From Burkholderiales bacterium C2 (GTDB taxonomy: Bacteria > Pseudomonadota > Gammaproteobacteria > Burkholderiales > Burkholderiaceae_C), in assembly GCA_005503085.1 (NCBI GenBank), contig SCOI01000012.1, positions 124,001 to 188,000 of the forward strand: a stretch of DNA of 64,000 nucleotides, read 5' to 3'. A program made the position numbers and the translations under genes. The notes below the pieces were generated by a model. That model saw only the letters and a list, made by a program, of their open reading frames with translations. It had not been told where the DNA came from and made no database searches. Shown piece after piece: positions 1 through 64,000 of the stretch. The first letter of the stretch is position 1, and every line of letters begins with the position of its first letter.

Positions 1-1
1 G

Positions 2-142
2 GGCAAGTTGCTGGACGGTGTGTCCAAGGAGGAACGGATCAAGGAACTGCAGTCGTACTACGACATCGCGCAGAAAAGCCTGAAGGACGCCAAGGCGAAG
101 CTGGCCGAGCCGCCTGCCGCAGCGTCCGCAGCCGCGCCGTAA
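2..142 (+). CDS. C-terminal fragment of an unidentified protein (5' end outside window)
   Basis: An open frame enters from the window edge and ends at TAA (140-142), giving 46 visible residues. The visible part is charged and likely helical (repeated Lys/Glu with heptad-like Leu spacing) and ends in an Ala/Pro-rich tail. Such a tail resembles a linker or a disordered C-terminus. I do not recognise the protein. It lies 24 nt upstream of the next gene on the same strand, so it may be the first member of the accessory block that follows. Start, length and domain content cannot be judged. Confidence 0.6.
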   Translation, partial: GKLLDGVSKEERIKELQSYYDIAQKSLKDAKAKLAEPPAAASAAAP

Positions 143-166
143 CTCCACCATCTCCCAGGAGGCAAC

Positions 167-532
167 ATGGATCCGTCACCACTTAGACTGCTGGAGCTTT
201 TGAAGAGCGCAATCGAGCTGATGCAGTCAGAGAACAGCTACCTCGGCGGACTGCTGAGCAACCCGTTTCTCACGCCCCAGGACCGTATCGACATCGGGGT
301 GACACGTTCTCAGCTGGACATGGACATCGATAGCGTCAAGCACAAAGCGGCCGAGGTGCGAGATGCGTACCTGGGCGGCACCTTCCCGGAGGTCAAGCCG
401 AACGTCATCAAGGATGTCATGGATGCGACCGCGGCCCTGGGCGACAAACTTCGGAACGCGGCTCAACTGCAAGCCATGTTGGCGGCCACTGCCGGGTTCC
501 TGGGTGTCATCAACGCGCTGGTGAAGCCGTAG
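167..532 (+). CDS. Small helical hypothetical protein (121 aa)
   Basis: The ATG at 167 follows a good ribosome binding site (AGGAGG at 157-162). The protein is predicted to be mostly alpha-helical. It has an amphipathic N-terminus, a central charged segment and a hydrophobic, Gly/Ala-rich C-terminal stretch (about residues 100-118) that could touch a membrane or pack in a bundle. There is no signal peptide, no Cys and no recognisable catalytic motif. It lies between a C-terminal gene fragment and the pseudoprotease gene, on the same strand and with the same weaker GC bias as the ATPase genes downstream, so I infer it belongs to the same accessory unit. The 364 nt gap before the next gene argues against simple operonic coupling. 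Function unknown. Confidence 0.7.
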   Translation: MDPSPLRLLELLKSAIELMQSENSYLGGLLSNPFLTPQDRIDIGVTRSQLDMDIDSVKHKAAEVRDAYLGGTFPEVKPNVIKDVMDATAALGDKLRNAAQLQAMLAATAGFLGVINALVKP

Positions 533-896
533 CTCGGTCGATGTCGATCCGACAGCCGCGCAGAAAGGGCTGCAGGCCAGTGGATTCGCGTGGCGCAACT
601 TATGGACCACGGCGATCTCCAGAAAGACCGCTTCGCAGCGGTTGCCGTCTTCGGCCATCAGCCACCGAATTCACGCTCTCTGGTATGAAGCAGGCGCCGA
701 CGCACCTGGCCGGCTGACTGGTTCAGCGACCGGTGTCAAGGGTGTTGCGGTCGCCCACCCAGGCTGCGCGGCAGTCGCCATCGAACGAAAGGCGCCGTGA
801 CTTGAGGGATTGCTGGCCTTTTAGAACCGGGGTCGGCTCCTTATACTGATTCGCTACCCAGGCAGAGGGGCTCATTGTCGAAGTGGAGGGTTGGCG
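533..896 (+). other. 364-nt intergenic region
   Basis: No open frame in this stretch has coding character. A frame on the minus strand that runs in from the preceding gene has no ribosome binding site and looks like a shadow. The right end holds the proposed promoter and ribosome binding site for the pseudoprotease operon. I see no terminator with a T-tract after the 121-residue gene. No clear repeat or attachment site was found. Confidence 0.5.
820..847 (+). promoter_or_regulatory. Possible sigma70-type promoter of the pseudoprotease-ATPase operon
   Basis: A good -10 hexamer (TATACT, 842-847) is preceded at a 16-nt spacing by a weak -35-like hexamer (TTTAGA, 820-825). Transcription would start near 854, leaving a leader of about 43 nt before the ATG at 897. 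It is the best promoter-like match in the gap. The -35 is poor, so this is a suggestion only. Confidence 0.3.
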
Positions 897-2483
897 ATGG
901 CTGCTTCCAGTGCCGGCCGATCGAGTGGGAGGCGGATGAGCGAGGTAATCATTCCGTTCGCGACCAGGGCGGTGCTCTCAGGGTTGCTGCTGCTGCTGGC
1001 GGTTGTCCTCGCTTGGCAGGCTTACCGAATGTGGTTCAACAAGTCGCTGGTGCTGACCCCTTTTGACTTTCTAGAGGCAGGCACACCGTCCGTTCCTGCT
1101 GGCGAGCAGTTCTCGAGAATGGTCCGCGCCGACCTAGTCCAGCTTGCCGATCTCTACAGCGCCGGCCAAGTAGTCAACCAGGCGGCAGTCCCGGCCTCGG
1201 CACCCGGGTCCGTCCCGCCGATGGAACTGCCCGTCCTTTTCGACGTTTCTTTTTTTGAATCCGTCGAACTCAAGGCATACGGGGTGGAGTTCGGCTCGAT
1301 CTTCAAGGCCTTGCGGCGGCATCTGGAGTCACCCAGCGAGATCTCGGGCAGCGTCACGCATCAAGGAACTGCCTACACCGTGTTCGCGGAATCCAGACAG
1401 TCGGGCCTTGGCGCCAAGGGCACACATCGGTGGAACATCCCGTACGCAAAGGACCTGCCAGAGGCGTCGCGGAAGCTCGCATGCAACGTTTTCCGCCACC
1501 TTACCGCAAGCGACAAGAGCAACCATCGTGACGCCCCATTGTACCGGGCGGTGGACGACGAGGAGTTCTACCTCTTCAACGTCGCTCTCGCCGCATACGA
1601 ACAGTACCGTCAACGCAAGGCCACCCTGGCGGACGCTGACGCGTCGGCCATCCTCGCAGCTGCAGACAAGCCACTGGAGAGTTTGCTCAAGCGCGAAGTC
1701 GTGAGCTTTCCCTACGTGCACAAGTTGGCTGCACTGGTGTTTTTCGAGCAGAAGAAGTACGACGCGGCGGAGGAAGAGCTCACGCTGCACCTGGCATGGC
1801 TCAAGGGCGAGGGGCGCGATCAGGGCCCGGCCCGGGAGTTGCTCGCCAAGATCAAGTCAACTAGCCTGCAAAAAAATCCTGCGATCAGCCGCGCCAGGCC
1901 GCTTCAGCCTGGAACAAGCGTCGGATCCTTGATCGACAACAAGGCCGTTGGAATGATCTGCTGTTTCGCAAAGGCTGCCGACGGCACCCGATACGCGGTC
2001 AGCGCGGCGACCGCACTTGGAACCGCGTCTGACGCGAGGGTCGTCCAGCCAGCAGTGCGCGATGGCGGAATCGCGGCTGATGTGATTGGTGAGCGCGACA
2101 AGGTGACGGAGACGGTTGCGCTCGTCAAGCTCAAGGCAGGCACGAAATGGAAGAAGGAGATTCCGGAGTTGGGCGTCATCAATGGCCTGGCTTCGAAGCT
2201 CGCTGCCGGCGACTCGGTCGTCGCCTACGGCTTCGATGGCAAGCGGCACGAGGGCACGGTGATAAGCACCGGGAACCCGGTGAACGTCAATGTTGAAGGT
2301 AAAAAGATTACCGTCAAGAACGCGACCGTGACGTCCATCGTCTCCGGTGGGGAACTGGGAGGGCCGGTGCTAACCACGGATGGCAAGCTCGTCGGCATGA
2401 TTTTCGGTTCAAGTGGGACCACGACGGTGGTCGCACCCGTGGAACAGGTGCTCAAAGACCTGGGACTGGAAATGGTGAAGTAG
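897..2483 (+). CDS. Membrane-anchored trypsin-fold pseudoprotease
   Basis: The ATG at 897 is chosen because GGAGGG (885-890) lies 6 nt upstream; a TTG at 891 is too close to it. This gives 528 aa. A single membrane helix (about residues 25-46, rich in Leu/Val) is followed by an unrecognised alpha/beta region. Residues about 345-525 resemble a chymotrypsin/trypsin-2 fold: a VSAA-type strand, an ALVKL strand, and a GGP motif before a VGMIFG strand. The three catalytic positions look replaced by eye: Thr372 for His (in VSAATAL), Thr406 for Asp (in TVALVK), and Leu487 for the nucleophilic Ser (GELGGP instead of GDSGGP). I therefore infer a non-catalytic, binding or sensing domain. A region around residues 255-330 has TPR-like helices. 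The next gene starts 4 nt after the stop, so it is co-transcribed with the two ATPases. Confidence 0.75.
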   Translation: MAASSAGRSSGRRMSEVIIPFATRAVLSGLLLLLAVVLAWQAYRMWFNKSLVLTPFDFLEAGTPSVPAGEQFSRMVRADLVQLADLYSAGQVVNQAAVPASAPGSVPPMELPVLFDVSFFESVELKAYGVEFGSIFKALRRHLESPSEISGSVTHQGTAYTVFAESRQSGLGAKGTHRWNIPYAKDLPEASRKLACNVFRHLTASDKSNHRDAPLYRAVDDEEFYLFNVALAAYEQYRQRKATLADADASAILAAADKPLESLLKREVVSFPYVHKLAALVFFEQKKYDAAEEELTLHLAWLKGEGRDQGPARELLAKIKSTSLQKNPAISRARPLQPGTSVGSLIDNKAVGMICCFAKAADGTRYAVSAATALGTASDARVVQPAVRDGGIAADVIGERDKVTETVALVKLKAGTKWKKEIPELGVINGLASKLAAGDSVVAYGFDGKRHEGTVISTGNPVNVNVEGKKITVKNATVTSIVSGGELGGPVLTTDGKLVGMIFGSSGTTTVVAPVEQVLKDLGLEMVK

Positions 2484-2487
2484 CGCA

Positions 2488-3459
2488 ATGGCAGCTGGAT
2501 ACAAGGAAGCCTTCGGCCTTGCTGACAACCCGTTCGGGCCAGCCAGACCCGTGCCCGGGCTACCGGTGCCGCTGACGGCCAATCTGCAGGTCCGACCGCT
2601 GATGCTGCATAGGAACCCGAAGCTGAACGATCTCTACTGTGAGAGCCTGTCGTCGTTTCAGGATGCTTGCAAGAAGTTGGAAGTCGCGCTCGAGGTGGCG
2701 GGGTACACGGCCAACCCGCCTGATCGTGGGACGGCCTCCTACCTCGTTTCTATCGCTGGCGACCGGGGCGCCGGAAAGACGACGCTAGCCTCCCGGATGA
2801 TCCAGATGATGCAACTGCGCGCACCGCAGGGCGGATCGGCGTGGGTGGTTGAAGAACTGCTGCTGAACTCTACCCAGGAGACCGTAGACGAGCAGGGCGC
2901 GAAACTCAAGGCTTTGGAGGCGAAGATCATCGGGCAGCCGCCCGAATACGTATGCATTCTGGTTGATGATCTGCGGGCGGACGCCTACGCCAACGTCGCA
3001 GCGATGTACGACAACCTGCTGAATCACACCGTCGTCTTCATCGTGTTCACGAGTTGGGACCCGAAGATGCCCGAGCAGATCGACAAAGCACTGCACCCGG
3101 TCCACAAGTTCGACATTCCGCCCCTTTCGCCCGACGACGCGGTGGCGTTCGTCAACTCGCGTTACCAGTTCTTCCGCTCAAAGCCGGGCAACGGTCTGAG
3201 CGCTGAGCCATTCTTTCCCTTTGACGAGGAAGACATTCGAACCGCCGTAGCGGTGCGCGTCATCAGCGGCTCAGCAAACACCGGTCCCATCAGTCTGCGC
3301 ATGTTTGCAAGCATCCTCCAATCTGCGCTCCTGAAGCGACTGCAGGAAATCGCAGCGGACAATGACGATGCGTTCGATGTGCAGGCGATACCTCTCGACA
3401 AGCTGCGGTCCATGAAGATCAAGCTGGCGCAGGCATACGAGGTCGTGGTGCGTCAATGA
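2488..3459 (+). CDS. AAA-type P-loop ATPase of the accessory block
   Basis: This is a 323-aa cytoplasmic protein with Walker A GDRGAGKT (residues 91-98) and Walker B-like VCILVDD (155-161). An N-terminal segment containing NPFGP recalls the lead-in of ExeA/GspA-like AAA proteins, but I cannot assign it to a family. The stretch between the Walker motifs is short, and the C-terminal third is helical, as in AAA lid domains. It has no membrane helix. The ATG lies 4 nt after the pseudoprotease stop, and the gene overlaps the next by ATGA (3456-3459), so the three proteins are probably made in a fixed ratio and act together. I infer that it powers or gates the membrane complex. Substrate unknown. 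Confidence 0.8.
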   Translation: MAAGYKEAFGLADNPFGPARPVPGLPVPLTANLQVRPLMLHRNPKLNDLYCESLSSFQDACKKLEVALEVAGYTANPPDRGTASYLVSIAGDRGAGKTTLASRMIQMMQLRAPQGGSAWVVEELLLNSTQETVDEQGAKLKALEAKIIGQPPEYVCILVDDLRADAYANVAAMYDNLLNHTVVFIVFTSWDPKMPEQIDKALHPVHKFDIPPLSPDDAVAFVNSRYQFFRSKPGNGLSAEPFFPFDEEDIRTAVAVRVISGSANTGPISLRMFASILQSALLKRLQEIAADNDDAFDVQAIPLDKLRSMKIKLAQAYEVVVRQ

Positions 3460-5810
3460 ACAAGAGCAAGCTCAACCCGTTCCCGGACTACCCGGTCACG
3501 AGACTGATGGACAGTCGCGAGGCCGGCCCGGCCACCGTCCTCACGCCTGGAGTAAGGGCGGGTCGGGAACTTGTAGACAAGTTCGTCAGCGGCCTTCATC
3601 AAGTGCCTCAGGGCGCGCAGACCGGCGCGGCACTGTGCGCGGTTCGTGGCGACTATGGAACGGGCAAGACGTTCCTGCTAAATGACGTGGCAGCCTACCT
3701 GTGCCAGACCTGTGGCACTACGAGTCCGCCCACCATCCTTCGCGCAACCTGTATCGAAACGGATCCCCTGTCATGGTTCAAGTCGAAGGTGGGACAGCGG
3801 CTCGACGAACTTCCTCTGGGCGAGATCGCGCTGCGCCTGTACGGCCGCGCCGGGGCGGTCGTTGCCGGTAGGACGGCGCTGACGGACTCCGCTGTAGCGT
3901 TGCTACAAGCGGATCCAACGCGGATCCGCGACCTCATCCGGAGCAACCAGCTCAGTGTTGATGAGGTGGGTCGGGAGTTCCAGAAGCAGTTGGACGTGGT
4001 CTGCAAAGACTATGACGAAACTGTGCGACGCGTCCTGGCCCGCCTGGTGGCGTCAGAGACCGAACGCACGGCGCGACAATGGATCAGCGGAGTCGCACTC
4101 AGTGCTCGAGACGCCGAGTTGCTCGGCGTGCCGACGGAGATCGACTCGGCCGACCGTGTGTCATCGCTCATTGGCGCCATCGCCGCTATGCACCGAGCGG
4201 TCGGCCGGCCCTTTGTGCTGCTCGTTGACGAGTTGGAGCACTTCGCACGGCATGACATTGCACAGAGATCCTGGAGCAACGTCACTTGGCTAAAGCGACT
4301 GCTCGAGCACCTAGGTGATGCAGGTGCCCTTGCGCTGGTGGCGGGGCACTGGGACGCCTGGAAAACAACGGCGGACTACCTCGACCGGTTCCCCCAGCAC
4401 TCGCCGATCGACTTGGTGAAGCTCAAGGCGAACGACGTCGCGGAAATCGTCGAACGCTTCCTCGGCGCACGGCCGGTCCACTTCGGAGAGCAGCAATGCC
4501 GTGCGATCGCGACGGCAACCGGCGGAAATATGCGCCGTGTCATGTCCCTCTGCAACCTTCTGTTCAGGCAGACGGACGGTTTTGCCTTGCCACTGACCGA
4601 GGCTGCGATCCAAGCTGCGTGGCTGTCCGTCGCACAACGCATCCCGCAAGAGCAGGCCCTCGAGGAGACTGCCAGCTTGCTTGACAAGAGGGGCTTCGAA
4701 ACCAGCACGGAGTCGCTCTTCGGGAACCTGCACTTTGACCTGGTCGCCCGGCGCGCAGACGGTCGCGTGATCCTTCTGGAAGCAAAACACGCCGATACGC
4801 AGGGCGCTCATTACGATGCGGCGCGCCGCTTTATCGACAAGCTCGATCAGGTGACAAGGGACAATCCCAAGAGCATCGGCATGTTCTTGGTCAATGGCAG
4901 CGTCGACGATGAGTTGCTCCGCGTGCTGCGCAGCGGTGGCCGAACCAACGTCAGATGGTTTGACCTCACGGCTCGTGACGTCCTCAGTCGAATCGAAACC
5001 GAGATCGCATCGCTCGATGGTGTGATGCTATCGCCGACCCGGAGTTCCGCTGATCTGCACCAGGCCGGCCCGGCTACGACTGCAGCCGCTTTGCCGACCG
5101 CCGTCCTTGCACCCGCCACGGCCCCAATCGCCGCGCCGGCCGATGCGCAGCTCGCTGCCCTCCAGCAGGCGACGGCCAGCCTCGAAAGGCAACTTCGAGA
5201 ACTGGACGCGAGGCGTGGCCGCGAGGTGCAGGAGTTGCAAGAGCGGCTGTCCAGGGCAAGCCAAGCAAACAGCGAGCGGCATGGCTCTCCTCGCCAGGAA
5301 TCGATCCAGCAGGAAACCGACGTGAGTCGGGAACGTGCGCGTGCGCGCTACGAGGCATTGCTTGAGCAACCTTCGATTCACAACAAGCTGCGTTACTTCG
5401 GCCCCGCGCTCACGATAGGAATCCTCTACGTCGCATGCGGACTATTGGCATTGCTCTTCGACGAAAGAATCCTCTCGGCGCTGCGTGTGCAAATGGACCC
5501 GAGACTCATGCAATCGCTGATGATCATCTTCGGGGTGATGACGGCACTCTCCGGTTTCTGGCTGATCTGGCGCCGCTATGCAGTCATTGCGGAGTACTTC
5601 GAAACCACCCGCCGCACGATACGGGACCTTTATCTGCGTGACGTTCCCATTAGTGAACTAGAGCGAGTAAGCGCCATTTTTCGCCGATCCATAGAGTCAG
5701 AGGGAGTCGGCAATGCGCGTCGCGAGGCGGTAGAGAAGCTCAAGCAGAGCAACTTCTCTGAAGAGGTGAGAAATTACGTTGCTGAGAACGTGGAGCGGAG
5801 GGTCTACTGA
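3456..5810 (+). CDS. P-loop ATPase / PD-(D/E)xK-like nuclease / coiled coil / two-helix membrane protein
   Basis: 784 aa. Walker A GDYGTGKT is at residues 65-72 and Walker B FVLLVDELEHF at 253-263, in a layout that recalls KAP- or ORC/STAND-like NTPases. After a helical lid comes FD(428)LVARRADGRVILLE(442)AK(444), which matches the D...ExK core of PD-(D/E)xK nuclease folds (Mrr/RecB-like). A polar Ala/Pro linker (about 520-560), a coiled coil (about 563-605) and two membrane helices (about 647-669 and 685-708) follow, with a charged helical tail. The nuclease assignment rests on motif spacing only and is inferred. The start overlaps the preceding stop by 4 nt. The pairing of an NTPase with a nuclease-like domain is typical of conflict systems, but this exact architecture is not one I know. 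Confidence 0.75.
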   Translation: MNKSKLNPFPDYPVTRLMDSREAGPATVLTPGVRAGRELVDKFVSGLHQVPQGAQTGAALCAVRGDYGTGKTFLLNDVAAYLCQTCGTTSPPTILRATCIETDPLSWFKSKVGQRLDELPLGEIALRLYGRAGAVVAGRTALTDSAVALLQADPTRIRDLIRSNQLSVDEVGREFQKQLDVVCKDYDETVRRVLARLVASETERTARQWISGVALSARDAELLGVPTEIDSADRVSSLIGAIAAMHRAVGRPFVLLVDELEHFARHDIAQRSWSNVTWLKRLLEHLGDAGALALVAGHWDAWKTTADYLDRFPQHSPIDLVKLKANDVAEIVERFLGARPVHFGEQQCRAIATATGGNMRRVMSLCNLLFRQTDGFALPLTEAAIQAAWLSVAQRIPQEQALEETASLLDKRGFETSTESLFGNLHFDLVARRADGRVILLEAKHADTQGAHYDAARRFIDKLDQVTRDNPKSIGMFLVNGSVDDELLRVLRSGGRTNVRWFDLTARDVLSRIETEIASLDGVMLSPTRSSADLHQAGPATTAAALPTAVLAPATAPIAAPADAQLAALQQATASLERQLRELDARRGREVQELQERLSRASQANSERHGSPRQESIQQETDVSRERARARYEALLEQPSIHNKLRYFGPALTIGILYVACGLLALLFDERILSALRVQMDPRLMQSLMIIFGVMTALSGFWLIWRRYAVIAEYFETTRRTIRDLYLRDVPISELERVSAIFRRSIESEGVGNARREAVEKLKQSNFSEEVRNYVAENVERRVY

Positions 5811-6005
5811 GGCAACGCTGAACAAGCTGCCGATTTCCTGGATCTCGGCGAGCACGTTGCGCGGTGCGCGACGGCAAGCGCGCTGAAGGTCGCTCGATGC
5901 CGCAGATCGGCGACATGGCTGGTCACTCCCCTTGTTTCGGTCCGGTTGATTTCAGAGGGTGTGCGGTTCAGTTTTCAACGCGAGTCGACAGCGGGCATGA
6001 ATCTG
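5811..6005. mobile_element. Possible decayed end of an IS21-family element
   Basis: Between the accessory operon and the next gene lies a stretch without coding character. Two segments, around 5920-5945 (TGGTCACTCCCC, then TTGTTTCGG) and 5963-5990 (TTCAGTTTTCAACGCGAGT, then CGACAGC), resemble the repeated GGTGGTCA-type terminal sequences of IS21-family elements as I remember them. No istA or istB frame remains. If correct, it marks the right edge of the accessory block. This is recognition from memory without a search. Confidence 0.25.
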
Positions 6006-6088
6006 CCGAAACAGTGGCCGGCGCCAGCTAGACTCGTCGTGGGCTTGGCCCCTTGTCCCATCGCTCACCCAAACGACTGGAGATCAGC

Positions 6089-6334
6089 ATGACGCTACCT
6101 TCCTACCTCGCTGCAGCGGCCTTGATGGTGTCGAGCGCGGCGTTTGCCTTCCACTGTCCCGCCGACATGAAGAAGATCGACGAGGCCATGGCCAAGAGCC
6201 CCAAGCTCACGGCCGAGCAGATCAGTGATGTGAAGAAGCTGCGCGCCGACGGCGAAGCCTTGCACAAGGCCGGCAAGCACCAGGAGTCGGTCGACACGCT
6301 GGCCAAGGCGATGAAGATCCTCGACATCAAATAG
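6089..6334 (+). CDS. Small secreted hypothetical protein (81 aa)
   Basis: The ATG at 6089 is preceded by GGAG (6079-6082), a better start than the in-frame TTG at 6053. Residues 1-20 form a signal peptide ending in an AFA-type cleavage site. The mature part is about 60 residues, helical, charged (many Lys/Asp), with one Cys near the N-terminus. Its second half (LHKAGKHQESVDTLAKAMKIL) reads like a single TPR helix pair. It is likely periplasmic. Function unknown; no operon partner. Confidence 0.65.
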   Translation: MTLPSYLAAAALMVSSAAFAFHCPADMKKIDEAMAKSPKLTAEQISDVKKLRADGEALHKAGKHQESVDTLAKAMKILDIK

Positions 6335-6340
6335 AGCCCT

Positions 6341-6366
6341 CCCGGCCGCCGCAACAGGGGGCCGGG
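6341..6366. terminator. GC-rich hairpin between convergent genes
   Basis: CCCGGCC (6341-6347) pairs with GGCCGGG (6360-6366) around a 12-nt loop, just after the stop of the secreted protein and before the 3' end of the minus-strand gene. No T-tract follows on either strand, so it may only stabilise 3' ends. Confidence 0.3.
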
Positions 6367-6375
6367 GCCTTGCCG

Positions 6376-6570
6376 CTAGCTTTTCGGCGCGGCGGGCTTG
6401 TCGACCGGCCCATCCGCCCCGGTATTGCCCAGCTCCGGATGGCTGCGATTGACATCGCCCGGCGCCTCCGGGCCGGTCTGCCCCGTCTCGCCGAGACGAT
6501 GGTCTTCGTTGTCGTGTTCGAGCCCGCCCTGCAGGCCGGGCGGAAAGTCCTGCTGTCTGCGTCCACTCAT
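6376..6570 (-). CDS. Small hydrophilic hypothetical protein (64 aa)
   Basis: A short minus-strand frame whose ATG (6568-6570) is preceded at 8 nt by AAGGAG, a strong ribosome binding site and the main reason for calling it. The product is very hydrophilic, Gly/Pro/Asp/Asn-rich and probably disordered, with no hydrophobic segment. Small soluble proteins of this composition occur in many Burkholderiales and resemble stress-associated hydrophilins. I do not recognise a named family. It is convergent with the upstream gene and divergent from the next. Confidence 0.5.
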   Translation of the reverse strand: MSGRRQQDFPPGLQGGLEHDNEDHRLGETGQTGPEAPGDVNRSHPELGNTGADGPVDKPAAPKS

Positions 6571-6617
6571 GATGCGAACTCCTTGGAAATCCATGCTTCG
6601 CGACAGGCCCAGTATGG

Positions 6618-7064
6618 ATGGATATGAAAATGGAGCAAACCCTCCCGACACCAGCCATGCAAAAAGATCCCTGCCAAGCCCTGCGCATCGCGCTCCTCGA
6701 CCTGCATCGCGTGCTGGTTGAGTTGGAGCGGCGCCAGTACGAGAAACAGCACGGCCGGCAATCGTCCGGCGACTTCCTGCAGGTGATGGCCTATGCCGAT
6801 GAGATGCGTTGGCTCGAACCACTGAGCCGTCTGATCGTGATGCTGGACGAAGCGCTGGATGGTGACGGCGACGCCCTCTCGGCCCCGGCGGCCGTGGCCC
6901 AGCGCGCCCGCGAGCTGCTGAGCCTGGACCGGCACAGCAGCGAGCTCTTCACGACGCGCTATCTCTGGCATTTCGATGTGGCACCGGAATTGGTGCAAGC
7001 GCATGCGTTGGCGCTGGCGGCGCTCAAGCGTGCCGGGTCGTCGGTCCCCCAAGCTGGGACCTGA
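6618..7064 (+). CDS. Hypothetical protein (148 aa)
   Basis: A soluble, mostly helical protein without signal peptide or membrane segment. Several in-frame Met codons near the N-terminus (6618, 6624, 6630, 6657) leave the start uncertain, and none has a convincing ribosome binding site. The body contains a conserved-looking helical core with many acidic residues, Trp and His. No catalytic motif is recognised. It diverges from the small hydrophilic gene with only 47 nt between the two starts, so the two may share a promoter region. Confidence 0.55.
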   Translation: MDMKMEQTLPTPAMQKDPCQALRIALLDLHRVLVELERRQYEKQHGRQSSGDFLQVMAYADEMRWLEPLSRLIVMLDEALDGDGDALSAPAAVAQRARELLSLDRHSSELFTTRYLWHFDVAPELVQAHALALAALKRAGSSVPQAGT

Positions 7065-7096
7065 GCGCTCGCGCCCGGCGGCCCGGCTTCGATCGT

Positions 7097-7606
7097 TCAG
7101 GCGCTGATCGGCCGGCTGGCCGAGCGGCGCGCCGCACGCAGCCGGCGCACCTGCAGCGTGGCGCCGATCAGGAACAGCAGGAAGATCACACCGACCACCT
7201 TCTCGAGCTTCGGGTCCTCCGGGCTGCTGAACAGCGGTGCGCCGCTGGGCAGGCGGGTGAAGGTTTCGGTGACGCCGGGGATCATGTGGAAGAACACCGT
7301 CAGCGAGTAGCTGACCGTCTCGACATAGGGCGCGGCGTGGCCCAGCAGCCGGCTGTGGCCGGCCACGGTGGCCAGGCCCAGCACCAGCAGGGTCACGATG
7401 CCCAGCACATGGGGCTTGCCGAAGCCGCCGTGCTCGAAGATGCCGAAGCCGGTCAGGCAGGTCAGCACCGTGGCCCAGATATAGAGCTTGCCGACCGGCC
7501 GGTCCGGCAGGATGGCCCTGTCGCGCAGCAGGGCGACCAGGGCGGCGGCCAGCGCCACCAGGCTGATCAGGGTGTGGATGAAGCCGAGCGTCGTCAGTCC
7601 GAACAT
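7097..7606 (-). CDS. Four-helix integral membrane protein, function unknown
   Basis: The start at 7606 is chosen because AAGGAG lies just upstream and the reading begins directly with a hydrophobic helix; a longer upstream extension lacks a site. The product has 169 aa. It has about four membrane helices (roughly residues 3-25, 38-58, 68-88 and 135-155), short loops, two His/Gly-rich loop motifs (EHGGFGKPH and GHSRLLGH) and a basic C-terminal tail. The paired loop histidines could bind a metal or haem, but I see no known family signature. Monocistronic. Confidence 0.6.
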   Translation of the reverse strand: MFGLTTLGFIHTLISLVALAAALVALLRDRAILPDRPVGKLYIWATVLTCLTGFGIFEHGGFGKPHVLGIVTLLVLGLATVAGHSRLLGHAAPYVETVSYSLTVFFHMIPGVTETFTRLPSGAPLFSSPEDPKLEKVVGVIFLLFLIGATLQVRRLRAARRSASRPISA

Positions 7607-7865
7607 GGGGTTCTCCTTGAGGCGATGAGGTTCAGCGCCGAGCTTGGGTTGCCATGGGCTGACCATGCCCCAGTTTCGCCTTCTTTGGATCCGTCGTGTG
7701 GCCTGCCGCCGGCTCGGCCGTAAGAGGCAGACAAGGGTGTTTCCAGCCTGTGTAGGACGCCAACCCGGCCGCGACCCGCTACCCGACTACGCCCGATGGC
7801 GTATCCGGACTACCGTCGGTCGGCCGGGGCGGCCCTACTGTCGAGGTCTTCATAAGGAGACCTTC

Positions 7866-8024
7866 ATGGCACTCAGCACCATCCTGCTCATCGTCCTCAT
7901 CCTGTTCCTGATCGGCGCGCTGCCCTCCTGGCCGCACAGCCGCAGCTGGGGTTATGGCCCCAGTGGCGGCCTGGGCCTGGTCGTTGTGATCGTGATCGTG
8001 CTGTTGCTGCTGGGACGGATCTAG
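7866..8024 (+). CDS. DUF3309-family small membrane protein
   Basis: 52 aa with an ATG at 7866 preceded by AAGGAG. It is built from two hydrophobic helices flanking a WPHSRSWGYGPSGG loop. This layout (LLxxLP-W-(P/S)-S-WGYxPSGG followed by a second helix) is the signature of the DUF3309 family, common in Proteobacteria and often linked to stress or envelope conditions. It lies in the inner membrane. The gap of about 260 nt upstream separates it from the divergent membrane protein and shows no clear promoter. It overlaps the 3' end of the MFS gene on the other strand by 4 nt. Confidence 0.8.
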   Translation: MALSTILLIVLILFLIGALPSWPHSRSWGYGPSGGLGLVVVIVIVLLLLGRI

Positions 8025-9442
8025 GCGCCAGAGCCGGCCACTGCAGCCGGCTTGGTATTGACCGCCAGGCACAGCAGGCCGGTCAGCAGGGCCAGGCCCA
8101 CATGCAGGGCGTAGACGGCGTCGAAATCGGCGCGCTGCAGCTGCGCGTGACCGAGCAGCAGCACGGTCAGTGCGACACCCAGCACCGCGCCGATCTGGCG
8201 GGTGGCCTGGTTGACGGCGCTGCCGACCGCATAGTGCTGGGCCGGCAGGCCCATCACCGCCGCGCCCGACAGCGAGGGCAGCACCATGCCCACGCCGATC
8301 CCGCTGAGCAGCAGACCCGGCAGCCACTGCGTCAGATAGGCCGGCTCGACGTCCGGCACCAGCAAAAACCACAGGCCGCTGCAGGCATAGATCAGCGCAC
8401 CGCCAACCAGGAAGGGTCGGTGCCCATGCCGGGCCGCGAGCCGGCCGGTCAGGATGGCCGAGGGCATCACCAGCAGCGGGCCCGGGGTCACGGCCAGGCC
8501 GGCCTGCGGCAGGCTGTAGTGCCAGATCTGCGCCATGTAGAAGAAGAAGGTGAAGAACATCATCGCGAACGCGGTGCCGAAGGCCAGCGTCGCCAGGTTC
8601 ACATAGCGGTAGGTGCGGCTGCGGAACAGCGCCAGGTCCAGCAGCGGCGCCGGCGCATGGCGGGCCCACAGCACGAAGCCGATCAGCGCGACCAGGCCCA
8701 GCGCCCCGGCCATCAGCAGCTCGTCGCGCCGCCAGTTCGGCGACTCCGACTGCACGATGGCCAGCGTAATCGCGCCAACGCCGACGATGAGCAGGCTCAT
8801 GCCCACCAGATCCAGCGGCCGCCGCGCCTCGGGCCGGCGCACCTCGCCGAGCAGCCGGGCGCCGAACCACAGCGACAGCGCGCCCAGCGGCAGGTTCAGA
8901 TAGAAGGCCCAAGGCCAACCGATGCTGTCGACCACCAGCGAACCCAGGCTGGGCCCGACCGCCGCCGCCAGCGCGCCGACCGCCCCCCACAGGCTCACCG
9001 CCACCGCGCGCCGCGAGGCCGGAAACGCCGCCAGCACCAGGGACAGCGAGGCGGGCGTCAGCAGCGCCGCGCCGATGGCCTGCAACACCCGCGCCGCGAT
9101 CAGCCAGCCGACGCTGCCGGCCAGACCGCAGGCCGCCGAAGCTGCCAGAAACAGCACGACGCCGATCATGAAGACGCGCTTGCGGCCGTGCGCATCGGCC
9201 AGGCCGCCGGACGGGATCAGCATCGCCGCATAGACCACTGTGTAGGCATTCAGCACCCAGGACATATCGGCCGCCGTCGCCGCCGGAAAGGCGGCCCGCA
9301 GGCTGCCAAAGGCGGCAAACAGCAGGGTGCTGTCCAGCGAGACCAGGAAGACGGCGACGCTGGCAACCCAGAACACCGGCCAGGGTGAGCGGGTGCCGCC
9401 GGCGTCAGCGGGCGGAGTGGCGGTGGCGGCGAGGCTGCTCAT
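8021..9442 (-). CDS. MFS drug:H+ antiporter, DHA2 (14-helix) family
   Basis: 473 aa with about 14 predicted membrane helices, the size and topology of EmrB/QacA-type DHA2 exporters. The loop between helices 2 and 3 carries the MFS motif GGLADAHGRKRVF (canonical GxLaDrxGrkxxl). The segment following helix 5 matches the antiporter motif C region. It would export toxic organics from cytoplasm to periplasm using the proton gradient. The ATG lies 13 nt after the stop of the upstream SDR gene, and both follow the TetR gene on the same strand, so I infer a TetR-controlled efflux and detoxification unit. No membrane-fusion partner (EmrA) is present. Confidence 0.88.
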   Translation of the reverse strand: MSSLAATATPPADAGGTRSPWPVFWVASVAVFLVSLDSTLLFAAFGSLRAAFPAATAADMSWVLNAYTVVYAAMLIPSGGLADAHGRKRVFMIGVVLFLAASAACGLAGSVGWLIAARVLQAIGAALLTPASLSLVLAAFPASRRAVAVSLWGAVGALAAAVGPSLGSLVVDSIGWPWAFYLNLPLGALSLWFGARLLGEVRRPEARRPLDLVGMSLLIVGVGAITLAIVQSESPNWRRDELLMAGALGLVALIGFVLWARHAPAPLLDLALFRSRTYRYVNLATLAFGTAFAMMFFTFFFYMAQIWHYSLPQAGLAVTPGPLLVMPSAILTGRLAARHGHRPFLVGGALIYACSGLWFLLVPDVEPAYLTQWLPGLLLSGIGVGMVLPSLSGAAVMGLPAQHYAVGSAVNQATRQIGAVLGVALTVLLLGHAQLQRADFDAVYALHVGLALLTGLLCLAVNTKPAAVAGSGA

Positions 9443-9455
9443 GGCTTGGGGCCGC

Positions 9456-10157
9456 TCAGTGCGACAGCGCTTGCAGATAGACGCCGGCCGCCAGGCCTTG
9501 CTTGACCTGACGCGTCAGCTCGTCGGCCAGCACCTCGGTGGCGCCGGCTGCCAGGCCATCGAAGGCCTGGCTGACGACGGCCTCGGGCGTGGTCTTGGGC
9601 ACATCGAGGCCCTGGGTCAGGTCGGTGTCGACAAAGCCCATGTGCAGGCCCGTCACCAGCGTGCCCTGGCCGCTGAGCTCCTGGCGCAGGCCATTGGTCA
9701 GCGCCCAGGCGGCCGACTTGGTCGCGCCATAGGTGGCCAGCAGGGGGCCGTTGATCCAGCTGGCGATCGACAGCACGTTCAGCAAGGCGCCGCCGCCGTT
9801 GGCGGCCAGCACCGGCGCGAAGGCGCGCGCCATGCGCAGCGGGCCGAAGTAGTTGGTGTCCATCTGGCGCTGTGCGGCCTCGATCGCATCGGGCGCCAGG
9901 AAGCCGCCCAGCGTGGCGATGCCGGCGTTGTTGATCAGGATGCTGACATCGCTGCATTGCGCCGCGACCGCCGCGATGTTCTCGGCATTGCTGACATCGA
10001 GCCGGATCGGCACGACTCCGGGCAGCGTGATGCTGTCCGGGTTGCGGGCGGCTGCATAGACCTTGCGCGCGCCGCGGGCCAGCGCTTCGCGGGCAAAGGC
10101 CAGGCCGAGGCCACGATTGGCGCCGGTGATCAGGACAACGGAGTTTTCGAGCTTCAT
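9456..10157 (-). CDS. Short-chain dehydrogenase/reductase (SDR)
   Basis: 233 aa, classical SDR. The nucleotide-binding TGANRGLG (residues 11-18), NNAG (76-79), catalytic Ser130 and YGATK (Tyr143, Lys147) are all present and correctly spaced. It probably uses NADP(H), since Arg residues follow the second beta strand, and reduces or oxidises a small carbonyl or alcohol substrate in the cytoplasm. The start at 10157 gives the usual short N-terminus. A palindromic operator (10192-10207) lies about 35 nt upstream, matching the one ahead of the neighbouring TetR gene, so the SDR and the MFS exporter downstream are likely derepressed together by an electrophile or aldehyde-type inducer (inference). 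Confidence 0.88.
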   Translation of the reverse strand: MKLENSVVLITGANRGLGLAFAREALARGARKVYAAARNPDSITLPGVVPIRLDVSNAENIAAVAAQCSDVSILINNAGIATLGGFLAPDAIEAAQRQMDTNYFGPLRMARAFAPVLAANGGGALLNVLSIASWINGPLLATYGATKSAAWALTNGLRQELSGQGTLVTGLHMGFVDTDLTQGLDVPKTTPEAVVSQAFDGLAAGATEVLADELTRQVKQGLAAGVYLQALSH

Positions 10158-10191
10158 GGTGGGTCTTTCAGGCAAGGAGGTTGAAGGGGAA

Positions 10192-10207
10192 TATGACGAT
10201 CGTCATA
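10192..10207. promoter_or_regulatory. TetR operator copy 1 (upstream of SDR-MFS)
   Basis: TATGACGATCGTCATA is a perfect 16-bp palindrome in the gap between the TetR gene's stop and the SDR start. An almost identical palindrome precedes the TetR gene itself (10871-10890). The matching pair around a TetR gene is strong evidence for the repressor's own binding site. Confidence 0.8.
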
Positions 10208-10252
10208 AAATCGAGCGAAGGCAAGTCTCTGATGCCGGGGCTTGCTCTGGTT

Positions 10253-10855
10253 CTAAGGGGAGAGGGCGGACCGGGTCTTCTGCCCGCGGCGGGCCAGCAA
10301 GGCGTCGCGGTTGGCGGCCAGCAGTGCATGGCCATCGGCGTTGTCGCCCAGCGCGCGGGCCAGTTGCAGCGCACCGACCAGGCTGCTGACGATGACACGG
10401 GCCTCGTTGGCATCGGCCGAGGGCAGCACCTGCTGCACCCGCGTCATCAGGGCCTGGACCCGGCTGCGCCCGGCCTCCAGCACCTCGGCCGACTGGCGCG
10501 GCATCTCCGACGCTAGCGCCGCCACCGGGCAGCCCGCCTCAGGGCCGGCCAGATGGGCGGGCGACAGATAGCCCTCGACCAGGGCGACGAAGGGGTCGCG
10601 GCCTTGCTGCTCGGCCTTGGCCAGTCGCGAAGTGAGCCTGCGCTCACTGTCTCGGCCCGCCCAATCCATGGCCTCGGCCAGCATCGCGTCACGGGAGGAG
10701 AAGTGGGCATAAAAACCGCCATGGGTTAGGCCGGCCTGCTTCATCAGATCGGCCACGCCGATGCCGCCATAGCCGACGCGCCGGATCTCGCGCGCCGCCG
10801 TCTCAAGGATGCGCTCGTGGGTCAGTTCCTTGCGGCTGGGCGTGCTGGCGGTCAC
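10253..10855 (-). CDS. TetR/AcrR-family repressor of the SDR-MFS unit
   Basis: 200 aa. The N-terminal helix-turn-helix domain (about residues 12-58) reads ILETAAREIRRVGYGGIGVADL, then AGLTHGGFYAHFSSRDAML, the hallmark of TetR proteins. The C-terminal ligand domain contains a GCPVAALASE motif with a Cys, similar to the Cys-bearing helix of electrophile-sensing relatives such as NemR. It starts with GTG at 10855 and has only a weak ribosome binding site, fitting low repressor levels. Two matching palindromes, one upstream of itself and one upstream of the SDR, indicate autoregulation plus control of the SDR and MFS genes. Confidence 0.88.
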   Translation of the reverse strand: MTASTPSRKELTHERILETAAREIRRVGYGGIGVADLMKQAGLTHGGFYAHFSSRDAMLAEAMDWAGRDSERRLTSRLAKAEQQGRDPFVALVEGYLSPAHLAGPEAGCPVAALASEMPRQSAEVLEAGRSRVQALMTRVQQVLPSADANEARVIVSSLVGALQLARALGDNADGHALLAANRDALLARRGQKTRSALSP

Positions 10856-10870
10856 TGGGCTTTGTTGGTA

Positions 10871-10890
10871 AATATGATGATCGTCATATT
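10871..10890. promoter_or_regulatory. TetR operator copy 2 (upstream of the TetR gene)
   Basis: AATATGATGATCGTCATATT is a near-perfect 20-bp palindrome (one mismatched pair) lying 15 nt upstream of the TetR start. It shares the core ATGAyGATCGTCAT with copy 1. Its place over the likely promoter of the repressor gene fits negative autoregulation. Confidence 0.8.
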
Positions 10891-10949
10891 AGGCTGCGAC
10901 CAGCGGCCGCGTCAAGCGCCTTGTCGGGTTCAGGGCTTTCGCCGGCCGC

Positions 10950-11921
10950 TCAACAGCGGGCGGCGGCGCGGCGGGCACGGCGCAGCTGCTGGTCCGAGCT
11001 GAAACCGGCCTGCAGCGCCGCCTGGCTGGCGGCGAGGCCGCCGGCTTGCGCCTGACGGGCACGTTCGAGCCGGATCGCCTGCAGATAGTGCAGCGGCGTC
11101 ACGCCGGCATGGGCTGCGAACAGCCGGCTCAGGTGGCGCGGCGTCACATGGGCGGTCTCGGCCATGCGGGTCAGGCTCCAGTCCTCGGTCGGGTCGGCGC
11201 AGATCGCGTCCTGCACGCGATGCAGGGCCGGGTGCAGATGGTGGCGGTGCGCCAGCAGCGGCGACAGCTCGGGGTCGGCCGGGCTGCGGCGCAGATAGAC
11301 CACCATGGTCTGCGCCACGGTAGCGGCCAGCGCCGCGCCGCAGTGCTGGGCGATCAGGTGCAGGGCCAGATCGATGCCGGCGGTGATACCGGCGCTGCTG
11401 GCCAGCGGGCCGTCGAGCACGAAGACGCGGTTGTCCACCACCTGGGCTCGTGGCTCGGCCTGGCGCAGCGCGTCCAGCAGCTCGTGATGCGTGGTGCAGC
11501 GCCGCCCGGCCAGCAGGCCGGCTTCGGCCGCCAGCAGCGCGCCGGAGCAGACCGTCAGCAGTCGTCCACCGCCGGCCAGCAAGACCTGACCCTGCTGCGC
11601 GAGCCAGCGCAGGCCGGCGAGCCCGGCCGCCAGCGCGGCGCTGTCGGGCGCCGGCTCGCCGGGCAGCTCATTGCGGCAGCCGACGAGCACCAGCCAGCTG
11701 TCGCTGGCCGGCGCCGCCGGCAGCGGCTCCAGCCCGGCGACCGCGAGGCCTACCGAGCTGAGGCATTGCGGCTGCGCCGCGATGAAGCGCAGCCGAAAGG
11801 CCGGCGGCCGGCCGCGCCCGGCCAGGGCCTGGTTGGCCAGCCGGAAGGCCTCGGCCGGCCCGGCCAGGTCCAGCAGCAGCGCGCGCGGCTGCACCAGCAT
11901 CAAGACATCAATTGCGGACAT
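10950..11921 (-). CDS. GlxA-type AraC regulator with DJ-1/PfpI domain
   Basis: 323 aa. The N-terminal half (about 1-190) is a DJ-1/PfpI-like class I amidotransferase fold, with the nucleophile-elbow region TVCSGALLLAEAGLL-like (VCSGALLAAEAG). The C-terminal third (about 225-320) is an AraC helix-turn-helix pair (WSLTRMAETAHVTPRHLSRLF and the second, shorter HTH). Members of this family sense nitrogenous or amino-acid-type ligands and regulate nearby catabolic genes. It ends 10 nt upstream of, and is on the same strand as, the isochorismatase-like gene, a very frequent pairing. The HTH closes at a short, Arg/Ala-rich C-terminus. Confidence 0.85.
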   Translation of the reverse strand: MSAIDVLMLVQPRALLLDLAGPAEAFRLANQALAGRGRPPAFRLRFIAAQPQCLSSVGLAVAGLEPLPAAPASDSWLVLVGCRNELPGEPAPDSAALAAGLAGLRWLAQQGQVLLAGGGRLLTVCSGALLAAEAGLLAGRRCTTHHELLDALRQAEPRAQVVDNRVFVLDGPLASSAGITAGIDLALHLIAQHCGAALAATVAQTMVVYLRRSPADPELSPLLAHRHHLHPALHRVQDAICADPTEDWSLTRMAETAHVTPRHLSRLFAAHAGVTPLHYLQAIRLERARQAQAGGLAASQAALQAGFSSDQQLRRARRAAARC

Positions 11922-11931
11922 GGCCGCCAGC

Positions 11932-12504
11932 TTAACGCCCGAGCGCCTGTCGAGCCCGCTGCAGCGCTTGCTCGGCCGTGCAGACCTGGGCGAAGCGGTC
12001 CTGCAGCACGGTCTCGGTGCGCAGCTTCAGCTCGGCCGCGCTGAGCGTGGTGCCGCTGGCGTGTGTCATCGCGAAGGTCAGCGTCGCCTCGCTCACATAG
12101 TCGACCAGCCAGCCCTCGTCGCTGGCATGGCGGGTGGTGGTCTCGCAGCATTGCTCGCTGCGGATGCCGCTGACGATCAGACGCTGGATGCCTTGCTGGT
12201 GCAGCCAGACCGCCAGGCCGGTGCCGACCAGGGCGCTGTGCCGGTGCTTGATGAACTCGGCGGCCGCCTCGTAGCGCGGCAGTTCTTCCAGCGGCTTGAC
12301 CAGGCCCGAGGCCAGCGCGAAGGCGTTGTCGGCGTGCTCCGGGCCGTCGCTGTGCAGGATGCGGACGATGGGCAGGCCCAGGGCCTGCGCGCCTTCTATC
12401 AGGCGGGCGTTGGCGGCCAGGAAGTCGGGCAGATCGACCCCGCTCCAGTAGGGGCGGTGGCGAAAGGATTCCTGGATGTCTATCAGCAGCAGGGCGGTTT
12501 TCAT
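11932..12504 (-). CDS. Isochorismatase-family cysteine hydrolase
   Basis: 190 aa from the ATG at 12504, which has GGAG 8 nt upstream; a GTG at 12513 is less likely. The catalytic triad of the family is visible: Asp9 (LLLIDIQESF), Lys86 (FIKHRHSAL) and Cys119 in GIRSEQCCETT. These enzymes hydrolyse amide or ester-like small molecules (nicotinamidase, isochorismate, N-carbamoyl compounds) in the cytoplasm. The pairing with a GlxA-type regulator directly downstream suggests that regulator controls it. The exact substrate cannot be read from the sequence. Confidence 0.85.
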   Translation of the reverse strand: MKTALLLIDIQESFRHRPYWSGVDLPDFLAANARLIEGAQALGLPIVRILHSDGPEHADNAFALASGLVKPLEELPRYEAAAEFIKHRHSALVGTGLAVWLHQQGIQRLIVSGIRSEQCCETTTRHASDEGWLVDYVSEATLTFAMTHASGTTLSAAELKLRTETVLQDRFAQVCTAEQALQRARQALGR

Positions 12505-12605
12505 GACGGGCACTCCGATGGGTTTGAGTGCGTCGATCTTGCCGCCGGGATCCCACCGCGTCGCGCCGGGTCCGGACCGCCTGCGGTCAAATCAGGACAT
12601 CATGA

Positions 12606-13151
12606 TCAGGGCTTCAGCCCGAGCGCCTTCCAGCCGTCCAGACCGAGCTTTTCCAAGGTCGCCATATTGGCTTCGTAGATCGCGTCGGTGTCGGTCATGG
12701 TTTCGACGGCACGCTCAATGCTGCTTTCGCGCAGGATGTGCAGGGTGGGGTAGGGCGCGCGGTTGCTGTAGTTGCTGATGTCGTCCGGCGCGGTGCCATC
12801 GAACTGGTACTGGGGATGGAAGCTGGCGATCTGCAGCTCGCCGTCCAGCTCCAGGTCTTCGACCAGGGCATCGGCGGCGCCGATGAAGTCGTTGAAGTCG
12901 AGGAAGTCCTGCAGCACCTGCGGGTGTATCACCAGCGTGGTCTCGATCTCGTCGGGATCGCTGCGGCGCAGCAGCAGCAGCTCCTTGGCCAGCTCCTTCA
13001 GCAGTTCCTCCGGCGTGGTCGCGCTGCTGACCACATAGCGCAGCCGATTATTGACGTGCACGCTCTTGGCGAAGGGGCAGAGATTCAGGCCGATCACGGC
13101 CTTCTCCAGCCAGACGCGGGTGTCGGCTTCGATCTGAGCGGCGGTCGTCAT
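12606..13151 (-). CDS. DUF1415 family protein
   Basis: 181 aa. The start at 13151 overlaps the stop of the upstream DUF2817 gene by ATGA. The N-terminal segment WLEKAVIGLNLCPFAKSV and the later FHPQYQF and NRAPYPTLHILRE motifs are characteristic of DUF1415, a conserved proteobacterial family of unknown function. The Cys-Pro-Phe and His motifs could form a metal- or redox-active centre, but no activity is established to my knowledge. Cytoplasmic. It is the last gene of the three-gene M20/DUF2817/DUF1415 operon. Confidence 0.85.
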   Translation of the reverse strand: MTTAAQIEADTRVWLEKAVIGLNLCPFAKSVHVNNRLRYVVSSATTPEELLKELAKELLLLRRSDPDEIETTLVIHPQVLQDFLDFNDFIGAADALVEDLELDGELQIASFHPQYQFDGTAPDDISNYSNRAPYPTLHILRESSIERAVETMTDTDAIYEANMATLEKLGLDGWKALGLKP

Positions 13152-14230
13152 GCGCTCAGGCCCCGGATCGCCTGGCGGGCGGCTTGCTGGGCCTGGTCCA
13201 GGATCTGTTGTTTCCACTCATCGGTATCGATATAGAAGGCATTGCGGATCTGGCGCTTGATCTGGGCGGCCTGCTCGGCCGGCGCCTCGGGATGGGCTTC
13301 CAGCCAGTGGTCGGCGCGCAGCGCACCGATCATCTGATCCAGCGGCAGGGTGCCGTATTCCAGCGCGATGCCGGTGTAGGCGGCATCGGGGCAGGCATCG
13401 GCGACGGCGGTCCACATCAGGCCCACCAGCGGGGCCGAGCTGGAGCTGCCGTCATAGATCGAGGTCACCTCGGGGCCCCACCAAGCGCGTGCGCGCGCCA
13501 GCGCGGCCGCATCGTTCTTGCAGGCAAAGATGCGCTCGCCATGGCCGCTGGGGCCCAGGCCGGTGTGCAGATCGATCCAGGCGATAGACTCGGCAGCCTG
13601 GCCCAGTTCTTCGAGCACATGGCGCAGGGTGACATTGCTCCAGGTCGGCGCATGGCCGCCGTAGAACAGGCCCAGCTCATGGGCGTACTGGCCGCTGGTG
13701 ATCGCGGTCTGCAGACCGCGCTCGCCGTGCCGGGCGGCATAGTCGGACAGTACCGCCTCGTCGGCCGGCGTCGGCGGCCAGTGCGCCGGGATCAGCGCAG
13801 CGGCGATCTCGTCGTAGCCGGCGTTGTGCGGCAGCGGCTGGTGGAAGTCGTGGAAGTTGCGGTTCAGGTCCACCCCCTCCTGCGTGACGCGGCGCCACCA
13901 GGAGAAGCCATGCGGGTTCAGCGCGTGGATATAAAGCACGGCCACGCCGCTGGTCTTGACGGCTTCATGCCAGCGCGGATCGGACAGCAGGCCGGTCTGC
14001 ACACCCGAGCCGCAAAAGCCCTCGACGCCGTGGCAGGCGCTGCTGATGATCAGCAGCCGCTTCGCATCGCGCGGGCCCTGGCGCACCACATCCATGGCCA
14101 GGCGCTCACCGTCGCGACCCAGCAGCGGATGCCAGTGCGGCTCATTGTCCAGCCCGGCGGCCTCGACGGCGGCCAGGAACTTGCTGCGCGCCTCGGCGTA
14201 GCTCTGAGAAAAGAAGAGGGGAGCGGACAT
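13148..14230 (-). CDS. DUF2817 / M14-like zinc carboxypeptidase family protein
   Basis: 360 aa. It has HGVEG (His67, Glu70) after a beta strand, DLNRNFHDF (about 121-129) and a later WIDLHTGLG with the third metal ligand, the arrangement of M14-type zinc carboxypeptidases and the DUF2817 subfamily. The predicted reaction is removal of an amino acid or amide group from a small substrate. No signal peptide, so cytoplasmic. Its ATG overlaps the stop of the upstream M20 gene as TGATG (14228-14232), and its stop overlaps the DUF1415 start, so all three are translationally coupled. A joint role in dipeptide or acyl-amino-acid breakdown is inferred. Confidence 0.82.
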   Translation of the reverse strand: MSAPLFFSQSYAEARSKFLAAVEAAGLDNEPHWHPLLGRDGERLAMDVVRQGPRDAKRLLIISSACHGVEGFCGSGVQTGLLSDPRWHEAVKTSGVAVLYIHALNPHGFSWWRRVTQEGVDLNRNFHDFHQPLPHNAGYDEIAAALIPAHWPPTPADEAVLSDYAARHGERGLQTAITSGQYAHELGLFYGGHAPTWSNVTLRHVLEELGQAAESIAWIDLHTGLGPSGHGERIFACKNDAAALARARAWWGPEVTSIYDGSSSSAPLVGLMWTAVADACPDAAYTGIALEYGTLPLDQMIGALRADHWLEAHPEAPAEQAAQIKRQIRNAFYIDTDEWKQQILDQAQQAARQAIRGLSA

Positions 14231-15426
14231 CAGGGCTTGGGCGAGTTCAACCAGGTTTCGGCCATGCGCACCCACATCGAACCGCCCAGCGGTATCAGCT
14301 CGTCGTTGAAGTCATAGCTGGGGTTGTGCAGCATGCAGGGGCCCAGGCCATGGCCGCCCTCGCGGTGCGTGCCGTCGCCATTGCCGATCAGGAAATAGCA
14401 GCCTGGTTTTTCGAGCAGGAAGAAGCTGAAGTCCTCGGCGCCCATGGTCGGCTCGAACTCCTGCACGTTCTGCGGGCCGACCACATCGCCCAGCACCGCG
14501 CGCACGAAGTCGGTTTCCTTTGCATGGTTGATCGTCGGCGGGTAGTTGCGGTGGAAGCTGAATTCGCAAGTGGCCTCGAAGGCCTGGCAGGTGGCTTCGG
14601 CGATGGCCTTCATGCGGCGCTCGATCAGGTCCAGTACCTCCAGCGTGAAGGTGCGCACCGTGCCCTGGATCTCGCAGCTGTCGGGCACGACATTGGTGGC
14701 CTCGCCGGTGTGGATCATCGTCACCGAGATCACGCCGGCGTCGATCGGCCGCTTGTTGCGGGTGATGATGGTCTGGAAGGCCTGCACCATCTGGCAGGCC
14801 ACCGGCACCGGGTCGATGCCGTTGTGCGGCAGCGCCGCGTGCGAGCCCTTGCCGCGTATCACGATCTTGAATTCATTGCTGGACGCGAACACCGGGCCGC
14901 TCCTGACGGCGAACTGGCCGGCCGCCATGCCGGGCCAGTTGTGCGCGCCGAACATGGCCTCCATCGGGAACTTGTCGAACAGGCCGTCCTTGATCATCTC
15001 GCGGGCGCCGCCGCCGCCCTCTTCGGCGGGCTGGAAGACCAGATAGACGGTGCCGTCGAAATTGCGGTGCTTGGCCAGGTGCTTGGCGGCGGCCAGCAGC
15101 ATCGCGGTGTGGCCGTCATGGCCGCAGGCGTGCATCTTGCCGGGGTGCTTGCTGGCGTGGGCGAACTGGTTGTGCTCGGTCATCGGCAGCGCGTCGATGT
15201 CGGCGCGCAGGCCCACCGCGCGGTCGCTCGTGCCGTTCTTGACGATGCCGACCACGCCGGTCTTGCCCAGGCCACGATGCACGGGAATACCCCATTCGGT
15301 CAGCGCACGCGCGATCACATCGGCGGTGCGTTCTTCCTGAAAACAGAGCTCTGGGTGGGCGTGAATATCTCGTCGCAGGGTCGCGATGCTTGGCGCATCG
15401 GCCAGGATTGAGTCGATCAACTTCAT
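14230..15426 (-). CDS. M20-family amidohydrolase (hippurate hydrolase-like)
   Basis: 398 aa. Motifs typical of the M20D group are present: RRDIHAHPEL (about 18-27), LRADIDALP (73-81), HACGHDGH (99-106, with metal-ligand Cys101) and FQPAEEGGGGA. It hydrolyses the amide of N-acyl amino acids in the cytoplasm using a dinuclear metal centre. The ATG at 15426 has GGAG upstream. It heads a tightly overlapping operon with a DUF2817 peptidase and a DUF1415 protein, and follows a branched-chain-amino-acid-type binding protein on the same strand, a setting that suggests uptake and hydrolysis of a peptide-like or amidated compound. Confidence 0.9.
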   Translation of the reverse strand: MKLIDSILADAPSIATLRRDIHAHPELCFQEERTADVIARALTEWGIPVHRGLGKTGVVGIVKNGTSDRAVGLRADIDALPMTEHNQFAHASKHPGKMHACGHDGHTAMLLAAAKHLAKHRNFDGTVYLVFQPAEEGGGGAREMIKDGLFDKFPMEAMFGAHNWPGMAAGQFAVRSGPVFASSNEFKIVIRGKGSHAALPHNGIDPVPVACQMVQAFQTIITRNKRPIDAGVISVTMIHTGEATNVVPDSCEIQGTVRTFTLEVLDLIERRMKAIAEATCQAFEATCEFSFHRNYPPTINHAKETDFVRAVLGDVVGPQNVQEFEPTMGAEDFSFFLLEKPGCYFLIGNGDGTHREGGHGLGPCMLHNPSYDFNDELIPLGGSMWVRMAETWLNSPKP

Positions 15427-15521
15427 GGCGGCACTCCGTAGGATGGGAGGCGCGCGGCGGCAGGCCGGCGCCGATGTCGGGTCAGTTTACCCGGGGGTGG
15501 CGCCGTCTGCAGCGGGGGGGC

Positions 15522-16640
15522 TCAGCGCCTGACCTTGCCGTCCCCGGTCAGCATCGACAGCTCGACAAAGCTGGACCCCACATGCTTGCCGGGACCGAAC
15601 TTCACGGTGAAGCCGCCGGCGTTGTAGTTCTGCATGCCCTCCAGCGCGGCCACCAGGCCCTCACGGCTGGGCCGCCCCATGCGGCGCAGGCCTTCGCTGA
15701 AGACCTTGGCGGCCAGAAAGCCCTCCATGCCGGTGTAGTTGGGGCGCAGATCGCCCCCGGCGCGTTGCACCGCTTCCTGGTATTCCTCGACGATGCCGAT
15801 GGCGGAACCGAAGGGGTAGGGCATGACCTGGCTGACGACCACGCCCAGCGCCTGCTTGCCCAGCTCGTCGGACAGCGACTGGGTGCCGACGAAGGAGACG
15901 TTGTAGAACACGCCGCCATAGCCGGCCTTGCGGGCCTCGCGGATGAAGGCGGCGCAGCTCTTGTAGGCGCTGATCATCACGATGGCCTCGGGCGCGCCCG
16001 GCACCAGGGCCTTGACGGCGGCGGCCACGTCGACGCTGTTGCGCTCCACCGTGCCGATGGCCTGCGGCTTCAGCGAGCGGGACTGCATCGCCCGCTGCAC
16101 GCCCTCCAGGCCGGCCCGGCCATAGGCGTCGTTCTGGTGGAACACGGCGATCTTGTTCAGGCTCAGCTGGGTCAGCTGCTTGACGATCAGTGCGGTCTCG
16201 TCGAAGTAGGAGGCGCGCACATGGAAAACCCAGCGGCTGGCCGGCTCGCGCAGCGCCTCGGCACCGGTGAAGGGTGCGAAGAAGGGGATCTTGTGCTGAT
16301 TGACCAGCGGCAGCGCCGCCAGCGAGGTCGGCGTGCCGACATAGCCGAACAGCGCGAACACGTCCTCGGCGATGAATTTCTCGGTATTGGCCTTGCAACG
16401 CTCGGGCTCGTAGCCGTCGTCCAACGTGCGCAGCTCGATGGGCAGGCCGTTGATGCCGCCGGCCGCATTGACGGCGTCGAAATGAAGCTTGGCGCCGGCC
16501 TGCATCTGCAGGCCCAGCTGGGCGGCGGGGCCGGTCAGCGGGGCCGACTGGCCGAGCACGATGCGGCGGCGCTCCTGGGCTTGCAGCCAGGCCGGCAGGG
16601 TCAGTGCGGCCAGGCCGGTGAGGCAGTGACGTCGTTGCAA
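15522..16640 (-). CDS. ABC transporter substrate-binding protein, Leu/Ile/Val (LivK-like) family
   Basis: The start is placed at TTG 16640 because AGGAG lies 7 nt upstream and the reading begins with a short signal peptide (RRHCLTGLAALTLPAWLQA). An upstream extension has no ribosome binding site. The mature protein carries the family's IVLGQSAPLTGPAAQLG opening and the two-lobed type I periplasmic-binding fold, 372 aa in total. It would bind an amino acid, amide or aromatic acid in the periplasm. No permease or ATPase genes lie nearby, so it is an orphan and may serve a transporter elsewhere or a sensory role. Confidence 0.85.
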   Translation of the reverse strand: MQRRHCLTGLAALTLPAWLQAQERRRIVLGQSAPLTGPAAQLGLQMQAGAKLHFDAVNAAGGINGLPIELRTLDDGYEPERCKANTEKFIAEDVFALFGYVGTPTSLAALPLVNQHKIPFFAPFTGAEALREPASRWVFHVRASYFDETALIVKQLTQLSLNKIAVFHQNDAYGRAGLEGVQRAMQSRSLKPQAIGTVERNSVDVAAAVKALVPGAPEAIVMISAYKSCAAFIREARKAGYGGVFYNVSFVGTQSLSDELGKQALGVVVSQVMPYPFGSAIGIVEEYQEAVQRAGGDLRPNYTGMEGFLAAKVFSEGLRRMGRPSREGLVAALEGMQNYNAGGFTVKFGPGKHVGSSFVELSMLTGDGKVRR

Positions 16641-16732
16641 ATCGGCTCTCCTGAGGGGGATGAAGGGGTCAAAAATGGCAGGGCTCAAGGGTAGCGCCCA
16701 TGGGGCTATCGGCTCTGTGCAATAGTTCGCGG

Positions 16733-18787
16733 ATGAACTCGATTGCCGCTGCCTTGTCACCATCAGATACGACTACCGTGAAAGGTGCCTGCCCTCACGA
16801 CTGCCCGGACACCTGCGCGCTGCGCATCACGGTCGAGGCCGGCCGCGTCATCAAGGTGCAGGGCCAGCCCGACCATCCGAGCACCCATGGTGCGCTGTGC
16901 ACCAAGGTCTCGCGCTATCCGGAGCGCACCTACCACGCCGAGCGGGTGCTGCGGCCGCTGAAGCGGGTCAGCGCCAAGCATGAGGCGCCGCGCTTCGAGC
17001 CGGTCGATTGGGCTCAGGCCTTGACCGACATTGCCGCGCGGCTCAAGGCCCTGCCCCCGCAGGCCGTGCTCCCCTACAGCTATGCCGGCACCATGGGCCT
17101 GCTGCAGGGCGAGGCGATGGCGGGGCGCTTCTTCAACAAGCTGGGCGCCTCCTGCCTGGACCGCACCATCTGCGCCTCGGCCGGCGCGGCCGCGCTGAGC
17201 GCGACCTATGGCCACAAGCTGGGCATGCACTTGCCCTATTTCGCCGAGAGCCGCCTGATCCTGATCTGGGGCAGCAACTCGATCGCATCGAATCTGCATT
17301 TCTGGACCTATGCGATGAAGGCCAAGCGCGAGGGCGCGAAGCTGATCTGCATCGACCCGCGCAAGACCGAGACGGCCGACAAATGCCACCAGCACATCGC
17401 CTTGCTGCCCGGCACCGACGGTGCGCTGGCGCTGGGGCTGATGCATGAGCTGATCGCCCATGACTGGCTGGACCATGACTATCTGAGCGCCCATGTCGAG
17501 GGCTGGGACGAGTTGCGCGCCAAGGCCCTGGCCTGGCCGCCCGAGCGCACGGCCGAGGTCTGCGGCATCGGCGCCGACGAGGTGCGCGGCCTGGCACGCG
17601 ACTACGGGCAACGGAATATGGTCGAGGCGCCCGCCGCGATCCGGCTGAACTACGGCATGCAGCGGGTGCGCGGCGGCGGCAATGCGGTGCGGCTGATCGC
17701 CTTGCTGCCCTGCCTGACCGGGGCCTGGCGGCACCGCGCCGGCGGCCTGCTGCTGTCGAGCTCGGGCTGGTTCGCACCCTTTAAGAACCCGGCGCTCGAA
17801 TGCCCCGAGCTGCGCGGCAGCGCGCCGGCGCGGCTGATCAATATGAGCACCATCGGCGACGATCTGCTGCGCGAGGGCTCCGACGAGTTCGGCCCGAAGA
17901 TCCAGGCCCTGATCGTCTACAACAGCAATCCGGTCGCGGTGGCGCCCGAGTCGCCCAAGGTGGTGGCGGGTTTTCAGCGCGCCGATCTGTTCACCGTGGT
18001 GCTGGAGCACTTCATGACCGACACGGCCGATCTGGCCGACTATGTCTTGCCGGCCACGACCCAGCTCGAGCATCTGGACGTGCACACCAGTTACGGCCAC
18101 ACCGATGTGCTGATCAATGAGCCGGCCGTCGCGCCGCTGGGCGAGGCCAAGCCGAACACGCAGATCTTCCGCGAGCTGGCGGTGGCGATGGGCTATACCG
18201 AGGCCTGCTTCCTGGACAGCGACGAGGACCTGGCCCGCCAGGCCTTCACCGATGCGATCGACTTCGAGGCCTTGCGTGAGCAGGGCTGGCAATCGCTGCC
18301 GCTGGCCGAGGCGCCGTTTGCGCAGGGTCAGTTCCTGACCCCCAGCGGCCGCGCCCAGGCCGGCGGCGCCGACTACCTGCCCAATTACGAGAGCGCGGCC
18401 TCGACGCCCGAGCTGGCCGCGCACTTCCCGCTGGCGATGATCTCGCCGCCGGCGCGCAATTTCCTCAACAGCAGCTTCGTCAACGTCAAGAGCCTGCGCG
18501 ATATCGAGGGCGAGCCGCTGCTGGAGATCCATGCCGACGATGCGGCCGCGCGCGGCCTGGCCGACGGCGCCGAGGTGCGGGTGTTCAATGAACGCGGCAG
18601 CTACCACTGCATCGTCCGCATCAGCACTCGGGCACGCCCCGGTGTCGTCAACGGCCTGGGCGTCTGGTGGCGCAAGCTGGGTCTGCGCGGCAGCAATGTC
18701 AACGAAGTCACGCACCAGCGCCTGACCGATCTGGGCCGGGCGCCGAGTTTTTACGACTGCCTGGTCGAGGTGGAAGCGGCGCGGTGA
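16733..18787 (+). CDS. Molybdopterin-dependent oxidoreductase (DMSO reductase superfamily)
   Basis: 684 aa. An N-terminal [4Fe-4S] motif (Cys20, Cys24, Cys28 in CPHDCPDTC, plus Cys56) precedes the molybdopterin-binding domains, and a C-terminal dinucleotide-binding domain ends the protein. There is no Tat signal, so it is cytoplasmic, as in the BisC/formate-dehydrogenase-like group. The substrate is unknown. The ATG at 16733 has no evident Shine-Dalgarno sequence. The stop overlaps the GTG of the next gene (GTGA, 18784-18787). It is divergent from the substrate-binding protein with about 92 nt between starts. Confidence 0.88.
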   Translation: MNSIAAALSPSDTTTVKGACPHDCPDTCALRITVEAGRVIKVQGQPDHPSTHGALCTKVSRYPERTYHAERVLRPLKRVSAKHEAPRFEPVDWAQALTDIAARLKALPPQAVLPYSYAGTMGLLQGEAMAGRFFNKLGASCLDRTICASAGAAALSATYGHKLGMHLPYFAESRLILIWGSNSIASNLHFWTYAMKAKREGAKLICIDPRKTETADKCHQHIALLPGTDGALALGLMHELIAHDWLDHDYLSAHVEGWDELRAKALAWPPERTAEVCGIGADEVRGLARDYGQRNMVEAPAAIRLNYGMQRVRGGGNAVRLIALLPCLTGAWRHRAGGLLLSSSGWFAPFKNPALECPELRGSAPARLINMSTIGDDLLREGSDEFGPKIQALIVYNSNPVAVAPESPKVVAGFQRADLFTVVLEHFMTDTADLADYVLPATTQLEHLDVHTSYGHTDVLINEPAVAPLGEAKPNTQIFRELAVAMGYTEACFLDSDEDLARQAFTDAIDFEALREQGWQSLPLAEAPFAQGQFLTPSGRAQAGGADYLPNYESAASTPELAAHFPLAMISPPARNFLNSSFVNVKSLRDIEGEPLLEIHADDAAARGLADGAEVRVFNERGSYHCIVRISTRARPGVVNGLGVWWRKLGLRGSNVNEVTHQRLTDLGRAPSFYDCLVEVEAAR

Positions 18788-19809
18788 GGGCGGCGGCCTG
18801 CCTGGGCTTGATGGCCGCAGCGCTGCTGAGCGGCTGCGCGCAGATCGGGTATCTGGGTCAGGCGGTCGGCGGGCATCTGCGCCTGGTCGGGGCCGCCAGG
18901 CCAGTACCGGAGCTGGTGGCGGATCCGGCGCTCGACGCTTCGCTGCGCGAGCGTCTGGAGTTAAGCCAGCGCATTCGCGATTTCGCCAGCCGCGAACTGG
19001 GCCTGCCCGATAACGCCAGCTACCGCCGCTACGCCGATCTGCGGCGCGGCGCGGCGGTCTGGAATGTGGTCGCGACGCCGGAGCTGAGCCTGCGCCTGAA
19101 GACCTGGTGCTACCCGGGGATGGGCTGCGCCGGCTATCGCGGATTTTTTGACCGGGCCGAGGCCGAGGCCTATGCGCAGCGGCTGCGCGCCGACGAAGGG
19201 CTGGAGGTGCTGGTCTATGGCGTGCCGGCCTATTCGACGCTGGGCTGGAGCCGGCTGTTCGGCGGCGATCCGCTGCTGAACACCTTCATCGCCTATCCCG
19301 AGGGCGAGCTGGCGCGCATGATCTTTCACGAGCTGGCGCATCAGGTGGCTTATGCGGCCGACGATACCGAGTTCAACGAGTCGTTTGCCACCACGGTGGA
19401 GCGCCTGGGCGCGCTGGCCTGGCTGGCCGGCCCCGAGCGGGCGGCGGCCCGCGAGCAGTATCTGCAGGGCGACGAGCGGCGCCGGCGCTTTCAGACCGAA
19501 GCGATGGCCTGGCGGCGCAAGCTGGAAGCCCTGTATGCCGGCCCGCTCGACGAGCCGGCCAAGCGCGCCGCCAAGGCCGAGCTGCTGCGGCAGATGCGCG
19601 CCGCGCCGCTGCCCGGCTACGAGGCCTGGTATGCGCGCGCCAACAACCCCAGTCTGGCCCTGCTGGCCACTTACAACCAGCTGAGTCCGGCCTTCGAGGC
19701 GCTGTTCGAAAGGCAGGGCCGCGACTGGCAGGCTTTCCATGCCGAGGTTCGGCGTCTGGCAGACTTGCCGAAGGCGCAGCGGCGCCAACAACTATTGATG
19801 AATCCCTAG
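18784..19809 (+). CDS. Lipoprotein zinc aminopeptidase (COG4324-type)
   Basis: 341 aa starting at GTG 18784, overlapping the previous stop by 4 nt. Residues 1-17 form a lipoprotein signal peptide with lipobox LLSGC (Cys18). The mature protein has a zinc-binding HELAH (182-186) followed by NESFATTVE, the gluzincin-like layout of the predicted aminopeptidase family COG4324. It is likely anchored in the outer or inner membrane facing the periplasm. Translational coupling to a cytoplasmic molybdoenzyme is unusual and may only reflect compact gene order. It ends 9 nt before the PHA-granule gene. Confidence 0.83.
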   Translation: MRAAACLGLMAAALLSGCAQIGYLGQAVGGHLRLVGAARPVPELVADPALDASLRERLELSQRIRDFASRELGLPDNASYRRYADLRRGAAVWNVVATPELSLRLKTWCYPGMGCAGYRGFFDRAEAEAYAQRLRADEGLEVLVYGVPAYSTLGWSRLFGGDPLLNTFIAYPEGELARMIFHELAHQVAYAADDTEFNESFATTVERLGALAWLAGPERAAAREQYLQGDERRRRFQTEAMAWRRKLEALYAGPLDEPAKRAAKAELLRQMRAAPLPGYEAWYARANNPSLALLATYNQLSPAFEALFERQGRDWQAFHAEVRRLADLPKAQRRQQLLMNP

Positions 19810-19818
19810 GAGACCCCG

Positions 19819-20151
19819 ATGGCCGATATCCGCATCCACCGCGATCATGAGCTGGGCCTCAAGAAGGCCCGCGAGATCGCCTGGGCCTGGGCCGAGCAGG
19901 TCGAGGCCAAGTTCGATATGGAGTGCGCGGTGCTGGAGGGCAAGACCAGCGACACGGTCACCTTCACACGCTCGGGCGTCAAGGGCGAGCTGATCGTCGC
20001 GGCCGACCATTTCGATCTGCATGCCAAGCTGGGCCTGCTGCTGGGGGCCTTCAAGTCCACCATCGAGGGCGAGATCCAGAAGGAGCTGGACGGCCTGCTG
20101 GCCGCCGGCGCTGCGGCAAAGACGGCAGCCAAAAAGAAAAAAGCGACCTGA
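19819..20151 (+). CDS. Polyhydroxyalkanoic acid system family protein (PHA_gran_rgn)
   Basis: 110 aa. The segment IRIHRDHELGLKKAREIAW and the following mixed alpha/beta domain match the PHA granule regulatory family (PF09650), proposed to bind polyhydroxyalkanoate granules or regulate their formation. It ends in a Lys-rich tail (AAKKKKAT). That tail lies exactly over the T-tract and hairpin of the terminator for the opposite-strand gene, so part of its C-terminal sequence is probably dictated by the terminator. Cytoplasmic. The neighbouring acyl-CoA-binding and wax-ester synthase genes fit a storage-lipid role. Confidence 0.85.
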   Translation: MADIRIHRDHELGLKKAREIAWAWAEQVEAKFDMECAVLEGKTSDTVTFTRSGVKGELIVAADHFDLHAKLGLLLGAFKSTIEGEIQKELDGLLAAGAAAKTAAKKKKAT

Positions 20152-20161
20152 GCGGTCGCTT
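20131..20161 (-). terminator. Rho-independent terminator of the acyl-CoA-binding protein gene
   Basis: AAGCGACC (20141-20148) pairs perfectly with GGTCGCTT (20154-20161) around a 5-nt loop. On the minus strand the hairpin runs directly into a T-rich tract (complement of the A-run at 20131-20142). It lies about 27 nt past the minus-strand stop, inside the 3' end of the convergent PHA-family gene. On the plus strand no T-tract follows. Confidence 0.85.
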
Positions 20162-20187
20162 GGCAATCGAGGTCCCGGGTCGGGGCC

Positions 20188-20439
20188 TTATTTCAGCGAT
20201 TCGATCAAATCGATGTACTGCTGCATGGCCTCTTCGCTGGCCGTACCCTTCAGCTCGTTCCAGGCATCCCACTTGGCGCGGCCGACCATATCGGTGAAGC
20301 CGGGGCGGGAGCCTTCGACATCGCCGCTGCTGCCCTGCTTGTAGAGCGCGTAGAGCTTCAGCAGGGTCATGTTGTCGGGGCGCTCGGGCAGGCTCTTGGA
20401 TCCGGCCACGGCGGCTTCGAACTGGTCTTTCAGGCTCAT
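20188..20439 (-). CDS. Acyl-CoA-binding protein (ACBP)
   Basis: 83 aa, the normal ACBP size. It is a four-helix bundle with the family motifs LKLYALYKQGSSGD and KWDAWNELKGTASEEAMQQYI, including the Lys and Tyr residues that hold the CoA moiety. It binds long-chain acyl-CoA in the cytoplasm and would buffer or deliver acyl chains. The start at 20439 is chosen by the GGAGA site upstream. It diverges from the wax-ester synthase gene and converges on the PHA-family gene, fitting a small acyl-CoA and storage-lipid neighbourhood. It ends in a strong terminator. Confidence 0.92.
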   Translation of the reverse strand: MSLKDQFEAAVAGSKSLPERPDNMTLLKLYALYKQGSSGDVEGSRPGFTDMVGRAKWDAWNELKGTASEEAMQQYIDLIESLK

Positions 20440-20536
20440 CTTGAATGTCTCCTGCTTGGTGTTGATCGGGATGGACGCTGGCGATGTTAACCAGCATTGT
20501 CTGGGCACAGAACTCTAGAACATCAAGGAGACGGAC

Positions 20537-21961
20537 TTGGCACAGCTGCATGAACGCATGTCGCGGGTGGATACCGCCTGGCTGCGCATGGATACCGACG
20601 CCAATCTGATGATGATTGTCGGCGTCTGGTACATCCGGCCCGGCATCACGCTGGCGGCGCTGCGCGAGCGGGTCGAGGCCAGGCTGCTGCAGTACACGCG
20701 CTTTCGCCAGAAGGTGGTCGAGGACGCGCTGGGGGCGCAGTGGGTGGAGGATGAGGACTTCGACATCGCCAACCATGTGCAGGCCGAGATCCTCTTGCCG
20801 CTGCGCGGCCAGAGTGCCGAGGCCGCGCTGCAGGCCCGGGTCGGCGAGCTGGCGGCCACGCCTCTGGACGCCGCCCGGCCGCTGTGGCAGTTCCAGCTGA
20901 TCGAGGATTTCGAAGATGGGCAGAGCGTGTTGCTGGCGCGCATACACCACTGCATTGCCGACGGCATTGCGCTGATCGCGGTGATGCTGTCGATCACCGA
21001 TGGCGGCAAGGCGCCGCCCAAGCGACAGCAGCAGCCGCGCGACGACCAGGACTGGCTGACCGACACCTTGCTGCGCCCGCTCAGCGATATGAGCATCAAG
21101 GCGATCCGCATGGCCGGCGCCGGCGCGGCCAAGGGCGTCGATGCCTGGATAGACCCGCCGCACCCGGTCGACAGCTCGATGGAGATGGCGCGCATCGGTT
21201 ATCAGGCCGTCAGCGATATCGCGGCCTTTGCGCTGATGCCGGACGATTCACCGACCCGGCTCAAGGGCAAGCCCGGCGGTGCCAAGCGGGTGTCCTGGGC
21301 CGATGGCCTGCCGCTGGACGCGGTCAAGGCGGTCGGCAAGGCGATGAATGCCTCGATCAATGATGTGCTGCTGTCCTGCGTGGCCGGTGCAATCGGCAGC
21401 TATCTGGCCGAGCGCGGCGAAGACCCGGCGGGCAAGGAGATCCGCACCATGGTGCCGGTCAATCTGCGGCCGCTGGAGAAGGCTTATCAGCTGGGCAACC
21501 GCTTCGGTCTGGTGCCGCTGGTGCTGCCGATCGGCATCGCCAATCCGGTCGAAAGGCTCTACGCGGTGAAGGCGCGGATGCAGGAGCTCAAGGGCAGCTT
21601 CCAGCCGGTGCTGGCCTTCGGCCTGCTGTCGGTCGCCGGGCTGCTGATCAAGCCGGTCCAGCACGCGATGCTGAACATCTTCGCGAAGAAGACCACGGCC
21701 GTCGTCACCAATGTGCCGGGGCCGGCCCAGGCTCTGAGCTTTTGCGGCTCGACGGTGACGCGGGTGATGTTCTGGGTGCCGCAGTCCGGCGATGTCGGCA
21801 TGGGGGTCAGCATCCTGACCTATGCCGGCCAGGTGCAGTTCGGCCTGATCACCGACAGCACCCTGTGCCCCGACCCCGAGGCCATCGTCGAGCGCTTTGC
21901 GCCCGAGTTCAACAAGCTCTTGCTGCTTGCGCTGATGCTGCCTTGGGGCGACTGCGACTGA
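20537..21961 (+). CDS. Wax ester synthase / diacylglycerol acyltransferase (WS/DGAT)
   Basis: 474 aa. The acyltransferase motif HHCIADG (His137, His138, Asp142, Gly143) matches HHxxxDG of the WS/DGAT family, which joins acyl-CoA to a fatty alcohol or diacylglycerol at the inner face of the membrane. The C-terminal half carries the family's VPVNLRP and TNVPGP motifs. The start is TTG at 20537: AAGGAG lies 6 nt upstream and the Met farther downstream in MSRVDTAW would remove family-typical residues. The neighbouring ACBP is a plausible acyl-CoA donor carrier. Confidence 0.92.
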   Translation: MAQLHERMSRVDTAWLRMDTDANLMMIVGVWYIRPGITLAALRERVEARLLQYTRFRQKVVEDALGAQWVEDEDFDIANHVQAEILLPLRGQSAEAALQARVGELAATPLDAARPLWQFQLIEDFEDGQSVLLARIHHCIADGIALIAVMLSITDGGKAPPKRQQQPRDDQDWLTDTLLRPLSDMSIKAIRMAGAGAAKGVDAWIDPPHPVDSSMEMARIGYQAVSDIAAFALMPDDSPTRLKGKPGGAKRVSWADGLPLDAVKAVGKAMNASINDVLLSCVAGAIGSYLAERGEDPAGKEIRTMVPVNLRPLEKAYQLGNRFGLVPLVLPIGIANPVERLYAVKARMQELKGSFQPVLAFGLLSVAGLLIKPVQHAMLNIFAKKTTAVVTNVPGPAQALSFCGSTVTRVMFWVPQSGDVGMGVSILTYAGQVQFGLITDSTLCPDPEAIVERFAPEFNKLLLLALMLPWGDCD

Positions 21962-21964
21962 GGC

Positions 21965-22270
21965 TTACTTGGCCTTGGGGCGGCCGGCGGCGCTGGGGTA
22001 GGCCGCCATCACGCGGCCCGGGTCGGCCTTGTCCAGATAAGCGGCGTACTGCGACTCGGTGCAGGCCAGGCTCTGGCCGGCACGGTGCTCGCCCTTGTAC
22101 TGGCCCTTGGCGTAGACGAAGTGGTGCTCGTCGGCGGCCGGGGTGCCGAGCTTGGCGCTGTAGCTGCTGGCGCAGTCGGCGCGCAAGGCCTGGATCTCTG
22201 GGCTGGAGGAGGCCCAGGATGCGGTGACGGCCAGCGGGGCCAGCAGCAGGGCGAGCAGGGTGTTCTTCAT
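21965..22270 (-). CDS. Secreted hypothetical protein (101 aa)
   Basis: A clear signal peptide (residues 1-20, MKNTLLALLLAPLAVTASWA) precedes a small periplasmic domain with two Cys residues that may form a disulfide bond, a His-His pair and several Tyr residues. I do not recognise a family. It is convergent with the wax-ester synthase gene (3 nt between stops). No recognisable ribosome binding site is close to the ATG. Confidence 0.6.
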   Translation of the reverse strand: MKNTLLALLLAPLAVTASWASSSPEIQALRADCASSYSAKLGTPAADEHHFVYAKGQYKGEHRAGQSLACTESQYAAYLDKADPGRVMAAYPSAAGRPKAK

Positions 22271-22362
22271 TTTGCATTGGGGTGTTGGTGACGGAGCGGA
22301 GCTTAGCGTCAGGCTTTCGCGCCGGCCTCACCCTGCTTGCGGGGCGGGAAAGCCCGGAGTTT

Positions 22363-23136
22363 TCACTCGTCCAGCTCTTCCCGCGCCAGCTCCACGTCCA
22401 GACACTCCATCGCATCCAGCGGCTCGCAGGCCGCCGCGTCGGCATACAGCGTCTCGGCCTCCTTCATGCGCTTGTCGCCCTCCAGCATCACCAGGCCGTT
22501 GGCCCGCTCGATCATCGCGATCGCGCTGCTGGGATTGAGCTTGACGGCCTGGGCGAACATCGCCAGGCCGGTCGCAGCATCGGCGCCCTGGGTCTTGCCC
22601 AGCAGCTTGCCGACCTTGTCGATCACCTCGGCATGGAAGGCGCCCAAGGCGATATGGGCATCGGCATGCTTGGGCGCGAGCTTGATGGTGGTCTCCAGCG
22701 CGCCCTTGACCTTGCCGCCCAGGCCCTGGGCCAGGGCCTTGGTGACGCTGATGCCCTGGCCATAGCGACCCAGCGCGTAGGCCTGCCAGTACCAGGCGTT
22801 GGGATTCTTGGGCTCGTCGGCCTGCTGGGCCTCGGCCCGGCCCGCCACCTCCAGGAACATCTCCAGCTTGGTCTGTTCCTTCTTCTCCAGGTAGTTGGCG
22901 TAGATGGCCTGGGCCTTGTTGGCGACCGTAGTGCCGGCGGCGCCTGCGGCCAGCCCGGCTTCATAGGCCTTCTGGAATTCGCCGGCATGGAAATGGATCC
23001 AGGCCTGGACCACGGCCGCCTCCTTGGGCCAGGGCTCGGCATCGCCGGCATGCAGGCGGGCCCAGTGCTTCTTCAGCGCCGCCGCGTCGTACTGGTAGGC
23101 GGTGTTGTCATAGGGGAAGGCGGTCCACTTGGCCAT
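22363..23136 (-). CDS. TPR-like hypothetical protein (257 aa)
   Basis: Soluble and entirely helical. Helix pairs with Ala/Leu/Tyr spacing (for example ALETTIKLAPKHADAHIALGAFHAEV and AVKLNPSSAIAMIERANGLV-type segments) are typical of tetratricopeptide repeats, so it is probably a protein-interaction scaffold in the cytoplasm. The second of two adjacent Met codons (23136) fits the AGGAG site better. It follows the TetR gene closely (9 nt from that stop), so the pair is probably one transcript. The role is unknown. Confidence 0.65.
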   Translation of the reverse strand: MAKWTAFPYDNTAYQYDAAALKKHWARLHAGDAEPWPKEAAVVQAWIHFHAGEFQKAYEAGLAAGAAGTTVANKAQAIYANYLEKKEQTKLEMFLEVAGRAEAQQADEPKNPNAWYWQAYALGRYGQGISVTKALAQGLGGKVKGALETTIKLAPKHADAHIALGAFHAEVIDKVGKLLGKTQGADAATGLAMFAQAVKLNPSSAIAMIERANGLVMLEGDKRMKEAETLYADAAACEPLDAMECLDVELAREELDE

Positions 23137-23145
23137 CATCAGCTC

Positions 23146-23808
23146 CTAGCTATCCATCTCTTGATACTTGCCCGCCAGGGCAAACAGATGCTCGCGCGAG
23201 TTGCTCTCCAGATAGGGCAGCAACAGGCTCAGCACATGGAAGGCGCCGCGCATCAGCGCCGCACCGGCCTGGGCCGGTTCCAGCGCGTTGCGCGGGTTGC
23301 GCACATATTCGTAGCTCAGCCAGTAACTCATCAGCACCACCATCGAGTTGGCCACCGGCGGGGCCTCGCGGGCCTCCATCTTCAGCGCGCCGCCGAACTG
23401 CAGCCCCGCCAGCACCGCGCGCATGGCCCGCGCCTTGCGCTCCAGCACGCTCTGGAAATGCGTCTCCAGCTTGCGATTCTTGCTCAGCAGATCGTTCAGG
23501 TCACGATAAAGAAAGCGGTGCTTCCAGATCAGCTCGATCAGCATATGGAAGAACAGCCAGGCGTCCTCGACATGGCGCACATTGTCGGCCGCGCCCAGCA
23601 GCTCGCCGAGCTCGCGCTCATAGTTGCCGAACAGCGAGTTGATCAGCTCGTCCTTGGCCGGGTAGTGGTAGTAGAGATTGCCGGGGCTGATACTGAGCTC
23701 GGCCGAGATCAGCGTGGTCGAGACATTGGGCTCGCCGAAGCGGTTGAACAAGTCCAGCGTGACTTCGAGGATGCGTTCCGCGGTACGGCGCGGTTTCTTG
23801 GTGACCAT
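23146..23808 (-). CDS. TetR/AcrR-family transcriptional regulator
   Basis: 220 aa. The N-terminal HTH domain (RILEVTLDLFNRFGEPNVSTTLI, then ELSISPGNLYYHYPAKDELI) is a canonical TetR DNA-binding domain. The C-terminal part is a helical ligand domain resembling those of fatty-acid- or polymer-responsive members. It is divergent from the YadGH-type ABC exporter with 102 nt between starts, so it may regulate it, though no palindrome as clean as the 10.2-kb pair is visible. It is co-directional with the TPR-like gene. Confidence 0.85.
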   Translation of the reverse strand: MVTKKPRRTAERILEVTLDLFNRFGEPNVSTTLISAELSISPGNLYYHYPAKDELINSLFGNYERELGELLGAADNVRHVEDAWLFFHMLIELIWKHRFLYRDLNDLLSKNRKLETHFQSVLERKARAMRAVLAGLQFGGALKMEAREAPPVANSMVVLMSYWLSYEYVRNPRNALEPAQAGAALMRGAFHVLSLLLPYLESNSREHLFALAGKYQEMDS

Positions 23809-23896
23809 GGCGCCGATTCTGGCATCAAGGCTTGTGCGCTTTGCGCAGCCTTGCCCCGGGCAAACCCTTTGCCGAGCGGGATTGGTGGGCGCTCCC

Positions 23897-23902
23897 TACA
23901 AT
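23897..23902 (+). promoter_or_regulatory. Possible -10 element for a leaderless yadG-like transcript
   Basis: TACAAT sits 8 nt before the ATG at 23911. A start of transcription 6-8 nt past a -10 would fall at or next to the ATG, and no Shine-Dalgarno sequence precedes that ATG. The spacing fits a leaderless mRNA. No good -35 is visible, so the call is tentative. Confidence 0.3.
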
Positions 23903-23910
23903 GCGCGCCC

Positions 23911-24840
23911 ATGCCTATCCAGCCCCTGCCGGCCGACCAGCCCGCCATCAGTTTCCAGAACGTCAGCAAAACATACCGGGGAGGGCAGGTCCGGGCTCTT
24001 GATGGCGTGTCCTTCGACATCCAGCCCGGCGAGTTCTTCGGCCTGCTGGGCCCCAACGGTGCCGGCAAGACCAGCCTGATCAGCATCCTGGCCGGGCTGT
24101 CGCAGGCCAGCGGCGGCGCGGTCAAGGTGCATGGCCACGACGTGGTCAGCGACTATGCGGCGGCGCGCAAGGCCCTGGGCATCGTGCCGCAGGAGCTGGT
24201 GTTCGATCCCTTCTTTAGCGTCCGGGAGTCGCTGAAGATCCAGAGCGGCTATTTCGGTGTGAAGGGCAACGAGGCCTGGATCGACGAGTTGCTGGAGAAC
24301 CTCGGCCTGGCCGACAAGGCCCATGCGAATATGCGCCAGCTCAGCGGCGGCATGAAGCGCCGCGTGCTGGTGGCCCAGGCCCTGGTGCACCGCCCGCCGG
24401 TCATCGTGCTGGACGAGCCCACCGCCGGCGTCGACGTCGAGCTGCGCCAGACGCTGTGGGCCTTCATCGCGCGCCTGAATCGTGAGGGCCACACGGTGCT
24501 GCTGACCACGCACTATCTGGAGGAAGCCGAGGCCCTGTGCCAGCGCATCGCGATGCTCAAGCAGGGCCGCATCGTCGCGCTGGACAGCACCTCCGAGCTG
24601 CTCAAGGGCAAGGCATCGACGATGCTGCGCTTCAAGACCGATGCGGCGCTGCCGGCCGCGCTGCTCGATCAGTCGCGCGTCACCGGCCGTATCGTGCAGA
24701 TCAAGGCCCATGACGCGGCTGAGGTCGAGACCATTTTGTCGACCCTGCGCGCGGCGGGCTGCCCGGTCGAAGACCTGGAGATCGGCCGCGCCGATCTGGA
24801 AGACGTGTTTCTGGAAATCATGCAAGGAGCCCATCAATGA
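23911..24840 (+). CDS. yadG: ABC exporter ATP-binding protein, YadG-like
   Basis: 309 aa, close to E. coli YadG in length. It has Walker A GPNGAGKT (47-54), signature LSGGM followed by KRR, Walker B VIVLDEPTAGVD and the H-loop TTHYLEEAE. It energises the adjoining membrane protein, with which it overlaps by ATGA (24837-24840). The C-terminal extension of about 80 residues is typical of this ABC-2 exporter type. The substrate is unknown; relatives are linked to export of lipids or polymers. The start at 23911 has no Shine-Dalgarno sequence, and extending upstream adds no family-like residues. Upstream lies the divergent TetR gene. Confidence 0.88.
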   Translation: MPIQPLPADQPAISFQNVSKTYRGGQVRALDGVSFDIQPGEFFGLLGPNGAGKTSLISILAGLSQASGGAVKVHGHDVVSDYAAARKALGIVPQELVFDPFFSVRESLKIQSGYFGVKGNEAWIDELLENLGLADKAHANMRQLSGGMKRRVLVAQALVHRPPVIVLDEPTAGVDVELRQTLWAFIARLNREGHTVLLTTHYLEEAEALCQRIAMLKQGRIVALDSTSELLKGKASTMLRFKTDAALPAALLDQSRVTGRIVQIKAHDAAEVETILSTLRAAGCPVEDLEIGRADLEDVFLEIMQGAHQ

Positions 24841-25607
24841 GCGCCATCCGTTTGCAAGGCGCTCGGACGCTGTTCTACAAGGAAGTGCTGCGCTTCTGGA
24901 AGGTCAGTTTCCAGACCGTCGCCGCGCCGGTGCTGACCGCCGTGCTCTATCTGCTGATCTTCGGCCATGTGCTGGAGGATCATGTGAAGGTCTATGACTC
25001 GGTCGGCTACACCAGCTTCCTGATCCCGGGCCTGGTGATGATGAGCGTGCTGCAGAACAGCTTTGCCAACAGCTCCTCGTCCTTGATACAGAGCAAGATT
25101 ACCGGCAATCTGGTCTTCCTGCTGGTGACGCCGCTGTCGCACTGGGCCTGGTTCGTTGCCTATGTCGGCGCGTCCATCGTGCGCGGCCTGGTGGTCGGGC
25201 TGGGCGTGATCGTCGTGACCTTCTGGTTTGCGCCGCCGGGCCTGGCCAATCCCTTGTGGATCGTCACCTTCGCCGTGCTGGGCGCCGCCATCATGGGGAG
25301 CTTGGGCCTGATCGCGGGGCTGTGGGCGGAGAAGTTCGACCAGATCGCTGCGTTCCAGAACTTCATCATCATGCCGATGACCTTTCTGTCCGGCGTGTTC
25401 TATTCGATCAAATCGCTGCCGCCGTTCTGGCAGGGCGTCAGCCATCTGAACCCTTTCTTCTACATGATCGACGGCTTCCGGCGCGGCTTCTTCGGCGTCA
25501 GCGATGTGTCGCCCTGGATCAGTCTGGGCCTGGTCGGCGTGAGCTTCTTGGCGCTCGCGGCCCTGGCGCTGGAACTGCTGCGTCGCGGCTACAAGATCCG
25601 CTCTTAG
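24837..25607 (+). CDS. yadH: ABC-2 type permease, YadH-like
   Basis: 256 aa, the same length as E. coli YadH, with six predicted membrane helices and the ABC-2 motif region LPPFWQGVSHLNPFFYMIDGF near the C-terminus. It forms the membrane channel of the exporter whose ATPase is encoded immediately upstream. The 4-nt overlap with that gene implies coupled translation. The BolA-family gene follows 16 nt later. A YadGH-BolA-his order recurs in Burkholderiales, which supports the assignment. Confidence 0.88.
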   Translation: MSAIRLQGARTLFYKEVLRFWKVSFQTVAAPVLTAVLYLLIFGHVLEDHVKVYDSVGYTSFLIPGLVMMSVLQNSFANSSSSLIQSKITGNLVFLLVTPLSHWAWFVAYVGASIVRGLVVGLGVIVVTFWFAPPGLANPLWIVTFAVLGAAIMGSLGLIAGLWAEKFDQIAAFQNFIIMPMTFLSGVFYSIKSLPPFWQGVSHLNPFFYMIDGFRRGFFGVSDVSPWISLGLVGVSFLALAALALELLRRGYKIRS

Positions 25608-25623
25608 TAGAATCCTGCTCACC

Positions 25624-25887
25624 ATGGCCGATCCCACTCCCCAAGAAGTTCAGCAATTCATCGCCAACGGCCTGCCCTGCCAAGCGCTGCAGGTCGAGGG
25701 CGACGGCCGGCATTTCTTCGCCACCATCGTCTCCACCGAGTTCGAAGGCCTGTCCCGTGTGCGCCGCCATCAGCGCGTGTACCAGGCCCTGGGTGACCGC
25801 ATGCGCGAGCAGATCCACGCGCTCTCCATGAAAACACTGACGCCGGCCGAGCATGCTGCTTCCCCGGCCGAGCACCATCATTCCTGA
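25624..25887 (+). CDS. ibaG: BolA-family protein (IbaG-like)
   Basis: 87 aa. VEGDGRHFFATIV, GLSRVRRHQRVYQALGD and IHALSMKTLTPAE match the IbaG (YrbA) branch of the BolA family, which binds monothiol glutaredoxins and Fe-S clusters and takes part in iron-sulfur trafficking in the cytoplasm. The conserved His residues sit in the expected helix-turn-strand. A His/Ser-rich C-terminal tail is an addition to the core. In many betaproteobacteria murA follows, but here hisG is next. Confidence 0.88.
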   Translation: MADPTPQEVQQFIANGLPCQALQVEGDGRHFFATIVSTEFEGLSRVRRHQRVYQALGDRMREQIHALSMKTLTPAEHAASPAEHHHS

Positions 25888-25889
25888 GC

Positions 25890-25917
25890 GCCATCCGCTT
25901 TTCTGCAAGCGGGTGGC
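25890..25917 (+). terminator. Strong hairpin between ibaG and hisG (terminator or attenuator-like)
   Basis: GCCATCCGCTT (25890-25900) pairs with AAGCGGGTGGC (25907-25917), an 11-bp stem with one G-T pair and a 6-nt loop, starting right after the ibaG stop. No T-tract follows on +, so it may stall or partly terminate transcription or protect the 3' end. It separates the ABC/BolA transcript from the his operon. Confidence 0.45.
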
Positions 25918-25986
25918 GGCGAGGCGCCGCTAGGTGAACCCGCTGCCGTCCCGCTGAACCCGATTCACAAGGACGACAGACGCACC

Positions 25987-26625
25987 ATGATCACCCTGGC
26001 TCTCTCCAAAGGCCGCATCTTCGACGACACCCTGCCGCTGCTGCGCGCCGCCGGCATCGAGGTGCTGGAAGACCCCGAGACCTCGCGCAAGCTGATTCTT
26101 GAGACCAGCAATCCCGAGGTTCGCATCGTGATGGTGCGTGCCTCCGACGTGCCCACCTATGTCCAGCATGGCGGTGCCGATCTGGGCGTGGCCGGCAAGG
26201 ACATCCTGATCGAGCATGGCGGCGCGGGCCTCTACCAGCCCTTGGACCTGAACATCGCCAAATGCCGCGTCAGCGTGGCGGTGCGCCAGGGTTTTGACTA
26301 CGCGGGCGCCGTCCGGCAGGGCTCGCGCATTCGCGTGGCCACCAAGTACACCGAGATCGCGCGCCAGCATTTCGCCGAGAAAGGCGTCCACGTCGATCTG
26401 ATCAAGCTTTACGGCTCGATGGAGCTGGCGCCGCTGACGGGCCTGGCCGACGCCATCGTCGATATGGTCTCCACCGGCAACACCCTGCGCGCCAACCACT
26501 TGAGCGAGGTCGAGTTCATCATGGACATCTCGGCCCGCCTGGTTGTCAACCAGGCCGCGCTGAAGCTCAAGCGCGAACCGCTGCGCCGTCTGATCGACGC
26601 CTTCGCCTCTGCCATCCCGAAGTGA
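25987..26625 (+). CDS. hisG: ATP phosphoribosyltransferase, short form (HisG-S)
   Basis: 212 aa, the short form that lacks the C-terminal regulatory domain and needs HisZ for activity. HisZ is not in the window and must be encoded elsewhere. Family motifs [29 protein letters not shown] and [20 protein letters not shown] bind ATP and PRPP. It catalyses the first step of histidine synthesis in the cytoplasm. The ATG is preceded by AAGGACG. The stop overlaps the hisD region (GTGA at 26622-26625), starting a coupled operon. Confidence 0.95.
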
Positions 26626-26630
26626 GCCGC

Positions 26631-27947
26631 ATGATGTCCTTGAAGCTCCGCCAACTGAATACCGCCAGCCCCGACTTCGAAGCCGAGTTCCAGCGTGTGC
26701 TGCACTGGTCGGCCGAGACCGATTCGGCCATCGAAACCCGCGTGGCCGAGATCCTGGCCGATGTGCGTGCCCGCGGCGATGCGGCCGTGCTGGCGTACAC
26801 GGCCCGCTTTGACGGCCTGCAGGCCGTCACGGTGGCCGCGCTGGAACTGACGCGCGAGGAACTGAAGGCTGCCTTCGAGGCCATCAGCCCGGCCCAGCGC
26901 GGCGCGCTGCAGGCCGCTGCCGAGCGGGTGCGCAGCTATCACGAGCGCCAGAAGCAGGCCTGCGGCCTGAGCTGGAGCTATCGCGACGAGGACGGCAGCC
27001 TGCTGGGGCAAAAAGTGACCCCGCTGGACCGTGTCGGCATCTATGTGCCCGGTGGCAAGGCCGCCTACCCGAGCAGCGTGCTGATGAATGCCATCCCTGC
27101 CCAGGTGGCCGGTGTGCCCGAAATCATCATGGTGGTGCCGACTCCCAAGGGGGAGAAGAACCCACTGGTGCTGGCCGCCGCCTATGTGGCGGGCGTGCAC
27201 CGCGCCTTCACGGTCGGCGGCGCCCAGGCCGTCGCGGCGCTGGCCTATGGCACGGCGACGGTGCCGCGCGTCGACAAGATCACCGGCCCCGGCAATGCCT
27301 ATGTGGCCAGTGCGAAGAAGCATGTGTTCGGCCAGGTCGGCATCGACATGATTGCCGGCCCCAGCGAGATCCTGGTGCTGGCCGACGGCACGACGCCGCC
27401 GGACTGGGTTGCGATGGATCTGTTCAGCCAGGCCGAGCACGACGAGCTGGCGCAGAGCATCCTGCTCTGTCCCGATGCTGGTTATATCGAGAAGGTCCGC
27501 GAGGCGATCGAGCGCCTGTTGCCGACGATGCCGCGCCAGGACGTGATCCGCGCGTCGCTCGAAGGGCGGGGCGCGCTGATACAGACCCGCTCGATGGACG
27601 AGGCCTGCGAGATCAGCAATCGCATCGCGCCCGAGCATCTGGAGGTATCCAGCGCCGATCCGCACCGCTGGGAGCCGCTGCTGCGCCATGCCGGCGCGAT
27701 CTTCCTGGGCGCCTATACCAGCGAATCGCTGGGCGACTACTGCGCCGGCCCCAACCATGTGCTGCCGACCTCGGGCACCGCGCGCTTCTCCTCGCCGCTG
27801 GGGGTGTATGACTTCCAGAAGCGTTCGAGCCTGATCGAGGTCAGCGAGGCCGGGGCCCAGAAGCTGGGGCCGATTGCTGCCGAACTGGCTTATGGCGAAG
27901 GCCTGCAAGGGCATGCACGGGCGGCGGAGATGCGCTTGAAAAGCTGA
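26631..27947 (+). CDS. hisD: Histidinol dehydrogenase
   Basis: About 438 aa. It catalyses the last two steps of histidine synthesis (histidinol to histidine, NAD-dependent, zinc enzyme). Typical motifs are [42 protein letters not shown] and IAPEHLE (catalytic Glu/His). The start is uncertain: GTG 26622 (overlapping the hisG stop), ATG 26631 or ATG 26634; I choose 26631. It is followed not by hisC but by a toxin-antitoxin pair with its own operator, an insertion into the usual order. Confidence 0.94.
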
Positions 27948-27956
27948 GATGAAATG

Positions 27957-27988
27957 AACACGAACTTCGTGTAACACGAACTTCGTGT
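27957..27988. promoter_or_regulatory. Tandem palindromic operator of the RHH-PIN module
   Basis: Two direct copies of AACACGAACTTCGTGT (27957-27972 and 27973-27988), each containing the perfect palindrome ACACGAACTTCGTGT, lie 13 nt upstream of the antitoxin ATG. Adjacent palindromes at this spacing are the usual binding sites of ribbon-helix-helix antitoxins and predict autorepression. Confidence 0.82.
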
Positions 27989-28001
27989 TAAATTTCGAGC
28001 C

Positions 28002-28223
28002 ATGAAGAACGTGACCGTCAGCATGGAGGACAGCGTCGCCGAATGGGCCCGGCTGGAGGCCGCGCGGCGCAATACCAGCGTGTCCCGCCTGGTCGGCGAG
28101 ATGCTGGCCGAGAAGATGCGGCATGACGACGCCTATCAGCGCGCGCTGCAGGATTGGCTGCACCGCGAGCGCTCCTGGGTTTCGAACGGCGCGGCCTATC
28201 CGGCGCGGAGCGCTGAGGCATGA
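28002..28223 (+). CDS. Ribbon-helix-helix antitoxin
   Basis: 73 aa. The N-terminal MKNVTVSMEDSVAEWARLEAARRNTSVSRLVGEML has the strand-helix-helix pattern of MetJ/Arc-type DNA-binding domains. The C-terminal half (WLHRERSWVSNG) would wrap the toxin. It starts 13 nt after the tandem operator and overlaps the toxin gene by ATGA (28220-28223). No Shine-Dalgarno sequence is obvious before the ATG. It sits inside the his operon between hisD and hisC. Confidence 0.85.
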   Translation: MKNVTVSMEDSVAEWARLEAARRNTSVSRLVGEMLAEKMRHDDAYQRALQDWLHRERSWVSNGAAYPARSAEA

Positions 28224-28660
28224 AGCCGGTCTTTGTGGATACCTCGGTGCTGATACTCAGCGAAGACGGCGCCGATCCGGAGGCCAGGGTCAAGGCCTTG
28301 GCCTGGCTGATGCTGCTGTGGCAGCAGCGCGCCGGCCGGGTCTCGACCCAGGTGCTCAACGACTTCTACCGCCTGGTCACGACCCGCATCCAGCCGCCCA
28401 TGCCCAATGGCGATGCCCGCGCCGAGGTGCGGCGCTACCAGCGCTGGAATCCCTGGGCCATCGACCATGCGACGGTCGAGAGCGCCTGGTCGATCGAGAG
28501 CCGCTTCGGCCTGGCCTATGCCGACGCGCTGATCGTCGCGGCCGCCAAGGCCCAGGGCTGCGAGCTGCTCCTGAGCCTGGAACTGCCGCATGAGCAGCAG
28601 CTCGATAGCGTGCGAATCCTCAACCCCTTGCAGAGCGAGCCCAGCGCATGGACCGACTGA
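28220..28660 (+). CDS. PIN-domain toxin (VapC-like ribonuclease)
   Basis: 146 aa. The PIN fold is marked by FVDTSVLI (first acidic residue Asp7), the YADALIVAAAKAQGCELLLS region (Asp plus the terminal acidic residue, here Glu in SLEL where Asp is usual) and VSTQVLNDFY where many relatives have a Glu. These acidic residues would hold a metal for RNA cleavage. It is coupled to the RHH antitoxin by ATGA. Its last 13 nt overlap the start of hisC, so the module is integrated into the operon's translation. Confidence 0.82.
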   Translation: MKPVFVDTSVLILSEDGADPEARVKALAWLMLLWQQRAGRVSTQVLNDFYRLVTTRIQPPMPNGDARAEVRRYQRWNPWAIDHATVESAWSIESRFGLAYADALIVAAAKAQGCELLLSLELPHEQQLDSVRILNPLQSEPSAWTD

Positions 28661-29727
28661 CGCAACAAAGCCTGGCTCGCATCCGTGACGATGTGCGCGC
28701 CACCCAGGCCTATCCGGTGCAAAGCGCCGCCGGCCTGATCAAGCTGGACACGATGGAGAACCCGTTCCGGCTGCCCGAGGCGCTGCAGCGCGAGCTGGGC
28801 GAGCGCCTGGGCCGGGTCGCGATCAACCGCTACCCGGCGGCGCGCACCGGCGTGCTGGCCGCCGCACTGGCCGCGCATGCCGGCATGCCGGCGGGCTGCG
28901 CCATCACGCTAGGCAATGGCTCGGACGAGATCATCACGATGCTGGCCATGGCGATCAGCCGCCCCGGCGCGAAGATCCTGTCGCCGCTGCCCAGTTTCGT
29001 GATGTACGAGATCTCGGCGCGCTACCAGGGCCTGGGCTTTGTCGGCGTGCCGCTGACCGCCGATTTCGAGCTCGACGAGGCAGCGATGCTGGCCGCGATC
29101 GCGGAGCAGCAGCCGGCCCTGATCTATCTGGCCTATCCGAACAACCCGACCGCCAATCTGTGGGATGCCGGCGTTATCGAGCGCATCGTCGAGGCGGCCC
29201 CTGGCCTGGTCGTGATGGACGAGGCCTACCAGCCCTTTGCCGAGCGCGATGCGATGGGCCTGTTGGCCAGGTATCCGCATGTGCTGGTGATGCGCACGAT
29301 GAGCAAGTTCGGCCTGGCCGGCGTGCGCATCGGCTACCTGATCGGGCAGCAGGCGCTGATCCAGGAAATCGACAAGGTCCGCCCGCCCTTCAATATCGGC
29401 GTGCTGAACGCCGAGGCCGGGCTGTTCGCGCTGGAGCATGCCGAGGTCTACGCTGCCCAGGCCGAGATCCTGCGCGCCGAACGCGACCGCCTGCTGGCCG
29501 AGCTGGCGCAAATGCCCGGTATCCGGCCTTTTCCGAGCCAGGGCAATATGATTCTGGCCAGGGTGGCCGACGCGGCACGCAGCTTCGACGCGATGAAGGC
29601 CAGAGGCGTGCTGATCAAGAATGTCTCGGCCATGCACCCGCTGCTGGCCAACTGCCTGCGCATCACGGTGGGCACGCCCGAGGAAAACGCGGCGATGCTG
29701 GCCGCACTGAAAGAGAGTCTGTCATGA
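28648..29727 (+). CDS. hisC: Histidinol-phosphate aminotransferase
   Basis: 359 aa, PLP-dependent fold type I. The PLP-lysine motif [16 protein letters not shown], the YPNNPT loop and the C-terminal [11 protein letters not shown] (substrate Arg) are present. It transaminates imidazole-acetol phosphate using glutamate. The ATG (28648) lies within the end of the PIN-toxin gene (13-nt overlap), with GAGC-type bases upstream but no strong Shine-Dalgarno sequence. The stop overlaps hisB by ATGA (29724-29727). Confidence 0.93.
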
Positions 29728-30320
29728 GCGCCCCACGCATTGCCGAAGTCAGCCGCAACACCAAGGAAACCCAGATCAGGGTGCGCGTCAATCTGGACGG
29801 CACGGGCGAGGCCAAGCTCAACACCGGCATCGGTTTCTTCGACCACATGCTGGACCAGATCGCCCGCCACGGCCTGATCGATCTGGACATCGAGGCCAAG
29901 GGCGACCTGCACATCGATGGCCACCACACGGTCGAGGATGTGGGCATCACCTTGGGGCTGGCCGTGGCCCAGGCCATCGGCGACAAGAAGGGCATCACCC
30001 GCTACGGCCACAGCTATGTGCCGCTGGACGAGGCGCTGTCGCGCGTGGTGGTCGATTTCTCCGGCCGCCCGGGCCTGCAGATGGACTGCAAATTCACCGC
30101 CGGCAGCATCGGTGCTTTCGACACCCAGCTGACCTTCGAGTTCTTCCAGGGCTTTGTCAACCACGCGCTGGTCAGCCTGCATGTCGACAACCTGAAGGGC
30201 CATAACGCCCACCACCAGGCCGAGACCATGTTCAAGGCCTTCGGCCGCGCGCTGCGCATGGCGATGACCCTGGATCCGCGCAGCGCGGGCGTGATCCCCT
30301 CGACCAAGGGAAGCCTCTGA
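29724..30320 (+). CDS. hisB: Imidazoleglycerol-phosphate dehydratase
   Basis: 198 aa, the monofunctional form without the N-terminal histidinol-phosphatase domain, so the phosphatase must be encoded elsewhere. Metal-binding motifs [24 protein letters not shown] and GHNAHHQAE are complete. It dehydrates imidazole-glycerol phosphate in the cytoplasm. It overlaps hisC by 4 nt and is separated from hisH by 1 nt. Confidence 0.94.
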
Positions 30321-30321
30321 G

Positions 30322-30969
30322 ATGAGCCGTACCGTTGCGGTTGTCGATTACGGCATGGGCAATCTGCGCTCGGTGTCGCAGGCCGTGCTGCATGTGGCGC
30401 AGGACTCGGGCCTGGACGTGGTGATCACCGCCAAGCCCGAGGAGGTCTATGCCGCCGAGCGGGTCGTGCTGCCGGGCCAGGGCGCGATGCGTGACTGCAT
30501 GCGCGAACTGGCCGACTCCGGTCTGAAGGAGGCCGTGCTCGACGCCGCCGCGAACAAGCCGCTGATGGGCGTCTGCGTCGGCATGCAGATGCTCCTGGAC
30601 CACAGCGAGGAACAGGACACGCCGGGCCTGGGTCTGATCCCGGGTCAGGTCAGGCGTTTCAGGCTCGAAGGCCAGATCCAGCCCGATGGCAGCCGCTACA
30701 AGGTGCCGCAGATGGGCTGGAACCGTGTGCGCCAGAGCCGACCCCACCCGATCTGGGCCGGTGTGCCCGACGAATCCTGGTTTTATTTCGTGCACAGTTT
30801 TTATGCGCAGCCGTTAGATGCGCACCACAGCGCGGGGGAAACCGAGTACGGCCTGCGCTTTACCTGTGCGGTGGCCCGGGATAATATTTTTGCTACCCAA
30901 TTCCACCCTGAGAAAAGTGCCGCGCTCGGGCTTGCCCTGTATCGCAACTTCCTGCTTTGGAAGCCTTGA
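30322..30969 (+). CDS. hisH: Imidazole glycerol phosphate synthase, glutaminase subunit
   Basis: 215 aa class I glutamine amidotransferase. The nucleophile elbow GVCVGMQML (Cys), and His/Glu in TQFHPEKS, complete the triad. It supplies ammonia to HisF through the HisHF heterodimer. It begins 1 nt after the hisB stop. A 74-nt pyrimidine-rich gap separates it from hisA, the loosest junction in the hisC-hisF part of the operon. Confidence 0.94.
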
Positions 30970-31043
30970 GGACATCCACGTCTTCTTCCCCTGCACTTGG
31001 TCTCGTCCCTCTTCTCCCATTTCTCACCACCCCTGCCTCGGCC

Positions 31044-31787
31044 ATGCTGCTGATCCCTGCGATTGACCTGAAAGACGGCAAGTGTGTTCGCCTTGAACAA
31101 GGCGACATGAATGTCTCCACCACCTTTGGCGAGGACCCCGCCGCGATGGCCCGAAGATGGGTGGACGCCGGCGCGCGCCGCCTGCATCTGGTGGACCTCA
31201 ACGGGGCCTTTGCCGGCAAACCGGTCAATGAACCGGCCATCAAGGCCATCCTGCGCGAGGTCGGCAGCGAGATTCCGGTGCAGCTGGGTGGCGGCATCCG
31301 CGACCTCGACACCATCGAGCGCTACCTCGATGACGGCCTGAGCTACATCATCATCGGCACGGCCGCGGTCAAGAACCCCGGCTTTCTGCAGGACGCGGCC
31401 ACTGCGTTTGGCGGCCACATCATCGTCGGCCTCGATGCCAAGGACGGCAAGGTCGCGACCGACGGCTGGAGCAAGCTGACCGGCCACGAGGTGATTGATC
31501 TGGCCAAGAAGTTCCAGGACTACGGTATCGAGGGTGTGATCTACACCGATATCGGTCGCGACGGCATGCTGACCGGCATCAATATCGAGGCCACCGTCAA
31601 GCTGGCGCGGGCGCTGACCATCCCGGTGATCGCCTCCGGCGGCCTGTCGAATATGGCCGATATCGAGGCGCTGTGTGCGGTCGAGGACGAGGGCGTCGAG
31701 GGCGTGATCTGCGGCCGCGCCATCTACACCGGCGCGCTCGACCTGGCCGCCGCCCAGGTGCGCGCCGACGAGCTGAGCCGGGGCTGA
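31044..31787 (+). CDS. hisA: Phosphoribosyl-ProFAR isomerase (HisA)
   Basis: 247 aa TIM barrel. Asp8 (LLIPAIDL) and the second catalytic Asp in YTDIGRDGM, with phosphate-binding GGGIR and SGGL loops, are intact. It isomerises ProFAR to PRFAR in the cytoplasm. The ATG at 31044 starts directly with family sequence; an upstream in-frame extension is non-conserved. There is no Shine-Dalgarno sequence in the pyrimidine-rich leader (30970-31043). hisF follows 7 nt after the stop. Confidence 0.93.
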
Positions 31788-31794
31788 GCGGGCG

Positions 31795-32552
31795 ATGCTG
31801 GCCAAGCGCATCATCCCCTGCCTGGATGTGACCGGCGGTCGCGTCGTCAAGGGCATCAACTTCCTGGAACTGCGCGACGCCGGTGATCCGGTCGAGATCG
31901 CCGCCCGCTACAACGAGCAGGGTGCCGATGAGCTGACCTTTCTGGACATCACCGCGACCAGCGATGGCCGCGACCTGATCCTGCACATCATCGAGGCCGT
32001 CGCCAGCCAGGTCTTCATCCCGCTGACGGTGGGTGGCGGCGTGCGCGAGGTGGCCGATGTGCGGCGCCTGCTGAACGCCGGGGCCGACAAGGTCAGCTTC
32101 AACTCGGCCGCGATCGCCAATCCGCAAGTCATCCGCGATGCGTCCGACAAGTACGGCGCCCAGTGCATCGTCGTCGCGATTGATGCCAAGCGTCGTGAGG
32201 ATGGCCAGGGCTGGGATGTCTACAGCCACGGCGGCCGCAAGAACACCGGCCTGGATGTCGTGAGCTGGGCCAGGCAGATGGCCGAGCATGGCGCCGGCGA
32301 GATCCTCTTGACCAGCATGGACCGCGATGGCACCAAGAGCGGCTTCGACCTGGCGCTGACCCGCGCCGTCAGCGATGCGATCAATGTGCCGGTGATCGCC
32401 TCCGGCGGTGTCGGCTCGCTGGACGATCTGGCCGATGGCGTGCAGCAAGGCGGCGCCGATGCGGTGCTGGCCGCCAGCATCTTTCACTATGGACAGCACA
32501 CGGTCGGCGAGGCCAAGGCCTTGATGGCGGCGCGTGGGATTCCTGTTCGTCA

Positions 32553-32556
<4 letters not shown>
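31795..32556 (+). CDS. hisF: Imidazole glycerol phosphate synthase, cyclase subunit
   Basis: 253 aa TIM barrel. Asp11 (IIPCLDV) and the catalytic Asp in VVAIDAK, with TVGGGV and ASGGVGS phosphate loops, are present. With HisH it forms imidazole-glycerol phosphate and AICAR. In many relatives hisI and hisE follow; here the hisF stop overlaps rsmD by ATGA (32553-32556) instead. Confidence 0.94.
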
Positions 32557-33887
<1,331 letters not shown>

Positions 33888-34430
33888 TCAGACAAGCCGC
33901 CAGAGCTCGCCGTAGCGCGGTGCAGCCGGCCAGTCGGCGGCCGATGCCGGCGGCGGCCTGCCCTCCGACACCCAGCGTCTGGCCAGCATCCAGCCGCCGT
34001 GGCTGACCACCAGCGCCGGTTTCTGCACCGACCACGCACCGGCCCTGGCCAGCAGCGCATTCAGCGCCTCGCCGCCGCCCGGCGCATAAGCACCGAAGTC
34101 CGCACACCAGGCATCGACTTCGGCCTGGCCGATGGCGTGCCAGGTCTTGCCCTCCCAGCGGCCGAAGTCCAGTTCCAGCAGGGCCGCATCGACCCGATGG
34201 GTCCAGCCCCAGCGCCGCAGCCAGGCGCCGACCTCGCGGCAGCGCCGCAGCGGCGAGCTGTGGATGCAATGCGGCAGGCGCTCGCGCCGGGCCGTGGCCT
34301 GGATGCGGCGGGCCAGGCGCTTGGCGCGGCGCCAATGCACCGGCAGATCGGTGCCGGCGCCGATGCAGCGTCCGGCGGCCCCTTCTGGCCTCGGATGGCG
34401 CCAGGCCCAGACCTGCTGGTCTTCAGACAT
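33888..34430 (-). CDS. cobC: Histidine phosphatase, probable alpha-ribazole phosphatase
   Basis: 180 aa, histidine phosphatase fold. The catalytic motif is RHPRPEG instead of RHGET, as usual for this branch, followed by RCIGAGTDLPV, SSPLRRCREV, LLELDFGRWEG and VVSHGG (second His). Removal of the 5'-phosphate from alpha-ribazole phosphate (or adenosylcobalamin 5'-phosphate) is inferred from the overlap with cobS: the two genes share 8 nt and are transcribed together. Confidence 0.78.
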   Translation of the reverse strand: MSEDQQVWAWRHPRPEGAAGRCIGAGTDLPVHWRRAKRLARRIQATARRERLPHCIHSSPLRRCREVGAWLRRWGWTHRVDAALLELDFGRWEGKTWHAIGQAEVDAWCADFGAYAPGGGEALNALLARAGAWSVQKPALVVSHGGWMLARRWVSEGRPPPASAADWPAAPRYGELWRLV

Positions 34431-35211
34431 GGGCCAGCCAGGCCAGCAGCGCGGCCAGTTCCACCACCTGTTGCGTGGCGCCCAGGTTGTCGCCGGTATA
34501 GCCGCCCAGGCGCCGGTTCAGCCAGGCCTGCATGGCCCGGGTCGCGACGGCGGCCGCCAGCACGGCCAGGCCCAGCTGCGACAGCCACTGCGGCTGCTGC
34601 CAGGCGATCCCCAGGCTCAGCAGCAGCACCCAGAGCAAGGCGGTCAGCAGCGTCACGATGCTGGCCTGGGTGGCCAGCGGCTTGGCCTTGGCATGATCCG
34701 CATCGCCGGCATAGGGCAGGGCGCGTATCAGCCAGACCGGCGCGGCCCGCGAGGCACAGTGGGCCCAGACCAGGGCCGTCATCGCCAGCAGCCAGTCCTG
34801 CTCCACGAGAGCAAGCAGCACGGCCGCCTTCAGCCCCAGCATCAGGATCAGCCCCAGCGCGCCATAGCTGCCGATGCGCGAGTCCTTCATGATCAGCAAG
34901 GCCTTGTCACGGCTGACCGCGCCCCCCAGGCCGTCGCAGGTATCGGCCCAGCCGTCCTCATGGAAGCCGCCGGTCAGCCAGACGCCGGCTGCCATCGCCA
35001 GGCCTACTGCCACGCCGGCCGGCCACAGCCATAGCGCGGCCCACAGCACCAGCGCGCTGAAGGTCCCGACCAAGAGGCCCACCAGCGGGAAATGGCGCGC
35101 GCAATGCTGCAGCCACAGCGGCTCAAAACCCACCCAGCGCGGAATCGGCACTCGGGTGAAGAATTGCAGGGCAATGAAGAACAGACGGAGTTCGTGGAGG
35201 ACGAGGCGCAT
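34423..35211 (-). CDS. cobS: Adenosylcobinamide-GDP ribazoletransferase (cobalamin synthase)
   Basis: 262 aa inner-membrane enzyme with several helices. The conserved acidic motif GGFHEDGWADTCDG, with metal-binding Asp/Glu residues, and KDSRIGSYGALGL are diagnostic. It joins the lower-ligand nucleoside to adenosylcobinamide-GDP. It is followed by cobC and lies about 6 kb from the large cobalamin operon, so nucleotide-loop assembly is split over two loci. No cobalamin riboswitch is visible upstream. Confidence 0.92.
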   Translation of the reverse strand: MRLVLHELRLFFIALQFFTRVPIPRWVGFEPLWLQHCARHFPLVGLLVGTFSALVLWAALWLWPAGVAVGLAMAAGVWLTGGFHEDGWADTCDGLGGAVSRDKALLIMKDSRIGSYGALGLILMLGLKAAVLLALVEQDWLLAMTALVWAHCASRAAPVWLIRALPYAGDADHAKAKPLATQASIVTLLTALLWVLLLSLGIAWQQPQWLSQLGLAVLAAAVATRAMQAWLNRRLGGYTGDNLGATQQVVELAALLAWLAHV

Positions 35212-35365
35212 GCGCGGGCGAGAGCGGGGGGCCGGCCGATTATCGTCGGAGCACCTGGCGAGCCGCAGCGGCTTCGTTTCTCGGGATTGATGCCGGTCGG
35301 GCTCTTGGATAAGGTGCGGCCGTGATCAAGCCCTGTCCATCTGCATCCTGATGCCGGAGAACCCT

Positions 35366-36079
35366 ATGAAGCCGCCCATTCTCAAATCAAGCCTCCGCCT
35401 GGCCGCCGCCGCCGCGCTCGCTGTAGCGCAGGCCGCCAGCTGGGCCGCCGACGGCTTTGTGACGACCAACGAGGCCAAGCTGGATGCGATCTTCTCGCAG
35501 GCAGGTTTTGCCGCTGCCGACAGGATAGACATTCGTTTCAACAGCCAGACAAGCGTCATCGATGCCAGCCTGACCTCGATCGACAGCTTTGCCGATTGGA
35601 ACAAGATGGCCGGGCTGGCGGTCAACCTTGATGCGCCCGTCGTCAATATGTTCTTTGTCGACAAGGTGCGCTGGTGCGGCGATCCGGGCAGCAATATCGT
35701 TGGCTGCGCGGACACGCCCGGCAACCTGATGGCGCTCGACTCCAGCTGGGCGGCCCATGCGAGCCTCGGCGGCAATCTGCTCGCTCATGAACTGGCCCAC
35801 AACCTGGGGCTGGGTCATGTGCTGCCGAACAATGGCAGCAATCTGATGAACCCGACGCTGTCGGCCAGCTTCGCGCTGACCGCCGCCCAGATCACCACCA
35901 TCCTGGGCAGCGCCCTGGTGCAAAGCGATGCGCAGGGCAAGTTCATCACGATCCAGCCGATCGCCGTGCTGGCTACCGCGCCGGTGCCCGAGCCCGCCAG
36001 CTGGGCCATGCTGCTGCTGGGCGGTGTGCTGCTGGTCGGCGTGGCACGCGGGCGCCGCAGCGATCCAGGCCAGGCCTGA
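35366..36079 (+). CDS. PEP-CTERM sorted metzincin-like metalloprotease
   Basis: 237 aa. A signal peptide (about 1-27) precedes a domain with HELAHNLGLGH, the extended zinc motif HExxHxxGxxH of metzincins, and a downstream NLMNPT Met-turn. The C-terminus ends with VPEPASWAMLLLGG and a basic RGRR tail, the PEP-CTERM sorting signal recognised by exosortase. I infer a zinc peptidase exported and processed by an exosortase encoded elsewhere. The ATG at 35366 has GGAG upstream. The stop overlaps the next ATG (TGATG). Confidence 0.83.
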   Translation: MKPPILKSSLRLAAAAALAVAQAASWAADGFVTTNEAKLDAIFSQAGFAAADRIDIRFNSQTSVIDASLTSIDSFADWNKMAGLAVNLDAPVVNMFFVDKVRWCGDPGSNIVGCADTPGNLMALDSSWAAHASLGGNLLAHELAHNLGLGHVLPNNGSNLMNPTLSASFALTAAQITTILGSALVQSDAQGKFITIQPIAVLATAPVPEPASWAMLLLGGVLLVGVARGRRSDPGQA

Positions 36080-36537
36080 TGTGGCTGGCCCGCTGGCTGA
36101 GCTGGCTGTCGCTGCTGTGGGGCGTCATCCTGGCCGCCGCTGAGCCGCTGCCGCGCCGCGATCTGGGCGGTTTCTCGCTGCAGCTGCCGGCGACCGTGGT
36201 GCAGCAGGCTGGCGGCATCGACTCGAAAGCGGGCCGGCTGCATGGCGATGGTTTGCTGATCGACTACGACCTCGGCCTGTACAGCGATCCCCTGCTGAAC
36301 CGCGACGGCGTCAGCGGCTACGAGGAGAAGCCGGTGCTGGTGGATGGCCGGCCGGCACGGCTGGTGCGCTGGCGGCAGCCGGACTCGACGCGCTATTTCA
36401 TCGGCCTGCACCTGCCGGAGCTGCGCGTGACGCCGATGGGTCCGATCCGGCTGACCCTGCTGGCTCAGACCAGCGAGGCGAGCCGGCTTGACGAGATCCA
36501 GACCTTGCTGCTGAGCCTGCGCCTGACGAAGCACTGA
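36079..36537 (+). CDS. Exported hypothetical protein (152 aa)
   Basis: A signal peptide (about 1-21) is followed by a beta-rich domain of about 130 aa with no Cys. It overlaps the PEP-CTERM protease gene as TGATG, so the two are co-translated and the product may be an inhibitor, chaperone or substrate of that protease; this is inference from coupling only. No family recognised. Confidence 0.6.
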   Translation: MWLARWLSWLSLLWGVILAAAEPLPRRDLGGFSLQLPATVVQQAGGIDSKAGRLHGDGLLIDYDLGLYSDPLLNRDGVSGYEEKPVLVDGRPARLVRWRQPDSTRYFIGLHLPELRVTPMGPIRLTLLAQTSEASRLDEIQTLLLSLRLTKH

Positions 36538-36613
36538 TATCCCGCCATCGCGGCTGCAGGGAGAATGCGCAGGCTGATCCGGCGTGATCGGCTTGACGTT
36601 CGAAAGGGAAGAG

Positions 36614-38371
36614 ATGGCGGCAGAGGGAAGTGCAGGGGACCTGATCAAGGTCGTGACACTGCTGGGTGCGGCGGTGGTGGCGGTGCCGCTGTTCAAGCGA
36701 TTGGGTCTGGGCTCGGTGCTGGGCTATCTGGCGGCCGGCCTGGTCATCGGGCCCTTCGGCCTGGGCCTGTTCAGCGATGCGCAGACGATTCTGCACATCG
36801 CCGAGCTGGGCGTCGTGATGTTTCTGTTCGTCATCGGCCTGGAGATGCGACCCTCGCATCTGTGGGCCTTGCGCCGCGCCATCTTCGGCCTGGGCAGCCT
36901 GCAGGTGGTGGTCTGCGGCGCCTTGCTGACCGGGGTCGGCCTGGCCTTTGGTTTCCCGCTGGACGTGTCCTTCGTCAGCGCGATGGGCTTTGTGCTGACC
37001 TCGACCGCCATCGTGATGCAGCTGCTCGGCGAGCGCGGTGACAGCGCCGCGCCGCGCGGGCAGAAGATCGTCGCCATCCTGCTGTTCGAGGACCTGCTGA
37101 TCGTGCCCCTGTTGGCCCTGGTGGCCTTTATCGCGCCGACCTCGGCCGCTGCGCCGGCGGCGGCCGGCTCGCGCTGGGGCGCGGTGCTGCTGGGCCTGGG
37201 GGCGCTGGCGGCCCTGGTGGCCGTCGGCCTGTGGCTGCTGAACCCGCTGTTCCGGGTGCTGGCGCGCGCCAAGGCGCGCGAGGTGATGACGGCCGCGGCC
37301 CTGCTGGTGGTGCTGGGCGCGGCCCTGCTGATGCAGCTCGGCGGCTTGTCGATGGCGCTGGGCGCCTTCCTGGCCGGGGTGCTGTTGTCGGAGTCGAGCT
37401 TTCGCCATCAGCTGGAGGCCGATATCGAGCCCTTCCGCGGACTGCTGCTGGGACTGTTCTTCATCGGAGTCGGCATGGCGCTGGACCTGGCGGCGGTGGC
37501 TCAGAACTGGCAGCTGATCATCGCCGGCGTGCTGGCGATGATGGTGGTCAAGACCTTGTGCATCTATGCGGTGGCGCGCCTGGCGCGGGCCTCGCACGCC
37601 GATGCGATCGACCGCGCGGTGCTGATGGCCCAGGGCGGCGAGTTCGCCTTCGTGCTCTATGCGGCGGCGCTGGCGGCCGGCGTCATCGATGCCGAGGTCA
37701 ATGCGAACATGACGGCCATCGTCGTACTGTCGATGGCGCTGACCCCGCTGACCGTGCTGGCGCTGCGCCGCCTGACGCCCAAGATCAAACCCTCGATGGA
37801 GGGCATAGAGCGGCCCGAGAACCTGGCCGCCAGCGTGCTGATCATCGGCTTCGGCCGTTTCGGCCAGGTGGCCAGCCAGGCGGTGCTGGCGCGCGGTGCA
37901 CAGATCACCATCATCGACAACGACACCGAGGTGATACGCGACGCCGCCGAGTTCGGCTTCAAGGTTTATTACGGCGACGGCGACCGCGCCGACGTGCTGC
38001 ATGCGGCCGGCGCCCACCATGCGCGCGTGATCCTGGTCTGCATCAACGACAAGGCGGCGGTCAGCCGCATCGTCGAGCAGGCGCGCATGAGCTGCGCCCA
38101 GGCCAAGCTGCTGGTGCGGGCCTATGACCGCGAGCATGCGCACGAGCTGCTGAAGGCCGATGTCGACTACCAGATCCGCGAGACCTTCGAGTCGGCCATG
38201 GCCTTGGGCCGCGAGGCGGCGCTGGCCACCGGCGCAACGCCGGACGAGGCCGACGAGGTGATGAGCGAGGTGCGCCGGCGTGATACCGAGCGCTTCGAGC
38301 TGGAGGCGGTCGGCGGCATCTTCGCCGGCCGGGCGATGATTCTGGGCAATGTGCCGGCCAAGGACGCCTGA
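36614..38371 (+). CDS. KefC-type monovalent cation:proton antiporter (CPA2) with RCK domain
   Basis: 585 aa from the ATG at 36614 (AGGGAAG just upstream; a GTG at 36584 is less likely). The first 380 residues form 12-13 membrane helices typical of CPA2 exchangers, with GxxxxPF and LFFIGVGM motifs. A cytoplasmic RCK/KTN Rossmann domain follows (about 414-530, VLIIGFGRFGQ), as in KefB/KefC. It would mediate K+ efflux in exchange for H+, gated by nucleotide or glutathione adducts. No KefF/KefG-type ancillary gene is adjacent. Confidence 0.88.
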   Translation: MAAEGSAGDLIKVVTLLGAAVVAVPLFKRLGLGSVLGYLAAGLVIGPFGLGLFSDAQTILHIAELGVVMFLFVIGLEMRPSHLWALRRAIFGLGSLQVVVCGALLTGVGLAFGFPLDVSFVSAMGFVLTSTAIVMQLLGERGDSAAPRGQKIVAILLFEDLLIVPLLALVAFIAPTSAAAPAAAGSRWGAVLLGLGALAALVAVGLWLLNPLFRVLARAKAREVMTAAALLVVLGAALLMQLGGLSMALGAFLAGVLLSESSFRHQLEADIEPFRGLLLGLFFIGVGMALDLAAVAQNWQLIIAGVLAMMVVKTLCIYAVARLARASHADAIDRAVLMAQGGEFAFVLYAAALAAGVIDAEVNANMTAIVVLSMALTPLTVLALRRLTPKIKPSMEGIERPENLAASVLIIGFGRFGQVASQAVLARGAQITIIDNDTEVIRDAAEFGFKVYYGDGDRADVLHAAGAHHARVILVCINDKAAVSRIVEQARMSCAQAKLLVRAYDREHAHELLKADVDYQIRETFESAMALGREAALATGATPDEADEVMSEVRRRDTERFELEAVGGIFAGRAMILGNVPAKDA

Positions 38372-38379
38372 GGCCGCGC

Positions 38380-39714
38380 TCAGACGCTGTTGCGCGGCAG
38401 CCTGATCACAAAGCCCAGGCCCGCGCCGGGTTCCGTATCCAGCTGCACCGAGCCGCCCAGGCGCTGGCTGAGGGTCTGCACGATGTGCAGGCCCAGGCCC
38501 GAGCCGCCGTCGCCGCGCTTGGTGCTGAAGAAGGGCTCGAACAGGCGTGGCCGTATCTCGTCGGGCACGCCGTTGCCGTTGTCGCGCAGGCGCAGCTCGA
38601 CATCGTCCTTGCCCGCCTCGCGCAGCCGTATCGCGATGCGGCGCTCGGACCGGCCCTCGAAGGCATGGGTGATCGCATTGAGCAGCAGGTTGGAGATGAT
38701 TTGCGACAGTATGCCGCCCGCCATGCGCACCGGCAGCCGCTCCGGCGCGTCCAGCAGCACCTCGACCTCGGCCTTGCGCAGCACGGGCTGATGGGTGCGG
38801 ATGATGGCGCGCAGATAGTCGACCAGGTCCATTGGCAGGGCCAGCTCGCTGCTCTGGTCCACCGCCAGGGTCTTGAAATTGCCCACCAGCGTGGCGGCCC
38901 GGGCCAGATTGCTGCACACCAGGCCCGCCGCGCTCTCGATGCGCCGTGCCAGGCCCTGCAGCTCGCTGCGGCTGACCTTGTCGCCCGCCAGCATGGCCAG
39001 CATCTCGCGCGCGAACTCCTCCATGCCCGAGGCCGCCGTCACCGCGATGCCGATCGGCGTATTGACCTCGTGCGCGACCCCGGCCACCAGGCCGCCCAGC
39101 GCGGCCAGCTTCTCGCGCTCCACCAGCGTGGCCGTGGCATGGCGCAGCTCCTCGGTGCGCGCCAGCACCAGGCCCTCCAGCTCGGCTTCGCGGTCCTGGT
39201 GCTGCAGCTCGGCGGCGCCGCGGGCCGCAAAGATCGACAGCAGGGACAGGGCCAGCAGATGCTTGTCGGCATCGATCTCGCGTTTGTCCAGCGCCACCAG
39301 AATGCCCAGGCTGGCGCCCGTGGTGCCCACCATGGGCATGCCCACATAGCTTTGGGCCCCCATCTCGCCGAGCAGATGGTCGTCCGGATAGGCCTGCTGC
39401 ACACCGCAGGGGTAGAAGCACATGCTCTGGTCGGCGACATTGCTGCAGGGCGTGCCCTTCAGCGAGTAGCTCATATTCGGCAGCCAGTCGGCACCACCCC
39501 AGACCGCCAGGGTCTGCACACCCTCGCCATCCTCGAACGGGATCAGCCGGCCGGCGATCACATAGGCCACATCCAGCGCGGCGGCCAGATCCTTGACCAG
39601 CACCCGGAAGAAGGCCTCGCCCTGCACGCGCGAGGTCGACAAGGTGATCGAGCGCAGCGCGGCCTCGGCCAGTCGGCGCTTCTCGGCTTCGCTGAAGCGT
39701 GGCGTCTCAGGCAT
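38380..39714 (-). CDS. GAF-domain sensor histidine kinase
   Basis: 444 aa, soluble. A GAF-like sensory domain (about 15-165) with several Cys/Trp residues is followed by a coiled linker, the HisKA dimerisation motif VAHEVNTPIG (phospho-accepting His) and a full HATPase domain (NLLLNAITHAF, LRDNGNGVP, GSGLGLHIV). There is no membrane helix, so it senses a cytoplasmic cue. Its ATG overlaps the end of the response-regulator gene by 8 nt, so the two form a two-component pair. Confidence 0.9.
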   Translation of the reverse strand: MPETPRFSEAEKRRLAEAALRSITLSTSRVQGEAFFRVLVKDLAAALDVAYVIAGRLIPFEDGEGVQTLAVWGGADWLPNMSYSLKGTPCSNVADQSMCFYPCGVQQAYPDDHLLGEMGAQSYVGMPMVGTTGASLGILVALDKREIDADKHLLALSLLSIFAARGAAELQHQDREAELEGLVLARTEELRHATATLVEREKLAALGGLVAGVAHEVNTPIGIAVTAASGMEEFAREMLAMLAGDKVSRSELQGLARRIESAAGLVCSNLARAATLVGNFKTLAVDQSSELALPMDLVDYLRAIIRTHQPVLRKAEVEVLLDAPERLPVRMAGGILSQIISNLLLNAITHAFEGRSERRIAIRLREAGKDDVELRLRDNGNGVPDEIRPRLFEPFFSTKRGDGGSGLGLHIVQTLSQRLGGSVQLDTEPGAGLGFVIRLPRNSV

Positions 39715-41257
39715 CGGGGTAGCGCTCGTAGATGCTGCGCAGCTCGGGCAGGCGCTCCAGCAGCAGGCTCACCAGCTTGGGGTCGAACTGGCGGCCGGAC
39801 TCGGCGCGCAGATAGTCGATGGCCTGCTCGAAAGGCCAGCGCTGCTTGTAGCAGCGGGTGCTGACCAGCGCGTCCATCACATCGGCCAGCGCGACGATGC
39901 GGCCGACGATATGGATCTGCTCGCCGGCCAGGCCGCGCGGATAGCCCTGGCCGTCCCAGCGCTCATGGTGCTCGTGGGCGATGGTCGCGCCCAGCTGCAG
40001 GATGCGCTTGTCGCTCTTGCTGAGCAGCTCGTAGCCGATGCGGGCATGGGTCTTCATGACCTCCCATTCCTCCTCGTCGAGCTTGCCCGGCTTGTTCAGC
40101 ACCCGGTCCGGGATGCCGATCTTGCCGACATCGTGCAGCGGCGCGGCCTGGCGCAGAAACTCCACATCCGAAGCCGCCAGGCCCACCGCATCGCCCAGCA
40201 GCGCCGACAGCTCGGCGACACGGCGCACATGCGAGCCGGTTTCCTTGGAGCGCTTCTCGACCGCTTCGCCGAGAATGAAGACGGTGGAGCGCTGGGTTTC
40301 CTGGATCTCCTCGCGCAGCAGCAGGGTCTCGTAGGTGATCGCGACATTGGCGCAGAAGATTTCCAGCAGCTCGCGAGCCGTCTCGTCGACCGGCTCGGAA
40401 AACACCATATAGAGCAGGCTCTCGTTGCCGGTGCTGCTGCGGTAGTAGCCGACGAAGTGATAGTCGTCGAAATGGCTTTGCTGCGAACTCAGCGCCCGGT
40501 TCAGCGCGTCACGCACCTCGGTGGGCAGGGCGTCCAGTTCCTCCTCGACCAGCAGGCGTGAATACTCGGCGGTGGCCGCCAGCACCTTGAGCCTGCCCTC
40601 GACATGCGAGGCCGCATAGGCCGACACCCGGCTGGCGCTGAAGCCCTGGGCGTCCAGGCCCAGCAGATGCGAGACCTGCTCCAGCACCGCCGAGGCGAAG
40701 CGGCGCAGGTTCTGCGAGTCATAGACCTTGGTGATCGCATCGATGGAGCGGCGCAGCGCCTGGCGCGAGGCCTCGATGATCATGATGTCGCGATAGCTGC
40801 GCAGCGCCGAGTAGAAGACCGTGATCAGCTTGCGCTTGGTCAGCTCGGTCTTTTCCTTGTAATCATTGATGTCATAAGTCTTGATGACATGCTCTTCGGG
40901 CGCCTGGCCCGGCTGGCCGGTGCGCAGCACGATGCGCACATGGTGGTTCTGCTGCACCTCGCGGATATGGCGGGCCAGATCCAGCCCGGCATGCTCGCTC
41001 TCCATCACGACGTCCAGCAGTATCAGTGCGATGTCCTGGCGATGCGCCAGCAGCTCGCGCGCCTCGACGCCGCTATAGGCATCGAGGAACTGCAGGCGCC
41101 GGCCGGCAAACTCGAAGTCGGCCATCACCAGCTGGGTGACCTCGTGGACGGCCGGGTCGTCGTCGACGATCATCACGATCCAGGGCTCCAGCGTCTTGCT
41201 GGCCCGGCCCGTCGGCTGCAGCGGTGGTGATTCGTCCGCGAACACCAAATCCGTCAT
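39707..41257 (-). CDS. Response regulator with DUF3369 and HD-GYP domains
   Basis: 516 aa. The receiver domain (about 27-155) has the DDD acidic pocket and LLDVVM phospho-accepting Asp. A DUF3369 linker comes next, then an HD-GYP domain with HDVGKIGIP and HHERWDGQGYPRGLAG, the motifs of active c-di-GMP phosphodiesterases. It would lower c-di-GMP when phosphorylated by the adjoining kinase. RBS GGAGGG lies upstream of the ATG. It is the first gene of the two-component pair. Confidence 0.92.
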   Translation of the reverse strand: MTDLVFADESPPLQPTGRASKTLEPWIVMIVDDDPAVHEVTQLVMADFEFAGRRLQFLDAYSGVEARELLAHRQDIALILLDVVMESEHAGLDLARHIREVQQNHHVRIVLRTGQPGQAPEEHVIKTYDINDYKEKTELTKRKLITVFYSALRSYRDIMIIEASRQALRRSIDAITKVYDSQNLRRFASAVLEQVSHLLGLDAQGFSASRVSAYAASHVEGRLKVLAATAEYSRLLVEEELDALPTEVRDALNRALSSQQSHFDDYHFVGYYRSSTGNESLLYMVFSEPVDETARELLEIFCANVAITYETLLLREEIQETQRSTVFILGEAVEKRSKETGSHVRRVAELSALLGDAVGLAASDVEFLRQAAPLHDVGKIGIPDRVLNKPGKLDEEEWEVMKTHARIGYELLSKSDKRILQLGATIAHEHHERWDGQGYPRGLAGEQIHIVGRIVALADVMDALVSTRCYKQRWPFEQAIDYLRAESGRQFDPKLVSLLLERLPELRSIYERYPDA

Positions 41258-41341
41258 GGCGACCCTCCATCTCAGGTCGGACCATTATTAGTTTTGTCGC
41301 CAGCCGGCTGTCCAGCTAAAAAGACAGAACAATCACCGGCT

Positions 41342-42382
41342 TCAGTGTTTTTTCTCGCTGACCCCGGCCGATTCGAAGCTGGCCATCTCGGCCAGGATGC
41401 GGCAGGCGGATTCCAGCAGCGGCCAGGCCAGCGCCGCGCCCGAGCCCTCGCCCAGGCGCAAGCCCAGGTCGACGAGCGGCTCGGCCCCCAGCGCCTGCAG
41501 CATCAGCCCATGGCCGGCCTCCTGCGAGGCATGGGCGAACACACAGCGTTCCAGCACGGCCGGCTGCAGCTTGGCCGCTACCAGCACCGCCGCGCCGCAG
41601 ATGAAGCCGTCGACGACGATCACGCGCCGCTCCAGCGCCGCCTGCAGCACCGCGCCCACCATCATCGCGATCTCGAAACCGCCGAAGGCCGCCAGCGCCG
41701 CCAGCGGCGTGGCCGCCTCGCCATGGCGCTGCAGCACCTGGCGCAGGATGTCGGTCTTGTGCTGCAGCTGCGCATCGTCAAGACCTGTCCCCCGGCCGGT
41801 GCAGTCGGCAATCGGCAGGCCTTGCAGCCGCGCCAGCAGCAGGGCCGCCGCCGAGCTGTTGCCTATGCCCATCTCGCCCAGCAGCAGCACATTGCCCGGC
41901 TGCTTGTGCAAGAGGTTCTTGCCGGCGGCAATCGCGGTGGCGCACTGGTCGGCGCTCATTGCCGGCCCCTGCAGCGCATCGGCCGTGCCGGGCGCGATCT
42001 TGGCGATGATCAGACCCGCGCGCGGTGCGAAGTCGTGGGCCACGCCGGCATCCACCACGCTCAGAGCCAGACCATGCTGGCGCGCCAGCACGCTGACCGC
42101 CGCGCCGCCGGCCAGGAAGTTCTCGACCATCTGCCAGCTGACATCGCTGGGATAGGCCGACACGCCGCGCGCCGCCAGGCCGTGGTCGCCGGCGAACACC
42201 ATCAGCTGCGGCTCGCGCAGTTGCGGCGTCTCGCTGCCCAGGATCAGGCCGAGGCGCAGCATCAGCGTCTCCAGCCGGCCCAGGGCGCCCAGCGGCTTGG
42301 TCTTGGTGTCGATGCGGCGCTGCAGGGCGGCGGCGAGGGCGGCGTCGTGCAGCGGGGCGATGGTGGGGATCAGGTCTTGCAT
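41342..42382 (-). CDS. cobT: Nicotinate-nucleotide:dimethylbenzimidazole phosphoribosyltransferase
   Basis: 346 aa. Motifs [37 protein letters not shown] and [12 protein letters not shown] (catalytic Glu) identify it. It makes alpha-ribazole phosphate for the lower ligand. It is the last gene of the long cobalamin operon and overlaps the preceding binding-protein gene by 13 nt. Confidence 0.94.
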
Positions 42383-43167
42383 GCGAGGGCCTCGGCGGTG
42401 GTCTGGATGGCGGCCTGCAGTTGGCGGGCGCCGCGTTCGATGGCGGCCGGTCCTGGGGCTAGGATGTCGGCGGACTTGATTTCGGCGAGCCGGGCATTCA
42501 GCGCGGCAAAGCCAGGGCGGGCCAGCACCTTGTCGGGCACGAAGCGCTTGCCGCACCAGGAGCCCAGGATCAGCTGGGGCGCGGCGGCCAGCACCGTGTC
42601 GGCATCGACGATGCGTTGCCGCGCGAAACCGGCGCGCGAGCGTTCGGCGAACACATCCTCGCCGCCGGCCAGCGCGATCAGCTCGCTGACCCAGCCGATG
42701 CCGCAGATCATGGGCTCGTCCCATTCCTCAAAATACACGCGCGGTCGGCAGGGCAGGGCGGCCGCAACGGCGGCGATCTCGTCCTGGCAGGACTGCAACT
42801 GGCGGTTCAGCGCCAGCGCCTGCTGAGGGCGGCCAACCAGCTCGCCCAGGCGCAGCACCATGGCATGGATGCCGGCAATGCTGCGCTGGTCGAACCACAG
42901 CGTGGCCAGTCCGGCGCGCTCGCATTCATCGAGCAGCGGGCGCTGCAGGTCCGAGAAACCGATCACCAGATCCGGCTGCACCGCCAGCAGACGTTCGACC
43001 TTCATGCTGGAAAAGCCGCTGATCTTGGGCTTCTCGGCGCGCGCCTCGGGCGGGTGCACGGTATAGCCGGAGATGCCGGCCACATGGGCCTGGGCGCCGA
43101 GGCGGTACAGCACCTCCACGGCCTCGGTGGACAGGCAGGCGATGCGCTGTGGGATCGGGCCGCTCAT
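42370..43167 (-). CDS. Cobalamin-binding-protein-like (BtuF fold) without signal peptide
   Basis: 265 aa. The type III periplasmic-binding fold is recognisable ([31 protein letters not shown] motifs, AGGEDVF). The reading begins directly with the mature domain: [13 protein letters not shown] has no hydrophobic leader, and the ATG overlaps the cobQ stop as ATGA. Upstream in-frame residues overlap cobQ and are not signal-like. It could therefore be a cytoplasmic corrinoid carrier or chaperone, or its export signal has been lost. A second, normal BtuF is encoded in the same operon. Confidence 0.72.
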
Positions 43168-44615
43168 CGGATCAGCGCCATCAGCCGGCCCGGCTCGAAA
43201 TGCGTGTCGATGTAGTCGGCCAGCCCGTCGAACACGCTGTCCAGCGTTGGCAGGCCCAGACCGAACAGCGCGGCCATCACGGCCGGCTGTTCGAACATGC
43301 CGTGGGCATAGCAGCCCAGCACCGATCCCTGCTGCCAGCCGATCGCTTCGCCGGTGTCGCTGCGCACCGCCACGCGCGCCGTCGGCAGCGAGGGATGCTG
43401 GGCCGTGCGGCCGTGGTGGATCTCGTAGCCCTGGGCCTGGATGCCGCTCAGGGTCTGCCAAGCCCCGTCGAGCTCTGCCTCGAAGCGCAGCTCGGCCGGG
43501 CGCAGCAGCTTCTCGCGCTCGAACTGCGTCACCAAGGGCAGCAGGCCCAGTCCCGGTCCATTGCCGTCCAGGCCGTGCGGATCCAGCAAGGCTTCGCCCA
43601 GCATCTGCAGGCCGCCGCAGATGCCCAGCACTGGCTTGTTCGCGGCAGCATGGCGGGCGACCACTTCATCGAGCTTTTGGGCGCGCAGCCAGGCCAGATC
43701 GGCGGCCACGGCTTTGGAGCCCGGCAGGATGATCCAGTCGGCGCCGTCCAGCTCGGCCGGCGTGCGGGCCCAGACCAGGCGCACGCCGGGCAGGCTGCGC
43801 AGCGGCTGGAACTCGTCGAGGTTGGACAGGCGCGGATAGGCGACGACGGCGATGTTCAGACCCGACCCCGATGGGCGGTCGTCATACACGCCGTCCTCCT
43901 CGGGCAGGCCATGGCCGCGCCACATCGGCAGCACCGCGACGGTGGGCACGCCGGTCAGCGCCTGCAGCTGCTCGGGCCCCGGCGCCAGCAGAGTAGCGTC
44001 GCCGCGGAAGCGGTTCAGCACAAAGCCCTTGATCAGCGCGCGCTCGTGTGCGGGCAGCAGCTGGTGGGTGCCGTAGAGATGGGCAAAGGCGCCGCCGCGG
44101 TCGATGTCGGTGACCAGCAGGCAGGCGGCCTTGGCCTCCAGCGCGGTGCGCATATTCACATAGTCGCTGGCATGCAGATTGATCTCGGCCGGCGAGCCGG
44201 CGCCCTCGATCACGAGCACATCGTTCTCGGCCAGCAACTCGTGCAGCGCTGCTCGTGCGGTGGGCCAGATCTTCTCGCTGCGGCCGCGCCAGGGCATCGC
44301 GCCCAGCTCGGCGCTGACCTCGCCCATCAGCACCACCTGGCTGCGGGTATCGGCCTCGGGCTTCAGCAGCACCGGGTTCATCCGCACCTCGGGCGTGCGG
44401 CGCGCGGCCAGGGCCTGGAAGTACTGGGCGCTGCCGATCTCGCCCATGGCCCCATTCAAGCCGGGGACCACACGGGCGTTATTGCTCATGTTCTGCGCCT
44501 TGTAGGGCGCCACCTTGAGCCCCTGGCGGGCATACCAGCGGCACAGCGCGGTGGCCAGCCAGCTCTTGCCGGCGCCACTGGTCGTGCCCAGAACCATCAC
44601 AGCCTTGGCCGTCAT
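43164..44615 (-). CDS. cobQ: Cobyric acid synthase
   Basis: 483 aa. The N-terminal dethiobiotin-synthetase-like domain (VLGTTSGAGKSWLATALCRW P-loop) and the C-terminal glutaminase (GICGGLQMLG with Cys) match CobQ, which amidates four side chains of adenosylcobyrinic acid a,c-diamide with glutamine and ATP. It overlaps the preceding and following genes by 4 nt each. Confidence 0.94.
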   Translation of the reverse strand: MTAKAVMVLGTTSGAGKSWLATALCRWYARQGLKVAPYKAQNMSNNARVVPGLNGAMGEIGSAQYFQALAARRTPEVRMNPVLLKPEADTRSQVVLMGEVSAELGAMPWRGRSEKIWPTARAALHELLAENDVLVIEGAGSPAEINLHASDYVNMRTALEAKAACLLVTDIDRGGAFAHLYGTHQLLPAHERALIKGFVLNRFRGDATLLAPGPEQLQALTGVPTVAVLPMWRGHGLPEEDGVYDDRPSGSGLNIAVVAYPRLSNLDEFQPLRSLPGVRLVWARTPAELDGADWIILPGSKAVAADLAWLRAQKLDEVVARHAAANKPVLGICGGLQMLGEALLDPHGLDGNGPGLGLLPLVTQFEREKLLRPAELRFEAELDGAWQTLSGIQAQGYEIHHGRTAQHPSLPTARVAVRSDTGEAIGWQQGSVLGCYAHGMFEQPAVMAALFGLGLPTLDSVFDGLADYIDTHFEPGRLMALIR

Positions 44616-45586
44616 TGCGTGATCACTTTCTTCAATGCCAGCTGCGATTGTGGCGGCAGGGTCGCGACGCGCACCCAGCCCGGCAGGCCGAAGGAGCTGG
44701 CGTCGCGCAGCTTGATGCCATGGGCGCGCAGGGCCTCGTGGTCCAGCGGCGCGGCCGGCCGGGCCAGCCAGAAGGGCGTGCAGCTCTCGCGCTGCTGCCA
44801 GCTCAAGCGCGCCAGCATCTCGCGCTGCTGCACGCTCCAGCGCCGCAGCTGGGCGCGCGATTCGGCCAGCCAGGCCTGGATCTCGGGCCGGTGCAGCTGC
44901 ATCAGCAAGACCTGGCCCTCGGCCGACAGCACCCAGCTGGCCGCCAGCTGCCTCATGCTTTGCGTCAGGGCGCCTTCGTCGGGCGCAATCAGGTAGGCGG
45001 CGCGCACGCCGGTGTGGCCCAGGGCCTTGTTGGGACAGTGCAAGGCCCAGCAGTTCGATGGCAGCGCCGGCGCCATGCCGGCCAGGCGCAGCGGTTCATA
45101 GGCGCGGTCCAGCACGGTCAGCGCCGCGCGCGCGGCGACGGCCGCGATCTGCGCGCTGGCCAGGCTCTCGCCGGTCGGGTTGCAGGGCTCGCAGATCCAG
45201 ACCATGGTCTCGCTGCCGAGCTCTTGCAGCAGCTGCGTGACATTCGCATAGCAGCGCACGCGCAGGCCCAGTGCCTGGGCCGCCGCCGCATAGTCGCCGA
45301 AGCCGGGCGAGGGCACCCAGACCTCGCGCAGCCCCTGCAGCAGCGCGGCCAGGCTCAGCCGGCGTATCGCCTCGGCGCCGCCGGAGGCCGGCAGGATGCG
45401 CCCGGGCGGTACGCCATGGGCGAGCCCCAGCTGCTCGCGCAGCGCCAGGTAGTGCGGGTCCGGGTAGCGGCACCGGTCGGCCGCTTGCAAGGCCGTGCTC
45501 AGCGAAGCCGGTACCGGCAGCGGGTTCGCATTGGTCGAGAAGTCGTGCAGCAGGGTCGGGCCGCTGTCACTGCCACCGTGGGTCAT
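44612..45586 (-). CDS. cobD: Threonine-phosphate decarboxylase (PLP aminotransferase fold)
   Basis: 324 aa, PLP fold type I. CEPCNPTG and CPNKALGHTGVRAAYLIAP (PLP Lys) are visible. It supplies aminopropanol phosphate for the nucleotide loop. This is E. coli/Salmonella CobD nomenclature (CobC in the Pseudomonas denitrificans system). It is coupled by ATGA overlaps to cobQ and cbiB. Confidence 0.88.
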   Translation of the reverse strand: MTHGGSDSGPTLLHDFSTNANPLPVPASLSTALQAADRCRYPDPHYLALREQLGLAHGVPPGRILPASGGAEAIRRLSLAALLQGLREVWVPSPGFGDYAAAAQALGLRVRCYANVTQLLQELGSETMVWICEPCNPTGESLASAQIAAVAARAALTVLDRAYEPLRLAGMAPALPSNCWALHCPNKALGHTGVRAAYLIAPDEGALTQSMRQLAASWVLSAEGQVLLMQLHRPEIQAWLAESRAQLRRWSVQQREMLARLSWQQRESCTPFWLARPAAPLDHEALRAHGIKLRDASSFGLPGWVRVATLPPQSQLALKKVITQ

Positions 45587-46521
45587 GTCGGCAACCTCAG
45601 GCTCAGGGCCGCGAAGGCAAGCAGCAGCGCACAGCCCAGCATCGCGCGCCGGGCCAGGCCGGCGGCGCGCCGCAGATCGGTGCCCTGCGGCGCGGCGCCA
45701 GCGTCGTTGAGGCTGTAGACGCCCGGCTTGGCCAGGCGCAGATTCAAGCGCAGCGCCATCGCCGCCATCGGCCAGCCGCTATTGGGCGAGGGCGTGCGCC
45801 GTGCCTCGGTGAGCAAGCGCATCTGCAGCATCGGGTTGATCCCGGTGATGGCCCAGGCGGTGAGGCGGGCCGGTATCCAGCTCAGCACATCGTCGGCCCG
45901 CGCGGCCCACTTGCCCGACCATTCGCGATGATCGCGATAGCCCCACATCGCATCGGCGGTGTTGGCAAAGCGGTAGACCGCAGCGCCGGGCAGGCCGGCG
46001 ATCACGAACCAGAACAGCGGCGCGACGACCGAGTCGTTGAGGTTCTCGGCCAGGGTCTCGATGGCGGCCTCGCGCACCTCGGCCGCATCGAGCGCGGCGG
46101 TGTCGCGGCTGACCAGGCGCGCCAGCTGGGCCCGCCCGGCCTGCAGCGACTCGCCCAGCGCGCGCTCCACCGCCAGCACCTCGTCGACCAGCATGGCCCA
46201 GGCCAGCAGCGGCTTCAGCAGCAGGCCCAGCACCAGCGCGCCACCCAGCAGGGCCGGCCAGGAGGTCCAGGGCTGCAGCCCCTGCATCAGCGCGATCTCC
46301 AGCCCCAGCGCCAGCGCCGCGACGAGCAGCGCGCCCAGCAGCCAGACCAGCGCGCCGCCGGTGAAGGCCCGGGCCGGTGGCATCGCGGCCAAGCGTGCGC
46401 TGAAGGCATTGAGATAGCGGCCGATGCCCACCACGGGATGTGCCCAGGCCGGTGGCTCGCCCAGCAGGCGGTCCACCAGCAAGGCGACCCCCATGGCCAG
46501 CGGCAGCAGCAGCGCGGTCAT
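45583..46521 (-). CDS. cbiB: Adenosylcobinamide-phosphate synthase
   Basis: 312 aa inner-membrane protein with the family motifs DRLLGEPPAWAHPVVGIGR, AENLNDSVVAPLFW and TADAMWGYR. It attaches aminopropanol (phosphate) to adenosylcobyric acid. Start at 46521; the ATG overlaps the cobO stop (TGATG). Called CobD in the aerobic-pathway nomenclature. Confidence 0.93.
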   Translation of the reverse strand: MTALLLPLAMGVALLVDRLLGEPPAWAHPVVGIGRYLNAFSARLAAMPPARAFTGGALVWLLGALLVAALALGLEIALMQGLQPWTSWPALLGGALVLGLLLKPLLAWAMLVDEVLAVERALGESLQAGRAQLARLVSRDTAALDAAEVREAAIETLAENLNDSVVAPLFWFVIAGLPGAAVYRFANTADAMWGYRDHREWSGKWAARADDVLSWIPARLTAWAITGINPMLQMRLLTEARRTPSPNSGWPMAAMALRLNLRLAKPGVYSLNDAGAAPQGTDLRRAAGLARRAMLGCALLLAFAALSLRLPT

Positions 46522-47090
46522 CAATCCTCGATGCCGCGCTGGGCCGGCACGCCGGCCTTGAAGTGGTGCTTGACCATGGCCATCTCGGTGACCGTGTCGG
46601 CCAGGTCTATCAGCTCCTGCGGCGCGCCGCGCCCGGTCAGCACCACATGCACATGGGCCGGTCGCTCGCGCAAGCACTGCAGCACCGGTTCCAGCGCGAC
46701 CCAGCCATAGCGCAGCGGATACATGATCTCGTCGAGCACGACCAGAAAGGTATCGCCGGCGCGTATCGTCGCCTCGGCTTGAGCCCAGCCATGACGGGCC
46801 AGCTCGGCGCTGTGGTCCAGGTCCTTGCTCTTCCACGAGAAGCCGTCGCCCAGGCCGATGATGGGCACGCCCAATTGTTCGAACACCCGGTGCTCGCCGA
46901 AGCGGGCGCTGGGCACCTTCATGAACTGGTAGATCTTGACCGTCTTGCCGCGGCCATGGGCGCGCAGCGCCAGGCCGAAGGCGGCCGTGCTCTTGCCCTT
47001 GCCGGGGCCGGTGTGGACCAGGATCAGGCCGCGGCGCTCGGCCGTGGGAATGATGCGTTCGCGGTCGACCGGGGGCTTCTCAATTTCCAT
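46521..47090 (-). CDS. cobO: Cob(I)yrinic acid a,c-diamide adenosyltransferase
   Basis: 189 aa, CobA/CobO/BtuR family. The P-loop HTGPGKGKSTAAFG binds ATP in the unusual reverse orientation of this family, and FLVVLDEIMYPL is Walker B. It transfers the adenosyl group to the cobalt. The start at 47090 is preferred because GGAG lies 8 nt upstream; a GTG at 47099 is possible. It overlaps bluB by 11 nt. Confidence 0.94.
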   Translation of the reverse strand: MEIEKPPVDRERIIPTAERRGLILVHTGPGKGKSTAAFGLALRAHGRGKTVKIYQFMKVPSARFGEHRVFEQLGVPIIGLGDGFSWKSKDLDHSAELARHGWAQAEATIRAGDTFLVVLDEIMYPLRYGWVALEPVLQCLRERPAHVHVVLTGRGAPQELIDLADTVTEMAMVKHHFKAGVPAQRGIED

Positions 47091-47742
47091 CTTGGGCACT
47101 CCAAAAATCGTTCATCAACAACTCGTCCAGCGGCCGGCGCCGGCGCCAGCCCTCGAGCTCCAGCATCGGTGCCTCGTAGAAGCTGTCGACCGGTCCCAGG
47201 CACAGCAGGCCCAGCGGCTGCGCACCCTCGGGCAGACGCAGCAGCGCGGCCAACTGGCGCGGCTCGAACATCGAGACCCAGCCCAGGCCCAGGTTCTCGG
47301 CACGGGCGGCCAGCCAGAGGTTCTGCACCGCGCCGCCGACCGAGCACAGCGCCATCTCGCGTGGCATGCTGCGCCGGCCGAAGACGGTGCCGTCATCCGG
47401 CGGCAGCACGATGGCCAGCAGCTCGGCGCATTCGCGCAAGCCCTCGACCTTGAGTCTCAGAAACTCGTCGCTGCGCTCGCCCAGCGCCGCGGCCGTGGCC
47501 TGGCGCTCGGCCTCGACCACGGTGATGATCTGCGCGCGCAGCGCCGCATCGCGGATGCGCAGCACCCGCCAGGGCTGCATCAGCCCGACCGAGGGCGCCT
47601 GGTGCATGGCCTGCAGCAGGCGCTGCAGCTGATCTTCCGGCAGCAGCTGGCCCGGCTTGAAATGCCGGGTGTCGCGGCGCAGCGCGATCACGCGATAGAT
47701 GGCGTCGCGCTGGGCCTCGTCGAAGCGGTGCTGGGCGTCCAT
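47080..47742 (-). CDS. bluB: 5,6-Dimethylbenzimidazole synthase
   Basis: 220 aa nitroreductase-like fold. RRDTRHFKPGQL, APSVGLMQPWRVLRI and ARAENLGLGWVSMFEP are characteristic of BluB, which fragments reduced flavin with O2 to make the DMB lower ligand. The host therefore makes its own DMB aerobically. It lies 8 nt after the TonB receptor gene. Confidence 0.93.
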   Translation of the reverse strand: MDAQHRFDEAQRDAIYRVIALRRDTRHFKPGQLLPEDQLQRLLQAMHQAPSVGLMQPWRVLRIRDAALRAQIITVVEAERQATAAALGERSDEFLRLKVEGLRECAELLAIVLPPDDGTVFGRRSMPREMALCSVGGAVQNLWLAARAENLGLGWVSMFEPRQLAALLRLPEGAQPLGLLCLGPVDSFYEAPMLELEGWRRRRPLDELLMNDFWSAQDGN

Positions 47743-47750
47743 GGCTGTGC

Positions 47751-49814
47751 TCAGAAGCTGCTGCGCAGCGAGACTCTCAGCGTACGCGCTTCCATCGGAT
47801 GCACCAGTCGGCCATCGATGCCCTCGCCACCGCCGCAGCCGGGGCCTTCGGCCCTGGTGCAGGCGCCGCCCCAGTATTCGATGTCGTTGGCGCGGCGGTC
47901 GAACAGGTTCAGCACATCGAGGCTGATCTGGGTCCTGGTGCTGAGGCGGTAGCCCAGCTTCAGATTGGCGGTCCAGTTGGTGGCCGATTTCTCGGTGCCG
48001 GTTTCCTCGAGCGCGTAAGAGCCCAGATAGCGCAGTTTCAGGCCGCCGAACCAGGGGCCGGCCGGGACCACCGTCGCCGACAGCGAGGCATTCACCGGGA
48101 TCGCATTGGGCACATGGCGGCCGCCGTTCTCGGCGTGCACGAAACGGGCCCGCGACCAGGCCATATCGGCGTCGATCAGCAGCCAGCTCGTCGGCGCGAA
48201 ATCATTGGACCATTCCAGGCCGCTGCGCCTGGAGGCCCCGCGCGCCTCGGTCACACCCTCGTCGCCGACAAAGACCAGCTCCGAATCCAGCCTGGCCTGC
48301 CACAGCACCAGGCTGCTGTTCCAGCCCTTGGCGGGGCGCACGCGCAAGCCCAGCTCATGGCTTTGCGTGCGCGCCAGCAGCGGCAGCAGGTCCTGCGGGC
48401 TGCCGTCGTTGGGGTTGAGCGCGCTGGTGGCGCCGCGTACATCGTTGGAGCGGAAACCGCGGCCCCATTGGGCATAGAGCTCGGTATCGGCCGCGACGCG
48501 GGCCACCAGGCCCAGCTTCGGGCTCCAGCGCTTCTTGCTGGCCCTGCCGCCGTTGTCGAGATTGAACTCGCCGGCGATGGCGCGGTTCTCGGTCGAGAGC
48601 CGGTCCCAGCGCAGGCCGGCGCTGCCGCGCAGCCAGCTGTTGATCTGGGTGCGCGCCTCGGCGAACAGGCCGACGGCGTTTTGCTCGACCTGGTCGGCGC
48701 GTACCGTGTGCGTGCGCTGGCGGTCCACCGTGTCGTAAAGCCCCAGCTCGGAGATGCGGTCCTGGCGCCATTGCAGGCCCCAGCTGGCGTCGGTGCCGAG
48801 TGAGGGGATCGCGAAGCCGTGGCGCAGCTGGCCGCCGTAGATGCGGCGGTGATCGGCCTGCTCGTGCTGGTCGCCGTCGGGGCCCTTGATGTAGCCCGAG
48901 GCGCCGGAGAACAGGTTCAAGGCGTTGTCTATCACATAGGCGCTGGCGCGCCAGTCCTGGGCTTGCTCGCTGCGCGCCCATTCGACCGAGAGGCTGTGGC
49001 GGTGCGTGATGCCGCCATCGTTCCTCAGCAAAGTGCCATAGCGACCGACCTCGCCGCTACGGATCGCGCGCTCGGGCACATGCTCGCTGGCGTGCCAGCG
49101 TGCGCTATAGCTCAGTGCGCTGATCGCGATGCCGTTGTCGGCATCACCCTTAGAGAGGCGCAGCACGCCGTTGCCGCGCCGCAGCGCCTCGGGCTGTTCC
49201 CAGGGGCCGTCGTAGCGGCTGCTCTCCAGCGCACCCAGCAGCTGCCAGCCGCTGTCGCCCAGCTTGGTGCTGCCGGCCACCAGGCCGCGGCGATAGTCGT
49301 CCGGGCCGGCGGTGAGCTCGACGAAAGGCGCATCGATCTGGCGTGTGTAGGCGATGCGGGCTGAGCCGGTGGTGACGAAGTCGCCGTCCTCGGCCGCGTA
49401 GCTGCCCTTGCGGTACTGCAGGCTGGACACCAGCTCGGGGATCAGAAAGTTCAGATCCATATAGCCCTGGCCATGGGCATGGCTGGCCATATTGGCCGGC
49501 ATGCCCATTACCGTGGTCGCGAAGTCGCTGCCATGGTCCAGATTGAAGCCGCGCAGGAAGTACTGGTTAGCCTTGCCGTCGCCGCTGTGCTGGGTGACGA
49601 TCATGCCGGGCATGGCCTCCAGCAGCTCGGCCGGCCGCAGCAGCGGGCGCTGCGCCAGGCGCTCGGCCTTGACCTCGCCCTCGGAAGCGCTGTCGGCGGC
49701 GCCCAGCGCGGCGCGGCCGTGGACCTGGACGCTGTCGAGCTGCTGGGTCGCTTGCTGGGCATAGGCCACCGGGGCCAGCATCGAGACAAGGGCGATTGCT
49801 GTTCTATTCATCAT
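47751..49814 (-). CDS. TonB-dependent outer-membrane receptor (second receptor of the operon)
   Basis: 687 aa. A signal peptide (about 1-19) precedes a plug domain (ELLEAMPGMIVTQHSGDGKANQYFLRGFNLDHG) and a 22-strand barrel ending in aromatic Phe. The MASHAHGQGYMDLNFLIPE plug segment with repeated His is notable and could bind metal or a metal chelate. It is coupled by TGATG to the CobN-like gene, so I infer it brings that enzyme's substrate (a corrinoid, cobalt chelate or tetrapyrrole) across the outer membrane. The TonB box (about QLDSVQV) is present after the signal. Confidence 0.88.
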   Translation of the reverse strand: MMNRTAIALVSMLAPVAYAQQATQQLDSVQVHGRAALGAADSASEGEVKAERLAQRPLLRPAELLEAMPGMIVTQHSGDGKANQYFLRGFNLDHGSDFATTVMGMPANMASHAHGQGYMDLNFLIPELVSSLQYRKGSYAAEDGDFVTTGSARIAYTRQIDAPFVELTAGPDDYRRGLVAGSTKLGDSGWQLLGALESSRYDGPWEQPEALRRGNGVLRLSKGDADNGIAISALSYSARWHASEHVPERAIRSGEVGRYGTLLRNDGGITHRHSLSVEWARSEQAQDWRASAYVIDNALNLFSGASGYIKGPDGDQHEQADHRRIYGGQLRHGFAIPSLGTDASWGLQWRQDRISELGLYDTVDRQRTHTVRADQVEQNAVGLFAEARTQINSWLRGSAGLRWDRLSTENRAIAGEFNLDNGGRASKKRWSPKLGLVARVAADTELYAQWGRGFRSNDVRGATSALNPNDGSPQDLLPLLARTQSHELGLRVRPAKGWNSSLVLWQARLDSELVFVGDEGVTEARGASRRSGLEWSNDFAPTSWLLIDADMAWSRARFVHAENGGRHVPNAIPVNASLSATVVPAGPWFGGLKLRYLGSYALEETGTEKSATNWTANLKLGYRLSTRTQISLDVLNLFDRRANDIEYWGGACTRAEGPGCGGGEGIDGRLVHPMEARTLRVSLRSSF

Positions 49815-52800
49815 CAGATGCTGCTCGAGAAGACCGTAGGGCGACGGCGCGCCTGCCAGACCGCGCCCAGACTCATCAGCAGGGCCATCGCGATCCAGGC
49901 CAGCGCCTGCGAGAGCTGGTTCTGCAGCTGGGGCGGGGCCAGGTCTTGCTGCGGCTGTTGTTGTTCCAGCAGCAGGCCGCGCGTGCTGGGGGGCGGCGCT
50001 GCCGCTGCGGCCGGCGCAGCGGGCGGCGCGGCGACCTGGGCTGCTGCCTGCAGAACCGGCGTGTGCAGCTGGTCGGCAGCCCACTGTCGCACCGCCGCCA
50101 GCTCCTGGTGCAGAGGGGCCTCGCGGCTCAGGCTCTGGTAGCTGGCGGCCAGCTGCTCGCGGGTCGCGGCATCGGGCTTCCAGTAGCCCAGGCGCTGGGC
50201 CTGGATCATCCGTTCCAGCGCCTGCGCATAAGCCTGCTTGTTCTGCTTCAGCCACTCGGGCAGGCCGAGCTGCTGCTTGTCGCGCACCAGGGTGTCGTAC
50301 AGGCTTTGCCAATGGTCGGGCCGCACGGTGCCCGGTGCGATGGCCTGCCAGCCAAAGGTGTATTGCACGGCCTTGAGCACCTGCAAGGTGCCGGCCCAGC
50401 CCTCGGCCTGCTGAGCCTTCAGCCAGCCGGGATGCAGATAGCGCGACTGCATTTCCATCGCCAGGCTGCTGGCCGCACTCTCGGTATGCAGCTCGTTGGC
50501 GTCCTGCAGCTGGCTGACATGCAGGCTCAAGCCTTGCTTGCGACCGGCCGCCTTGGCGGCGGCGGACAGGCCGCCGAGGTACTGAAAAGGGTCGTCCGAG
50601 CTGAGCATCGCGTACAGATGCGAGCTGCGCGACATCAGGGCCGCATCGGTCTGCTTCAGGTGTGCACCCAGGGCCTGGGCTGCGACGGCCGGCCGGCTCA
50701 GGCGCAGCGGCTCGCCGTTGACATAGGGCTGGCTCATGCGCTGCAGAAAGAGCTGGCCCAGCCTTGCGTCGTCGGCCTTCAGACCATTGTCCTGGGCCGC
50801 TTCCGAGATGCCGGTGCCGTAATCGCCGGTGTTGTTGCCGAACACCCGCGCCTGGGCCAGGGCCTGGGCCTCGGTCTTGCTCAGGCCCTGGCGGCGCAGC
50901 TCGGCGGCCACGCTGGCGGTGTTGCGCGCGACGATATTGCCGGGCTCGGCGGCGGCAGCGGCCGCGACGGCCTGGTCCAGCAGATGCATCAGCGCCGGGA
51001 ACTGGTCGCGGTAGGAGCCGGTGATGCTCAAGAGCACGTCGACCCGTGGTCTGCCCTTCAGTTCGGCCAGCGGCAGCAGCCTGACGCCGGTGGGCCGGCC
51101 GCTGTCGTCCCAGATCGGCTGCACGCCCAGAGCGGCCAAGGCCTGCGATTCCATCAGGCCCTGGTGGCGCAGGGTCTCGCCGGCCCAGAGACTCAGCGCC
51201 AGCCGCTGCGGCGGCTTGCCGGTCTTGAGCTGCTCGGCATACCAGCTCTCGAACAGGCGCCGTGCCACCTCGTAGGCTTGCTTGGTCGGCAGCCGGCTCG
51301 GGTCCAGGCCGGTCAGGTTGCGGCCGGTGGGCAGGCTGTCGGGATTGCGCAGCGGATCGCCGCCATAGGCCGCAGGCAGGAAGCGACCCCGCAGCGCGGC
51401 CAGCAGGCCGGGCATCTCGCCCTCGGTGGCCAGGCGGCGCTCCAGCTCCTGGGCACGCTCGGCGAGCTGCAGCAAGGCCGGCGTGTCGATGGGTTTGCGC
51501 GCGGCGCGGTTCGGGACATAGCCCTCGGGTTCCGGCGGTCTCAAATCAAGAATGCTGGCGGCCTGCGCGTCCTTCAACGCGACATGGAGCCAGCGCGCCG
51601 GGCGCGATGTCGCCACGCCCTCGTGATTGATCAGAAAGGCTTCGTCGATGTCCTCGCCCAGCGCCTCGATCAGCGGCTGGCGCAGCATCTGCAGAATCGT
51701 CGTGCGGCGGGCGTTCTCGTCCGGCAGCTGACCGAACACCGCCAGGCCCTTGGGCTGGGAGCTTTGCGCCAGCCGGTCCAGCCAGGGATGCAGCAGCTCC
51801 AGGAAGCCGCTGAAATCGGCGGCAATCTGCTGGGCGCTCCAGCCCAGGTCGCGGTGCAGCTGGTGTTCGACGAAGGCGCTGACCATCTGGCGCTCCAGCG
51901 CCTGCCGCGTAGGCCCGGCGTCCACCGTTTCCCACTCGTGCATCAGCTCGTGCATATGGGCCATGCGGGCATTGAAGCCGGCCGGCGCGAAGCTGGGCGT
52001 GCGGTGGCTGACCATCAGCGCGCGGCCGCGGCGCTTGGCCGTCAGGCCCTCGCCGAGGTTGTCGACGATATAGGGGTAGATCACCGGCACATCGCCCAGC
52101 GGCAGCAGGGCCTCGTCATGGATGTCCAGCGCGCGCAGCTTGCCGGGCGCCCATTCCTGCGTGCCGTGGGTGCCGAAATGGATCAGCGCATCGGCCTGGC
52201 GGGCCCACAGATAAGTGGCCAGGTAGTGGTGCGAGATCGGGGTCTTGTTCTTGTGCATGAAGGGGTCCTGGCCCCTTCTCAGCGTCTCCTCGCGCGGCGG
52301 CTGCGGCAGCACGCTCAAGCCCCCGCGCTGCAGACGCGGGATCACGAAGACCGGCCGGCCTTCATGGCTGACGATATAGCGGCTGCGGGCCGGCTCGCCC
52401 CACTGTCCGCTGATGCGCTGCTGCAGCGCCGCCGGCAAGGTCTTGAACCAGGCCTCGTAGTCGGCCAGCGGCAGCGCGGCGGCCTGGTCGCGGGCCAGCA
52501 GGGCTTGCAGATCGGCGCTGGGATAGTAGGCCGCGATCAAGGGTTTGAGCTGCGTGATCCACTCGGCCTCGGGCAGCGGCTGCACGCCGTAGCCGGCCTC
52601 GCGCAGGCCCATGGAGACGCGCTCCAGGCTGCGCGGCACGTTCAGGAAACTGGCGCCGAAATGGTCGCCGCCCGGCGGGTAGTTGTAGACGAAGGCGACC
52701 AGGCGCTTGTCCGATGCAGGCTTGGTCTGCAGCGCGATCAGGCGCTTGGCCTTGGCGATCACGGCCTCGGCCTGGCGCGCGATCAGCTGCGGTTCCCTGC

Positions 52801-53800
52801 CCTTGTTCGCATGGGCGACCACCATCAGCGGGTCGATCGCGCCGGCCCCCTCGGGCTGGGCGAAGTAGAAGGGCAGATCGCTCATGGAGAGGCCGGTCTC
52901 GCTGGCCTCCCAATCGGCCGTGCCGCCGGCGCGGTAGGGCAGGGTCTGCAGCAGCGGCGCGCCCCAGCGCTCGAACAGCGGCTGTAGGCCGCCGGCCTGG
53001 GGCAGCAGCGCGTGGTTGACGATCACCGAGGCGTGCAGCTTGCCGCCCGGCAGTTCCATCAACGGGGCCAGCGAGTCACCGGCCAGGTGGGAACTGAAGA
53101 CTGCATAGGCCAGCAGGCCCTGGCGGTCGAAGCGGCGCAGCCAGTCGTCGACCCAGGCGGTGGCGCCCTGCACGAAATGGTAGCGGTGCAGCAGCAGCGC
53201 GACGGCGGGGCGCTTGTCGCCCTGGGCATCGGCCCAGCGTGCCAGGTCGGTGGCGCTCGCGAACAGGCCAGGCGCGCCCGGCAGATAGAGGCCGCGCTGC
53301 GGCAGCAGGGTCGGCGCCGGCAGATCGGGGGCGGGCTGGCCGGCCAGCTGGGCCTTGAGCAGGGCGAAGGCGTGACGGGTGTTGGCGACGCCGCCGGCCT
53401 GCAGATAGGCGCGCAGCGAGCGCTCGCCGGCCGCAGGCTCGCCGGCCGTGATCCAGACCGGGGTGGCTGCGGCCTGCTGCTTCAGTGCCGCGCCCAGCAT
53501 GGCGTGCAGCTTGGCCTCGACACTGGCATGGGGCGCATCGATCCAGACCAGCTGGGCCTGGCTCAGCGCCTGCGCCAGTTCGCGCGCCTGTGCGGCGTCC
53601 AGCACCGTGCTGCGCAGCGGGTAGTCCAGCGCCTTGACGGTGAAGCCGGCGGCCGCCGCTTCCCGCTCGATCAGGGCGCTGCGCGCGGCGGGCGTCACGT
53701 CCAGCGTGATCCACAGCAGCAGGCCCGGCTTGGCGCCGAGGCCCCAAGCGGGCGCCAGCAGCAGGGATAGCAGCATCAAGACCAGGCAGGCTCGGATCAC
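49814..53800 (-). CDS. cobN: CobN-like chelatase subunit, exported and membrane-anchored
   Basis: 1328 aa, full CobN/BchH-family size, with the family motifs (HFGTHGTQEWAPGK, GDNTGDYGTG-like FGNNTGDYGTG, SSDDPFQYLGG). Unlike cytoplasmic CobN, it starts with a signal peptide (LVLMLLSLLLAPAWG, about 5-20) and ends in a Pro/Ala-rich linker, one membrane helix (about 1300-1318) and a basic tail, so the bulk should lie in the periplasm. CobS and CobT ATPase subunits are absent; instead DUF2149 and ExbB-like genes precede it with ATGA overlaps and a TonB receptor follows. It may insert or remove metal from a tetrapyrrole in the envelope, as proposed for HmuS-like proteins. Whether it serves cobalamin synthesis is open. 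Confidence 0.85.
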   Translation of the reverse strand: MIRACLVLMLLSLLLAPAWGLGAKPGLLLWITLDVTPAARSALIEREAAAAGFTVKALDYPLRSTVLDAAQARELAQALSQAQLVWIDAPHASVEAKLHAMLGAALKQQAAATPVWITAGEPAAGERSLRAYLQAGGVANTRHAFALLKAQLAGQPAPDLPAPTLLPQRGLYLPGAPGLFASATDLARWADAQGDKRPAVALLLHRYHFVQGATAWVDDWLRRFDRQGLLAYAVFSSHLAGDSLAPLMELPGGKLHASVIVNHALLPQAGGLQPLFERWGAPLLQTLPYRAGGTADWEASETGLSMSDLPFYFAQPEGAGAIDPLMVVAHANKGREPQLIARQAEAVIAKAKRLIALQTKPASDKRLVAFVYNYPPGGDHFGASFLNVPRSLERVSMGLREAGYGVQPLPEAEWITQLKPLIAAYYPSADLQALLARDQAAALPLADYEAWFKTLPAALQQRISGQWGEPARSRYIVSHEGRPVFVIPRLQRGGLSVLPQPPREETLRRGQDPFMHKNKTPISHHYLATYLWARQADALIHFGTHGTQEWAPGKLRALDIHDEALLPLGDVPVIYPYIVDNLGEGLTAKRRGRALMVSHRTPSFAPAGFNARMAHMHELMHEWETVDAGPTRQALERQMVSAFVEHQLHRDLGWSAQQIAADFSGFLELLHPWLDRLAQSSQPKGLAVFGQLPDENARRTTILQMLRQPLIEALGEDIDEAFLINHEGVATSRPARWLHVALKDAQAASILDLRPPEPEGYVPNRAARKPIDTPALLQLAERAQELERRLATEGEMPGLLAALRGRFLPAAYGGDPLRNPDSLPTGRNLTGLDPSRLPTKQAYEVARRLFESWYAEQLKTGKPPQRLALSLWAGETLRHQGLMESQALAALGVQPIWDDSGRPTGVRLLPLAELKGRPRVDVLLSITGSYRDQFPALMHLLDQAVAAAAAAEPGNIVARNTASVAAELRRQGLSKTEAQALAQARVFGNNTGDYGTGISEAAQDNGLKADDARLGQLFLQRMSQPYVNGEPLRLSRPAVAAQALGAHLKQTDAALMSRSSHLYAMLSSDDPFQYLGGLSAAAKAAGRKQGLSLHVSQLQDANELHTESAASSLAMEMQSRYLHPGWLKAQQAEGWAGTLQVLKAVQYTFGWQAIAPGTVRPDHWQSLYDTLVRDKQQLGLPEWLKQNKQAYAQALERMIQAQRLGYWKPDAATREQLAASYQSLSREAPLHQELAAVRQWAADQLHTPVLQAAAQVAAPPAAPAAAAAPPPSTRGLLLEQQQPQQDLAPPQLQNQLSQALAWIAMALLMSLGAVWQARRRPTVFSSSI

Positions 53801-54117
53801 GGCTTGTCGCCCTCGGGCACATAGATGATGTTGCCGTCCTTGAGCTTGTAGGCCACGCCGGCGCGCACGCCCTGGCCCTCGCTGCTGCCGCCATTGCCCT
53901 TGTAGCGGATCTCGCGTCCGTTCTCGCGCACGACGATCTCCATATCCGGCTCGCCGGGCTTCTTGATGATGGTGACGTTCTCGTTCGCTTCCTTCTGCTG
54001 CTGCAGCGCGACCGCGGTCAGCAGCGCAACGACCAGCACCAGGAACACATCGACCAGATTGACGGCCGACAGCATCGGGTCATCGTCTTCCTCGCCGAGG
54101 ATGGAGAGGTGTTTCAT
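53797..54117 (-). CDS. DUF2149 protein (ExbD-like membrane partner)
   Basis: 106 aa. DDDPMLSAVNLVDVFLVLVVALLTAV is the DUF2149 signature: an acidic N-terminus, an Asp within the single membrane helix (NLVDVFLV), and a small periplasmic domain. The Asp in the helix recalls the proton-carrying Asp of ExbD/TolR/MotB. It overlaps both the ExbB-like and the CobN-like genes by 4 nt, so it most likely forms a proton-driven channel complex that works on CobN. Confidence 0.85.
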   Translation of the reverse strand: MKHLSILGEEDDDPMLSAVNLVDVFLVLVVALLTAVALQQQKEANENVTIIKKPGEPDMEIVVRENGREIRYKGNGGSSEGQGVRAGVAYKLKDGNIIYVPEGDKP

Positions 54118-54578
54118 GCCATGCCTCTCGAAGTGCGGATGGCGACCAGCTCACTCATCAGCCAGCGACGGCGCACCGAGTACGCGACCAGGCCGACGGC
54201 CGCTGCCGCCAGCGCCAGCACGACGCCGGCGAAGGCACCGCTGAACACCGCCAGCGCCTGCTGGCCCTGGCCGGCGGCCACGCTCTGCAGCGCCGGGCCC
54301 AGCGGCACCATCGTCGCGATCAGGCCCAGGAGCGGGCTGACGCGGCCCAGCAGGCGCAGCGGCTCCAGCTGGCGCACCACCTGCAGCTCGATCTCTTCCA
54401 GCGGCTTGTCGGCATGGGCGTGCAGGGTCCGGTAGTTCGGCGAGCGCCAGCGCTGCGCAGCCTCCATCAGCGTGGCCCCGGCCACCCACAGCGCGTAGAC
54501 GAAGCCGAGGCCGACGAGCACGAGAACCGGCCACAGCAGGGCCTGGGCGATCTGGGCAAAACCTTGTTCGAGCATCAT
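54114..54578 (-). CDS. MotA/TolQ/ExbB-family proton channel protein
   Basis: 154 aa with three membrane helices. LRLLGRVSPLLGLIATMVPLGPALQSVA and the AGVVLALAAAAVGLVAY helix match the conserved core of the ExbB/TolQ family. With the DUF2149 protein it would couple the proton gradient to the periplasmic CobN-like protein or to a TonB-like link to the receptor. It overlaps cbiA and the DUF2149 gene by ATGA. Confidence 0.88.
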   Translation of the reverse strand: MMLEQGFAQIAQALLWPVLVLVGLGFVYALWVAGATLMEAAQRWRSPNYRTLHAHADKPLEEIELQVVRQLEPLRLLGRVSPLLGLIATMVPLGPALQSVAAGQGQQALAVFSGAFAGVVLALAAAAVGLVAYSVRRRWLMSELVAIRTSRGMA

Positions 54579-55885
54579 GAGGAGTGGTGGGCAAGGAAGA
54601 AGGCGGCGATGGCCTCGGGGTTGGAGGGGAAGTAGTGGTGCAAGTAGCTGGCGCGCAGGCTGCCTTGCGCGTAGAGCGCCTCGGCGGCCTTGCCCGCATT
54701 CGGGTTACTGGCGTGCGCGATCGGCACCAGCGGCGTGTTGAGGGTGGAGTAATGGAAGGTGTGGCCGCGCAGCTCACCCTCGGGCCACTCGATCTTCTGC
54801 ATGCCCAGCGCGGCCAGGCGTGGTTGCATCCGGGCGCGGCCAGGCATCAGGCCGGCCATCGCATGGTCCACGCCCTCGGCGTCCGTCAGGCACTCGGCCA
54901 GCGCCAGCATGCCGCCGCACTCGGCCAGCAGCGGTTTGCCGGCCGCAAGATGAGCGGCCAGATCGGCGAAGAAACTCTCATGGGCGCGCAATGCCGGTGC
55001 ATGCAGCTCGGGATAGCCGCCGGGCAGCCACAGCGCGTCGCAGGGCGGCAAGGCCTGACCCTCGATGGGCGCGAAGCTCAGGACCTCGGCGCCCAGCGCG
55101 CGCAGGCAGTCGAGATTGGCGGGGTAGATGAAGGAGAAGGCGGCATCCTGGGCCACCGCGATGCGCCGGCCCTTCAGTAGCGGCGGCAGGGCCGGCTCGG
55201 GCTCGACATCGAAGCGTACCGGCTGGAACGCGAAGCCCTTCGAGGCTTCGCCCCAGGCTCGCGCCCAGTCGTCCAGCTGCGCGTCCAGCCCCGGCAGCTC
55301 CAGCGCCTGCACCAGGCCCAGATGCCGCTCGGGCAGGGCCAGGTCTTGCCTGCGCTGCAGCGCCGCGACCAGGGGCAGGTCCTCGGGCAGGCCTTCGGCC
55401 ACCATGCCGGCATGGGCCGGGCTGCCGACCCGGTTCGCGACCACGCCGCACAGGCGGATATCGCGGCGGAAGGTCTGCAGCCCGACCGCCAGCGCCGCAA
55501 AGGTCTGGGCCATCGCCGAGGCGTCGATCACCGCCAGCACCGGCAGGCCGAAGGCCGCGGCCAGGTCGGCGCTGCTGGGCGCGCCGTCGAACAGGCCCAT
55601 CACGCCCTCGACCAGGATCAGGTCGGACTCCGCCGCGGCCTGGGCCAGCAGGCCCTGGCAGTGAGCGAGCCCGCCCATGAAGAGGTCCAGCTGATAGACC
55701 GGGTGGCCGCTGGCGCGCTCCAGCACCATGGGGTCCAGATAGTCCGGGCCGGTCTTGAACACGCGCACTCGCTTGCCGGCATTGCGGGCATGGCGCGCGA
55801 TCGCGGCGGTGACGCTGGTCTTGCCCGAGCCGGAGGACGGGGCACTGATCATCAGGGCGGGGCAGGTGTTCATCGTTCTTTTCAT
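54575..55885 (-). CDS. cbiA: Cobyrinic acid a,c-diamide synthase
   Basis: 436 aa. The P-loop PSSGSGKTSVTAAIA, the linker, and the glutaminase domain (PLLAECGGMLALAE with Cys) match CbiA/CobB, which amidates the a and c side chains with glutamine and ATP. The start at 55885 overlaps the btuD stop (ATGA); a second Met at 55873 is possible. Confidence 0.93.
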   Translation of the reverse strand: MKRTMNTCPALMISAPSSGSGKTSVTAAIARHARNAGKRVRVFKTGPDYLDPMVLERASGHPVYQLDLFMGGLAHCQGLLAQAAAESDLILVEGVMGLFDGAPSSADLAAAFGLPVLAVIDASAMAQTFAALAVGLQTFRRDIRLCGVVANRVGSPAHAGMVAEGLPEDLPLVAALQRRQDLALPERHLGLVQALELPGLDAQLDDWARAWGEASKGFAFQPVRFDVEPEPALPPLLKGRRIAVAQDAAFSFIYPANLDCLRALGAEVLSFAPIEGQALPPCDALWLPGGYPELHAPALRAHESFFADLAAHLAAGKPLLAECGGMLALAECLTDAEGVDHAMAGLMPGRARMQPRLAALGMQKIEWPEGELRGHTFHYSTLNTPLVPIAHASNPNAGKAAEALYAQGSLRASYLHHYFPSNPEAIAAFFLAHHSS

Positions 55886-56649
55886 GCGTTCAAGGCCAGC
55901 CAGCGGTCCTGCACCTGCAGTATCAGCAGGCGCTGGTGGAACACCTGCTGCAGCGCGGCGTGGGTGGCGGCGGCCTCGGGCGGGCCCTGGTGGACGATGC
56001 GGCCGGCGTCCATCACAACGACGCTGTCGGCCTGCAAGGCGATATTGAGTTCATGCAGCACCGAGACCACGGTCACACCCTCGGCGACGAGCCCGCGCAC
56101 GATCTGCACCCAGTCGCTCTGGTGCGGCGGGTCCAGATGGGCCAGCGGCTCGTCCATCAGCAAGGCCTGCGCCCGCACGGCGAGCGCACGCGCCAGCAGC
56201 ACACGCTGGCGCTCGCCGCCGGAGAGCTGGCCCAGCGGGCGCTCGCGCCAGTCCCAGCTCTGGGTCATGCGCATCGCCTGCTCGACGGCCGCGTGGTCGG
56301 CGCTGCTGGCCGGTGCCAGCCAGGGCTGGTGCGGCAATCGGCCCAGCATCACGACGTCCAGCGCGCTGAGCTCGTCGGCGCTGGCCTCGTTCTGGCCCAG
56401 CCAGGCGACCTGGCGGGCGCGTTCGCGTGCCGGCCAGCTGTGCCAGGGCTGGCCTTGCAGCTGCAGCGCGCCGTCGAAGGGCAGCAGGCCGGTCAGCGCG
56501 CGCAGCATGGTCGACTTGCCGGCGCCGTTGGGGCCGACCACGGCGGTCCAGGCGCGCGCCTGCGGCGCGAACTGCAGCGACTGCAAGATGCTGCTGCCGC
56601 CGAGCTTCAGCGAGCTCAGGTCCAGGCTCAGCAGGGGCGCAGCGCTCAT
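55882..56649 (-). CDS. btuD: Cobalamin ABC transporter, ATP-binding protein
   Basis: 255 aa. Walker A GPNGAGKS, signature LSGGERQR, Walker B ALLMDEPLAHLD and H-loop VSVLHELN are complete. It powers BtuC for vitamin B12 or cobinamide import at the inner membrane. The start at 56649 overlaps btuC by 4 nt. It belongs to the FecE/BtuD group and lies between btuC and cbiA. Confidence 0.92.
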   Translation of the reverse strand: MSAAPLLSLDLSSLKLGGSSILQSLQFAPQARAWTAVVGPNGAGKSTMLRALTGLLPFDGALQLQGQPWHSWPARERARQVAWLGQNEASADELSALDVVMLGRLPHQPWLAPASSADHAAVEQAMRMTQSWDWRERPLGQLSGGERQRVLLARALAVRAQALLMDEPLAHLDPPHQSDWVQIVRGLVAEGVTVVSVLHELNIALQADSVVVMDAGRIVHQGPPEAAATHAALQQVFHQRLLILQVQDRWLALNA

Positions 56650-57641
56650 GACCGCCTCCCCAAGCCTGAGGAACGCCGGTGCATCAGGTACAGCAGATAG
56701 CTGCCGCCCAGCAGCGCGGTGATGATGCCCACCGGCAGCTCCTGCGGCGCGATCACCCAGCGCGCGCCGATATCGGCCGCCAGCAGCAGCATGCCGCCGG
56801 CCAGCGGGCTCAGCAGCAAGAGGCTGCGATGCGTGACCGGCCCCCAGCTGCGCACCAGATGGGGGGCGACCAGGCCGACAAAGGCGATCAGCCCGCACTG
56901 CGCGACGGCCGCCGCCGTGGCCAGCGCCAGCACCGCGATCAGCAGCACCCGCACCAGGGCCAGGCGCACGCCCAGCGAATGGGCGGTGGCCTCGCCCAGG
57001 CTCAGCGCGTCCAGGCTGCGGCTGCAGCCCAGGGCGACCAGCAGGCAGGCCAGCAGGGTCGCGGCCATGATCAGCACCGCGTTCCAGCCGACAAAGCCGG
57101 TGCTGCCCAGCATAAAGGCCTGCATGGCCCGCATGATGTCGGGGTTCATCAGGGTCAAGAGGGCCGAGCCCGAGCCCAGCACCACGCCGACGACGACGCC
57201 GGCCAGCAGCAGCCTCAGCGTCTGCTCGACGCCGCGCGCCAGCAGCAGGGTCAGCAGCACCGCGCCCACCGCGCCGACAAAGGCCGCGCCCGTCATGCCC
57301 ACCCGCAGCGCCAGCGCGGTGGCGGCCGGCGAGAAGCCGACCATGAAGAGCAGCACGGCCACGCCCAGCGAGGCGCCGGCCGAGCAGCCCAGCAGATAAG
57401 GGTCGGCCAGCGGATTGCGGAACAGGCCTTGCGCCACCGCGCCGGCCAGCGCCAGCAGCGCGCCGGCCAGCCAGGCGCCCAAGGAGCGGGGCGCGCGGAT
57501 GTCCCAGAGGATTTGCTGCATCACCGGGTCCTTGTCGACCCAGGGACTCCAGCCGGTGCTGCCTATGGCCAGGCCCAGCGCCAGCAGCGCGGCGCTGCCG
57601 AGCAGCAGCATCAAGAGCCACAGGCCATGGCGAGCGCTCAT
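56646..57641 (-). CDS. btuC: Cobalamin ABC transporter permease
   Basis: 331 aa with about ten membrane helices, FecCD/BtuC family. Typical motifs include RAPRSLGAWLAGALLALAG, NPLADPYLLGCSAGASLG, GLIAFVGLVAPHLVR and the coupling-helix region. It forms the inner-membrane B12 channel with BtuD. It overlaps btuF (TGATG) and btuD (ATGA). Confidence 0.92.
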   Translation of the reverse strand: MSARHGLWLLMLLLGSAALLALGLAIGSTGWSPWVDKDPVMQQILWDIRAPRSLGAWLAGALLALAGAVAQGLFRNPLADPYLLGCSAGASLGVAVLLFMVGFSPAATALALRVGMTGAAFVGAVGAVLLTLLLARGVEQTLRLLLAGVVVGVVLGSGSALLTLMNPDIMRAMQAFMLGSTGFVGWNAVLIMAATLLACLLVALGCSRSLDALSLGEATAHSLGVRLALVRVLLIAVLALATAAAVAQCGLIAFVGLVAPHLVRSWGPVTHRSLLLLSPLAGGMLLLAADIGARWVIAPQELPVGIITALLGGSYLLYLMHRRSSGLGRRS

Positions 57642-58555
57642 CAGCGCATCCCCCCTGGCGGCGCATTGAAGGGCACGGTGGGCAGGGCCACCGGGCCGGC
57701 GGCGGCCTCGCGCAGGCAGCGGGCCATCAGCGCGGCGGCCTCGTCCATGCGCGGGCCGGGGCGCACCAGCACATCCGATTCGGCCGGCACCCAGACGCAG
57801 ATCTTCTTGTTCCTGACCGCCTGGATCGCGCCCCAGCCGGGACGCTGTGGCAGGCCCGACGCACTGCGCTGGCCCACCATGATGACCTGCGGGTCGGCGC
57901 GCACGACGAACTCGGGATTCAGTTTCGGGAAAGGCCCCAGCTCGGCCGGCACGATGTTGCGGCCGTGCAGCCGGCTCAGGATCTCGCCCATGAAGGAGGC
58001 GGTGCCGGCGGCATAGGGCGCGGCATCGACCTCGTAATAGATGCGCAGGCCGCGCGCGGCCGGCGGCAGGCTGGCCGCGCTGTGGGTGATGGCGCCGTCG
58101 ATGCGGTTCCAGATGCGGCGCGCCTCGTCCGGTTTGCCCAGCAACTGGGCCAGCTTGCCCAGCACCCGCTGCACATCGCCCAGGGTCTTGGGCTCCAGCG
58201 CGATGACCTTGATGCCCAGCGCCTCCAGCCGGTCCATCAGGCGCGAGGACATGCCCAAGAGCACGACATCGGGCTTCAGCGCCACCAGGGCCTCGATGCT
58301 GGTGTCGTCCAGCCCGCCCAGCTTGGGCAGGGCGCGGGCGGTGGCCGGGTGGTTGGAGAAGCGGTCGGTGCCGACCAGGCGGGCACAGTCGCCCAGCTCG
58401 CAGACCGTCTCGGTCAACGAGGGCAGCAGGCTGACGATGCGCCTGGGCACCTCGGGCAGCGTGACGGTGTGGCCGCGGTCGTCCTTGACGGTGACTGCGG
58501 CCTGGGCCAGCCCCGCCAGCGCCATCATCAGCAGGCTTGCCAACAGACGTTTCAT
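57641..58555 (-). CDS. btuF: Cobalamin ABC transporter, periplasmic binding protein
   Basis: 304 aa. A signal peptide (about 1-19) precedes the BtuF fold: RRIVSLLPSLTETVCELG, LVGTDRFSNHP, LKPDVVLLG. It binds B12 or cobinamide in the periplasm and docks on BtuC. The start overlaps cobU by ATGA. Unlike the second BtuF-like protein of the operon it has a normal signal peptide. Confidence 0.92.
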   Translation of the reverse strand: MKRLLASLLMMALAGLAQAAVTVKDDRGHTVTLPEVPRRIVSLLPSLTETVCELGDCARLVGTDRFSNHPATARALPKLGGLDDTSIEALVALKPDVVLLGMSSRLMDRLEALGIKVIALEPKTLGDVQRVLGKLAQLLGKPDEARRIWNRIDGAITHSAASLPPAARGLRIYYEVDAAPYAAGTASFMGEILSRLHGRNIVPAELGPFPKLNPEFVVRADPQVIMVGQRSASGLPQRPGWGAIQAVRNKKICVWVPAESDVLVRPGPRMDEAAALMARCLREAAAGPVALPTVPFNAPPGGMR

Positions 58556-59121
58556 AGCTTTTCTTCCTTCTCCACCGCTCGGGTCCAGGCCTGGCCGGCC
58601 ACCATCAGGGTCAGGTCTTGACAGCGCCGGGCCACGGCCTGGTTCAGTCGGCCCAGCTCGTCGACATAAAAGCGCGCCGCGCTCGACATCGGCGACACAC
58701 CCCAGCCCACCTCGTTGGAGACAAACAGTACCGGCGAGGGCAGCGCCGGCAGCAGGTCCAGCAGGCGCTGGCGCTCCGCCTCCCAGCCGGTCAGATCGGG
58801 CTGGTCGTCCATAGGCATCAGCCAGTTGGTCAGCCACAGGGTCAGGCAGTCGACCAGGATCAGCCGCCCGGGGGCGGCGATGCTTGAGAGTCCCTGAGCC
58901 ATGGCCAGCGGTGCCTCGAGGGTGTCGAAGCCCGCCGGTCGGTCTTGTTGATGGCGCGCGATGCGCGCGCTCATTTCCGCGTCAAAAGCCAGCGCCGTGG
59001 CCAGCACCGTGACCTGGTGGCCGGGTGCAGCGGCCAGCCAGGCCTGCGCCAGCCTTTCGGCATGGCGCGACTTGCCGCTGCGCTGGCCGCCGACGATCAG
59101 GTGGTGCTGGGCGGCGCTCAT
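58552..59121 (-). CDS. cobU: Adenosylcobinamide kinase / adenosylcobinamide-phosphate guanylyltransferase
   Basis: 189 aa bifunctional enzyme. GGQRSGKSRHAE (11-22) is the P-loop; later motifs ATALAFDAEMSARIARHQ, LVDCLTLWLTNWL and VSNEVGWGVSP complete the family pattern (CobP in other nomenclature). It phosphorylates and then attaches GMP to adenosylcobinamide. It starts 3 nt after the btuB stop. Confidence 0.93.
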   Translation of the reverse strand: MSAAQHHLIVGGQRSGKSRHAERLAQAWLAAAPGHQVTVLATALAFDAEMSARIARHQQDRPAGFDTLEAPLAMAQGLSSIAAPGRLILVDCLTLWLTNWLMPMDDQPDLTGWEAERQRLLDLLPALPSPVLFVSNEVGWGVSPMSSAARFYVDELGRLNQAVARRCQDLTLMVAGQAWTRAVEKEEKL

Positions 59122-59124
59122 GGC

Positions 59125-61029
59125 TCAGAGCGTCGGGCTGTAGCGCAGGCCGACGAAGAACTGGAACGGCGAACTGGCATAGCCGCGCGCGGTCTCGTAC
59201 TTGCGATCGAAGGCGTTGTCCAGCTTGAGCTGCAGGCGCAGCTGCTGATTCAGGCTGTACTGCGCATCCAGGTCCAGCGTGGCATAGCCGCCCAGCTTGA
59301 AGCCTGTGTTCAGGTTGTCGGTGCGCTTGCCGCTGGCCAGGATCTGAGCACCCAGGGCCCAGCCGGCCACATCGGTCTCGGCGCGCAAGCTGCCATGGGT
59401 CTTGGCGCGGCGGGCCAGCACCTTGCCGTAATTCTTGTGGCCGGCGAGCTCGGTGACATCCTTGGGCGACTGCAGATCCAGCGATCCGGACAGGCGCACC
59501 GCACCCAGGCTGGTGTTGCCCTTCAGGCTCAGGCCTTGCAGGCGGGCCTGGCCGACGTTTTCATAGCAGCCGAACCCGTCCCGGCAGGGGCCGGGCGCGC
59601 CGAACACGATCAGGTCATCGATCAGGTTGCGGTAGGCCGTCAGGCTGGCGCCATGGACGCCTTGTGTGAAGTGCAGGCCGATCTCGGCATTCTTGCCCTT
59701 CTCGGGCTGCAGATCAGGTTTGCCGTACTGACTGAAGCGCTGATAGAGCGAGGGTGCTTTGAAGGCCGTGCCGTAGGAGCTCAGCAGGCGCCATTGCGGG
59801 CTCAGCTGGTAGCCGGCAGCGAGCGTGCCGGTGTTGGCGCTGCCGAACTCGCTGTCGCGGTCATGGCGCGCATGGGCTTGCAGCGACAGCGGGCCGTCCG
59901 ACCAGAGATAGCCCAGGCCCACGGCATCCTGGTGGCGGTCGGCCTTGCCGCCGGCCACGCTGGTGTTCAGCAGCTTGTCCTCGCGGCGCTCCAGCGAGCC
60001 ATTGAGCTGGCCGCCTCCCAGCTTGAGGCCGGCGCTGAGCGCGATGGCGCGGGTGCGGGTTTCGGTTTGATAGACGCTGGGCTTGGTTTCGTAGTTGTCG
60101 GTGGATTCGCCGACACTGAAGCTGGTGTCCAGCGCCGGGCTCCACTGCGCGGTCCAGACGGCGCGCAGCGCGCGGGCGGCGTTGATATTGCGGTCATCGA
60201 CCTTGGGCTTGGCCGTGGCGTCGTACTGGCTGTTGATATGGCTGTCCATGCCGATCAGGTCGACGCGGTGGGCCTTGTTCAGCTGCGCGCCCAGGCGCAG
60301 GCTGACGCTGCGGCTGCGGTAGCCGTCGATATCGGGGCTGTAGCCCGGATCGCCGATCACCGGTCGGGTGTTGAAGCCATCGCTGCGCTCGCTGGCGACG
60401 GAGAGCGCGTAGTCAACAATGCCGTTCAGGCCGCTGATGCTGGCGTCCAGCTTGGCCAGGCCGTTGTTGCCGCCGCCCACACCCAGCTCCAGCAGCGGTG
60501 CGCCCTCGCCCTTGCGGGTGAAGATCTGCACCACGCCACCGATGGCATCAGAACCATAGATCGCGCTGGCGGCGCCACGCACGATCTCGATGCGCTCGAT
60601 CTGCGCCAGGGGCAGCGACTGCCAGGATGCGCCGTCGGTGCGCTGAGAGTCGTAGGGCACCCCATCGATCAAGACCTTGGTGTGGCGGGTCTCGGCGCCG
60701 CGCACGAACAGGCTGGTGTTGGCGCCGGGATTGCCGTTGCGCACCATCTCGAAACAGGCCTGGTTGCGCAGCAGATCGGCCAGGCCGCCAAAGGCCTGGC
60801 GCTCGATGTCGGCGCGGGTGATCACGGTGGCATCGGCCAGCACCTGGCTCAGCGCCTGCGGGCTGCGGGTGGCGGTCACGAAAACCGGGTCGAGACCCTT
60901 GCGGCCAGCGGACTGGGCCTGGGCCTGGGCCTGGGCCTCGGGCAAGGCCGCCAGCAGCGCCAGGGCAAAGGGAGTCATGCGCAGCAGTGCGCTCGTCGTG
61001 CGTGCGGGACGCCGAACAGAAGTATTCAT
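59125..61029 (-). CDS. btuB: Vitamin B12 TonB-dependent receptor
   Basis: 634 aa. A signal peptide (about 1-35) followed by an AQAQAQ stretch precedes the TonB-box-like region (LDPVFVTATR), a plug (VLIDGVPYD, IERIEIVRGAASAIYGSDAIGGVVQI) and a barrel ending in the C-terminal YSPTL strand. It imports B12 across the outer membrane. A cobalamin riboswitch lies 80 nt upstream, so it is the first gene of the riboswitch-controlled operon. A short hexanucleotide repeat encodes the AQAQAQ segment. Confidence 0.93.
   Translation of the reverse strand: MNTSVRRPARTTSALLRMTPFALALLAALPEAQAQAQAQSAGRKGLDPVFVTATRSPQALSQVLADATVITRADIERQAFGGLADLLRNQACFEMVRNGNPGANTSLFVRGAETRHTKVLIDGVPYDSQRTDGASWQSLPLAQIERIEIVRGAASAIYGSDAIGGVVQIFTRKGEGAPLLELGVGGGNNGLAKLDASISGLNGIVDYALSVASERSDGFNTRPVIGDPGYSPDIDGYRSRSVSLRLGAQLNKAHRVDLIGMDSHINSQYDATAKPKVDDRNINAARALRAVWTAQWSPALDTSFSVGESTDNYETKPSVYQTETRTRAIALSAGLKLGGGQLNGSLERREDKLLNTSVAGGKADRHQDAVGLGYLWSDGPLSLQAHARHDRDSEFGSANTGTLAAGYQLSPQWRLLSSYGTAFKAPSLYQRFSQYGKPDLQPEKGKNAEIGLHFTQGVHGASLTAYRNLIDDLIVFGAPGPCRDGFGCYENVGQARLQGLSLKGNTSLGAVRLSGSLDLQSPKDVTELAGHKNYGKVLARRAKTHGSLRAETDVAGWALGAQILASGKRTDNLNTGFKLGGYATLDLDAQYSLNQQLRLQLKLDNAFDRKYETARGYASSPFQFFVGLRYSPTL
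60913..60936 (-). repeat. Hexanucleotide tandem repeat in btuB
   Basis: Four perfect copies of CTGGGC on the plus strand (60913-60936) encode alternating Gln/Ala just after the signal peptide of BtuB. Copy number changes would remain in frame. Confidence 0.6.
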
Positions 61030-61091
61030 TTATGGACCAACAACAGTACATCCAGGACGCCAGCTTCCCCGCGGGTCCTGTGGAACGACGG

Positions 61092-61107
61092 CCCGGCCGA
61101 GGCCGGG
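61092..61107. repeat. GC-rich palindrome between riboswitch and btuB
   Basis: CCCGGCC (61092-61098) and GGCCGGG (61101-61107) form a self-complementary element in the btuB leader right after the riboswitch. It may be part of the expression platform. No T-tract follows on the minus strand, so intrinsic termination is not clear. Confidence 0.4.
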
Positions 61108-61111
61108 ACAT

Positions 61112-61295
61112 CACTTGTTGGCCGGTATCCGGGCTGGTGGATGCAAGCTCTGAGTCCTTCCCAGCGCCTCAGGCGCCAGTGGAGCGAGTACAGAACCGGA
61201 AGCCGCGCCAGGCGACTTCGTCCACTTACCGTTGCGGGGACAGCTCAGGTTAGATTTGCCTCGGCGAGGCTCGCCCTTCTGATTCCCGTTTAACT
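61112..61295 (-). ncRNA. Cobalamin (AdoCbl) riboswitch
   Basis: On the minus strand the leader of btuB contains the conserved core CTGTCCCCGCAACGGTAAG (about 61235-61255), a GGGAAGG element, and a B12-box-like AGCCCGGATACCGGCC near the 3' end (about 61118-61133). The 5' end shows AAACGGGAATCAG. Order and spacing match the class. It should lower expression of btuB and probably of the operon behind it when adenosylcobalamin is plentiful. The expression platform is the 80-nt stretch down to the btuB ATG and may act on translation. Boundaries are approximate. Confidence 0.9.
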
Positions 61296-61343
61296 GCGCA
61301 GCCATGACGGCTGCACGAGCACCAACGCCGTGGATTCTAGCGG

Positions 61344-61781
61344 CTAGCGTGGTGCCGAGGCGGCGCTGCTCTTGGGCGGCTTGGGTTTCTTGGTCTTGGG
61401 CTTCTGGGTCTGCAGCGGCTTGTCGCGATCGGGCTTGCTGCCCAGCACCGGCTCGGGCCGTGCCAGACCGTCGATGCCGATGGGCCCGCCCCGGGGTGCG
61501 CTGGCCTCGAAACGCTGGCGCTCACGTTCCAGTTCGCGGGCGCGCTTGGCATCGCTGCGCTGGCGCTGCAGGGCCTCGCGCTGCGCGGCCGAGGCCGGCT
61601 GCTCGTAGGCGACGGCCTGGCGGGTTCCGGGCTTGCCGTCGGGGCAGGGCGAGTCGCGCAGATCGCGGCCCTCGGGCCCACAGCGATAGACGCCGGTGCT
61701 GCGGGTTTCGGTCTGCGCCTGCAAGCCGCTGCCCAGCGCCATCAGGGCGATGGCGCAGCAGGCGAGCGGCGAGCGGGTCAT
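61344..61781 (-). CDS. DUF4124 domain-containing exported protein
   Basis: 145 aa. A signal peptide (about 1-22) precedes a DUF4124 segment: [22 protein letters not shown], with the two Cys of the family. The rest is a charged coiled region and a Lys/Pro-rich tail, probably disordered. It is located in the periplasm. The ATG overlaps the pth stop (ATGA, 61778-61781). Function unknown. Confidence 0.82.
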
Positions 61782-62401
61782 GATGGATCGAGGGCTGGGG
61801 GCTTGGGTGGCTTGGGCCTGGGCGGCTTGGCATGTATCTTCATCATGGCCCGCTCCAGCTCGCCTTTCAACATCAGATCGACGGATTCCAGCGACTTGGC
61901 GATGCAGTCCTCGATGGCCTGGCGCTCGGCCAGCGGCGGCTTGCGCAAGACATAGCCGGCCACCTCGGTCTTGACGCCCGGATGGCCGATGCCCAGCCGC
62001 AGCCGCCAGAAATTGGCCGAGCCCAGGCAGGCCTGCATGTCCTTGAGCCCGTTGTGGCCGCCGTTGCCGCCGCCCTGCTTGAACTTCATCTGGCCGGGCT
62101 CGATATCGAGCTCGTCATGGATGGCCAGGATCTCCTCGGGCGCGATCTTGAAGAAACGCGCCAGCGCGGCCACCGATTTGCCGCTGAGGTTCATATAGGT
62201 CATCGGCTCCAGCAGCCAGATCGGCCCGGCCGCGCCCGGCGCGTTATTGATGCGCGCCACCAGGCCGTGATAGTTGCGGTCCACCGCCAGCGTGCCGCCG
62301 AGCTTGCGGGCCAGGTCATTGACCCACCAGAAGCCGGCGTTATGGCGGGTGTCCTCGTATTCGGGGCCTGGGTTGCCGAGGCCAACAAAGAGTCGAATCA
62401 T
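61778..62401 (-). CDS. pth: Peptidyl-tRNA hydrolase
   Basis: 207 aa. [22 protein letters not shown] (catalytic His, Asn), [21 protein letters not shown] and [11 protein letters not shown] match Pth. It frees tRNA from stalled peptidyl-tRNA in the cytoplasm. The C-terminus carries an additional Pro/Lys-rich tail. The gene overlaps the DUF4124 gene by 4 nt. Confidence 0.94.
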
Positions 62402-62442
62402 GGGCGGGATTATCCCTGCCCATGACCCGAGCCCGGCGGCGC

Positions 62443-63831
62443 TCAGCCGCCCCAGCCGCCGGCCAGCGCCTTGTAGACGCCCACCAGCGAGGTGGCGGCC
62501 GCCGTCTGCGACTGCGCCAGCCGGTCGCGCGCCGACAGCAGCTCGCGCTCGGCATCGAGCACCGCGAGGAAGTCGCTGACGCCGACACCGAAACGCTCGC
62601 GCGCGATCAGCGCCGCGCGCTCGGCGGCGCGGGCCGCTTCGAACAGGTGCTGCGCCTGCTGCTGGCTGCGGCTGTAGCCGGCCAGCGCACCCTCGGTCTC
62701 CTCCAGCGCACCCAGCACGGTGCGCTCATAGCTCAGCAGCGCCACCTCGCTGCGCGCATCGGCGGCGGCGATCTGGGCCTTGATGCGGCCGAAGTCCAGC
62801 AGGTTCCAGACCAGCTGGGCACCGAGGTTGTAGGCGTAGGAGGCGCCGTCGCCCAGATCGCCCAGCCGCGAGGCGTTCTGGCCCAGCGTGCCGCCCAGCG
62901 TGATGCGCGGGAACAGATCGCTGCGGGCCACGCCGGCGCGGGCCGCAGCGGCTGCGGCCTGAGCTTCGGCGGCCTGCACATCGGGGCGGCGGCGCAGCAG
63001 GTCCTGCGGCGCGCCTATGCCGCCCAGCGCCACCGTCTTCAGGCCCGGCAGCGGCTTCACCTCGCTCAACTCCTGATCCAGCGCGGTGGGCGGCTGGCCG
63101 CTCAGCACGGCGAGCCGGTAGCGGCTGCGCAGCAGGGCGGTTTCCAGCGCCGGCACGCTGGCCGCGGTGGACTGCAGCAGCGCGCGGGCGCGCTCGCTGT
63201 CCAGCGCCGTGCCGCGTCCTGCGTCCTGGCGGGCCAAGACCAGCTTCAGCGCGGCCTCCTGGGTTTCCAGCGAGGCGCGCGCCACGCGCAGCTGCTCCTG
63301 CAGGCCGCGCAGCTCGAAGTAGTTGCGCGCCACTTCGGCGGCCAGGCTCAGCTGGGCCGCACGCAGCCCGGCCTCGCCGGCCAGCACGCCGGCCGCGGCC
63401 GCACGCTGCTCGCCGCTGAGGCGGCCGAACAGATCGGCCTCCCAGGCGACATCGAAGCCGGCCGAGTAGGCGCGCCGCGTCTGCGCCTGGCCCTGATCGT
63501 TTTGCGCGCGCACCCGCGCCGCGCCGGCAGCCAGGCCCACAGTGGGCAGCTGCTGGGCATCGGCAAAACGGCCCAGCGCGCGGGCCTCCTGGAGATTGGC
63601 AGCGGCGATGCGCAGATCGGTATTCGCCTGCAGGGACTGGGCGATCAGCTGGTCCAGCTGGGCGTCATTGAAGCCGCGCCAGAACTGGGCCACCGGCTCG
63701 CCGGCCACGGCCTCGGCGGGCTTGTTCGCGAACTCGGCCGCCAGCGCGGGCTCATAGCGCTTCAGCTCGGGGGCGCTGGAGCAGGCGGACAGGGCCGCCA
63801 GGCACAGAAGACTTAGAGCGAGGCGCATCAT
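62443..63831 (-). CDS. RND efflux outer-membrane lipoprotein (NodT/OprM family)
   Basis: 462 aa. A lipoprotein signal peptide with lipobox LSAC (Cys17), then two repeats of the TolC-like fold ([52 protein letters not shown]). It forms the trimeric outer-membrane channel of a tripartite pump. The ATG overlaps the stop of the upstream RND permease by ATGA, so the two belong to one pump; the membrane-fusion protein would lie beyond the window edge. Confidence 0.92.
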
Positions 63832-64000
63832 GCACCCTCCTTGCGGGGCGTGGTCTCGGCATCGTCGATGCCGGGATGGAAGGGGTGGGCGGCGGCGTCG
63901 ATCTCGCGACGCAGCTCGGCCGCATGGGCGCGCTTCTTCTCGGTGCTCTTGCGCAGCAGCGCATAGAACACCGGGGTCAGGAAGATGCCGAACAGCGTGA
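63828..64000 (-). CDS. RND efflux permease, C-terminal end (5' part outside window)
   Basis: The last 57 residues are visible. They begin with the final membrane helix (TLFGIFLTPVFYALL) and end in a charged cytoplasmic tail rich in Arg/Lys and acidic residues. This is the C-terminus of an AcrB/MexB-type inner-membrane pump. The stop overlaps the outer-membrane component's start by 4 nt. The tail (about 40 residues) is longer than in AcrB. Confidence 0.8.
   Translation of the reverse strand, partial: TLFGIFLTPVFYALLRKSTEKKRAHAAELRREIDAAAHPFHPGIDDAETTPRKEGA

Follow-up and report, generated by a model that had tools for sequence, protein, structure and literature searches.

A block of six genes, A to F, that reaches into the left end of the window (the whole stretch of 64,000 nucleotides analysed here) is tentatively read as a membrane-coupled variant, lacking a KAP NTPase, of a predicted Orc/Cdc6-type counter-invader system; the chance that this reading is right falls slightly short of even. 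The class to which the block is assigned, that of bacterial conflict systems, is probable and more secure than the mechanism proposed below. An earlier note on this DNA had proposed an undescribed membrane-associated system of ATPases, a pseudoprotease and a nuclease, and its observations are confirmed in part and its interpretation supported in part.

Organization of the gene block

The four genes on which the earlier note was based, C, D, E and F, are real open reading frames that all lie on the forward strand, with the weaker GC bias that had been ascribed to them (GC3 0.72-0.79 in A-F versus 0.83-0.94 in the nine neighbouring genes measured). The last three are joined in the manner described, with a 4-nt gap between D and E and a 4-nt ATGA overlap between E and F. 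However, the block does not begin at base 2 of the window, as had been assumed, but starts ~2.3 kb upstream on the same contig, where genes A and B for predicted lipoproteins extend the low-GC3 region (contiguity was checked). The block thus extended consists of A-B-C and D-E-F, two tightly packed sets with 403 nt between them. Only 24 nt separate C from B, whereas the 403-nt interval to D has no forward-strand ORF of more than 58 amino acids lying wholly inside it; C is therefore grouped with A and B, and its link to D-E-F is uncertain. The coordinates of all features are given in the table.

Table. Genes of the block and features of their products; positions are those of the window unless contig C3 is named.
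Feature	Position	Strand	Description	Basis
Gene A	C3:121699-123585, wholly upstream of window		628-aa predicted lipoprotein	ORF and lipobox motif
Gene B	C3:123582-124142; 3' end at window 1..142	+	186-aa predicted lipoprotein	ORF and lipobox motif
Gene C	167..532	+	121 aa, one hydrophobic segment at 101-119	Hydropathy
Gene D	936..2483	+	515 aa; TTG alternative start at 891	
D TM helix, residues 8-26	957..1013	+		Hydropathy
D trypsin-like domain, residues 349-488	1980..2399	+		Pfam PF13365 (Trypsin_2)
Gene E	2488..3459	+	323-aa P-loop protein	
E Walker A, residues 91-98	2758..2781	+	GDRGAGKT	
Gene F	3456..5810	+	784-aa predicted membrane-anchored Orc/Cdc6-type AAA+ ATPase	
F AAA+ domain, residues 1-398	3456..4649	+	Walker A 65-72, Walker B D258-E259, R311, R360	
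F restriction-endonuclease (RE)-like domain, residues 398-519	4647..5012	+		Modelled secondary-structure order, Foldseek
F PD-(D/E)xK-like residues	4737..4787	+	D428...E442-x-K444	
F coiled coil	5130..5360	+	Long helices 559-607 and 613-635	Model
F TM helices, residues 650-668 and 687-705	5403..5570	+	Predicted helical C-terminal tail after	Hydropathy and model

The lipobox motifs of A and B are LQGC and LSGC, respectively, and sorting of a lipoprotein to the outer membrane is set by the residue that follows the cysteine. Family searches with C gave sub-threshold matches or none, and no tblastn match to any of A-D was found in the five other loci discussed below (L008, L035, L036, L037 and L040). 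The window contains no tRNA gene, the flanks of the block have no 12-mer in common, inspection by eye of the listed genes around the block showed no integrase, and no promoter or terminator match exceeded the chance level. The gene cluster was probably acquired.

Proteins encoded by D, E and F

Judged from its sequence and structure model, F is an AAA+ ATPase like Orc/Cdc6 and TnsC that carries the nucleotide-binding and ring-assembly motifs, belongs to the Orc/Cdc6 type and is predicted to be active. A fold search with the model (mean pLDDT 72.8, built from 4 sequences) returned Cdc6/Orc1 (2qby_B, Z 15.6, rmsd 3.9, 260 aligned) tied with TnsC (7mbw_A, Z 15.4, rmsd 3.9, 264 aligned); because the AAA+ domain fills the match list, the RE-like and transmembrane parts of F were barely tested by this search. 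All 6 F-like proteins, that of L040 included, keep the Walker A motif, the Asp of Walker B, and the arginines R311 and R360. Orc/Cdc6-type ATPases are found in BREX, in STAND immunity and in transposon target choice. The PD-(D/E)xK-like motif, coiled coil and two membrane helices that the earlier note had reported are all found in F, but the residues of the motif are not conserved in relatives. The modelled strand-helix order of residues 398-519 fits a restriction-endonuclease core, and the C-terminal pair of hydrophobic helices is present in all five F proteins. A KAP match inside the F proteins reached only 0.028, in one of the five, and F was therefore not filed as a KAP protein.

The gene before F encodes a P-loop protein, as had been noted, and P-loops are found in both E and F. 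At the Walker B site E reads VDDL instead of DE, and the DE is missing in all three clear E proteins (DD, DN, DN); E is predicted to be an ATP-binding, non-hydrolysing partner of F. Clear homologues of E lie directly beside F in L035 and L036 (tblastn 5.6e-39 and 1.7e-37; spacing 0 nt). L008 and L037 carry an E-sized, P-loop-like gene at the same position, the similarity of which to E is not significant: neither protein gave a tblastn match at 0.01, that of L008 reached a BLASTP E of 0.003 and was absent from the 14 best rows of the E profile search, and that of L037 scored 7.3 bits against an E profile built without it, next to 7.6 for KAP and 6.4 for F. A constant E-F pair is therefore shown in three of the five loci only. 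A profile of the five E-position proteins scored 26.3 against the F ATPase domain, and none of 120 controls made by shuffling or reversal scored above 11.4, with the reservation that this profile includes the doubtful L008 and L037 proteins and that the P-loop common to both sides may account for some of the score. Because the probability attached to this comparison was 38%, and alignments of whole E with whole F gave only a 28-column match at 27%, the kinship of E with Orc/Cdc6 proteins is not firm.

D combines an N-terminal TM helix, a middle region without family match and a C-terminal trypsin-like domain without the catalytic Ser, in keeping with the membrane-anchored trypsin-fold protein of the earlier note. 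The match to Pfam Trypsin_2 lies above the cut-off (5.9e-7, 30.7 bits, cut-off 27.6), so that the trypsin fold is predicted from sequence; the structure model, built from a single sequence, contains a helix at 2-36 and is otherwise poor (mean pLDDT 40.2). By phmmer, D aligned weakly to HTRA1 and to 3lt3, a serine protease associated with the membrane (E 0.07-0.08 for the two), with GELGGP falling on their active-site motif and Leu474 at the position of the catalytic Ser; both entries are Ser-to-Ala mutants. These findings support D as a membrane-anchored pseudo-trypsin, or pseudoprotease, which resembles the MarP and HtrA trypsin-like proteases in fold signature and membrane anchor but differs from them in having Leu474 for the catalytic Ser. 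Matches of D to AlphaRep/HEAT proteins covered one short stretch, were mostly to designed repeat proteins and were disregarded. Searches for homologues returned only D itself among 150 family genomes, and none in plasmids, phages or viral contigs.

Relatives of F and their neighbourhoods

Clear homologues of F were found in four further loci, L008, L035, L036 and L037 (tblastn E 1e-14 to 1e-118), in genomes from the family of the window, Acidobacteriota (L035, L036) and Actinomycetota, and the two F proteins left out of a profile built from the remaining three scored 70.2 and 59.6 bits against it. A KAP NTPase adjoins F in three of the five loci (L035, L036 and L037; Pfam 6.2e-34 to 2.1e-43), and these KAP proteins match QatA/PifA/PDC-S20 profiles. 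The window block contains no KAP gene, and the genome as a whole has a single KAP match that exceeds the cut-off, on contig C45. In L008 a membrane protein lies directly upstream of the E-position gene in KAP's stead. The L037 locus adjoins genes of an FxSxx peptide system and an nSTAND1 protein. As to whether the noted genes occur elsewhere as unrelated singletons, E and F each have a clear homologue in L035 and in L036, the two lying side by side, but none of the other F loci holds a match to C or D.

Full-length F was present in 2 of 299 family genomes, with three candidates per genome scored. The profile also made partial matches in 23 further family genomes (in 22 of them confined to model positions 194-471, in the other at 17-91; frames of 292-735 aa), which we take to be ExeA-like ATPases, with a second partial match in G174; all of these partial matches were set aside. 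No second full-length F was found in a class sample (369 genomes) or a phylum sample (398 genomes, threshold 1e-6), a weak absence because no more than two candidates were scored in each genome. A wider search of contigs gave 212 pattern matches, of which 3 were confirmed, and surely under-counts F because the matches rest on two short peptide patterns; a single-sequence contig scan gave 23 pattern matches, none confirmed. Plasmids and phages yielded no match, and no relative was confirmed in viral contigs. Candidates in G168 (a 68-residue match at 540-607) and G472 (17.9 bits) were dropped, and L040 of G1169, which has an F-like ATPase (46 bits) and no E, was kept for comparison only.

The core of the block is already in print, in a single sentence of PMC10853773 (NAR 2024), which describes operons of an Orc/Cdc6 protein, a second Orc/Cdc6 protein with Walker A intact and Walker B disrupted, and a KAP NTPase, predicted to act against selfish DNA. 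The family is unnamed in that sentence, and no experimental test of it was found in the open-access literature; the claim that the system is undescribed is right in part. Because the set of E, F and KAP fits these operons, the reading as a conflict system is supported by association, and the earlier view of a membrane-associated conflict NTPase system gains support by the same route, from KAP beside F and its QatA/PifA profiles. The likeness of the window lies in an Orc/Cdc6-type F beside a smaller P-loop protein that has Walker A and lacks the Walker B Glu; L035 and L036 also have KAP, and L037 has KAP, F and a more divergent middle protein. The window differs in lacking KAP, in having the pseudo-trypsin D, possibly with A-B-C, and in the coiled coil and two TM helices at the C-terminus of F, unlike the STAND, TIR and pentapeptide fusions named in that paper.

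The same paper describes HerA/FtsK-capture systems with an Orc/Cdc6-iREase-wHTH protein, of which L040 is an apparent example. F appears to share with that protein an RE-like domain placed after the Orc/Cdc6 ATPase, probably the iREase of this group of ATPases, but its model, from a shallow alignment, continues after residue 519 as a linker, long helices and TM helices with no wHTH seen. None of A-F has a Pfam match to FtsK or HerA. BREX BrxC/BrxB (PMC12839542) resembles the block in that a large Orc/Cdc6 ATPase is accompanied by a small, inactive P-loop protein, and the C-terminus of F differs. Foldseek lists for F the BrxC-BrxB-PglZ complex (9zll) and the BrxC dimer (9zdx), and F, whose profile hits to BrxC/D are weak, exceeds the cut-off of the Pfam BrxC_BrxD domain (29 bits, cut-off 22.2), but falls below that of the BrxD equivalog NF033438 (24.9 bits, cut-off 350); no PglZ or methyltransferase was recognised by eye among the listed neighbours. 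The KAP NTPases of Qat (QatA) and PifA resemble the KAP proteins of L035-L037, and differ from the window block in that the latter has no KAP.

Alternative readings and a proposed mechanism

The earlier note had the ATPases driving a nuclease on DNA near the membrane, which would make F an active PD-(D/E)xK enzyme. In the window copy D428, E442 and K444 do stand in fitting spacing on the modelled RE-like order, and Foldseek rows for F, for which the model residues covered are not stated, include 1y88, 2vld and 5gke (E 0.015-0.034), presumably RE-fold proteins, 2vld being a repair endonuclease and 5gke EndoMS. However, the window copy is the only one of five F proteins in which these residues are complete; at the ExK site the four relatives read E-x-R (L036), A-x-R (L035), A-x-K (L008) and nothing recognisable (L037), the Orc/Cdc6 protein of L040 reads E-A-S by eye in a stretch not aligned in the motif alignment, and the quality of the F model is itself limited. 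Together with the inactive REase domain that PMC10853773 describes in related Orc/Cdc6 ATPases, this speaks against the claim, and an active nuclease is improbable. Much the same small chance is given to the two-TM C-terminus of F being a SLATT-type pore-forming effector, opened by the ATPase ring on infection in an abortive response. Such a role would suit a helix pair common to every F protein, and residues 642-740 of the L037 F match NCBIfam SLATT_1 at 5e-5 (23.3 bits, below the cut-off of 41), but this is one member of five, an HMM from 14 proteins found with SLATT_1 (12 over its cut-off) gave no meaningful score for any F C-terminus, and of 40 block-shuffled controls at least 10 outscored the 17.0 reached in the profile-profile comparison, so that the SLATT identity is not upheld by these tests.

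The block might instead be a housekeeping or niche-specific envelope machine that, much like ExeA-type ATPases, serves secretion or the assembly of lipoproteins or of the cell wall. The predicted lipoproteins A and B, the TM helices of D and F and the partial matches taken as ExeA-like would all be at home in such a machine; the patchy distribution of full-length F, the KAP association and FxSxx context at other F loci and the low GC3 of the block argue the other way, and this reading is unlikely, if somewhat less so than the two above.

For the preferred reading as a KAP-less variant of the Orc/Cdc6-type system, a mechanism can be proposed that is, taken whole, doubtful. E and F would together form one AAA+ ring of mixed composition at the inner membrane, in which E would bind ATP as a passive subunit, analogous to ORC, and the RE-like domain of F would mainly sense nucleic acid or nucleotide rather than cut; the nuclease-like part of F and the protease-like part of D both look more sensor-like than cutter-like. 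D, in KAP's place, would be a membrane-side adaptor or peptide sensor, and upon recognition of invading DNA the E-F-D complex would block establishment or damage the membrane. An extended version, to which we would give only a slim chance, makes A-F a single trans-envelope surveillance machine, in which A and B would be outer-membrane lipoproteins, D would read a peptide or envelope signal, and a membrane-anchored ring of active F and dead E with an RE-like sensor would be set off where DNA enters the cell and not in the cytosol.

If the block is such a variant, the KAP partner of these systems would be replaceable by other membrane proteins, and the position beside E and F would be an exchangeable partner slot. 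D-E-F forms a three-gene construct that makes a prediction drawn from gene neighbourhoods only directly testable.

Organization and composition of the gene block

All four open reading frames described in the earlier note (C to F) were found, as were the 4-nt gap it placed between D, a membrane-anchored trypsin-fold protein, and E, a small P-loop protein, and the 4-nt overlap between E and F, a large membrane-anchored AAA+ ATPase. The block is longer than the start of the window suggests, as two predicted lipoprotein genes, A (628 aa) and B (186 aa), lie upstream on the same contig (G000:C3, of which the window is 124001-188000), overlap by 4 nt, and encode lipobox motifs (LQGC and LSGC, respectively). 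Because only 24 nt separate B from C, and C is followed by 403 nt in which the largest wholly contained + strand ORF is only 58 aa, the block is described as A-B-C plus D-E-F. This spacer (533-935) holds no convincing ORF, and a promoter-like match at 820-847 is not above chance.

The weaker GC bias claimed for the block extends to all six genes, with GC3 values of 0.72-0.79 versus 0.83-0.94 in nine measured neighbours, a difference that fits a common foreign origin of A-F. A search of the window gave no tRNA, no 12-mers are common to both block flanks, and inspection of the listed genes by eye turned up no integrase. The link between A-B-C and D-E-F is suggested by adjacency and GC3 only.

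Genes of the block within the window and regions of the ATPase F
Feature	Position	Strand	Basis
Gene C	167-532	+	ORF
Gene D	936-2483	+	ORF
Gene E	2488-3459	+	ORF
Gene F	3456-5810	+	ORF
F, AAA+ domain	residues 1-398		AlphaFold2 model
F, restriction-endonuclease-like region	residues 398-519		strand-helix order of restriction-endonuclease core in model
F, long helices	residues 559-635		model
F, TM helices	residues 650-668, 687-705		hydropathy/model

Relatives of F and the gene that precedes it

Full-length F was found in 2 of 299 genomes of the window's family (three candidates scored per genome), the window genome and G174, and the other 23 family genomes with a match have partial matches only. 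A wider scan with two peptide patterns, covering 84,980 species at one genome each, located three more F loci: L035 in a Solibacteraceae MAG and L036 in a Pyrinomonadaceae MAG, both Acidobacteriota, and L037 in Planotetraspora thailandica, an actinomycete (Actinomycetota). Identity to the window F is 20% in G174, 32% in L035, 35% in L036, and 20% in L037. A profile built from the window, L035, and L036 proteins scored the remaining two F proteins at 70.2 and 59.6 bits, and an F-like ATPase from the comparison locus L040 (G1169) at 27.4 bits.

Immediately upstream of F in all five loci is an E-sized, P-loop-like gene of 300-368 aa, at a spacing of -8 to +4 nt that depends on the start codons chosen. 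Clear homologues of E are present in L035 (tblastn 5.6e-39) and L036 (tblastn 1.7e-37). The G174 protein is marginal, with a BLASTP E of 0.003 in a single comparison and no tblastn match at 0.01, and the L037 protein scored a non-significant 7.3 bits against an E profile, on a par with KAP and F proteins; for these reasons the E-F pair is counted as shared, by sequence, in three of five loci only (window, L035, and L036). The E-position proteins scored 26.3 against the ATPase domain of F, compared to 11.4 for the best of 120 controls (probability 38%), weakly suggesting that E is a relative of Orc/Cdc6; a whole-alignment comparison of E and F gave a 28-column match with a probability of 27%.

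Fold and key residues of F, E, and D

The AlphaFold2 model of F was built from an alignment of 4 sequences, with a mean pLDDT of 72.8. Cdc6/Orc proteins and TnsC are the solved structures closest to its AAA+ domain, and they tie to within 1 Z (2qby_B, Z 15.6, rmsd 3.9, 260 aligned; 7mbw_A, Z 15.4, rmsd 3.9, 264 aligned). The Foldseek list also includes the BREX entries 9zll and 9zdx, and BrxC_BrxD is the sole Pfam domain of F above its cut-off (6.8e-7, 29 bits versus 22.2). Foldseek rows for 1y88, 2vld, and 5gke (E 0.015-0.034), from output that omits the model residues covered, fit the modelled restriction-endonuclease-like domain. A SLATT pore at the C-terminus was tried and not upheld by the test.

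Six of six F-like proteins (the sixth from L040, which has no E) keep Walker A, the Asp of Walker B, R311, and R360; the position following that Asp is split evenly between Glu (3/6) and Gln (3/6). All three clear E proteins have an intact Walker A, with Walker B reading DD, DN, and DN; in the two doubtful E-position proteins, where the alignment is unsure, the Walker A Lys is missing and no Walker B was recognised. Window F carries D428...E442-x-K444 in its restriction-endonuclease-like domain, making nuclease activity of this protein possible. The same site reads E-x-R in L036, A-x-R in L035, and A-x-K in G174, with nothing recognisable in L037, and because the residues are incomplete or absent in these relatives, nuclease activity is not a conserved property of the F family. 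The earlier note was largely right in its observations, and its proposal that the ATPases drive a nuclease is unsupported. The alignments of D with a membrane-associated serine protease and with HTRA1 are weak (E about 0.07), and D is read as a pseudoprotease because its GELGGP falls at the active-site motif in them.

Neighbouring genes and a predicted kind of conflict system

A KAP NTPase gene adjoins in three of five F loci, after F in L035 and L036 and before the E-position gene in L037, and the three proteins match QatA, PifA, and PDC-S20 profiles. The window genome's only KAP gene is on a different contig (C45; L045 8019-9320). It encodes 433 aa, has a GC3 of 0.62 beside adjacent genes of about 0.9, is flanked by UvrD-type helicase and aminotransferase lookalikes (by eye, one each side), and is a candidate for a defence gene that was acquired. 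G174 has a local alternative to D or KAP, a protein of 320 aa (L008 9025-9987) that contains two hydrophobic helices and whose gene shares 4 nt with the E-position gene; it has no likeness to D, and no match to a Pfam or PADLOC family at 0.01. At a tblastn threshold of 0.01, nothing in L008, L035, L036, L037, or L040 matched A, B, C, or D, and D and A, each searched against 150 family genomes, had no match other than themselves.

Other genes adjoin individual loci. A patatin-like phospholipase gene (13853-15001; Pfam 3e-21) follows E-F-KAP on the same strand in L035, and was not seen in L036. In Planotetraspora, the Orc/Cdc6-KAP set adjoins a cyclophane peptide system (L037 7677-20635), with an FxsB radical SAM maturase and HExxH hydroxylase 138 nt after the KAP, E-position, and F genes, and beyond them an FxSxx-system TPR protein on the opposite strand and an nSTAND1-TPR protein.

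Operons of an Orc/Cdc6 ATPase, a second Orc/Cdc6 protein with a disrupted Walker B, and a KAP NTPase were predicted in PMC10853773. L035 and L036 agree with this prediction, as do F and KAP of L037, its middle protein less so; the window agrees except for the absent KAP. L040 corresponds to another arrangement in the same paper, and encodes at 1211-9245 an Orc/Cdc6-type ATPase, FtsK with a PD-(D/E)xK/Cas4-like domain, an HNH protein, and a PLD-helicase, apparently a HerA/FtsK-capture system. In PMC12839542, inactive REases paired with NTPases are proposed as nucleotide sensors, and BrxB, inactive partner of BrxC, as a sensor; modelled on these proposals, E and the restriction-endonuclease-like domain may by analogy be a sensor or partner.

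The analysis shows the gene order, motifs, the modelled domain order, and the hydrophobic helices, along with loss of the protease Ser in D and of nuclease residues in F relatives. In the proposed mechanism, F and E would form a mixed AAA+ ring at the inner membrane, the restriction-endonuclease-like domain would do the sensing, and D would be a membrane-side adaptor occupying the slot of KAP in other loci, such that invading DNA is blocked or the membrane damaged. Support for assignment to the conflict systems, as the earlier note had it, comes from association and from a single prediction in print (PMC10853773). The window block is a variant of a kind of system that has so far only been predicted.
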